A DNA stretch of 33,668 nt from Candidatus Venteria ishoeyi. GTDB lineage: Bacteria; Pseudomonadota; Gammaproteobacteria; Beggiatoales; Beggiatoaceae. The notes below the pieces were generated by a model. The model saw nothing but the letters and a program-made list of their open reading frames with translations. It was not told the DNA's origin and searched no databases. Location of the stretch: the NCBI RefSeq assembly GCF_030378065.1, contig NZ_JAUCGJ010000052.1, positions 1 to 33,668 on the forward strand, written 5' to 3'. This document shows positions 1 through 33,668 of the stretch, in pieces (position 1 is the stretch's first letter; each line of letters starts with the position of its first letter). A program made the position numbers and the translations under genes.

Positions 1-123
1 CGCCATATAGCACTCAACTTATTAAAGGCAGAAAAAACTTCTAAAGTTGGTATTAAAACCAAACGTCTCAAAGCTGGTTGGAATGAAACATATCTGCTAA
101 AAATTTTATTGGGCACGTCGTAA
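1..123 (+). pseudogene. C-terminal end of an IS transposase (ISAs1/IS4-like), cut by the window edge
   Basis: An open frame enters from the left edge and ends at TAA 121-123, giving the last 40 residues of a protein. The tail begins [14 protein letters not shown], runs through [16 protein letters not shown], and matches my recollection of the C-terminal signature of ISAs1-family (H-repeat-associated) DDE transposases. Only the tail is visible, so whether the transposase is intact cannot be judged. No terminal inverted repeat was recognised between its stop and the next gene at 146. It marks a mobile element directly upstream of the ATPase/CHAT operon. Confidence 0.6.
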
Positions 124-145
124 AAACTAAGAACTACATAACACT

Positions 146-1114
146 ATGGTATTTTTTAAGTTTTTAATGCGATTGCCCTGCTCCGACCTGGCGCGACGGA
201 TTGATGTTAACCGCCATACCCTGCGGCGTTGGCGTAGTGGCGAAATTGCCCGGCCTGATTGTCGTAAAATATTGGCCTGTCTGCCACATTTAGCATTAAA
301 CAAACAACAGCGTCAGATTTTTTTACGCGCGGCAGGCTGTGGTTCAAATGAATCACTGGGAGGCAAGCCAGCAGAAATAGATCCAAGTCGTCTAAGCCCG
401 TTTGTTGCGGGACAGCCAATCATTCACCCGCAGCAGTTTTGTGGACGCAAAGAGATTATCGGGCAAATTATCCAGTTATGGCGTAATCTGCCACTGCAAA
501 ATGTTGCGGTGACGGGCATCCGACGTAGTGGTAAAAGCTCTTTACTGCATTATTTAAAACATATGCTGCCACAACAATTGTCTGCGGATTATCAAGTGAT
601 ACTGGTTGACTTTAAGGAAGCGCGAATGCGCCAGCAAAGCAGCCTGCTTCAGTATTTGCTGCAAGGTTTGGAATTGCCAACCTTAACCAATTGCAGCTTG
701 GTGAATTTTGAGGAAATACTGAGTTTTAATACGATTAAACATCCCACGCTGGTATTGATGGATGATATTGAATACGGACTGGCAGCAGAGAATTTGTCAC
801 AGGAATTCTGGTGGGGTCTGCGTTCCATACAACATAATTATTGTTATGGACATCTGGGTTTTTTGCTGAGTTCGCGCACTGCCCCGGCAGAATTAGCACA
901 GCAAGAGGGGAAATCCTCACCTTTTTTTAATGTGTTCAGTTATCAGGTTAACTTACCGCCCTTTACCCAGGCGGAAGCCGAACACGTCATCGCCCGTTCT
1001 TCCATTACTTTCCAGGAGGAGGACTGTGAGCGGATTATCACCCAGGCACAGGGCGCGCCGGAAGTTTTACAGGAACTGTGTATTCAACATTTGCAACAAT
1101 TGGAGAAACAGTAA
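146..1114 (+). CDS. HTH-domain AAA/STAND-like ATPase
   Basis: A cytoplasmic protein of 322 aa. Residues 11-60 look like a helix-turn-helix (LARRIDVNRHTLRRWRSG). A P-loop NTPase follows: GRKEIIGQI at about 100-108, Walker A GIRRSGKS at 124-131 and Walker B LVLMDD at 202-207. The ATPase half is clearly homologous to the C-terminal ATPase of the gene at 4190-6742, sharing the GR-x-x-II lead-in and RRxGKxSLL. It has no signal peptide or membrane segment. It heads an operon: the next gene starts 1 nt after its stop. The start is uncertain because 146 lacks a clear ribosome site; ATG 167 would remove seven residues. I infer a DNA-binding or regulatory NTPase for the CHAT locus. The specific function is unknown. 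Confidence 0.7.
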   Translation: MVFFKFLMRLPCSDLARRIDVNRHTLRRWRSGEIARPDCRKILACLPHLALNKQQRQIFLRAAGCGSNESLGGKPAEIDPSRLSPFVAGQPIIHPQQFCGRKEIIGQIIQLWRNLPLQNVAVTGIRRSGKSSLLHYLKHMLPQQLSADYQVILVDFKEARMRQQSSLLQYLLQGLELPTLTNCSLVNFEEILSFNTIKHPTLVLMDDIEYGLAAENLSQEFWWGLRSIQHNYCYGHLGFLLSSRTAPAELAQQEGKSSPFFNVFSYQVNLPPFTQAEAEHVIARSSITFQEEDCERIITQAQGAPEVLQELCIQHLQQLEKQ

Positions 1115-1115
1115 T

Positions 1116-1784
1116 ATGAATTATTATATCGTTCTGGTTTTATTTGTCTTGTCACCTCAGGTGCTGATGGCGGCTGATAGCTTTAAGATCATCAGCAGTC
1201 ATAGTACAGCTTATCAAGCTAATCAAACCCTGTCTGCTGATATGGTTATTACTCTGAAATCAGGTGAATCATTGACTTTACAAGTAAAAGGCAAGCAACG
1301 TTGCACTTTGCAGGGTCCTTATAAAAAACCACCCTATTGCCCAAATATGGCGCAAACCATTGCTGCATTGACACCCACGCAGCGTAGCGTTAATAGCAAA
1401 CAAGCAGGTTTATGGATGATTGATGCAGATCAGCCCGGCGTAACTTGTTATCCCGTGGGGCAGAATTTATCTTTATGGCGCAGCAAAGTGAGACAGGTTG
1501 AACAATTAAGCATCCAGGTACAGCACAGCGGTAAACGCATCAGCCTGCCGTGGTCGCGTGGACAGACAACACTGAAGTGGCCAAGCCAACAGTTGCCGCT
1601 GACAGCGGGAGGCAGTTATTTATTGATGTCGGCGCAACGCGCAACGCTGGTGAGTTTACAAGCCATGCCCGATAACTTGTCGGGTGCCGGGCAGAAAAGT
1701 CAGTGGATGGCGCAGCAAGGCTGTCAGCGTCAACTGGATATGATTGCCGCCGATCCGCAGAGTAAGGCGCAGTTAGCACAATGA
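1116..1784 (+). CDS. Small exported protein of unknown function in the CHAT operon
   Basis: A 222-aa protein with a clear N-terminal signal peptide (MNYYIVLVLFVLSPQVLMAA). The mature part holds four cysteines (RCTLQG, YCPN, VTCYP, GCQRQL), which could form disulfides in the periplasm. It has beta-rich, Trp-containing stretches such as LPWSRGQTTLKWP. I do not recognise a family. ATG 1116 is chosen because it sits right after the upstream stop and starts the signal peptide; a longer frame upstream would only overlap the ATPase gene. Its end overlaps the CHAT gene start by 4 nt (ATGA), implying translational coupling. I infer a periplasmic partner, substrate or sensor for the CHAT protein. Confidence 0.65.
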   Translation: MNYYIVLVLFVLSPQVLMAADSFKIISSHSTAYQANQTLSADMVITLKSGESLTLQVKGKQRCTLQGPYKKPPYCPNMAQTIAALTPTQRSVNSKQAGLWMIDADQPGVTCYPVGQNLSLWRSKVRQVEQLSIQVQHSGKRISLPWSRGQTTLKWPSQQLPLTAGGSYLLMSAQRATLVSLQAMPDNLSGAGQKSQWMAQQGCQRQLDMIAADPQSKAQLAQ

Positions 1785-4111
1785 ATAAATTACTGGGCAT
1801 CTGTCTGTTCAGCCTTGCCAGTGCATGGGTAATGGCGCAGGAAAATAACGCAGAACAGGCTTTTCTGCGTGGTGACTTTGCCCAGGCTATCACATACTGG
1901 CAGGCTGCTGAAGCGGAACCTGAGATTCACCTGCGCATGGTGGATGCTTATCAGCACCTGGGACATTATCAGGCAGGACAAGCCTTGCTGGAAAATCTTG
2001 AGCCAACAATTTCTGAACGCTCACTTACAGTGCAAGCTGAATTCTGGTATGCCTGGAGCCGGTTGTATATGGCGCAGGGAGAAGATTACCATGAACAAGC
2101 CGATGCTGTATTAATACAGGCTTTTGCAGCAGCGCAGCAGGTGAACTCGGGCAACCTGACAGCGCGTTTACTGAATCATCAGGCAACCCTGCAACAACTG
2201 GCTTTTTTATTTACGGATGCCGAACACACCTACCAACAAGCACTGCGGATTTTAACAGCAAAAAACACCCCTGCGGATACTTTAGTGCGCGCTAAAATTC
2301 ATTTGAATCGTTGGCGTAATGCACAGGCTCAGAGAGTGTCGGTAAACACGCTCTGGCAACAGGCACAACAAGCCTGGCTGAGCTTGCCTCCCAGTCATGC
2401 CCAAGTCATGGCTTTGCTGCAACTGGCAGAAGCAGATTCCATCACAGATACCGCAAGCAGGGACAATTTATTTCAAACGGCATGGGACAGTGCTGCAAAG
2501 CTAAAAAATTCAGCACTACAGGCTTATGTCACAGGACTTTGGGGTGGTTTTCAGCAAAATCAGGGGCATTCAGATGCTGCACTGAAGCTGACCCGGCAGG
2601 CAGTATTTTTTGCCCAGCAACAGCCTCACAGCGCGCGCCTTTACCGCTGGTATCATCAACTGGCAAGGCTGCTGCACCAACGGGGTGCTGAGACAGCCGC
2701 ATTGACAGCTTATCGTAAAGCCGTAAAACATCTACGCAGCCGTTGGCATCAGGAAGCTTATCAAGGCTATCGGATACTGCTGTCGCGTTTTCCCGAGCAA
2801 ATTGTCCCCTTGTATATGGGATTTGTTGAGCTTTTATTACAACAGGCCGAGAAGGAGCAAGGGGAAAAACAACAGCAGTTGTTGCATGAGGCTGTGGCTG
2901 TGGTGGAGCAGTTTAAACGCCTGGAACTGGAAGATTATTTACAAACACCTTGTAAAACCTCAGATGCACGGGCTTGCCCTTTACTTAAAATCGCTGCGCC
3001 TGAAGGCACGGCTATTTTGTATCCGCTGATTTTTGAAAAGTATCTGGTTTTATTGCTGAAAATTGGTGACAAACTGCATGTTATCAAACAGGCGACAGGG
3101 GCTGAAGTGCTGCGCCAGGAAGTGGCTGTTCTCAGCAGCTTGTTACGTTCCGCACAGCACCAGATGCCGCTTCGAAAAACGACGGCAACGCAATACGCCA
3201 CTTTTAATTGCGCCGCGCTCAGCCGTTCTCCTGAACTATCCGTTGCCAACCCCTTCCAGAATATCGGGGCGGTTATCAAACAATCCCAGCGTTTGCATCA
3301 ATGGTTAATCAGACCCTTGCAAGGCATATTAAGCCAGAACGACATCGGGCATTTGCTTATCGTGCCAGATGGTATACTCCGTACCCTGCCATTTAGTGCA
3401 TTGCATGATGGTAACAGCTATCTGATCCAGCGCTATGCCGTCAGCATCAGCCCTGGTCTGTGTTTGACTCCAATCGCCAAACCCACAGGCGTACCGGCAT
3501 TATTGCTGGGTGGTTTGAGTCAGTCTGTGGCGGGGATGCCTGCTTTGCAATGTGTTCCCCATGAATTGGACGCAGTGAGGGATTTATATACCGCGCAGGA
3601 TACTGGATTGCTGCTCAACGAACGCTTTACCAAGCCCAACCTGTCCCGGCATTGGCAGGAACAGCCCTACAATATCCTGCATCTGGCTTCACACGGACAA
3701 TTCAGCGGTCAGATCGAAGATACTTTTATTCTGACTTATGATGGTAAGCTCAACCTGAATGATTTAGCGCAGTTAGTGCACCAGAAAACCCAACGTAACC
3801 AGCCAGTGGATTTGCTTACCCTCAGTGCCTGCGAAACAGCAGCGGGTAATGATCGCGCCGCGCTGGGGCTTGCGGGGGTTGCAGTGAAAGCCGGGGCACG
3901 TCATGCCCTGGCAAGCTTGTGGCGCATTGATGATCGCATCACGCCAAAATTATTAATAGAGTTCTACCAACAACTGCAAAACCCCACTGTCAACAAAGCG
4001 CAGGCACTGCAACAGGCACAACGGGCCTTATTGGAAAATCCTGAATATAAGGCGTTTCAGCATCCTTATTACTGGGCAGCATTTTTGTTGATTGGCGGAT
4101 ATGATGACTAA
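1781..4111 (+). CDS. Exported TPR-CHAT domain protein (caspase-like peptidase)
   Basis: A 776-aa protein. It starts with a signal peptide (MNKLLGICLFSLASAWVMAQ), followed by a long region of TPR-like helical repeats (about residues 25-390) rich in Ala, Gln and Leu. A C-terminal CHAT domain (about 490-776) carries the caspase-type dyad: His638 in LASHGQF and Cys684 in LSACETAAG. It ends in the typical YYWAAFLLIGG tail. CHAT proteins are caspase/separase-like proteases, often switched on by a partner sensor. Both catalytic residues are present, so activity is plausible. The signal peptide argues for the periplasm, unlike cytoplasmic CHAT effectors. The gene is coupled to 1116-1784 and lies 78 nt from the convergent ATPase at 4190. 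Its substrate cannot be inferred. Confidence 0.85.
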   Translation: MNKLLGICLFSLASAWVMAQENNAEQAFLRGDFAQAITYWQAAEAEPEIHLRMVDAYQHLGHYQAGQALLENLEPTISERSLTVQAEFWYAWSRLYMAQGEDYHEQADAVLIQAFAAAQQVNSGNLTARLLNHQATLQQLAFLFTDAEHTYQQALRILTAKNTPADTLVRAKIHLNRWRNAQAQRVSVNTLWQQAQQAWLSLPPSHAQVMALLQLAEADSITDTASRDNLFQTAWDSAAKLKNSALQAYVTGLWGGFQQNQGHSDAALKLTRQAVFFAQQQPHSARLYRWYHQLARLLHQRGAETAALTAYRKAVKHLRSRWHQEAYQGYRILLSRFPEQIVPLYMGFVELLLQQAEKEQGEKQQQLLHEAVAVVEQFKRLELEDYLQTPCKTSDARACPLLKIAAPEGTAILYPLIFEKYLVLLLKIGDKLHVIKQATGAEVLRQEVAVLSSLLRSAQHQMPLRKTTATQYATFNCAALSRSPELSVANPFQNIGAVIKQSQRLHQWLIRPLQGILSQNDIGHLLIVPDGILRTLPFSALHDGNSYLIQRYAVSISPGLCLTPIAKPTGVPALLLGGLSQSVAGMPALQCVPHELDAVRDLYTAQDTGLLLNERFTKPNLSRHWQEQPYNILHLASHGQFSGQIEDTFILTYDGKLNLNDLAQLVHQKTQRNQPVDLLTLSACETAAGNDRAALGLAGVAVKAGARHALASLWRIDDRITPKLLIEFYQQLQNPTVNKAQALQQAQRALLENPEYKAFQHPYYWAAFLLIGGYDD

Positions 4112-4189
4112 TCTGAATAGCGATGTAAGCTTTTTGATTGCCGGTGTCAGATTGATGTAGTTTGCCCCTGATAGCGGGTCGGATAACGC

Positions 4190-6742
4190 TTATCCCAATT
4201 CTGCAACAACCGCCCGCCGCACCAACTCCACACTAAAACGATAGCCCTGTTGCTCACACTGCAATAATTCACGGCGCAAAACTTGATGCAGGCGCTTTTC
4301 CAGGCTGTCACCAAAGGTTTCCACCAGTTCTGTCTGGCTTATGACTATGCCTTCCCCTTGTTTTGCCAGGTAACGCAGCAGTTCCAGTCCATCGCTGGTA
4401 ATCTGGTTATGTAGCATATCGCTGAAATAAAATGTGCCGGTTTGCAGGGCACTTACCGCTGCTGCTTCGATATCCGTCATTTGTGCCAGATAACGCTGAC
4501 TTTCATCCTGGCGATTTTTCAGGTTAACCAATTCCCGGCAAAGCAACTGCACCAAGGCAGGATGACCACTGCTCAGGCTGATCAGGTGGGATACGGTATT
4601 TTCTGCGTAAGACAAAGGAAAATCGACAACCGGGCGGGTGATGAGTTGTCTTGCGTAGTTTTCCGGCAGAAAGCCCAAGTGTAACACCTGCATATTCACC
4701 AGATAACCCGCCCAGTCACGCAGTTCATCCAGTTGATGTGAACCCGCCAGCAGTAAGCGCCAGCTTGGGTGATGCTGAATGATATGGCGAAACAGGCTGA
4801 GTAATTCATGCAATGTGGTCTGTGCCATGACTTTATCTTCCAACGCCACGAACTCATCCAGCGCCAAAACCAGGGTATGTTCACCCAATTGCGCTTCCAC
4901 GGCTTCCAGCCACAGCGCAAAGGCATGCAGGGGATCAGTTTCCAGCAAGGCCTTATCAAGTGCAGGCGCTGGGCGTTGCAGGCTGTGTTGAAATGCCAAT
5001 CTGACACTGAAGGCTATGCCTTCCAGCATGGTGGCTAATTGCCCGGATAACATGCGTGGGCTTTGAAAATCCAGATAAGCAAAAATAAAACGGCTGGGCA
5101 GCAGGCGGTTGAGATTGCTGAGCAGGGAGGTTTTACCAGTGCGGCGTTGACCGTAAATCAGCACCGGCGGCGCAGGCAAGGTAAATAATGATTTTTCAAT
5201 ATCGGCAATAATATCGTGGCGACCGACAAAAATCTCTTGTTTACTGTTCAGCGGAATGCCGACGATATAAGGATTGTGCATTTCCGTGGAAGCATTCAGG
5301 GTTTTATCAAACTGCACAAAAGCTTCAGTCAATAGCGCACGCCATTGCCGCGCCAGAGGTAACAGGTGCTTCACTGCTTGCTGACGGGATTGTTCCAGAT
5401 CCATAATTAGACGATTGAGCAATTCTTCACTGTCACGCAAAACCAGACGTTGCGTGTAACGGCTGGTTTGTTCCGTAACTACTGCGACATCACGGCTCAC
5501 CATCTGAAACCGTTGCAGCAGGGTTTGCATGGGATGCGTATTAGGCAGTGCATGAATCTGCTGATGCACCTGCCCCATCGCTTCCAGACTGGCAACCTGC
5601 GCCAGTGATTTAAGGTTCAAGGCCAGATAAAATTCTGCAATCACCCAATGCTGGTGGCTGTGCTCCAGTTGCTGCAAATAATCCTGAGTTGCCGCTTCAT
5701 CCTGCTGCTGTAACCATAATAAGTAGGCCAACAGGCTGCGCCAGGGCAACAACTGCCATTTATCCCGGAATGCCGCGTGCCAGGAGACTTGTCTTAGTGT
5801 TTGTGGTGATATCATGGCGCTGTTTTGCAGTTTTAACAATAATAACCAATGCCAGACTTCCAGCAGCGGATAAAGCAGCAGAGAACGCCACCAGAGGTAA
5901 GTCCAACCCAGCAATAATGCCCCCGGCAACCATAATACCCACCAGCCTGCGCCGCTGAACCAGGCAATCAAAACCATATAAAATAAAGCACTGAGACTGC
6001 CAGCAATGACTGCAACGCGGATTCCTGCCCAGTGCCGTGCAGGCACATAAGCCAAAGCATATAAACCGCTGCCCAGCAATGCTAATACCGCTGCTCGCAC
6101 TGTATCTGTCAAGGCATACTGCCAGCCTTGACTGATTGGCTCAGACAACCATAAGCCTTGCAACAACCAAGAGCCAAAGCCCAGCCCCATCAACAGCATA
6201 CTCAGCAGCATCCATAACAAACCGCCGCTGAGCCAGCCTGATAGCACACCCACCAGAATCGCCATTGTGGTTAAGCGTAGTGGTAAAGCTGCCACGGTGC
6301 TGATATGCGCGCTTAATAACATACCCAGCCAATTACCCATAAACAGTAAAGCCGCCCCCAGCAACAAACTTCCGACAATTGTTGCAAATATGCGTGAATA
6401 TTTTACCGATACAGGTGGCTGCTGTTGCTGCAAGATCAGACTAAGCACTCCCAGACTAAATAAGCTGACCGCTAATATGCTGACGATACCGTAGTGCATA
6501 CCGCACAGCAACAAACCACTGAGCAAGCCGCCAAGAAACCCCGCCAGTCGTCCATGTGCCCAGGAAACCCATAAGCCTAATGCAAGCTGAGTCATGCTGT
6601 GCCAGACCCAGGCACAGATAATACCCAGTTGAATATATTTCCAGGGTTGCTCAAATAACCAGAGCAATAGCGCCACTACAGCCGCAGTGAGCAGAGGATA
6701 AAATAAAAGTGCGCGTAACGCTGGGAAGTGTTTGAAAGACAT
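4190..6742 (-). CDS. Polytopic membrane protein with C-terminal STAND-like AAA ATPase
   Basis: An 850-aa protein. Residues 8-305 are strongly hydrophobic with many membrane segments. A helical linker (310-490) follows, then an ATPase: FVGRHDIIADI at about 505, Walker A GQRRTGKT at 531-538 and Walker B LVLALDE at 624-630. The last 70 residues could be a winged helix. ATG 6742 was chosen because the longer frame starts at a TTG (6838) with no ribosome site and adds 32 non-hydrophobic residues. The ATPase is homologous to that of 146-1114 across the CHAT operon. The convergent neighbour is the TPR-CHAT gene, with no strong terminator between. I infer that it couples a membrane event to NTP hydrolysis. 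The exact role is unknown. Confidence 0.75.
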   Translation of the reverse strand: MSFKHFPALRALLFYPLLTAAVVALLLWLFEQPWKYIQLGIICAWVWHSMTQLALGLWVSWAHGRLAGFLGGLLSGLLLCGMHYGIVSILAVSLFSLGVLSLILQQQQPPVSVKYSRIFATIVGSLLLGAALLFMGNWLGMLLSAHISTVAALPLRLTTMAILVGVLSGWLSGGLLWMLLSMLLMGLGFGSWLLQGLWLSEPISQGWQYALTDTVRAAVLALLGSGLYALAYVPARHWAGIRVAVIAGSLSALFYMVLIAWFSGAGWWVLWLPGALLLGWTYLWWRSLLLYPLLEVWHWLLLLKLQNSAMISPQTLRQVSWHAAFRDKWQLLPWRSLLAYLLWLQQQDEAATQDYLQQLEHSHQHWVIAEFYLALNLKSLAQVASLEAMGQVHQQIHALPNTHPMQTLLQRFQMVSRDVAVVTEQTSRYTQRLVLRDSEELLNRLIMDLEQSRQQAVKHLLPLARQWRALLTEAFVQFDKTLNASTEMHNPYIVGIPLNSKQEIFVGRHDIIADIEKSLFTLPAPPVLIYGQRRTGKTSLLSNLNRLLPSRFIFAYLDFQSPRMLSGQLATMLEGIAFSVRLAFQHSLQRPAPALDKALLETDPLHAFALWLEAVEAQLGEHTLVLALDEFVALEDKVMAQTTLHELLSLFRHIIQHHPSWRLLLAGSHQLDELRDWAGYLVNMQVLHLGFLPENYARQLITRPVVDFPLSYAENTVSHLISLSSGHPALVQLLCRELVNLKNRQDESQRYLAQMTDIEAAAVSALQTGTFYFSDMLHNQITSDGLELLRYLAKQGEGIVISQTELVETFGDSLEKRLHQVLRRELLQCEQQGYRFSVELVRRAVVAELG

Positions 6743-6917
6743 TGTTATTTGCAGGTTTTTAGGTGGCAATTCAGATAATGACAATAACCTCATTGAGCAT
6801 TTCAGCGTCTTTGGCGTGGGATGATAGAACGCAAACAAACACCATGCTATGCTTATAATTTATGTTTGTATGGGATTAAAGTGATGTGAATAAGATTAAC
6901 GATTGATGATGACATGA

Positions 6918-6933
6918 TGCATAAAATTATGCA
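6918..6933. promoter_or_regulatory. Inverted repeat, possible operator upstream of gap/arsJ
   Basis: Within the 306-bp gene-free stretch 6743-7048 there is an inverted repeat TGCATAA-AA-TTATGCA. The flanking bases extend the symmetry loosely (ACAT on the left, ATGT on the right). It lies about 115 bp upstream of the GAPDH start, so it could bind a regulator. It does not resemble a textbook ArsR box, and no arsR gene is in the window. The rest of the stretch is AT-rich with no convincing gene. Confidence 0.3.
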
Positions 6934-6976
6934 ATGTACAGACAGGAAACAACATGTAACAGCTATTCGCCATGTG

Positions 6977-7004
6977 TTGGAAGCCTCTTTAAGGCAACTA
7001 TAAT
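6977..7004 (+). promoter_or_regulatory. Likely sigma-70 promoter for gap-arsJ
   Basis: TTGGAA (6977-6982) and a perfect TATAAT (6999-7004) are separated by 16 bp, about 45 bp upstream of the GAPDH start. A small GCCT/AGGC inverted repeat lies between the two boxes. The ribosome site AAGGAT precedes ATG 7049. Confidence 0.55.
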
Positions 7005-7048
7005 GAGTCTTCATCCAATATTTATAAGTTAATTGATAAGGATAAAAA

Positions 7049-8050
7049 ATGAATATAAAAGTAGGTATTAACGGTTTTGGTCGTATGGGGCGTTTGGGCT
7101 TCAGAGTGGGTTGGGAACAGTCTGAATATACGCTTGTGCGGGTTAATGAAATCGCTACGGATGCGACCGGTTCAGCGCATTTGTTACAGTTTGATTCGGT
7201 GCATGGGCGTTGGGCTTATGCGACAGGTGCAGAAAATGGTGATATGCGACTTGATGGGCATAATATCGCTTATTCCTCTTATGCCAGTATTGATGCCTGC
7301 GACTGGTCAGATTGCGATATTGTGATTGAAGCAACCGGGGTACATCATAAAACACCTGAAATGCTGCAAGCCTATTTCGCACAGGGCGTGAAAAAGGTCA
7401 TTGTTGCCGCGCCTACGGAAGGTGCGTTGAATATTGTTTATGGCATTAATCATCAGCAATATGACCCCGCAGTACATGATTTGCTGACAGCCGCTTCCTG
7501 CACTACCAACTGTCTGGCTCCCGTGGTGAAAGTGATGCACGAAAAAGTGGGCATTCAACACGGTTGCATGACCACCATTCATGATATTACCAATACCCAG
7601 ACCATTGTCGATAAGGGGCATAAGGATTTGCGCCGCGCCCGTGCCTGTGGCAATTCTTTGATTCCAACCACAACGGGTTCAGCAAAAGCCATTAGCAAAA
7701 TATTTCCTGAACTGGCTGGCAAACTCAATGGTCATGCGGTGCGGGTGCCGCTGCTCAATGCCTCGCTGACGGACTTTGTGTTTGAGGCATCCCGCGCCGT
7801 TACTGTTGAAGAAATTAATGGCTATTTTCAGGAAGCCGCAGCAGGTGAGTTAAACGGGATTTTAGGCTATGAAACACGCCCATTGGTATCGGTGGATTAT
7901 GTCAATGATGCCCGCTCATCAATCATAGATGCGCCATCAACTATGGTGATTAATGATACCCAGGTTAAAATCTACGCCTGGTACGACAATGAGTGGGGTT
8001 ATGTCAATCGCATGATGGATATCGTGCGTATGGTCGCTGCGAGTTTGTAA
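7049..8050 (+). CDS. gap: ArsJ-associated glyceraldehyde-3-phosphate dehydrogenase
   Basis: A 333-aa phosphorylating GAPDH. It has an N-terminal Rossmann NAD-binding motif (INGFGRMGR, residues 7-15), catalytic Cys151 in ASCTTNC, and the C-terminal WYDNEWGY signature. Glycolytic GAPDH makes 1,3-bisphosphoglycerate. GAPDHs encoded beside arsJ instead use arsenate in place of phosphate, giving 1-arseno-3-phosphoglycerate, which ArsJ exports (established for Pseudomonas). The arsJ start lies 1 nt after this stop, so the two are co-transcribed, and I therefore favour the arsenate role over central glycolysis. A sigma-70-like promoter lies just upstream. No arsR or arsC is visible nearby. Confidence 0.9.
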
Positions 8051-8051
8051 G

Positions 8052-9275
8052 ATGGAACAGGGTATACGGCATTATCTGATCGTCACTGGCGGTTACTGGG
8101 CGTTTACCATCACCGATGGCGCGATTCGGATGCTGGTGGTGTTGTACTTTCATATGCTGGGTTATTCACCGTTTGAAGTGGCAATGCTGTTTTTATTTTA
8201 TGAGTTTTTCGGCATTGTCACCAATCTGGTGGGCGGCTGGCTGGGGGCGCGTATCGGCCTGAATCTGACCATGCATATCGGTATGGCAATGCAGGTGGTG
8301 GCGCTGCTGGCGCTGACGGTGCCGGAAGCCTGGTTGTCAGTGGCTTATGTAATGGCGGCGCAGGCGCTTTCAGGCATTGCCAAGGATTTGAATAAGATGT
8401 CGGCAAAGGCATCGGTTAAAACTATGGTCAGTGATACCGGGGAATCACAGTTATTTAAGTGGGTGGCGATGTTAACCGGCTCTAAAAATGCGCTGAAAGG
8501 CGGCGGTTTTTTTATCGGCGCGGCATTGCTGGAATGGATTGGTTTTCGTGGGGCTTTGGTGGTGCTGGCAGGTTTGCTGCTGGTGGTGCTGGTCATTACC
8601 ATGTTGTTATTGCCCACAGGCGTGGGCAAGATGAAAGCCAAGCCGAAGTTCAGCCAGGTTTTTTCCAGGATTGCAGCGATTAACTGGCTTTCTGCCAGCC
8701 GGTTTTTTTTGTTTGGCTCGCGTGACATCTGGTTTGTGGTGGGTTTGCCGGTGTTTCTTTATGAGGTGTTGCAGTGGTCATTTACCGAAGTCGGTAGTTT
8801 TATGGCCTTGTGGGTGATAGGTTATGGACTGGTGCAGGCCAGTGCGCCAAAATTGCTGCGCCAGCAGGCAAAAGGCAAAAGCCCTGGCGGTAAAACAGCG
8901 CGTTTCTGGGCCTTTGTTTTGGCTTTGTTTCCGGTGCTGATTGCGCTGGCTTTGCAGCAGGGTTGGCCCCCTGCCTGGGTATTAATCATTGGCCTGATTT
9001 TATTCGGGGTGGTGTTTGCAATTAATTCTGCGGTGCATTCTTATTTGATTCTGGCCTATTCCGACCACGACAAGGTGGCGATGAATGTAGGTTTTTATTA
9101 TATGGCAAATGCTGGCGGACGCTTAGCGGGTACCATACTCTCCGGCTGGCTTTATCAAAGCTATGGCTTGCAAGGCTGTTTGTGGTGGTCCAGTGGTTTT
9201 GTATTGATAGCGGCCTTGCTTTCATTTGGTTTACCGGAATTAAATAGGCAAAGCCGTAGACTTTCAGATAATTAA
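8052..9275 (+). CDS. arsJ: Organoarsenical efflux MFS transporter ArsJ
   Basis: A 407-aa inner-membrane protein with about 12 hydrophobic segments of the major facilitator superfamily. It contains the conserved-looking stretch GIAKDLNKMSAKASVK (about residues 111-126), characteristic as I recall of ArsJ. It begins directly after the GAPDH gene. Known role: export of 1-arseno-3-phosphoglycerate made by the adjacent GAPDH, which then breaks down outside to arsenate, giving arsenate resistance without reduction to arsenite. Length and partner fit the family. A terminator-like hairpin follows at 9292-9323. Confidence 0.88.
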   Translation: MEQGIRHYLIVTGGYWAFTITDGAIRMLVVLYFHMLGYSPFEVAMLFLFYEFFGIVTNLVGGWLGARIGLNLTMHIGMAMQVVALLALTVPEAWLSVAYVMAAQALSGIAKDLNKMSAKASVKTMVSDTGESQLFKWVAMLTGSKNALKGGGFFIGAALLEWIGFRGALVVLAGLLLVVLVITMLLLPTGVGKMKAKPKFSQVFSRIAAINWLSASRFFLFGSRDIWFVVGLPVFLYEVLQWSFTEVGSFMALWVIGYGLVQASAPKLLRQQAKGKSPGGKTARFWAFVLALFPVLIALALQQGWPPAWVLIIGLILFGVVFAINSAVHSYLILAYSDHDKVAMNVGFYYMANAGGRLAGTILSGWLYQSYGLQGCLWWSSGFVLIAALLSFGLPELNRQSRRLSDN

Positions 9276-9291
9276 TTTTCCAGAACGCCAA

Positions 9292-9323
9292 CGGATAACA
9301 CCCCTCCAAAGGGGGGTTATCCG
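9292..9323. terminator. Hairpin after arsJ; member of a small dispersed repeat family
   Basis: CGGATAAC (9292-9299) pairs with GTTATCCG (9316-9323), with C-rich and G-rich inner arms around a short loop. It lacks a T-tract, so termination efficiency is uncertain. The same core plus the tail GTAAAGC recurs at 32183-32216 after ccmG. It separates convergent arsJ and the gspJ-like gene. Confidence 0.5.
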
Positions 9324-9330
9324 TAAAGCC

Positions 9331-9361
9331 TTCACCTTAAAATCTTAGGTTTTAAGGTGAA
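9331..9361. terminator. Perfect 12-bp hairpin overlapping the gspJ-like stop
   Basis: TTCACCTTAAAA (9331-9342) and TTTTAAGGTGAA (9350-9361) are exact inverted repeats around a 7-nt loop. The hairpin includes the stop codon and last codons (FTLKPKILR) of the minus-strand gene. There is no T-tract on either side, so it may act as a 3'-end stabiliser or weak terminator. Confidence 0.45.
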
Positions 9362-10009
9362 ATGTTCCTGCGCCATAATCGGTGCAATAATCTCGGCAAC
9401 CGGTTTGCCCTGATTGCCATCACGCAATACCATACGCACGGCAAATGGCAGGCTTTGGCGTTTTTTGGCAGACCATTTTTTCTTCCATTCAGTTTTTTCC
9501 TGTTCCATATAACGTTTTTGTGGCTTGATTTCCAGATACTCAAAACGCACTTGATAATCAGGAAATAAATGTATGGGTTCAGTTTTTTTCAAACGCTTAG
9601 CGGGATCATCAGCAAATGCCGGGGCGATGCGTAATAACAGCCCCTTATCGTCCTTGCCCGGTTTTAGCTCCCAGGCAGTTAAACCGGGTGTTCTGTCGGG
9701 GGATACGCTGGAAACCCAGGCTATTTTTTTCTGCTTGCCTTCAAATAGAATATATTTTTTTAATTTCTTACGATCCTGATACAGATGTGGGTAAGCGCCG
9801 ATTAAAGCCTGTTCGATTTGCAATAAAGCCAAGCTGTTGTCCAGTTGATTTTCCAACTGCTTGGTATTGCTGTTCCAGTCTTTCAGCGTAATGCTCAAAC
9901 CACTGGCTAATACTGCCACCACCATTGCCGCCAAAGCCATGGCGATGAGTAATTCCAGTAAAGTGAACCCTTTAGTTGACTGGTATCTTATTGAAGGTTT
10001 TTTTATCAT
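9332..10009 (-). CDS. Type II secretion pseudopilin, GspJ-like
   Basis: A 225-aa protein with a prepilin leader ending KG at residues 13-14, followed by FTLLELLIAMALAAMVVAVL, the methylated N-terminal helix with Glu+5. The remainder is a soluble domain with the length of a minor pseudopilin. The order of pseudopilins here (H-, I- and J-like reading on the minus strand) supports a GspJ identity. ATG 10009 is preferred over the TTG six bases upstream. The start lies 2 nt after the stop of the TOPRIM-like gene, which interrupts the expected gspI-gspJ adjacency. No gspK, gspG or secretin gene is in the window, so the cluster is incomplete or dispersed. Confidence 0.7.
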   Translation of the reverse strand: MIKKPSIRYQSTKGFTLLELLIAMALAAMVVAVLASGLSITLKDWNSNTKQLENQLDNSLALLQIEQALIGAYPHLYQDRKKLKKYILFEGKQKKIAWVSSVSPDRTPGLTAWELKPGKDDKGLLLRIAPAFADDPAKRLKKTEPIHLFPDYQVRFEYLEIKPQKRYMEQEKTEWKKKWSAKKRQSLPFAVRMVLRDGNQGKPVAEIIAPIMAQEHFTLKPKILR

Positions 10010-10011
10010 TG

Positions 10012-10785
10012 TCAATCAGGGGAGCAATCTTGCAGAATAGTATATAAGTGTTCTTTGAATGTATTAAAACTTGGCATATCAATACGATGTATATCAATTT
10101 CATCATCTTTTAATATATTGTTCCAGTCTTCTGCGCTATAGCTTTTTTTATGTCTATACTCTTTATTTTTTGAAAAAAATTTCTGGCAAGCATTATCAAG
10201 CTGATCTTTCAAGGGTTTTGGACTCTTATCATTACCAGAAGAAATCTTTTCCAGCTTATCGCAGTGATTGTAGGGATTTTCTTTTACTGCACATAATAGC
10301 CATACCTCGGATTTTGGACAAGGTATCATGGGTACACCAGTAGAATATCCTGCGCGTTCAAAGCCTTGTATCATTGAATCCCACTTGTCCTGCCACAGAG
10401 AGCGCGGCGAACTCCGCGTACCATCACTATCACGAAACAATATTGCAATGACAGTTTCATTTTCCTTGCGTTCTATTTCCTTTGCTTTAGTTGCTAATGC
10501 ATGGGCGTTGTTTGCAAAAAATGTGGTTTCTTTTTTTTGTTTTTTACCTGCTAATCTCATAGAACGTTTTTTTGATGAATTGTTTGAGATATCTTTTAAG
10601 GCAGTTTCACTGATAAAAGAGATGATACTATTTTCTAAAATAGAAATTTCAGTTTTTTTATAAACCAATTTATCTACAAGCACTGCCATTGGTCCATAGC
10701 GATATATACCACTATCATATGGCTTACCTCCCACCTTACAATAACCCAAATCTGTTTTACCTTCACCACTGAGCAAAAAAATCAT
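10012..10785 (-). CDS. TOPRIM-like nuclease partner of an AAA ATPase (DUF4276/DUF4435-like)
   Basis: A 257-aa cytoplasmic protein with TOPRIM-style acidic motifs: GEGKTD with Glu8, FRDSDGT with Asp119 and Asp121, then PKSEVWLL with Glu160. This E...DxD layout is typical of metal-dependent nuclease or primase-type TOPRIM folds such as those paired with ATPases in OLD-like and PARIS-like systems. Its start overlaps the ATPase stop by 4 nt (ATGA), so the two are coupled. The pair is visibly more AT-rich than its neighbours and sits inside a pseudopilin cluster, indicating horizontal insertion. I infer an anti-phage cassette. The exact family needs a profile search. Confidence 0.6.
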   Translation of the reverse strand: MIFLLSGEGKTDLGYCKVGGKPYDSGIYRYGPMAVLVDKLVYKKTEISILENSIISFISETALKDISNNSSKKRSMRLAGKKQKKETTFFANNAHALATKAKEIERKENETVIAILFRDSDGTRSSPRSLWQDKWDSMIQGFERAGYSTGVPMIPCPKSEVWLLCAVKENPYNHCDKLEKISSGNDKSPKPLKDQLDNACQKFFSKNKEYRHKKSYSAEDWNNILKDDEIDIHRIDMPSFNTFKEHLYTILQDCSPD

Positions 10786-11921
10786 ACACTTTCTTCCTGT
10801 TTGTTTAGATCAGCAACCAGATCTTCAAGATAAGTGTCTATGAATGCTTCACCCGGCCCCATTATTGTCAATTTTTCCTTGAGCATGGGAATATCAAAAA
10901 AATGTTGACTACGAGTAAAACCTTCTGGTGTTTTATAAACCAAAATCACCGATTTGCTGGCAAGCTCATCTTCCAGATAGTTTAATATCATAGGACTATG
11001 AGTTGTCACCATTATCTGTTGTGAGGTATTGACTAAAGTATCTACCAGTTTCTCAATAATTTCAGGATTGATGCCATTTTCAATTTCATCAAATAAGATA
11101 AAATTATCATTTGTCTGTAATTGTGCAAGAATAGCTAATATGCGTAATATACCATCATTAATATGATTTGAATCTATATCCTGAAAAGAATAATGCTTTA
11201 GAGGGTAGTTTTCTGTAACAGATAATTTTTTCCAGCCTCCGCGCATAGATTCAATACGATATTGGGAAAAGTTAGGGTAAAATTCTTTTAATTTATTTTC
11301 TATTGATGATTTCTGCTTATGAGATAGTTGGGATAAAAATGCAGATAAACGTTCACCGCCAACTCCAATATTTTTGAATTGAGGACGCGCAGATTGGCGA
11401 AGCAAGTGAGGAGCGAGAAGTTCCAGGGATCTAATTGTTCTGAGATCTTTTTTCAGATGCTGTAAAATTTTAGGAAATTTGTCTAAATTTAGCTGTGATA
11501 GGATAGAACCTTGATAATCAAATTGTATATTGAATTTCCCATTATTTTCTAAGGTATAGGTACGCTTTTCTACATTTAATAATATCTCACCATTTACTGT
11601 AATAGATTCTTTAGAGCAGTATAAATCAGTGCGATTAAATTCTCCATTCCAATTTAGTTCTTCACCGTCTATATCAAGGACTACATTAAAACTGATATTG
11701 CTTTTATGAGACTGTTTGTTTTTTAAATCAGATTTTTTCCAATTCCGCTTTTCTAACCAAAAATCTAAATTCCCTATTGTCAATTGGCTCAGAAATTCTA
11801 ATGCTTGTAAAATGGTTGTTTTTCCAGCACCGTTCAATCCAATAAGACAATTAAACTTATTAAGTTTTATCTGAAAATCAACAAGAGACTTAAAATTATC
11901 CAGGTAAATTGTTTTTATCAT
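10782..11921 (-). CDS. ABC/SMC-like AAA ATPase (AAA_15/AAA_21 type)
   Basis: A 379-aa protein. It opens MIKTIYLDNFKSLVDF, typical of RecF/OLD-type ATPases. Walker A is GLNGAGKT at 28-35, Walker B FILFDEIE is at 273-280 and the switch His307 lies in TTHSPM. Its signature-like stretch is NDGILRI. These ATPases dimerise on ATP and control a partner effector. The translationally coupled partner here is the TOPRIM-like gene at 10012-10785. AT-rich codon use (many AAA, TTT and ATT codons) contrasts with the flanking pseudopilin genes. It is probably the sensor/motor half of a two-gene defence system; a house-keeping repair role is less likely given the context. Confidence 0.75.
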   Translation of the reverse strand: MIKTIYLDNFKSLVDFQIKLNKFNCLIGLNGAGKTTILQALEFLSQLTIGNLDFWLEKRNWKKSDLKNKQSHKSNISFNVVLDIDGEELNWNGEFNRTDLYCSKESITVNGEILLNVEKRTYTLENNGKFNIQFDYQGSILSQLNLDKFPKILQHLKKDLRTIRSLELLAPHLLRQSARPQFKNIGVGGERLSAFLSQLSHKQKSSIENKLKEFYPNFSQYRIESMRGGWKKLSVTENYPLKHYSFQDIDSNHINDGILRILAILAQLQTNDNFILFDEIENGINPEIIEKLVDTLVNTSQQIMVTTHSPMILNYLEDELASKSVILVYKTPEGFTRSQHFFDIPMLKEKLTIMGPGEAFIDTYLEDLVADLNKQEESV

Positions 11922-11941
11922 AGATAAGACCTATTTTTTCA

Positions 11942-12346
11942 TTACTGCGAGGGGATAGATTTAAGCCGTTTCCAGCGTAATGCCCGTAGCTGACCAACAT
12001 CCTGACTGGTTTTACCTAAGTAATAAGGCTCCAGGACATAAAGAATTTTTTTGGTTTGCCGGGGAGGGGCTTTTAAGTAATCTTCAGTTTGTAAGGCTAA
12101 ATCTGTCTTATTGGAGGCGTGGGTTTCCGGGTAGTCGGTTTTGCGTTCTGCCTGTCCGACATTGATTGCCGCGCGCTCATCAATGCTGCGCTCCAGTCCT
12201 TCTATGGCGCGCCAGGCCAGACGTTTGCTACTGCCGGAAATCGCCATGATGGAACCTAAGACCAAACCGACTATGGTGAGTGCAACCAGGACTTCCAATA
12301 AGGTAAAACCTTGTGTACCCGTTTGTGCAGAGGGTAAATTTTTCAT
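11942..12346 (-). CDS. Type II secretion pseudopilin, GspI-like
   Basis: A 134-aa protein with a short prepilin leader (MKNLPSAQTGTQG) and the N-terminal helix FTLLEVLVALTIVGLVLGSI, so cleavage would follow Gly13. GspI-type features are the FTLLEVLVAL helix and the small size. ATG 12346 is chosen because it gives a standard leader; a longer frame would run through the GspH-like gene. It begins 4 nt after the GspH-like stop, consistent with one operon. Its natural successor gspJ is displaced about 1.9 kb downstream by the ATPase/TOPRIM pair. Confidence 0.7.
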   Translation of the reverse strand: MKNLPSAQTGTQGFTLLEVLVALTIVGLVLGSIMAISGSSKRLAWRAIEGLERSIDERAAINVGQAERKTDYPETHASNKTDLALQTEDYLKAPPRQTKKILYVLEPYYLGKTSQDVGQLRALRWKRLKSIPSQ

Positions 12347-12350
12347 GTAT

Positions 12351-12971
12351 TTATTTTGTGGTCTCGGTTGTGACTTTACCGGTGATAGGATTGATCGCCA
12401 CTTTAATTTCAAAGCTTTTGCGCTTAAACACAAATTCTCCACCACTGGAGCCGCCACCGGGATAAAATGTCACTTCATAGACTTTCTTGTTATCCGTTTG
12501 TTTATTGTTTATTTGAGTGCTGTGAATTTCAGCGCCCTTACTGATCCATTGTCCCGGTTGCGGTGGTTTTTGTTTGTTACTGTTTTTGGGTACACCATAG
12601 AGTTTGACTTCAGCTAATTGCCCTTGAATAGTTGCCATGCGTCTGGCGTAATTGAGTACGGCAACGGCTTCACGCACTTCTGCCTGCAAGCGGGTAAATT
12701 CGTTACCCCCCATGCGTGGCACAATCAAGGCGCTGGCAAGCGCGATAATCACCAGCACGATTAATAGTTCAAACAGGGTGAAACCTTGTGTAAAGAATGA
12801 GAATTCAATAACCCCAGCGTCTAGCGGCGCTTTTACGCGCGACTCTGCGTTGTCGCTCCGGTTGCATAGAATAACTATGCGCCCATCGCGCCGCCTTGAT
12901 TTGCGCGCAAAATCACTCGCTATACTTTCTGGTTTTATTAAATTCTCATTCCTAAGGTGTTTTTTATTCAC
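12351..12971 (-). CDS. Type II secretion pseudopilin, GspH-like, with repeat-derived N-terminus
   Basis: The recognisable part starts at TQGFTLFELLIVLVIIALAS, a prepilin cleavage site and helix at residues 61-80 of this frame. The C-terminal domain has the size of a GspH/FimT pseudopilin and a Gly-rich GGGSSGGEF loop. The leader is abnormal: the only plausible start is GTG 12971, giving about 63 residues before the cleavage site. Residues 7-60 are translated from a 161-bp palindromic repeat (12793-12953). Normal leaders are about 6-30 residues. Either a repeat has replaced the original start, or translation begins at a rare codon closer in (an ATT about eight codons before the cleavage site). 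The gene may therefore be impaired. Confidence 0.6.
   Translation of the reverse strand: MNKKHLRNENLIKPESIASDFARKSRRRDGRIVILCNRSDNAESRVKAPLDAGVIEFSFFTQGFTLFELLIVLVIIALASALIVPRMGGNEFTRLQAEVREAVAVLNYARRMATIQGQLAEVKLYGVPKNSNKQKPPQPGQWISKGAEIHSTQINNKQTDNKKVYEVTFYPGGGSSGGEFVFKRKSFEIKVAINPITGKVTTETTK
12793..12953. repeat. 161-bp palindromic repeat, divergent subtype
   Basis: The ends GAATGAGAATT (12795-12805) and AATTCTCATTC (12941-12951) are perfect inverted repeats. The centre is GCATAG-N5-CTATGC (12864-12880). The arms pair imperfectly along their length (AATAA, CCAG/CTGG, CGCGC blocks). Length, outer ends (CTC-x-x-TCCTAAGG) and centre match the copies at 17571-18053 and 25409-25568, but the inner arms differ and are GC-richer. 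It overlaps the start of the gspH-like gene. Confidence 0.75.
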
Positions 12972-13000
12972 TGAATGTTGTGTGCCCCGTTTTGTTTGGA

Positions 13001-13078
13001 CAGCGCAAAAACCAGCGTGAAGTACAAAGCAGTTTTTTGCGCCTTAAAGTGTGAAAAAGAAGCTTTTACATAACCCTT
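13001..13078 (-). repeat. Dispersed intergenic repeat (copy 1)
   Basis: Read on the minus strand this stretch shares the 18-mer AAAAGCTTCTTTTTCACA and then TACTTCACGCTG, with similar spacing, with 28735-28825. Its beginning, GGGTTATG-TAAAAGC, also resembles the tail of the hairpin repeats at 9292 and 32183. It lies immediately downstream of the MTIP stop and upstream of the gspH-like gene. Confidence 0.55.
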
Positions 13079-13079
13079 C

Positions 13080-13838
13080 TTATTCATTCAGCAAAGGAAT
13101 CAAATGTGCTAACACGGTGCGCGCGTGTCCAACGCCAATGCGGATATTGTGATTAATTTCATCCATACTGATTTCTGCTGCGCCCCGCCCTGCTGCGGCA
13201 TTGGCAACAATGGCGCAGGTGGCATAGCACAGGTCCAGCTCTTTGGCGAGCGCGGCTTCCGGCATACCGGTCATGCCGACAATATCACAACCATCTTTTT
13301 CCAGGCGATCAATTTCGGCAGCCGTTTCCAGACGTGGCCCCTGCATAGCGGCGTAGACACCTTGGTTATGAACCTTTAAATCAGGCTGTTCCGCTGCCAG
13401 TAATAATTTATTGCGTAATGTCGCACAATAGGGCTGGGTAAAATCAATATGTGTCACAGGCTGTGAGTTCAAGCCTTCTGATTCTTCAAAAAAGGTATGC
13501 GCGCGCCCTGAAGTATAATCGATTAATTGATGCGGTATGACTAAATCAGTTGGCTGCATATCCGCATGAATGCCACCCACAGCAGCAAAGGCCAGCACCC
13601 GTTTGACCCCCAGATATTGCAGGCTCCAAAGGTTAGCGCGGTAATTGACCTGATGTGGCGGAATCGTGTGTCCATAACCGTGGCGGGGTAAAAATAAAAT
13701 GGATGTCCCGGCATAACGCCCGAACATCACAGGCCCGGAAGGCGGCCCATAAGGGGTATGCACCGCGCGTCTGCGCTCAATTTCCATACCTTCTAAAGAG
13801 GCAACGCCCGTGCCTCCGATAATCGCCAATTCTGTCAC
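13080..13838 (-). CDS. mtnP: S-methyl-5'-thioinosine phosphorylase (MTAP/PNP family)
   Basis: A 252-aa purine nucleoside phosphorylase-type enzyme. It opens LAIIGGTGV, with the phosphate-binding PRHGYGHTIPPH at about 52-63, AFAAVGGI, and the C-terminal GCDIVGMTGMPEAALAKEL substrate region. It phosphorolyses the polyamine by-product methylthioinosine (or methylthioadenosine) to a free purine and methylthioribose 1-phosphate. The adjacent hpt would salvage hypoxanthine, which favours the methylthioinosine form known from Pseudomonas PA3004 rather than the adenosine form. The start is GTG 13838, 2 nt after the hpt stop, so the two form an operon. Substrate choice is inference. Confidence 0.85.
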   Translation of the reverse strand: MTELAIIGGTGVASLEGMEIERRRAVHTPYGPPSGPVMFGRYAGTSILFLPRHGYGHTIPPHQVNYRANLWSLQYLGVKRVLAFAAVGGIHADMQPTDLVIPHQLIDYTSGRAHTFFEESEGLNSQPVTHIDFTQPYCATLRNKLLLAAEQPDLKVHNQGVYAAMQGPRLETAAEIDRLEKDGCDIVGMTGMPEAALAKELDLCYATCAIVANAAAGRGAAEISMDEINHNIRIGVGHARTVLAHLIPLLNE

Positions 13839-13840
13839 GT

Positions 13841-14404
13841 CTATAACCCTTTTACTGCATAAATGCCGGCAGCATTGCGCAAATAATGATGATAATCCAA
13901 ACCAAAACCAAATACATAACGATTTGGAATTTTAAGCCCGGTAAAGTCAGCTGCTGGCAAACCATCCGGCGCTCTGGCATTTTCCTTGTCAACCAACACC
14001 GCAGTATACACCTGTTGCGCGCCTGCTTGCTCACAGTATTCCACAACGGCCTGCATGGTGATACCTTCATCTAAAATATCATCAATAATCAATAAAGTGC
14101 GATTTTTAATATCCATATCGGGATATTTTTTCCAGTGTAGCTTTTCACCCTGGGTATTGCCGCGATAACGGGTAGCCTGGATACTGTCCAGTTGTAGTGG
14201 AAAATCCAGTTGCGTCAGTAATAAACCCGTGGGGATAATACCACCGGTTAATAAGCTCAGACACAGCGGATTACGATCATGTAAGTTTTGCGTGATTGCG
14301 ACAGCCATATCCGTTAAAGCCTGTTCAATCATATCTTGATCGCAAATCAGTTCCGCTTCCTGTTGTATCTGGCGAATCTCTTCAAGGGAATGTGTTGTTT
14401 TCAT
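13841..14404 (-). CDS. hpt: Hypoxanthine-guanine phosphoribosyltransferase
   Basis: A 187-aa cytoplasmic type I phosphoribosyltransferase. The PRPP-binding motif LLIIDDILDEGIT is at 104-116. LLTGGIIPTG (51-60) is the pyrophosphate loop and RYRGNT follows. It converts hypoxanthine or guanine plus PRPP to IMP or GMP. Gene order places it immediately upstream of the thioinosine phosphorylase, so hypoxanthine released there can be recaptured. ATG 14404 gives a full-length family member. No regulatory element was recognised. Confidence 0.85.
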   Translation of the reverse strand: MKTTHSLEEIRQIQQEAELICDQDMIEQALTDMAVAITQNLHDRNPLCLSLLTGGIIPTGLLLTQLDFPLQLDSIQATRYRGNTQGEKLHWKKYPDMDIKNRTLLIIDDILDEGITMQAVVEYCEQAGAQQVYTAVLVDKENARAPDGLPAADFTGLKIPNRYVFGFGLDYHHYLRNAAGIYAVKGL

Positions 14405-14428
14405 ATGCTAATTAACCTGCATTTGGCT

Positions 14429-14908
14429 TTACAGCCGCTGAATATGCCAATCTTCTATATACTCCCCCAACAACTTGCTTAGTTCGGAAAAGCCTTCTAA
14501 GGCTTCATGATAAACCAGAATCATTTTATTTTGATCATTAAACACAGTGACGATGCCTAAATCACTATATTCCCGAATCTGTTCCAGTTCTGCCCAGGGG
14601 TATAAACGGTTTTGTAAAAAGCTTTTGACTCTTAAACCATCTTGCTCTGCAAAGATGGTACTGTTTAAGAAATATAAGATATTAAAATAGCGTTGCATCA
14701 GGTAAGTAGCTAATAGCGTAAATAAAAATAATAAACCACGCTGCCATTCAGACCAGTCGCCAGTAATTGTTTGCAGCAATAAAATAAGATTTAACGGTAT
14801 AAACAGTAAGATGATACTGAATAGCAGAACTTGGTTGGCTATGCTATAGCCAAATAAGGGGGCTTGATTACCAATCAATAAGTCGTATTGGTGTTTTTGC
14901 GCATTCAT
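14429..14908 (-). CDS. Small membrane protein with PH-like domain
   Basis: A 159-aa protein. Two membrane segments (about 24-46 and 58-75: VLLFSIILLFIPLNLILLL and LLFLFTLLATYLM) are followed by a soluble domain containing YPWAELEQIREY, the pattern of bacterial PH-like (YcxB/YdbT type) domains. ATG 14908 is chosen over the in-frame TTG 14977, which lacks support. It sits 24 nt upstream of hpt on the same strand and could be cotranscribed. The function is unknown. Confidence 0.55.
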   Translation of the reverse strand: MNAQKHQYDLLIGNQAPLFGYSIANQVLLFSIILLFIPLNLILLLQTITGDWSEWQRGLLFLFTLLATYLMQRYFNILYFLNSTIFAEQDGLRVKSFLQNRLYPWAELEQIREYSDLGIVTVFNDQNKMILVYHEALEGFSELSKLLGEYIEDWHIQRL

Positions 14909-15009
14909 GGAAAATAGCCTTTTGATGTCAGAAAAGGCTTTGCAGTCTACAAGTTTATGATTAACGAATAGGGGCAATAAGCAGGGAAAGTGGCAGGTTC
15001 AGATTCATT

Positions 15010-15036
15010 CCAGGTTTGAGCAACCTGGAAGGTTTT
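15010..15036. terminator. Hairpin with T-tract
   Basis: CCAGGTT (15010-15016) pairs with AACCTGG (15022-15028), followed on the plus strand by a run of T. Both adjacent genes are on the minus strand, where the hairpin lies just after the DUF3501 stop (15038) but is preceded by the A-run instead. It could stop antisense transcription, or serve as a bidirectional terminator without a strong minus-strand T-tract. Confidence 0.45.
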
Positions 15037-15037
15037 T

Positions 15038-15622
15038 TTATTGTAAATCCGCCAGTAAAGCGGCTTTATTGGCTTCAGGCAAGGACTCAACTGCCACGTT
15101 GTAAGCCGGGTGCGCAATGCCCATACTTAAATCAGCCCCCGCTTTCAGTGCCGCAATCATGTCATCGTTTAATTCCAAACGCATGAAATGCACCGCAGAG
15201 GTTTTTTCTTCATTGGTGCGCTCCAGGTCTTCATTGGCAATGGGATAAACCTTGTCATATCCCGCCACACAAAGCCATACCTGCTCTTCAATGCCTTTTA
15301 ACTGCATCAGCGCCTGCTGGCGTTCTTCCACGTCCTGATATTCAAGCATAAACGTCGCTTTCAGGTTTTTGCCATCAGGAATCAATGGATTATAAGTGTC
15401 TAATTCTTCATTGATCGCTGCTGCTTCAAAAATACGCTCCACCCGCAGCATTTCCTGAATCTGATATTGCATGGTGAGTCGATCTTCAAAATACAAGGTT
15501 GCATGATCTCCCAGTGCAATCTGGCGATTTTTTTTGTGTGCCATGACCTTGGCACGGAACGCATTACGCGCTTCGGCGTATTGTTCCAGACTGTAAAGAT
15601 CTTCGCGTGTTAATTTATGCAT
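15038..15622 (-). CDS. DUF3501 family protein
   Basis: A 194-aa soluble protein without signal or membrane segments. It starts MHKLTREDLYSLEQYAEARN and includes YFEDRLTMQYQIQEMLRVE and NPLIPDGKNLKATFMLEY, the conserved pattern of DUF3501. This family typically sits with rubrerythrin and a CCG-domain iron-sulfur protein, as here (15668-17002 and 17039-17458). The function is unknown; context suggests oxidative stress defence. It is the last gene of the presumed OxyR-controlled operon. Confidence 0.8.
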   Translation of the reverse strand: MHKLTREDLYSLEQYAEARNAFRAKVMAHKKNRQIALGDHATLYFEDRLTMQYQIQEMLRVERIFEAAAINEELDTYNPLIPDGKNLKATFMLEYQDVEERQQALMQLKGIEEQVWLCVAGYDKVYPIANEDLERTNEEKTSAVHFMRLELNDDMIAALKAGADLSMGIAHPAYNVAVESLPEANKAALLADLQ

Positions 15623-15667
15623 TATTTATTTCCCAATTGATAATTTGCTATGAGATGGAAGTGGTTT

Positions 15668-17002
15668 TCATTGAATTCCATAAGCCTGACGTATCAAAGT
15701 AATTGGATGGGCTGGCTCACGTCCATCTTTTAAGCCATTTTCAATGTGATGTCCCGCCATCGCGCAATCACTGCCATAGTGATCCGCTGCATTCTTCTTC
15801 ACCCGATTCACCACGGGTTTAACAATTTTCATTGCAGTTTCATGGAATTCTTTTTTCACTGCATAAGTACCATCATGACCGGAACAACGCTCAATAATAT
15901 CCACCTGGGTATCAGGAATCAGCATCAACAATTCTTTGGTTTTCTGCCCGATATTTTGTACCCGCTGATGACAGGCCGCGTGGTAAGAGACCTTACCTAG
16001 ACCTTGTTTGAAATCCGTATTCAGCTTGCCTGCGCGGTGGCGCAACATCAGGTATTCAAACGGATCATAAAAAGCCTGTTTCACTTTTTGTACATCGGCA
16101 TCATCGGGGAACATTAATGGCAATTCCTGCTTAAACATCAATACGCAGGAAGGCACCAGTGCAGTGAGATCATAACCTTCATCCACCAGTTTCGCCAGCA
16201 CTGGAATATTAAAATTCTTGGCCTCTTCCACGGCTTCCAGATGCCCTAATTCTAATTTAGGCATACCACAGCAACGTTCTTTTTCTGCCAGAATGACAGG
16301 AATAGCGTTGTGTTCACAAACCGCAACAAAATCCTCGCCAATATCAGGCTCGTTACGATTCATATAACAAGTTGCAAATAAGGCTAATTTACCTGTGGTT
16401 GCGCCCGCAGCTTCTGCCTGGGCTTGGCTTTGATGTTTACTGATGCGATTGCGCAGGGTATTACTGTGATATTTTGGTAATTTGGCATCCGCATGTACAC
16501 CCAGGGTTGCTTCCATGAGTTTGCGCGTGGGTTTGCAGTTATTGGCAAAGTTGACCACACCGGAAATAACCGGAATCCCCGCCAGACTACCTACCGCATC
16601 CGTACTGGTCAGAATTTTATCACGGTTTGAAACCTTACCATTTTTATATTTAACAGCTTTGGCACGCAACATTAAATGCGGAAAATCCAGATTCCATTCA
16701 TGGGGTGGTACATAAGGGCATTTAGTCATATAACACAGATCACACAAATAACAGTGATCCACAACTTTCCAGTAATCTGACAGTGCAACGCCGTCCACTT
16801 CCAGGGTTTCAGATTCATCCACCAAATCGAACAAGGTCGGAAAAGCATGACATAAACTGACGCAACGACGACAACCATGACAGATGTCAAATACCCGCTC
16901 CAGTTCTGTAAACAGGGCTTCTTCGTTATAAAACTCCGGGTTTTTCCAGTCTAAAGCATGACGGGTTGGTGCTTCGAGACTACCTTCACGAACAGTGGAC
17001 AT
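15668..17002 (-). CDS. Iron-sulfur oxidoreductase with ferredoxin and CCG domains (GlpC/HdrD-like)
   Basis: A 444-aa protein. The N-terminal ferredoxin motifs are CHGCRRCVSLCHAFP (Cys41-51) and CYLCDLCYMTKCP (Cys84-95), enough for two 4Fe-4S clusters. Two cysteine-rich CCG domains follow: ERCCGMPKLE at about 242-251, and AACHQRVQN with RCSGHDGTY near the C-terminus. Relatives are electron-transfer subunits such as GlpC, glycolate oxidase GlcF and heterodisulfide reductase. Beside rubrerythrin it may pass electrons for peroxide reduction (inference). ATG 17002 is chosen over GTG 17005 because GGAG is then correctly spaced. It follows rubrerythrin by 36 nt. Confidence 0.85.
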   Translation of the reverse strand: MSTVREGSLEAPTRHALDWKNPEFYNEEALFTELERVFDICHGCRRCVSLCHAFPTLFDLVDESETLEVDGVALSDYWKVVDHCYLCDLCYMTKCPYVPPHEWNLDFPHLMLRAKAVKYKNGKVSNRDKILTSTDAVGSLAGIPVISGVVNFANNCKPTRKLMEATLGVHADAKLPKYHSNTLRNRISKHQSQAQAEAAGATTGKLALFATCYMNRNEPDIGEDFVAVCEHNAIPVILAEKERCCGMPKLELGHLEAVEEAKNFNIPVLAKLVDEGYDLTALVPSCVLMFKQELPLMFPDDADVQKVKQAFYDPFEYLMLRHRAGKLNTDFKQGLGKVSYHAACHQRVQNIGQKTKELLMLIPDTQVDIIERCSGHDGTYAVKKEFHETAMKIVKPVVNRVKKNAADHYGSDCAMAGHHIENGLKDGREPAHPITLIRQAYGIQ

Positions 17003-17038
17003 CACCTTCTCCTTTTCGGGTTTGCATAAATTTTTTGG

Positions 17039-17458
17039 CTAAGCGTCTAAATTATCCAGTGCTTTCTGGAAGCGATTGGCATGAGAACGCTCGGCTTTTG
17101 CCAGGGTTTCAAACCAATCAGCAATTTCATCAAAGCCTTCATCCCGCGCTATTTTTGCCATGCCGGGATACATATCCGTATATTCATAGGTTTCACCGGC
17201 AATCGCGGTCTTCAGATTATCACTGGTACTGCCGATAGGCAGTCCAGTTGCAGGATCGCCGCTGACTTCCAGATATTCCAGATGACCGTGTGCATGACCG
17301 GTTTCCCCTTCTGCGGTGGAGCGGAAAACAGCAGACACATCGTTGTAACCTTCGACATCGGCTTTGGCTGCAAAATACAAATAACGACGATTGGCTTGTG
17401 ATTCGCCAGCGAAAGCATCTTTCAGACTTTGTTCAGTTTTACTGCCTTTCAGTTCCAT
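17039..17458 (-). CDS. Rubrerythrin (diiron peroxidase, without rubredoxin domain)
   Basis: A 139-aa ferritin-like four-helix protein with Glu19, ExxH at 52-55 (EGETGHA) and ExxH at 123-126 (ERSH) as diiron ligands. It has no cysteines, so the rubredoxin domain of classical rubrerythrin is missing and an external electron donor is needed. The adjacent iron-sulfur protein is a candidate donor. Rubrerythrins reduce hydrogen peroxide in the cytoplasm. ATG 17458 with AAGGAG eight bases upstream is preferred to the longer frame. A putative OxyR site lies about 72-108 bp upstream and oxyR is divergent. Confidence 0.9.
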
Positions 17459-17529
17459 GATGAACTCCTTACAATGTTGATATAACAAAATGTAAGTCTT
17501 ATTCTAGGTACAATAGCCATAAATTTCTA

Positions 17530-17566
17530 ATGGGTGTTTCAAATGACACTAATAGGTAATACCTAT
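17530..17566. promoter_or_regulatory. Putative OxyR binding site between rubrerythrin and oxyR
   Basis: Plus strand: ATGG-N7-AAAT-N7-ATAG-N7-CTAT, at 17530, 17541, 17552 and 17563. This matches the known OxyR layout of four tetramers (ATAG, CTAT, ATAG, CTAT) spaced by 7 bp. One half is perfect (ATAG gtaatac CTAT) and the other degenerate. On the minus strand it ends just before a weak -35 region and a TAGAAT -10 of the rubrerythrin promoter, the usual place for an OxyR activator. Confidence 0.6.
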
Positions 17567-17570
17567 GAAT

Positions 17571-17731
17571 AAGGAGTGAGGATAAAATAAATACAGAAAC
17601 TGGGCGCAGGATTTTTATTCATTTTCAAGGCGTGAAAACAGGCGCATAGCAAGCTATGTAACTGTTTTCGGAACGCAGAAAATGGAGAAAAAGACCAGCC
17701 AAGTTGCTGAAGTTGTAAAATTCTCGCTCCT
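17571..17731 (+). repeat. 161-bp palindromic repeat, tandem copy 1
   Basis: The unit runs from AGGAGTGAG to CTCGCTCCT plus one A. It is a giant imperfect hairpin: the centre GCATAGCAAGCTATGT (17644-17659) falls exactly mid-unit. The arms pair in blocks: AAAACAG/CTGTTTT, CGT/ACG, CATTTTC/GAAAATG, TTTTT/AAAAA, CTGG/CCAG and the outer ends. Copies 2 and 3 follow without a gap. Confidence 0.9.
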
Positions 17732-17892
17732 AAGGAGTGAGGATAAAATAAATACAGAAACTGGGCGCAGGATTTTTATTCATTTTCAAGGCGTGAAAAC
17801 AGGCGCATAGCAAGCTATGTAACTGTTTTCGGAACGCAGAAAATGGAGAAAAAAACCAGCCAGGTTGCTGAAGTTGTAAAATTCTCGCTCCT
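17732..17892 (+). repeat. 161-bp palindromic repeat, tandem copy 2
   Basis: This is the second exact-period copy. It differs from copy 1 by only a few bases, for example GAAAAAAACCAG in place of GAAAAAGACCAG and CAGGTTG in place of CAAGTTG. The junction CTCCT-A-AGGAG is itself palindromic. Confidence 0.9.
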
Positions 17893-18053
17893 AAGGAGTG
17901 AGGATAAAATAAATACAGAAACTGGGCGCAGGATTTTTATTCATTTTCAAGGCGTGAAAACAGGCGCATAGCAAGCTATGTAACTGTTTTTGGAACGCAG
18001 AAAATGGAGAAAAAGACCAGCCAAGTTGCTGAAGTTGTAAAATTCTCGCTCCT
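17893..18053 (+). repeat. 161-bp palindromic repeat, tandem copy 3
   Basis: The third copy differs from copy 1 by about one base (GTTTTTGGAACG). Its right end CTCGCTCCT finishes 17 bp before the oxyR start. The AAGGA right after the unit (18054-18058) may serve as the oxyR ribosome site. Confidence 0.9.
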
Positions 18054-18070
18054 AAGGACTTTATACGCAG

Positions 18071-19003
18071 ATGAACTTAAAAGACTTAAAATATTTTGTG
18101 GCTGTTGCCAAAACGCGGCATTTTGGACGCGCAGCGCAACAATGTTTTGTCAGCCAGCCCACCTTGAGTGGGCAAATTAAAAAGTTGGAAGGAGAACTGG
18201 GCGTGGTGCTGTTTGAACGCACCCATCACTACGTGAGCTTGACCCGTATTGGTGAGCAGATTCTGGTACATGCGCAAGCCGCCCTGCAAGAGGCTGAAAG
18301 TATTCGCAGCTTGGCTCAGGTATACAAAGATCCATTGGCGGGTGAATTGCGCATTGGCGTTATTCCAACCTTAAGCCCTTATCTCATGCCGCTGGTACTG
18401 ATGCCCATGCACCGCCAATATGTACAAGTGCAACTGAGTCTGCGCGAGGAAGTCACGGAAAACCTATTACGCTGCCTGCATGATAATAGCTTGGATGCCA
18501 TTTTGCTTGCCACCCCCGTCAAAGATCCTGATTTAGCCGTCATACCGTTGTTTCGGGAACCTTTCTGGTTTGTACATCCACGCCAACATTCGCTGTATAC
18601 CAAAGATGAAATTACTTGTGAAGATTTAAGCCAGGTTGACTTGCTGTTGTTATCTGATGCCCACTGCTTAACCCGGCAAGTGCTGGAAACCTGCACCCAG
18701 GAAAATCGCTCTAAACCTGCGCATTTGCCAGATTTGCGTGCTGAAAGTCTGGATACTTTGCTACAACTGGTTGGCTCAGGACTGGGCTGCACTTTAGTAC
18801 CCGCCCTGGCAATTCGTGGTGCCTGGATGACCGATACCGGTGTTATTGCAAGGCAACTATCAAATACAAAAGCTTATCGTGATGTATCGCTGGTCTTTCG
18901 CCGCAGTTTTCCGCGCCGCCAGGTATTGGAGGTCTTCTGCGCTGTGGTGCATCAATATTTGCCCAATACCGTGCAGCCCTTAAGCGTTGCTGAAAATGGA
19001 TGA
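18071..19003 (+). CDS. oxyR: Hydrogen peroxide-sensing LysR regulator OxyR
   Basis: A 310-aa LysR-family protein. The N-terminal winged HTH opens MNLKDLKYFVAVAKTRHFGRA and includes VSQPTLSGQIKKLE. In the C-terminal sensor domain, Cys199 and Cys208 (DAHCLTRQVLETC) are at exactly the positions of the redox cysteines of E. coli OxyR, and GLGCTLVPALA follows. On peroxide these form a disulfide and the protein activates antioxidant genes. The divergent rubrerythrin operon has a good OxyR site at 17530-17566. Three palindromes lie between that site and this start, so the oxyR promoter is either within or beyond them. Confidence 0.93.
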   Translation: MNLKDLKYFVAVAKTRHFGRAAQQCFVSQPTLSGQIKKLEGELGVVLFERTHHYVSLTRIGEQILVHAQAALQEAESIRSLAQVYKDPLAGELRIGVIPTLSPYLMPLVLMPMHRQYVQVQLSLREEVTENLLRCLHDNSLDAILLATPVKDPDLAVIPLFREPFWFVHPRQHSLYTKDEITCEDLSQVDLLLLSDAHCLTRQVLETCTQENRSKPAHLPDLRAESLDTLLQLVGSGLGCTLVPALAIRGAWMTDTGVIARQLSNTKAYRDVSLVFRRSFPRRQVLEVFCAVVHQYLPNTVQPLSVAENG

Positions 19004-19024
19004 ATCAAATCTGATACGGTGCAT

Positions 19025-19044
19025 GGTGCATAAGCTTATGCACC
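19025..19044. terminator. Perfect 20-bp palindrome between convergent genes
   Basis: GGTGCATAAGCTTATGCACC is self-complementary and followed by CTACCG. It sits between the oxyR stop and the convergent norF-like gene. It may act as a bidirectional terminator, although no T-tract follows, or be part of a common dispersed repeat. Confidence 0.4.
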
Positions 19045-19086
19045 CTACCGCGCTTACACCTTAGCGATGCAACCAAACCCGCAATA

Positions 19087-19368
19087 CTAATAAATAGTCG
19101 TCAAATCTTTTAACCCATCGCCCCAACCATAACTGATTATCACCATCAGCACAGTCAGTGAGATAAACAACAGCAGCGTAAAACGAATACGGCGATTGGC
19201 AAAACGCATTTCCATATAGTGATCAATCACCACCGTGCTTTTAAATCCAATCAGAAAGACAACGATCAGGGTTAAAGGCCATCCGGCATTGCCAGTCTCG
19301 GCCAGCCATGTACCGACAAGCGTTAAACTCACCAGTAATAACCATGTTTTTTCAGCGTGTTTCATCAT
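19087..19368 (-). CDS. norF: NorF-like / cytochrome c oxidase subunit IV-family small membrane protein
   Basis: A 93-aa protein with three hydrophobic segments, starting MMKHAEKTW and containing FLIGFKSTVVIDHYMEM, the pattern of prokaryotic COX4/NorF proteins. The start is within ATGATGA, overlapping the end of the subunit III-like gene. A longer frame would only translate part of that gene. NorF assists nitric oxide reductase activity in denitrifiers. Only the companion subunit III-like gene is adjacent; norCB is not in the window. Confidence 0.65.
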   Translation of the reverse strand: MMKHAEKTWLLLVSLTLVGTWLAETGNAGWPLTLIVVFLIGFKSTVVIDHYMEMRFANRRIRFTLLLFISLTVLMVIISYGWGDGLKDLTTIY

Positions 19369-19973
19369 CGTAGTATATAAAATAGAGGAAAAATCACCAG
19401 CCAGATCACATCCGTGGCATGCCAAAACAATGCCGCTGCTTCAAGCCCGTGATAATCCGTGGATGAATAGGAACCTAAACCAGTTCTGATAGCGACCCAT
19501 GCCAGACCTAATAAGGCCCAGAAAACATGTACCAGATGATTGAGCGTCAGGTAGTAGTAGACGGTATAGAAAACACCCGTCTCACCATCTATGCCATGCG
19601 CAATATTCCAGCTTATTTCAAAGTATTTAACAATAGGATAACCCAGCCCCAGCACAATGGCGGCAATAATCCAGCGCAGGCTGGCCTTTTGATTATCACT
19701 GCGGATGTGCTCCACGGCCTTAACCATGCAGTAACCACTGGTGAGCAGTAACAGGGTGATGGCTGTCCCTGCCAGAGTCAGCAGCTTGTCCGGGCCGATG
19801 TTAAAGGCTTCCTGGTTATGTACTTTGGCGATAAAATAGAGTGTAAACAGCATTAAAAACTCAACCAGAATACAAAAAATACCCACCCAGATCGCTGTAT
19901 TACCAGGTATGCGTTTCTGCTTATTTTCATCAGCAGGTATCTCAGTGTCAGCAAGGGTTTTGGAATAGTTCAT
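19365..19973 (-). CDS. norE: NorE-like / heme-copper oxidase subunit III-family protein
   Basis: A 202-aa protein with about five membrane helices. IPGNTAIWVGIFCILVEF near residue 22, YYLTLNHLVHV and the terminal GLEAAALFWHATDVIWLVIFPLFYIL are typical of subunit III (CyoC/NorE). The short length and pairing with a subunit IV-like protein favour NorE. A perfect FNR/DNR-type box lies about 71 bp upstream, fitting expression under low oxygen or nitric oxide. No catalytic oxidase subunit is adjacent, so the partner reductase must be elsewhere. Confidence 0.7.
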   Translation of the reverse strand: MNYSKTLADTEIPADENKQKRIPGNTAIWVGIFCILVEFLMLFTLYFIAKVHNQEAFNIGPDKLLTLAGTAITLLLLTSGYCMVKAVEHIRSDNQKASLRWIIAAIVLGLGYPIVKYFEISWNIAHGIDGETGVFYTVYYYLTLNHLVHVFWALLGLAWVAIRTGLGSYSSTDYHGLEAAALFWHATDVIWLVIFPLFYILR

Positions 19974-20043
19974 CTGATTGGCTTATTTCAAAAAAGGATG
20001 TTTATTTGTCGCAAACAGTAACATCATGTAAAGATATGATGCT

Positions 20044-20057
20044 TTGATAAGTATCAA
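20044..20057. promoter_or_regulatory. FNR/DNR-type binding site upstream of norE
   Basis: TTGAT-AAGT-ATCAA is a perfect match to the CRP/FNR-family consensus TTGAT-N4-ATCAA. On the minus strand a TACTGT -10-like hexamer (20020-20015) lies about 30 bp from its centre, the class II activator spacing near -41.5. The site is 71 bp upstream of the norE start. Confidence 0.6.
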
Positions 20058-20061
20058 CAAA

Positions 20062-20328
20062 TCAGAAATAAAGTGTAGAAATTTTCCTGATACCTGTAAC
20101 AAGATTACGAAAACTATCAGAACGGATATTATCAGGTGTCAGTAATTTTCCGATTGCTCGCGAACCACTGATTTTCTGATAACGCCCTTTGCTGAGTTTT
20201 TTCAATTCCTGTTTGCCTTCAAATACCAAATAGCGTACAAACGTATCTTGTGGAATAATTTTAGGCAATAAACCTTCAAGCATTGCGCGTGCTGAGGGTT
20301 CTTCGAGCAGGAATACCAGCTCATTCAT
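20062..20328 (-). pseudogene. DUF4276 protein with internal in-frame deletion
   Basis: The frame gives 88 aa starting MNELVFLLEEPSARAMLEGL, the well-known N-terminus of DUF4276. It then jumps from VFEGKQEL directly to KKLSKGRYQKISGSRAIG, the C-terminal signature of the same family. Full-length relatives are about 200 aa, as I recall, and carry between these blocks a TOPRIM-like core with an RDxD motif and an ELESWYLGD-type motif. That core is missing here while the frame stays open. The start overlaps the ATPase stop by 4 nt. The remnant cannot have the TOPRIM active site. Whether it is still expressed is unknown. Confidence 0.75.
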
Positions 20329-21515
20329 TGTGGGTCGGCCCCCTCGAAAAAACCTTGCTTCCACAAGTAGCCCATTTTATCGCCTTCCGCCATATAGGCT
20401 GAGAGTTGTGGGTCGTCTTTGGCGCGGCATATTTTGGTGCAGCCATTAACCTTTACCAGCCAAAATACTTCATCTAATTCCGCAGCATTAAGAAAATCTG
20501 GAGAATGCGTGGAAACTAAAACCTGCCCGCCCTGATTGGCATATAAACGAAATTCTTCTGCTAATTCTCCCATCAATTTGGGGTAGAGTTGGTTTTCCGG
20601 CTCTTCTACGCATAGCAGCGGATGTGGTTTGGGGTCGTAAAGTAATACCAGATAGGCAAACATTTTAATCGTGCCATCGGATACATAACGATCCAGAAAG
20701 GGGGTTTTAAATGAGCCATCCTGAAAACGTAATGTTAAATAACCATCATCCATGAGCTTGGGTTCGATATGCTGCACCCCCGGCACGCGCTGGATCATAT
20801 TTTCCAGAATGCGATTAAATACTGTTGGGTGCTGTTCATGCAGATATTGCGCAACTCTGGGCAGATTATCACCGGTTTCCGATAAATGTTCAGAGTCTCC
20901 CGCCGCCTCCTTGCGTCCACGCGCGACATTAATATGAAAATCAGAAACATGCCAGGATTCCAGTAAACGCCGGAAGGCATTGGCTGCCTTGAAACGCTCA
21001 AATTGCCCTAAGCCCTTGAGGGCGAGAATATCCGGTGAGTCCAGTTTTTGATTTTCCCGGGTCAATTTTTCATCAGGCTTGTTAAAATCTTCTTCATTGC
21101 TAATGGCGTAACCTTCTCCATTGGCAAAATCAAGAAAATGATAGGGGCTGCCGTGCGCACCACGTTTGTAACGTAAAATTTCCCGTTTCACATAAGGCGC
21201 GCCTGCACGTTCAGCAATTTCCAGAGAATAGGTAACTAAACGTTGTTTATCAAGAATTGGCATCCGATATTTGATTTCAATCAAAATGCTATCATCGTTG
21301 CTGTCACGGCTCAACACTTCCTTAAAACGTCCCCGCGCATCCAGTGCTTGTCGGACGTTACCCTGAAGACAGTCATGCAAAAAGCCGAATACTTCAAACA
21401 GCGTGGTTTTGCCTGAGCCATTTGCACCGACGATCACGCAAAAATGAGGAATATCACGAATTTCAACATCCCGAAAGGCTTTAAAATTTTTCAAGCGGAT
21501 GGATTCGATTTGCAT
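20325..21515 (-). CDS. AAA ATPase (OLD/RecF-like, DUF4276-associated)
   Basis: A 396-aa protein. It starts MQIESIRLKNFKAFRDVEI. Walker A is GANGSGKT at 30-37, the signature-like YVSDGTIKMF is at about 278-287, Walker B LLCVEEPE is at 300-307 and the switch His337 lies in STHSPD. ATG 21515 with AAGGAA upstream is preferred over the longer frame. It is coupled to the DUF4276 remnant. ATPase/DUF4276 pairs recur in bacterial accessory regions and are suspected defence modules. This ATPase seems intact although its partner is gutted. It differs from the ATPase at 10782, so the two are separate systems and not a local duplication. Confidence 0.8.
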   Translation of the reverse strand: MQIESIRLKNFKAFRDVEIRDIPHFCVIVGANGSGKTTLFEVFGFLHDCLQGNVRQALDARGRFKEVLSRDSNDDSILIEIKYRMPILDKQRLVTYSLEIAERAGAPYVKREILRYKRGAHGSPYHFLDFANGEGYAISNEEDFNKPDEKLTRENQKLDSPDILALKGLGQFERFKAANAFRRLLESWHVSDFHINVARGRKEAAGDSEHLSETGDNLPRVAQYLHEQHPTVFNRILENMIQRVPGVQHIEPKLMDDGYLTLRFQDGSFKTPFLDRYVSDGTIKMFAYLVLLYDPKPHPLLCVEEPENQLYPKLMGELAEEFRLYANQGGQVLVSTHSPDFLNAAELDEVFWLVKVNGCTKICRAKDDPQLSAYMAEGDKMGYLWKQGFFEGADPQ

Positions 21516-21592
21516 TATGTTGATTCCTTTGACTACCCTCAAAAACCATTAAACGTCATTCTATCGCAAGTCTTTTCCCTTGTCTTAGCCGT

Positions 21593-24500
21593 TTAATGAT
21601 TTTCCCGCACCCCATAAAACAAAGCAAATAACACCGGCACTACAATCAAGGTCAATACCGTTGCAAACCCCAGCCCGAACATAATCGTCACTGCCATAGG
21701 CTGAAAGAACACATCACCCAGCAGCGGCAACATGCCTAAAATCGTAGTAACTGCCGCCATGCTGACCGGGCGCAGGCGACTGACGGCAGCATCACTGATG
21801 GCGCTGTGCCAGTCCTGATTTTCTGCTTCATGCAGGCGTTTGATTTCTTCCACCAGCACGATGCCGTTTTTAATTTGCATCCCAATCAGGCTGAGCACGG
21901 CAAGCAGGGCGGTGAAGCTGAAGGGCGCACCAGTCAGCAGCAGGCCATAAGCCACACCGATAATCGCCAGCGGCACGGTAATCCAGATCACCAGGGTTTG
22001 TTTAATGGAATTAAACATAAATACGTTGATGATGATCATCACTAATATGCCCAGCGGTACAAACTCAAATACCGCCTTATTGGCATCCTGCTGGGCTTCG
22101 TATTCGCCACCCCATTCCAGGCTGTAGCCGGGTGGCAAGGGCAAGGCTTCAGCAGGGCCGCGTAATTTGGCGTGGAGGGCAAAGGCGTTGCTGTTGGGGC
22201 CGGGGTCAGCAAGTACAGAAAGCGTGCGTTTGCGGTCGCGGCGTTTAATCAACGGGTCTTCCCAACTGAGTTGAATATCACGCATGAATTGCCCGACATT
22301 AACATAAGTTTGTTGCACCGGGCTGTAGACCTGAGTTTCTTTTAATTGTTCGACACTGCGGCGTTCATTTTCCGGTGGGCGGATAATAATCGGCAGGATT
22401 TCCGAGCCGTGGCGATAAGTCCCAACCTGTTGACCAATAACCGTGGTTTTCAGCGCCCTGTCCAAATCCGCCTGACTGATACCCAGGCGGCGCGCGGCAG
22501 CGGCATCAAATACCGGACGCAACACCTTGCTGCGCTCGCGCCAGTCATGACGCACATTAATCGCATCCGCTTCGGCATCAAACAAGGTGATTATTTGCTT
22601 GCCCAGTTGCCGTAACAGAGCAGGGTCGGGGCCACTGATGCGTGCTTCGATCTTGGCGTTGGTCGATGGCCCCAACGCTGGACGCTGGAAACGCACAAAT
22701 GCCTGGGGATAAGATTCATATAGCAGTGTACGCACTTTTTCCAGTGCCGGACTGACCTCATCAAAACTATGCGCCTGCACCAAAAGTTGCGCATAACTGG
22801 AATAGGCTTTTTCCGGCTGATAAGTGAGCATGAAACGCTCCGCGCCGCGCCCAATGGTGGCAGTGACTTGTTTCACTTCAGCCAGTTGCAGCACTTGCTG
22901 CTCCAGGCTTTGAATATCTGCGCTGGTAGCGCGGATGTCGGTACCTTCCGGCAGCCAGTAATCCACCATAAACAGCGGTAGAGAACTGTCAGGGAAAAAA
23001 GCTTGTTTGACCTGTCCGAATGCAAACACAGCCGACACCAGCAGGGCAAGCATCAACGCCATAGTACTCCAGCGAAAGCGCAGCGTGATGTGCAGCAAGG
23101 CGCGGTAAATACGGTAAGCAATGCCGCGATAAGGGTCGAGGTTTTTGCTGATGCTTGTCGGTTTTTGCTCCTTAAATAACAGGTAACAGAAAAATGGCGT
23201 GATAGTCACCGCTAACACCCAGCTTAGCAATAGCGAGATAAATAACACCCAGAACAGGCTGCCGGTAAATTCACCACTGGCATCCGGGGATAAACCAATC
23301 GGCGCAAAGGCGGTAATGGCAATAATGGTTGCGCCCAGCAAAGGCCAGCGGGTGTGGGAGACGATGCTGATCGCCGCTTCCATGCGGGTTTTACCGCGTT
23401 GCAGGCTGATCATAATGCCTTCGGTAACGACAATGGCATTATCCACCAACATGCCCAGCGCAATAATCAAAGCACCCAAAGAAATGCGGTGTAACTCAAT
23501 GCCATAGATATTCATGACAATAAATGTGCCGGAAATCGTAATCAGCAACACACCACTCATCAGCAAACCGGGGCGCAGGCCCATGGTGAACATCAACACC
23601 ACAATGACAATAACAACAGCTTGCACCAAACCCACCAGAAAGCTATCCACGGAGGCTTTTACCTGCCCCGGTTGATCGTAAATGGCCTGGATTTCAATAC
23701 CCAGAGGACGAGCGTATTCCAGTTCTGCCAGACGTTGCTGTATGCGCTCCCCAACTTCAACAACATTGACATTGGCAGCGAAAGAAATCCCCAGGCTCAG
23801 TGCCTGTTCAGCGTTGAAACGGTACAGGTGCGTGGGTGGTTCGGCGTAGCCTTTGCTGACTTTGGCAACATCACTGAGATACACCAGACGCCCTTCACGA
23901 TTACCCAGCAGCAGACTGCCCAGTGACGTGAGTTCTTCAGCCCCTTGTAGCAGTGTACTGATGCGTAAATATTCACTGCCAACCTGAATATGCCCGGCAT
24001 CATTCACCAGGCTCTGACCCGTGAGCAACTGACGAATTGCCGCAACGGAAAAGCCGGAAGCGGTTAGTTTTGCCCGATCCACTTCGATAAATATCTGTTC
24101 CGCCAAGCGACCGCCAACACTGACTTTGCCAACCCCATCCACCAGTACCAACTCACGACGCAGGAAATCCGTATAATCCGCCAAATCCTCATAACTATAA
24201 CCCTTGCCGGTAATAGCCAAAAACACCCCATAGACATCGGCAAAATCATCATTAACGATAGGTGTGCGCGCACCGGGTGGTAGTCGGCCTTGCATGTCAT
24301 TGATTTTGCGCCGCATCTCATCCCAGATTTGCGCTAAATCATCCTTGCGATAGGTGCTTTTCATTTCCACTTCAATCTGTGACAGACCGGGACTGGAAAC
24401 GGAAACGATTTTATCAACATAAGTCAATTGCTGAATCGCATTTTCAATTGGCAGGGTGATTTCCTCCTCAACTTCCAGTGAGGAAGCGCCTGGATATTCG

Positions 24501-24646
24501 GTGATAACCACAGCTTGCTTAATGGTAAAAGCCGGGTCTTCCAGACGGCCCAAATCAAGAAAGGATAGGATACCGCCGCTAATAAGCAGTAACACCACCA
24601 TCCAGGAAACAGTGCGATTGTGCAGGGTATATTCGGTGAGGTTCAT
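21593..24646 (-). CDS. RND efflux pump, inner-membrane transporter (HAE1/AcrB type)
   Basis: A 1017-aa protein, full length for an RND pump: N-terminal helix (VSWMVVLLLISGGILSF), large periplasmic loops and twelve predicted membrane segments. GMLVDNAIVV around residue 400 carries the proton-relay Asp; the second Asp of AcrB is Asn here, as in many family members. It works with the periplasmic adaptor at 25686-26771 and an outer-membrane TolC-like channel not present in the window. It is probably part of the AcrR-like regulon. The normally adjacent adaptor is separated from it by about 1 kb holding a toxin/antitoxin pair and a palindromic repeat. Substrate is unknown. Confidence 0.9.
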   Translation of the reverse strand: MNLTEYTLHNRTVSWMVVLLLISGGILSFLDLGRLEDPAFTIKQAVVITEYPGASSLEVEEEITLPIENAIQQLTYVDKIVSVSSPGLSQIEVEMKSTYRKDDLAQIWDEMRRKINDMQGRLPPGARTPIVNDDFADVYGVFLAITGKGYSYEDLADYTDFLRRELVLVDGVGKVSVGGRLAEQIFIEVDRAKLTASGFSVAAIRQLLTGQSLVNDAGHIQVGSEYLRISTLLQGAEELTSLGSLLLGNREGRLVYLSDVAKVSKGYAEPPTHLYRFNAEQALSLGISFAANVNVVEVGERIQQRLAELEYARPLGIEIQAIYDQPGQVKASVDSFLVGLVQAVVIVIVVLMFTMGLRPGLLMSGVLLITISGTFIVMNIYGIELHRISLGALIIALGMLVDNAIVVTEGIMISLQRGKTRMEAAISIVSHTRWPLLGATIIAITAFAPIGLSPDASGEFTGSLFWVLFISLLLSWVLAVTITPFFCYLLFKEQKPTSISKNLDPYRGIAYRIYRALLHITLRFRWSTMALMLALLVSAVFAFGQVKQAFFPDSSLPLFMVDYWLPEGTDIRATSADIQSLEQQVLQLAEVKQVTATIGRGAERFMLTYQPEKAYSSYAQLLVQAHSFDEVSPALEKVRTLLYESYPQAFVRFQRPALGPSTNAKIEARISGPDPALLRQLGKQIITLFDAEADAINVRHDWRERSKVLRPVFDAAAARRLGISQADLDRALKTTVIGQQVGTYRHGSEILPIIIRPPENERRSVEQLKETQVYSPVQQTYVNVGQFMRDIQLSWEDPLIKRRDRKRTLSVLADPGPNSNAFALHAKLRGPAEALPLPPGYSLEWGGEYEAQQDANKAVFEFVPLGILVMIIINVFMFNSIKQTLVIWITVPLAIIGVAYGLLLTGAPFSFTALLAVLSLIGMQIKNGIVLVEEIKRLHEAENQDWHSAISDAAVSRLRPVSMAAVTTILGMLPLLGDVFFQPMAVTIMFGLGFATVLTLIVVPVLFALFYGVRENH

Positions 24647-24658
24647 GGGCTGAGCGCC

Positions 24659-24898
24659 TTAAGGTAAACGGTCTTCAGGTTTCGGTTCTATATCTGGTGC
24701 TTTATCCAATACCGCCAAAAACTTCTCACGATTACCTCGTGCTGCACGTTTTTTCAGATAATCTTCAGTCATCATCGCGGAAAGTTTTTCGCTTAATGCC
24801 AAAGCAACCAGTTGGTCTAATGGGATATTTTCCTGTTGTGACAAGTCACGAATGCCTTTGTAAACAGCATCAGGTACATTGACGTTTAATTGAGTCAT
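24659..24898 (-). CDS. Ribbon-helix-helix-type antitoxin
   Basis: A 79-aa protein. LNVNVPDAVYKGIRDLSQQE and PLDQLVALALSEKLSAMM (residues 4-42) look like a ribbon-helix-helix DNA-binding unit. The C-terminal tail is Pro/Glu-rich and probably binds the toxin. The PIN toxin gene ends within its start (4-nt overlap, toxin upstream), an order seen in some PIN modules. It lies 12 nt before the RND pump gene, so the two could share a transcript. Confidence 0.7.
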   Translation of the reverse strand: MTQLNVNVPDAVYKGIRDLSQQENIPLDQLVALALSEKLSAMMTEDYLKKRAARGNREKFLAVLDKAPDIEPKPEDRLP

Positions 24899-25314
24899 GG
24901 TAAATCTCCAGTCAATAGCAAAAATTCTTTGGGTGTTAAAACTTGAATGCCAAAACGAAAGACATTCGGAAAATCTCTTTTGTTAAAACTGATAATAAAA
25001 TCCGCTTCAGCTTCTACAGCCAGTTCCAGCAAAAAATCATCATCAGGATCAGGCAACTGAGGTCGCCAAAGATAGAAAATCTGGCGATGTTTACAAATAG
25101 TGCAAAAGTAATCCAGGAAATCTTCAATGGCTTGGTCAGTCACGCCTAAAACGGGCATGATGCGTTTACAAACTTCTTCATATTCCAGCAACAACGGTAC
25201 GGACAAGTTAACTTGCCAGTCACGCTCGCCTAACAAACGTAATAATAAGTTTGATGCACCACGTCGGGAGCGCATGGCAGCAATGATGATGTTGGTATCC
25301 AGGACAATATTCAT
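24895..25314 (-). CDS. PIN-domain toxin (putative ribonuclease)
   Basis: A 139-aa protein. It opens MNIVLDTNIIIAAMRSRRG with Asp6 of the PIN active site. Acidic residues recur in LLLEYEEV and in DPDDDFLLELAVEAEADFIISFNKRDF, the classic PIN C-terminal block. PIN toxins cleave RNA until held by the antitoxin, here the gene at 24659. ATG 25314 is chosen. An open frame continues 74 codons upstream, but it is made of a gene fragment and the translated palindromic repeat, so it is not the real N-terminus. Confidence 0.82.
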   Translation of the reverse strand: MNIVLDTNIIIAAMRSRRGASNLLLRLLGERDWQVNLSVPLLLEYEEVCKRIMPVLGVTDQAIEDFLDYFCTICKHRQIFYLWRPQLPDPDDDFLLELAVEAEADFIISFNKRDFPNVFRFGIQVLTPKEFLLLTGDLP

Positions 25315-25401
25315 AGTCGTGCCAGTTTGGGTGCGCAACTCTTCAAAAGCATTTGCTTGTGAGCTGTTTAGGGGGTGAATGGCTTTCCAATCTAAATTCA
25401 T
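25315..25401 (-). pseudogene. N-terminal fragment of an unrelated gene fused in frame ahead of the PIN toxin
   Basis: Directly upstream of and in frame with the toxin is a stretch starting at ATG 25401: MNLDWKAIHPLNSSQANAF, then EELRTQTGTT. From memory it resembles the start of large accessory nuclease/ATPase proteins (xIRPLNGSQxxGFEEL pattern). Only about 29 codons remain before the PIN start. The palindromic repeat ends 8 bp upstream of this ATG. The identification rests on recall of a motif and is tentative. Confidence 0.35.
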
Positions 25402-25408
25402 GAAACTA

Positions 25409-25568
25409 AGGAGCGAGAATTTTATAACTTCAGCAACCTGGCTGGTCTTTTTCTCCATTTTCTGCGTTCCGAAAACAGTTACATAGCTTGCTATGCGCCT
25501 GTTTTCACGCCTTGAAAATGAATAAAAATCCTGCACCCAGTTTCTGTATTTATTTTATCCTCACTCCT
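25409..25568 (-). repeat. 161-bp-family palindromic repeat, inverted copy 4
   Basis: It is nearly identical to the three tandem copies at 17571-18053 but in the opposite orientation, running from AGGAGTGAG (25568) to CTCGCTCCT (25409) on the minus strand. The centre GCATAGCAAGCTATGT is retained. Most of the 284-bp gene-free stretch 25402-25685 is this element; the remainder, 25569-25685, is AT-rich with nothing recognised. Confidence 0.9.
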
Positions 25569-25685
25569 AAACACTGTACTCTAATAATAATTCTGTCACT
25601 GTAGCGACTATGGTACATCGTTTTCCACTTTAAAAATGATGCTTGCCATTACTGTAGAATGCTACTGTTATTTGATTATTGTTTT

Positions 25686-26771
25686 TTACAAACCCCGCTC
25701 TTTAACCAAAGCCCGTACCTGCATCCCTTCGCGCAAATAAGTCACCCCGGCGGCAATCACGGGTTCCCCCGCTTGTAGACCGCTTAATACCCGTAAATGG
25801 CCTTTACTTACTGCGCCGATCTGGACTTCGCTGCGGTGTACCTGCATATCTTTTTTCACTTTCCATACCCAGGTTTTGCCTTCCTGTTCAAATACGGCAG
25901 CTAATGGTACCAGTACGCCGGTTTGCACAGGTTCCAGCAACAAGCCACTGAGGTTCACTTCCACATTCACCGCCATACCGGGCAATACTGCGAAGTCCTC
26001 AATTTGCGGCATGGTGTGTACCACGCTATAGGTGCGGGTTAGCGGATCAGGTACCGATTCAAACTCCTTGAAGCAGGCACGATAGTTTTTGTCAGGATGG
26101 GCATTAAAGCTGACTGTCACGCAAATACCACTGGGATCTTCAACTTTTTTCAGTTCCGCCAGCAGGGTTTCCGGGACGCTGAAACGTACATCCAGGCTGT
26201 CATCGCTGCGCAGTTGCAATACCGGGGTCTGTGCTTTGACCGCTTGATAATTCTCTATGCTGACATGCGCAATCACCCCGGCAAATGGTGCATTCAGGTG
26301 GGTATATTTCAAATTATCCTGCGCTTGTGCCAGGGCTGCCCGTGCTGCTTTTAACTCGGCTGAAGCCTTATCAACATTGGCCTGGGCAGTATATTTTTTA
26401 TCAAACAGTTTTTTGGTCTGGTTATATTGGGTTTTAGCCAGTTTATATTTAGCCTGATACTCAGCCAGGGTATTGCGAAAATCAGTATCATCCAGTTGCG
26501 CCAGTAAATCCCCTTGTTTGACGTTCAAACCAGGTTGCGCAGGCAAGGCTTTGAGTTGACCGCCAACCCGAAAGGCCAGATCAGATTTACGTGAGGCTTC
26601 AACCGTACCAGGATAAACCCGTTTCACAGGCGCGCCAGCAGCCTGGGCGATGAAAATTTTTGCCGGACGTATTTTTGCCTCTGGCGCGGCTTGTTCTTCT
26701 GCTTGTAAGGTACAGCCGCTGATTAAAATGCTTAAACTGAGCCAAAATAGTGCTGTGATGTCGGTTCTCAT
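25686..26771 (-). CDS. RND efflux periplasmic adaptor (membrane fusion lipoprotein)
   Basis: A 361-aa protein with a lipoprotein signal ending LISGC (Cys20), then the barrel-sandwich/lipoyl halves (VKQGDLLAQLDDTDF and APFAGVIAHV), a coiled-coil hairpin (KYKLAKTQYNQTKKLFDKK onward, to about 155) and a C-terminal domain with GLQAGEPVIAAG. It links the RND pump in the inner membrane to the outer-membrane channel. GGAGAG precedes ATG 26771. A 13-bp hairpin and an AcrR-like operator lie upstream. The pump gene is about 1 kb downstream instead of adjacent. Confidence 0.9.
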   Translation of the reverse strand: MRTDITALFWLSLSILISGCTLQAEEQAAPEAKIRPAKIFIAQAAGAPVKRVYPGTVEASRKSDLAFRVGGQLKALPAQPGLNVKQGDLLAQLDDTDFRNTLAEYQAKYKLAKTQYNQTKKLFDKKYTAQANVDKASAELKAARAALAQAQDNLKYTHLNAPFAGVIAHVSIENYQAVKAQTPVLQLRSDDSLDVRFSVPETLLAELKKVEDPSGICVTVSFNAHPDKNYRACFKEFESVPDPLTRTYSVVHTMPQIEDFAVLPGMAVNVEVNLSGLLLEPVQTGVLVPLAAVFEQEGKTWVWKVKKDMQVHRSEVQIGAVSKGHLRVLSGLQAGEPVIAAGVTYLREGMQVRALVKERGL

Positions 26772-26782
26772 GTTTCTCTCCC

Positions 26783-26812
26783 ATAGATTTTCAGGTCAGC
26801 CTGAAAATCTAT
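26783..26812. promoter_or_regulatory. Perfect 13-bp hairpin in the adaptor 5' leader
   Basis: ATAGATTTTCAGG (26783-26795) and CCTGAAAATCTAT (26800-26812) are exact inverted repeats around a 4-nt loop. A T-run follows on the plus strand. On the coding (minus) strand it lies between the putative operator and the ribosome site, 12 bp before the adaptor ATG. It may be a leader hairpin, a terminator for antisense transcription, or a second operator. Confidence 0.5.
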
Positions 26813-26819
26813 ATTTTTT

Positions 26820-26843
26820 AATAAACATTGTTGAATGTATGTT
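26820..26843. promoter_or_regulatory. AcrR-like operator upstream of the RND adaptor
   Basis: This 24-bp window matches the known E. coli AcrR operator (palindrome containing TGAATGTATGTA) at 18 of 24 positions by eye. It shares TTGAATGTAT with the site before the TetR gene (27596-27619). It lies about 50 bp upstream of the adaptor start. Confidence 0.5.
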
Positions 26844-26883
26844 TACAGGGTAAATAATTTAGAAATTTCTGTTCTGGAAAATA

Positions 26884-27576
26884 CTAATTTTCTTGCATGA
26901 TTTTAATAATACGTTCATCCAAACATGAACGCATAAACTGATTCATGGCGGCTTCATTGCCGGTAGCATAAAAATCCAGCATTTTTTCATTAAATTCCAA
27001 CTGCCTTTTGGCAGGTAAATTAATCGCAGGATAACCCTGACTCAGCAATAAACCATTCATCATAAAACGTCCCATGCGCTTGTTCACATCATAAAAAAAT
27101 TGAACGCGGGACATGGTTAAAAATACATGAATAGCCTGATCATAAATATCTCCAAGCTTCCCCAAACTTTCCAGCATATCAGCAAAATATTGCTCTAATA
27201 CAGTATAGCTCGGTGGTACATAATCGGTTCCGGCAATCAACACACCACCACTGCGAAACGCGCCCCATTGCAAAGCTTCCTCTTTAGCTGCAATTGCATG
27301 TAGTTCGCAGGCGCTGGTTTTGGAGAGTCGAAAAGTACCCTGCTCAATCCAGTTAAAGAGTTCACGCCATGCATTGCCCTGATTTAGCGCAATTTGCTGA
27401 TCAGATAATTTATGCCCGCCGACCGTAATACCATCCAGCAAGGTCTGAATTTCCGGCAAAGTCAGTGCAATACCTTCAAGGTTCACTGCATCACAGACAA
27501 GTTCCGCTAATTGGCGTTTGACTATCATCAACGCTTTGTCGATATTTGGCGGCATATGCCAGTATAAATCGTTCAC
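26884..27576 (-). CDS. Fic/DOC-family protein with altered active-site motif
   Basis: A 230-aa protein with a Fic fold. The inhibitory-helix-like region is AVNLEGIALTLPEI (about 30-43, Glu34-Gly35). The core motif is QFFYDVNKRMGR at 159-170, aligned to HPFxxGNGRxxR. The catalytic His is Gln here, while Phe, Asp, Asn, Arg and the final Arg are kept. Fic enzymes usually transfer AMP from ATP to a target protein; without His, normal AMPylation is unlikely, so the activity may differ or be lost. GTG 27576 with GAAGATT upstream is the chosen start. It lies between, and may share control with, the efflux adaptor and the divergent TetR gene. Confidence 0.78.
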   Translation of the reverse strand: MNDLYWHMPPNIDKALMIVKRQLAELVCDAVNLEGIALTLPEIQTLLDGITVGGHKLSDQQIALNQGNAWRELFNWIEQGTFRLSKTSACELHAIAAKEEALQWGAFRSGGVLIAGTDYVPPSYTVLEQYFADMLESLGKLGDIYDQAIHVFLTMSRVQFFYDVNKRMGRFMMNGLLLSQGYPAINLPAKRQLEFNEKMLDFYATGNEAAMNQFMRSCLDERIIKIMQEN

Positions 27577-27595
27577 AATCTTCTTTTCACTCGCT

Positions 27596-27619
27596 TACAT
27601 ACGTTTTTGAATGTATAAT
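27596..27619. promoter_or_regulatory. AcrR-like operator overlapping the TetR-gene promoter
   Basis: TACATACGTTTTTGAATGTA and the next four bases match the known E. coli AcrR operator at 19 of 24 positions by eye. A perfect TATAAT -10 (27614-27619) overlaps its right end, so binding would repress the tetR promoter and could also affect the divergent fic gene. Confidence 0.6.
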
Positions 27620-27656
27620 TATAGTCCTAAATTTTGAGAAAGCAAGGTATCCGATT

Positions 27657-28277
27657 ATGGCGCGTAAAACCAAAGCAGAAGCGGAGCGCACTTATCATGC
27701 GCTGCTGGACGCGGCAACCTTATTGTTCATTGAGCAAGGGGTGGCAAAAACCACGCTCAATGATATTGCGCATCGTGCAGATATGACCCGGGGCGCGGTG
27801 TATTGGCATTTTAAGAATAAGGATGCAGTGATTCAGGCATTATGGGAACGCAATGCCAAAACCATGCACGATGGTTTTGTCTATCGCTTAAAAAATCTTG
27901 ATATGACTTGTCCGGCAGCAGATTTTCGTGATGCGATAAAAGCATTATTACGCAGAGCCGTGACCGACCCTCAGCTCAGTCAGGCCATGCGCATTGTCAT
28001 GCACTGTATTGAATTTACCGATGAAAAAACAGAATTACAAAGTTTTTTATACACTTGTCGAGATGAATTCTATGAAGCGCTGCAAGTGGCGCTGCAAACG
28101 CTCGAGCAGCAGGGGGCGCTGCGCCGTGACCTGCCCGTAGCGGTTTTAATCAGTAGTTTGTGGGCTTACCTAAATGGTCTGGTGCACACCAACCTGGAAC
28201 CGGGCAGTAAAACCGTTGACTTGCAAGCCTATGGTGACAAGCTGCTGGACTTGTGGTTGGACGCAGTGCTGAAATGA
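27657..28277 (+). CDS. TetR/AcrR-family transcriptional regulator of efflux
   Basis: A 206-aa protein. It opens MARKTKAEAERTYHALLDAA, with the HTH at about 30-60 (TTLNDIAHRADMTRGAVYWHFKNK) highly typical of AcrR. A helical ligand-binding domain follows. ATG 27657 with AAGG upstream is chosen; the longer frame crosses its operator. Operator-like palindromes lie at its own promoter and upstream of the RND adaptor, so it probably represses both and is released by pump substrates. Its stop overlaps the next gene's start (ATGA). Confidence 0.88.
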   Translation: MARKTKAEAERTYHALLDAATLLFIEQGVAKTTLNDIAHRADMTRGAVYWHFKNKDAVIQALWERNAKTMHDGFVYRLKNLDMTCPAADFRDAIKALLRRAVTDPQLSQAMRIVMHCIEFTDEKTELQSFLYTCRDEFYEALQVALQTLEQQGALRRDLPVAVLISSLWAYLNGLVHTNLEPGSKTVDLQAYGDKLLDLWLDAVLK

Positions 28278-28717
28278 AAGTCATCCTGCATTTTGTGTTT
28301 GCAGGTTTGAGTCTTGCCGTATTTGCTGGTTTATCCCTGTATTTTATACACATGGCTTGGTACGCCTGGCAGCTTGAACAAGCATTGGATACGCGGGGCG
28401 TTATGACCACAGCAAGCATTACCGCCTGTCATCCCGGTAGCAAAAGCACCCCCGTGGAATTTGAATACCATGTAGCCAATGCCAATGGTAATAAACGCCT
28501 TTATCAAGGCCGTAATCAAGGCGGCGGCGGTAGTGCTGCAAAATGCCAACGCGGTAAAACCATAGTGGTGCGTTATCTGCCGGAAGCCCCTGAACAAGTG
28601 CAACACAGCCGTTCAGCGGATTTATTTTTTGGCATCATTGGCAGTATTGCAGCTTTGACAATACTGTTGGTACTGATTCGTCTGATGATTAAAGAAGGCA
28701 TCGTGCCAAAAACTTAA
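28274..28717 (+). CDS. DUF3592-like membrane protein
   Basis: A 147-aa protein with an N-terminal membrane helix (about 5-30), a beta-rich soluble part with FEYHVANANG and VVRYLPEAPEQ, and a C-terminal helix (about 115-140). The pattern of two helices around a small beta domain with a YxPxxP-type motif fits DUF3592. The start overlaps the TetR stop by 4 nt, so they are co-translated. The function is unknown. A hairpin overlapping its stop follows. Confidence 0.65.
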   Translation: MKVILHFVFAGLSLAVFAGLSLYFIHMAWYAWQLEQALDTRGVMTTASITACHPGSKSTPVEFEYHVANANGNKRLYQGRNQGGGGSAAKCQRGKTIVVRYLPEAPEQVQHSRSADLFFGIIGSIAALTILLVLIRLMIKEGIVPKT

Positions 28718-28741
28718 CACACCGTCATAATAATGGGTGTT
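28716..28741 (+). terminator. Hairpin at the end of the DUF3592 gene
   Basis: AACACACC (28716-28723) can pair with GGGTGTT (28735-28741) with one bulge. It overlaps the stop codon and leads into the dispersed repeat copy 2. There is no T-tract. Confidence 0.35.
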
Positions 28742-28825
28742 ACGCAAAAGCTTCTTTTTCACAGGTTTTGAAGTTTTGAAACGCGAAAAAATCACTTTTA
28801 CTTCACGCTGATTTTCATTTACACC
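28735..28825 (+). repeat. Dispersed intergenic repeat (copy 2)
   Basis: It shares AAAAGCTTCTTTTTCACA and TACTTCACGCTG, with similar spacing, with the minus strand of 13001-13078. It lies in the 297-bp gene-free stretch between the DUF3592 gene and ccmD. The remainder of that stretch holds a possible hairpin, GGTGGA (28852-28857) with TCCACC (28893-28898), and AT-rich DNA likely to contain the ccm promoter. Confidence 0.55.
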
Positions 28826-29014
28826 TAAGCACTATCAATAACTTGGCATAAGGTGGAAGCGGTTTTCAATGCCTTAAGCAGTGCAAGAAGCCTCCACCGA
28901 ACTCAGCTTATATTACCAAGATTTCATCTTGCTTTAGCTGCAAAAGCATACTCAATTATGGCAAAATAAAAGGTTCTATGTGACGGATGAAAGATTAAAA
29001 ACAGGCCACAATCA

Positions 29015-29182
29015 ATGGAAGCAGTACAAGAATTTTTTCATATGGGCGGTTATGCCTTTTATGTCTGGGCATCGTATGGCATTGCCGCCGTGGTGTTATT
29101 TTTTAACTGGATGAGTCCGATTTTGCGGGAACGGGAAATCAAAAAAGGATTAGCGCGCAAAGTGCGTAGGAGCCAAAGATGA
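29015..29182 (+). CDS. ccmD: Heme exporter protein CcmD
   Basis: A 55-aa single-pass membrane protein. MEAVQEFFHMGGYAFYVWAS is the conserved CcmD N-terminus; the helix spans about 14-32 and a basic Lys/Arg-rich tail (REIKKGLARKVRR) follows. CcmD binds CcmC and aids release of heme-loaded CcmE in cytochrome c maturation System I. It overlaps ccmE by 4 nt (ATGA). No ccmA, ccmB or ccmC precedes it. Confidence 0.85.
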   Translation: MEAVQEFFHMGGYAFYVWASYGIAAVVLFFNWMSPILREREIKKGLARKVRRSQR

Positions 29183-29643
29183 GAGCAAAGCATAAACAAC
29201 GACTGGCGTTGGTGGTGTTATTGGTATTAGGCGTGGGCATTAGTGTCGCCCTGGCATTAACCGCATTTAATAAAAACCTGCAAGCCTATTTTACCCCCAC
29301 GGAAATTGCCAATGGGGAAGCACCCAAAGGCCAGACAATTAATGTCGGCGGCCTGGTGAAAGAGGGCAGCGTACAACGTGCCTCAGACAGTTTAAAAATC
29401 CAGTTTGATGTTTCCGATACCGCTAAAGAAGTCAATGTGGTGTATGAAGGTATTCTGCCGGACTTATTCCGCGAAGGCCAGGGCATCGTCGTTACTGGAA
29501 GAATCCAGCAGGATGGTACATTTTTAGCCTCGGAAGTATTGGCCAAGCATGATGAAACCTATATGCCCCCGGCTGCCAAAGATGCGATTGATGCAGCGCA
29601 ACACGGCAAAAACACAGCGCCTCACGGCGCAGGCGAGGAGTAA
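29179..29643 (+). CDS. ccmE: Cytochrome c maturation heme chaperone CcmE
   Basis: A 154-aa protein anchored by an N-terminal helix (about 8-28) with a periplasmic OB-fold. The heme-binding His124 is in LAKHDETYMPP, with Tyr128 four residues on, as in E. coli His130/Tyr134. VVYEGILPDLFREGQGIVVTG is family-typical. It carries covalently bound heme from CcmABCD to CcmF. The tail after the motif is short and charged. It is followed 2 nt later by ccmF. Confidence 0.93.
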   Translation: MRAKHKQRLALVVLLVLGVGISVALALTAFNKNLQAYFTPTEIANGEAPKGQTINVGGLVKEGSVQRASDSLKIQFDVSDTAKEVNVVYEGILPDLFREGQGIVVTGRIQQDGTFLASEVLAKHDETYMPPAAKDAIDAAQHGKNTAPHGAGEE

Positions 29644-29645
29644 TC

Positions 29646-31625
29646 ATGGTTCCTGAGCTTGGGCATTTCGCCCTGATTCTGGCTTTATGTCTGGCTATTG
29701 TACAGACAGTTTTTCCACTCATCGGCACCGCGCGCAACATCCCCAACTGGATGGCAGTCGCACGTCCAGCAGCAACTGGGCAATGGGTATTCATGCTGCT
29801 GGGATTTGCCTGTCTGACTTACAGCTTTATTTATAATGATTTTTCTGTCGCCTATGCGGCACAACACTCTAACAGCAACCTGCCGCTAATCTATCGGATT
29901 TCCGCAGTCTGGGGTGGACATGAAGGCTCCTTGCTATTGTGGGTTTTCATTCTTTCAAGCTGGACGGTGGCGGTGGCTTTCCTCAGCCGCAGCCTGCCAG
30001 AAGATATGGCAGCGCGTGTACTTGCAGTCATGGGTTTTATCAGTATTGGTTTTTTACTGTTTATGATCATGACCTCCAACCCATTTGATCGTTTATTCCC
30101 CATCCCTATGGAAGGGCGCGATCTCAATCCCTTATTACAAGACCCCGGATTAATTATTCACCCACCAATGTTATACATGGGTTATGTCGGTTTTTCTGTG
30201 GCCTTTGCTTTTTCCATCGCAGCCTTGTTAGGCGGTAATCTGGACAGCGCCTGGGCGCGCTGGTCACGCCCCTGGACGGTCGTTGCCTGGGTATTTTTAA
30301 CTGCGGGTATCTCCCTGGGGAGCTGGTGGGCCTATTATGAACTAGGCTGGGGCGGCTGGTGGTTCTGGGATCCGGTAGAAAATGCCTCATTTATGCCCTG
30401 GCTGGTAGGCACGGCACTGATGCATTCCCTGATTGTTACAGAAAAGCGTGGTACGTTTAAAACCTGGACCGTCTTACTTGCTATTACTACATTTTCACTG
30501 AGTTTGCTGGGTACATTCCTGGTACGTTCCGGGGTATTAACCTCAGTTCATGCCTTTGCCACTGATCCTAAGCGTGGTGTTTTTATTCTGGCTTTTCTGG
30601 TTGCAGTGGTGGGCTTCTCACTGGTGTTATACGCCTGGCGCGCGCCCACTGTGGGCAAAGGTGGACGTTTCTCCTTATTTTCCAGAGAATCCTTATTGTT
30701 GTTTAACAATGTGTTATTGATTGTTGCAGCAGCGGTTGTCTTACTGGGCACCTTGTATCCCTTGTTCATGGATGCCCTGGGACTGGGTAAAATTTCTGTA
30801 GGCCCGCCTTATTTTGATACCGTATTTTTCTATATCATGATACCGCTGGTGATTTTAATGGGCCTGTCTGCCGCCATGCGTTGGAAAAAAGATGACAGCA
30901 AACGTATTTTCAACAACCTGTCTTTGGTCATAATAATCAGTATTGTGGGTGGTTTTGCCCCAGTCTTATTATTGGGCAAAGAAGGCTGGACAACCGTTCC
31001 CGGCATGATGGGCGGTTTATGGGTCATGCTCACCAGCCTCCAGGGTTTACATGATCGCAGCCGTAATAAATCCGGTCTCTGGGCTAAATTAAAAGCAATA
31101 CCACGCAGTTACTATGCAATGATGATCGCACATTTTGGTTTTGCCGTTACCATCATCGGTATTGTTATGACCAATGCCTACAGCATTGAAAAAGACATAC
31201 GCCTGCAATTAAACAAACCGCTGCATATTGGTGAATATGTGTTTGAGCTGAAAGCACTTAACGCCCATAAAGGGCCAAACTATATTGCAACCAGGGGACA
31301 GGTTGAAGTCTACAAGGATGGAACATTGGTCACCCTGCTGGAACCGGAAAAACGCAACTATCCAACCAAAGGTATGCCGATGACAGAAGCAGCGATTGAT
31401 CCGGGTTTCTGGCGTGATATTTATGTCGCCTTGGGTGAACCTTTGGGTGACTCAAAAGACTGGAGTGCGCGGGTGTATTACAAACCCTTCATACGCTGGA
31501 TCTGGCTGGGTAGTATTTTCATGATGCTGGCGGGCTTCCTATCTGTGACTGACCGGCGTTATCGCCGCCTCAAGGTGCGTGACAGCGACCGCATCATGGC
31601 TTCCAGAGTTGCCGAAACTGCATAG
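29646..31625 (+). CDS. ccmF: Cytochrome c heme lyase subunit CcmF
   Basis: A 659-aa polytopic inner-membrane protein. The WWD heme-handling motif is WGGWWFWDPVENASFMPW at about 237-254, and there are several conserved His between helices. Length and motif are typical of CcmF. It attaches heme from CcmE to the CxxCH of apocytochrome c, normally with CcmH/CcmI. It sits between ccmE and ccmG in standard order. Confidence 0.94.
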   Translation: MVPELGHFALILALCLAIVQTVFPLIGTARNIPNWMAVARPAATGQWVFMLLGFACLTYSFIYNDFSVAYAAQHSNSNLPLIYRISAVWGGHEGSLLLWVFILSSWTVAVAFLSRSLPEDMAARVLAVMGFISIGFLLFMIMTSNPFDRLFPIPMEGRDLNPLLQDPGLIIHPPMLYMGYVGFSVAFAFSIAALLGGNLDSAWARWSRPWTVVAWVFLTAGISLGSWWAYYELGWGGWWFWDPVENASFMPWLVGTALMHSLIVTEKRGTFKTWTVLLAITTFSLSLLGTFLVRSGVLTSVHAFATDPKRGVFILAFLVAVVGFSLVLYAWRAPTVGKGGRFSLFSRESLLLFNNVLLIVAAAVVLLGTLYPLFMDALGLGKISVGPPYFDTVFFYIMIPLVILMGLSAAMRWKKDDSKRIFNNLSLVIIISIVGGFAPVLLLGKEGWTTVPGMMGGLWVMLTSLQGLHDRSRNKSGLWAKLKAIPRSYYAMMIAHFGFAVTIIGIVMTNAYSIEKDIRLQLNKPLHIGEYVFELKALNAHKGPNYIATRGQVEVYKDGTLVTLLEPEKRNYPTKGMPMTEAAIDPGFWRDIYVALGEPLGDSKDWSARVYYKPFIRWIWLGSIFMMLAGFLSVTDRRYRRLKVRDSDRIMASRVAETA

Positions 31626-31634
31626 GATACGCTG

Positions 31635-32174
31635 ATGAAATCAATAAAATTTTTATGGCCGCTGATTATTTTTGCGGTATTAGTTGGTTTTTTGTATGCC
31701 GGTTTAAGCCTGAACCCGCGTGAGATGAAATCCACCCGCCTGGATAAACCCGCACCTTTTTTTAAGCTGCTTGATGTACAAAAACCAGAAAGCTTTTTTA
31801 GCAGCGAACAGCTAAGAGGTAAGGTTTCTATTTTGAACGTCTGGGCATCCTGGTGCGTTTCCTGTCGTCAGGAACACCCGCTCTTGATGCAGTTATCCAA
31901 ACAAAAACGCATCAACTTATACGGCTTGAACTGGAAAGACACCCTGCCTGCGGCACAGAAGTGGCTGGCACAACACGGCAATCCTTATCTTGCCAGTGCC
32001 TTTGACACAGATGGTCGGGTGGGTATTGATTATGGCGTTACCGGCACCCCGGAAACCTTTATTCTCGATAAAAAAGGCATTGTACGTTATAAACACGTCG
32101 GCCCGATTGGGGTGAAAGACTTTACTGATATTTTCTGGCCCATGATTCAGGAACTGGAAGCGGAACAGGTATAG
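31635..32174 (+). CDS. ccmG: Thiol:disulfide interchange protein CcmG/DsbE
   Basis: A 179-aa membrane-anchored periplasmic thioredoxin. The N-terminal helix is at 5-25, the active site WASWCVSC has Cys74 and Cys77, and the cis-Pro loop GVTGTPETFILD follows. It reduces the apocytochrome c heme-site disulfide for ligation. AGGA precedes ATG 31635. The usual next gene ccmH is absent; a strong hairpin follows instead. Confidence 0.92.
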   Translation: MKSIKFLWPLIIFAVLVGFLYAGLSLNPREMKSTRLDKPAPFFKLLDVQKPESFFSSEQLRGKVSILNVWASWCVSCRQEHPLLMQLSKQKRINLYGLNWKDTLPAAQKWLAQHGNPYLASAFDTDGRVGIDYGVTGTPETFILDKKGIVRYKHVGPIGVKDFTDIFWPMIQELEAEQV

Positions 32175-32182
32175 GTTAGACA

Positions 32183-32209
32183 GATAACACCCCTTCAAGG
32201 GGTGTTATC
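32183..32209 (+). terminator. Perfect 12-bp hairpin after ccmG; repeat family with 9292-9323
   Basis: GATAACACCCCT (32183-32194) and AGGGGTGTTATC (32198-32209) form a perfect stem with a 3-nt loop, and the tail CGTAAAGC matches that at 9322-9329. It closes the ccm operon, although no T-tract follows. The stop codon of the small minus-strand ORF lies inside it. Confidence 0.6.
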
Positions 32210-32360
32210 CGTAAAGCGATAAGCAAGCAGCCCGGATGGTACTTGCGAAATCCGGGAATATTTGAGCCACAAAACCTCCTGCACCTGCTGCACCTGCTGC
32301 AAAAGTTTCTTGAATTTGGGCTGGCTTTTCAGTATTGACAATAACAGTAGGGTCATTCAT
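32205..32360 (-). CDS. Possible small Gly/Ala-rich peptide gene
   Basis: A 51-aa frame: MNDPTVIVNTEKPAQIQETF, then AAGAAGAGGF and a short hydrophobic tail. AGGA lies 8 nt before the ATG. The stop codon falls inside the ccmG hairpin repeat, so the end may have been altered by that repeat. The double-Gly after an acidic leader-like half recalls bacteriocin/RiPP precursors, but there is no modification or export gene nearby. The rest of the gene-free stretch to 32724 holds structured DNA, described separately. Confidence 0.3.
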   Translation of the reverse strand: MNDPTVIVNTEKPAQIQETFAAGAAGAGGFVAQIFPDFASTIRAACLSLYG

Positions 32361-32486
32361 AGTGAGCATCCTGAACGAATAAAAATCCTGTTCCAGATTT
32401 TTCGCGTTATATCCAATATGGTGGAAAATCTTACGGGATATTGGGGTATATTGAAATAGTCGGCGATATGTCCGGCTATAAACAAG

Positions 32487-32678
32487 TTATGGGCACTGCT
32501 CCGCTACGCTACGCAGCGCCCATAATGGCGAGTTGAGGTGAAACACCCCAAACGATTGTCATTGTTCTGCGTTGCTACGCTCTCACAGCCCGATAACAAA
32601 CGTTCGAGGTGACGATTTCTCCGTATAACGCCCCCGCCAGGTCCATTATACGGACAAATCGCACCTCAACTCGCCATT
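32487..32678. repeat. Nested palindromic region upstream of the sorting-signal protein
   Basis: Three inverted repeats: TTATGGGC (32487-32494) with GCCCATAA (32518-32525); AATGGCGAGTTGAGGTG (32524-32540) with a perfect 17-bp partner (32662-32678); and a long hairpin whose arms are 32606-32628 and 32646-32667, including TCCGTATAA/TTATACGGA. The CACCTC arm can pair with either of two GAGGTG copies (32535-32540 or 32606-32611), so alternative folds are possible. It may be a small non-autonomous mobile element. Confidence 0.65.
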
Positions 32679-32724
32679 AGGTACAAAAATACCGAAACCA
32701 GATACAAACGGAGAAATTAAATTT

Positions 32725-33399
32725 ATGTTAAGCCTTTATATCAACAAACAACACAATATTTTTTTGCCAGTAATCATGGTTGCATTGTTATATGTATTAA
32801 CCATCCGCCCTGCAATAGCTGTGATTAATTTGATTGATCCAGGCATTAGTGAACCAATCACCTATACGACAGATCAAAATCTACCACATACTATCAACAA
32901 CACGGGAGACAACCTTAAAGTAATATTCGGCGCTGGCATAAACAATATTTCGCCTGGTGAGGAAATGCGGGGTCTGTTTTACAAAATTTACTTGGCAGGG
33001 GCGACATTCGAGGACACGCCTGCAGCATTCAATTCGGCACTAAGTGTCCAGCTTGCTGATTTATCAGGTTATGCAACACTAGATTTTATTAGTGGTGCAG
33101 GTTCCTCTAAACTTATTTTTGTTCTTCACGGTGATGGTAATACTTCGGTCAATCCATTGAAGTCTAGTATATTGATCATACCTTCGATTACTCTTACTGC
33201 AAATGAAAATGTGACTATTCGTGCTGAAGTAGAGTATTGGGATGGAACGAAATCTGTAACAGGAGAAGATAGCGGCACATTGGTCAATTTCATTGATCCC
33301 GTTCCTCCTGTTTCAGCCTCATTACCCACTGCTCCCCTTGCTTTATTCTTGAGCTTATTATTGGTTGGTGGCTTTGCTTTTCGATCACGGAACTTGTAA
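32725..33399 (+). CDS. Exported protein with C-terminal sorting-like tail
   Basis: A 224-aa protein. Residues 12-32 form a signal peptide (FLPVIMVALLYVLTIRPAIA). The mature part is beta-rich, with Asn, Thr and Gly-rich stretches and no Cys. The C-terminus is a short Pro-containing motif (SASLPTAP), a hydrophobic helix (LALFLSLLLVGGFAF) and a basic end (RSRNL), the tripartite layout of PEP-CTERM/VPLPA-type exosortase substrates. The exact motif is non-standard. GGAG lies about 12 nt before ATG 32725. No exosortase is in the window. Surface or extracellular location is inferred. Confidence 0.6.
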   Translation: MLSLYINKQHNIFLPVIMVALLYVLTIRPAIAVINLIDPGISEPITYTTDQNLPHTINNTGDNLKVIFGAGINNISPGEEMRGLFYKIYLAGATFEDTPAAFNSALSVQLADLSGYATLDFISGAGSSKLIFVLHGDGNTSVNPLKSSILIIPSITLTANENVTIRAEVEYWDGTKSVTGEDSGTLVNFIDPVPPVSASLPTAPLALFLSLLLVGGFAFRSRNL

Positions 33400-33563
33400 G
33401 TTCGTAAAGAAAGAGAACAGTACTTTTTTAAACAATTGAGGTTAGATTAAAATTAATTCTCAAATTAGAACAAGCTCAAATTAGAAAAATTAGAAGAGAA
33501 AAAAGACTCCCTTCAAAAAAAATTACAAAAAATTACAAGACAAAAAATTACAAGACAGCCATT

Positions 33564-33668
33564 GTGCGACAAGCGAAGCTTGTCATTTCTTACAGAGTGA
33601 AAGTCTCTGTCTGGTGTAATCAAGTAATTGATTACAAGAAGGTCTAACCAACCACCAGTAGCGAGTGT
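33564..33668 (+). other. Probable 5' end of a group II intron, cut by the window edge
   Basis: The sequence begins GTGCG, the conserved 5' boundary of group II introns, followed by the hairpin GACAAGC-GAA-GCTTGTC (33568-33584). Next come AGAGTGAAAGTCTCT and AACCAACCACCAGTAGCGAG, which look like domain I elements as I recall them. The window ends before any intron-encoded reverse transcriptase. The stretch 33400-33563 is AT-rich, with short direct repeats of TTACAAGAC and nothing else recognised. Confidence 0.45.

Follow-up and report, generated by a model that had tools for sequence, protein, structure and literature searches.

A palindromic MITE with ISAzo13-like ends and a conserved hairpin in Candidatus Venteria ishoeyi and other bacteria

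Nezha and other cyanobacterial MITEs are short hairpin elements derived from insertion sequences (IS). Rickettsia palindromic elements (RPEs), as described in passages of PMC10969869, are palindromes of ~150 bp that lie in frame in unrelated genes and add peptide to their products. High-copy, hairpin-forming MITEs are described for Ca. Thiomargarita nelsonii in passages of PMC4853749, which give their parent IS as unknown. The ISAzo13 family makes 3-bp target-site duplications (TSDs), according to part of PMC10045372, and the passages of PMC9208149 do not link ISAzo13 and MITEs. Here we describe a 159-nt palindrome in a window of 33,668 nt that is one whole contig of the Ca. Venteria ishoeyi genome (G000; 4.41 Mb, 115 contigs). 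The preferred reading, to which we give a probability of about 0.85 from sequence comparison, is that of a non-autonomous MITE with ISAzo13-type ends, which would be moved in trans by an ISAzo13-type transposase and helped to persist by its fold. A search of the open-paper literature on ISAzo13 and MITEs found no description of such an element.

The window copy occupies 12794-12952 on the minus strand, an orientation set by its GGGCGCATAG centre, and is flanked by TAA on the left (12791-12793) and on the right (12953-12955), the whole spanning 12791-12955; that these triplets are a TSD is taken from 33 sister copies of the second type (type A, below). The palindrome reported earlier at 12793-12953 is thus real, with coordinates off by one to two bases. 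Its terminal inverted repeats, GGAATGAGAATTTAATAAA (12934-12952, minus strand) and AGAATGAGAATTCAATAAC (12794-12812, plus strand), pair with each other and agree with the MITE consensus at 18/19 and 17/19 positions, respectively, and its 159 nt are too short for any transposase gene. The left end reads TAA-AGAATGAG, and the right end CTCATTCCTAAGG as against CTCGCTCCTAAGG in the copies beside an oxyR-like gene. The GCATAG/CTATG centre said to be common to both was confirmed in the window copy as GCATAGaataaCTATGC. Folding of 12793-12953 on the plus strand gave –60.6 kcal/mol (z –6.8) and that of 12794-12952 on the minus strand –76.3 kcal/mol (z –10.2), and in neither case did any of 200 shuffles fold as well. 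Elsewhere in the window, the contig starts within the apparent C-terminus of an ISAs1-like transposase (1-123, by eye), and an AAA ATPase at 20325-21542 gives a full-length match to PADLOC HEC-01B (4e-226).

Type A copies, each of 158 nt, form a tandem array beside the oxyR-like (LysR-family) gene, where three elements on the plus strand (17573-17730, 17734-17891 and 17895-18052; array 17570-18055) are separated by a single TAA between neighbours; a further type A copy, with TAA on both sides, lies on the minus strand at 25410-25567, upstream of a PIN-family toxin-like gene. The array sits between a rubrerythrin gene and the oxyR-like gene, and another tandem pair of elements occurs at G000:C35:33777-34101. 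The toxin-like gene is a TIGR00305 match, and its listed ORF begins inside this type A copy, which with its flanks spans 25407-25570; gene and copy together take up 24895-25570. Subtype B, comprising the window copy, a copy on contig C89 and one in a relative (G003), adds 162 bp net, as do most methanotroph copies, whereas type A adds 161 bp. The length of ~161 bp that the earlier note had taken to be shared with the oxyR copies is therefore near but not identical, and the difference of one base matters for the reading frame.

A pattern combining ends and spacing occurs 75+77 times in the 4.4 Mb of G000, compared with 0+0 for the reversed-pattern control; some of these copies are 12 bp longer. 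The C89 copy (L002) is 96% identical to the window copy, adjoins a type A copy and is intergenic according to a rough ORF caller, and the third subtype B copy belongs to another genus of the same family. Within that family the pattern was present in 2/42 genomes, G000 and G003, the latter with two copies. Another G000 palindrome (L003) combines a type A-like interior with GGAATGCACATGGCATAA-type ends that are, by eye, nearer to methanotroph IS ends. A search of genome contigs for the ends at a length of 151-179 recovered at least 26 stretches; among the matches listed, methanotrophs made up most rows, accompanied by Leptolyngbya, Chamaesiphon, Phormidesmis, Anaerolineae, Chitinophagales, Cytophagales and one other bacterium. 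Among the same listed matches, the interiors are related in methanotrophs and Chitinophagales, and the same ends enclose other interiors in Cyanobacteria, Anaerolineae and Cytophagales. Repeat-like interiors between the shared ends were seen in L074, L084, L067 and L072 (GTCATTCCC... in Anaerolineae; CTTCGACTACGCTCAG... in Leptolyngbya). Across 16 genomes, seven end pairs had a length of 90-150 bp, and since six of these belong to an Anaerolineae genome and only one to G000, length appears strict in G000 and not everywhere. No match was returned by blastn for a methanotroph copy against plasmids or for a type A copy against phages, and the pattern at four gap ranges gave 0 each in viral contigs.

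To delimit the element, the 158-nt type A sequence alone was placed in 30 loci, yielding 33 distinct sites, with one hit partial; these loci had been retrieved with a query that carried the three flank bases. Identical 3-bp flanks were present in 30/33 distinct copies (TAA 17, TTA 10, ATA 2, TGA 1), and the triplets differed in the other three. The ATA/ATA and TGA/TGA flanks indicate that the triplet is duplicated target DNA and not part of the element. With orientation normalised, TAA is followed by G in 25/28 sites. Of the 152 copies counted in G000, 51 distinct ones were assigned a gene context with the rough ORF caller: 28 lie between tandem, 14 between divergent and 8 between convergent genes, with 1 undetermined; none of them lies deep inside an ORF, and in eight an ORF stop codon overlaps the duplication. 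An excess of convergent contexts, which would suit a terminator role, was not seen among these 51 copies, as judged by rough ORF calls and set against no random-site control. The element is short, has no transposase gene, carries terminal inverted repeats and a TSD, and is dispersed in many copies, all of which strongly supports its classification as a MITE, a non-autonomous transposable element.

Because the duplication is TTA/TAA, the ISAzo13 transposase family was examined as a source of mobility; two transposases that were checked matched NF033519 at 386 and 393 bits (cut-off 200). When 14 ISAzo13 loci from palindrome-bearing and other genomes were scanned with no target imposed, six had clear ends with identical TTA or TAA triplets, three had TAA on one side and TTA on the other, and five gave no clear ends. 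When TTA/TAA was required, paired ends were found in 34/85 loci, with identical triplets in 24, and the 68 ends of these 34 loci had a median agreement of 14/19 positions with the MITE consensus (lowest 4). For the 46 ends of 23 chosen elements, the median was 13.5 compared to 7 for a background of 742 other GG-starting 19-mers following TTA/TAA in the same loci (p 2.6e-26); 19 of the 742 score at least 15 and are probably stray MITE or IS ends. The set of 23 omitted L130 (same place as L092), L140, L153, L157, L158, L162, L166, L168 and L172, which had at least 14 paired end bases, as well as L100 and L105 (copies of L109), all of which were restored in the 34-locus set. The IS ends closest to the MITE consensus, at 18/19, belong to L125, which has GGAATGAAAATTTAATAAC as either end, and to L159, one of whose ends reads GGAATGCGGATTAAATAAC; they come from genomes other than G000. 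The window ends match those of L125 at 17/19 (GGAATGAGAATTTAATAAA) and 16/19 (AGAATGAGAATTCAATAAC) positions, with no exact match; the L125 triplets are unequal (TAA on one side, TTA on the other), as are those of L140, an 810-bp remnant. The exact MITE end motif was absent from IS ends in 20 ISAzo13 loci from palindrome-bearing genomes.

The transposase domain PF07592 was detected in 8/15 palindrome-bearing genomes compared with 0/14 controls; the search gave no match in G000, in G003 or in five more of the 15. In G360, an IS (L159) and a MITE (L178) have GGACT[C/G]AGGAT ends in common, so that an autonomous partner with like ends is in part found there. Among 151 genomes of the order to which the Bathymodiolus symbiont belongs, the pattern occurs in two, both with PF07592; as PF07592 is present in 42/151, its association with the pattern there is weak. 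Taken together, the resemblance of the ends to ISAzo13-family ends and the same TTA/TAA target make ISAzo13-type mobilisation a well-supported reading, with the partner not found in G000, and it was probably an ISAzo13-type transposase that moved the element. The transposase may have been lost from G000, or may lie on short contigs outside those searched. Mechanistically, a DDE transposase of the ISAzo13 type, supplied in trans, would cut at the GGAAYGAG... ends, insertion at TAA/TTA would produce the duplication of those three bases that is observed, and folding, or an event that requires folding, would help the element to persist. Separately, G205, G120 and G393 contain repeated short matches confined to the C-terminal region of the ISAzo13 transposase, which suggests IS derivatives with internal deletions and, perhaps, another class of MITE.

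The contribution of the fold was evaluated by covariation. Between the window copy and one oxyR-side copy, 60/96 paired bases are identical, and of the 48 consensus pairs 25 are unchanged, 7 and 11 are kept through change in one or both bases, respectively, and 5 are lost; the earlier description of arms that differ and still pair holds. What the subtypes retain in common are the ends, an AAAA/TTTT helix and the centre with a 2×2 mismatch, the arms diverging by paired changes. When 25 elements of G000, G003 and the methanotroph group were aligned, 95.7% of cells were paired. Two-sided changes occurred at 24/48 pairs, compared to 9.3 ± 2.4 (maximum 16) in 300 runs of a tree null in which inferred substitutions were replayed on the tree with sites independent, and the covariation score of 0.408 compares with 0.099 (maximum 0.159, 300 runs) for the same null, 0.186 for shuffles and at most 0.115 for slid structures. 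The structure was derived from the tested alignment itself, which favours high covariation. Both measures place covariation above the phylogenetic background, the level at or below which the earlier note would have abandoned a structured element. Folding of the interiors of 29 distinct elements, drawn from the stretches listed by ends and length and from further loci, with 28 nt trimmed per end, gave z < –2 in 28 (median –6.9); ~20 of these elements are mutually related, and z spans –1.9 to –10.3 in the nine others, which were separated by eye.

The fold is thus maintained above tree background. The earlier note had called such compensatory divergence the hallmark of selection on secondary structure; the covariation is borne out, and it is compatible both with selection and with arm-templated repair, since in a DNA palindrome covariation can also arise when one arm templates repair of the other. 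The best-surviving alternative, possible if less probable than our preferred reading, is accordingly that the element is a MITE whose palindrome is kept by inter-arm template switching during replication alone, without selection on the fold. Palindromes are known substrates of template-switching events, and by eye the arm differences between subtypes are blockwise, as this alternative would have it. Pure arm-to-arm repair would, however, tend to erase mismatches, and a GC/AA 2×2 internal loop adjoining the centre is unchanged in 24/25 rows and recurs in the Chitinophagales copy, where the inner stem is altered on both sides (CATAG/CTATG to TTTAG/CTAAA).

Less probable still, and in our view improbable, is a structured or cis-regulatory RNA kept by selection on the transcript fold, towards which the earlier note had leaned. 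The strong covariation, the far better folding on the minus than on the plus strand and several conserved G.U pairs would all suit an RNA. Mismatches of the G.T type outnumber A.C by 179:113 in 30 related sequences, an excess driven by methanotrophs (several copies with 8–11 G.T versus 2–5 A.C), but the two are about equal in the types native to G000. An RNA also fits poorly with dispersed copies carrying target duplications and with the mixed gene context of the 51 copies, and no Rfam family reached its gathering threshold in the window, the one match on the element being at chance level (15 bits, E 0.53). Finally, a REP/BIME- or attC-like element, on whose folded single strand an HUH or tyrosine recombinase would act, is suggested by the long imperfect hairpin with conserved unpaired bases and is very improbable given a 3-bp target duplication at four different triplets and the sharing of this target by IS ends of the DDE type.

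Subtype B can lie within genes. The window copy lies in the prepilin leader of a gspH-like minor pseudopilin gene (12351-12971, minus strand; TIGR01708 at 44 bits, below the cut-off of 80), where it forms 54 in-frame codons between VNKKHL and TQGFTLFELL and leaves the reading frame unbroken. In silico removal of the element and one TAA yields VNKKHLTQGFTLFELLIVL (VNKKHLTQGFTLFELLIVLVIIALASALIVPRMGG), a standard prepilin leader. The insert was present in 0/19 orthologues viewed; in 14/19 the frame is open for just 10–21 codons before the cleavage motif, and the remaining five have 56–87 open codons, with no start codon assigned and no visible likeness to the element. Nearby, the pseudopilin cluster is split between gspI-like and gspJ-like genes (both matches below cut-offs) by a two-gene candidate defence system at 10012-11921, PADLOC PDC-M25A (8e-157) and PDC-M25B (1.5e-87). 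The G003 copy (L064) is in frame in a 571-aa ORF with Peptidase_M48 and TPR matches, which we take to be BepA-like, and directly precedes LLCLASLVFSAGMVEA, a signal-peptide-like stretch. The subtype B copies known number three, and two are in frame, in opposite orientations in the two genes. No in-frame ATG, GTG or TTG lies inside the element in the gspH-like gene; the M48 gene has one in-frame ATG within it, at codon 68, and its start could therefore be internal to the element. Just upstream of the full G003 copy, at L064 1662-1725, is a shorter palindrome with GGCATGAGC ends, also in frame and probably a deletion derivative of subtype B. Coding tolerance is a real observation in two genes, and for the gspH-like gene a fusion protein is predicted; selection for such tolerance is unproven.

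Subtype B has one stop-free frame per strand, which together with its net length of 162 bp allows it to sit inside a coding region. Among 17 distinct sequences in the divisible-by-three class, at least one frame is open throughout in 14 and two frames in 10, the two frames corresponding in register between one strand and the other. In the remainder-2 class an open frame runs through 4/46. Interior stops average 0.24 in the open frame, 0.71 in the mirror frame and 1.8–2.9 in the other four. The type A interior is similarly stop-poor (0.26 stops, none in 34/46) despite a length that shifts the frame; ancestry may therefore explain much of the openness, which argues against a simple coding interpretation. 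When 12 sequences of 159 nt were replayed from four open roots, in a model that leaves out pairing and with sequences that are related, 9/11 others were open compared to null means of 1.4–4.4, and the observed count was reached in 12, 0, 3 and 5 of 200 null runs. As a sign of more open frames than an unconstrained replay would leave, this is no more than suggestive.

With these results we propose which transposase family drives a high-copy palindrome that has had no name, and show that its hairpin is retained above tree background. Since the arms diverge with compensation, natural variants provide ready-made controls for the role of the fold in transposition. What appears new, as read from the sequences, is subtype B itself: 162 bp, open on both strands and in frame in two genes. 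A wider proposal, which we regard as unlikely, is that cross-phylum ISAzo13-driven transposons are selected for a specific imperfect hairpin, and that the 162-bp class is also selected to remain free of stops on both strands, entering genes either way, adding peptide and persisting best when inserted between the charged part and the hydrophobic part of an N-terminal export signal, as a non-Rickettsia counterpart of RPEs.

Compared with known systems, the element shares with ISAzo13 (NF033519, PF07592) the 3-bp TTA/TAA target, GG-starting ends and mostly AAATAA near positions 13–18; ISAzo13 IS are ~1300 bp with a transposase, whereas the element is ~160 bp, palindromic throughout and without a transposase gene. 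Its likeness to Nezha and other cyanobacterial MITEs is one of general description alone. The MITEs of Ca. Thiomargarita nelsonii are likewise high in copy number and hairpin-forming in the passages seen, and are set apart by description, with 10-bp or TATAG direct repeats in those passages (PMC4853749) as against 3-bp TAA/TTA here. As with RPEs, subtype B lies in frame in unrelated genes (gspH-like and M48 peptidase) and adds peptide; unlike RPEs, the element is linked to a family of IS and to a target duplication, and its copies are mostly intergenic. Both in-frame cases are subtype B, N-terminal and open on both strands, which also sets them against RPEs. Overall, the likeness to RPEs is one of description and not of sequence homology, and we do not class the element as an RPE.
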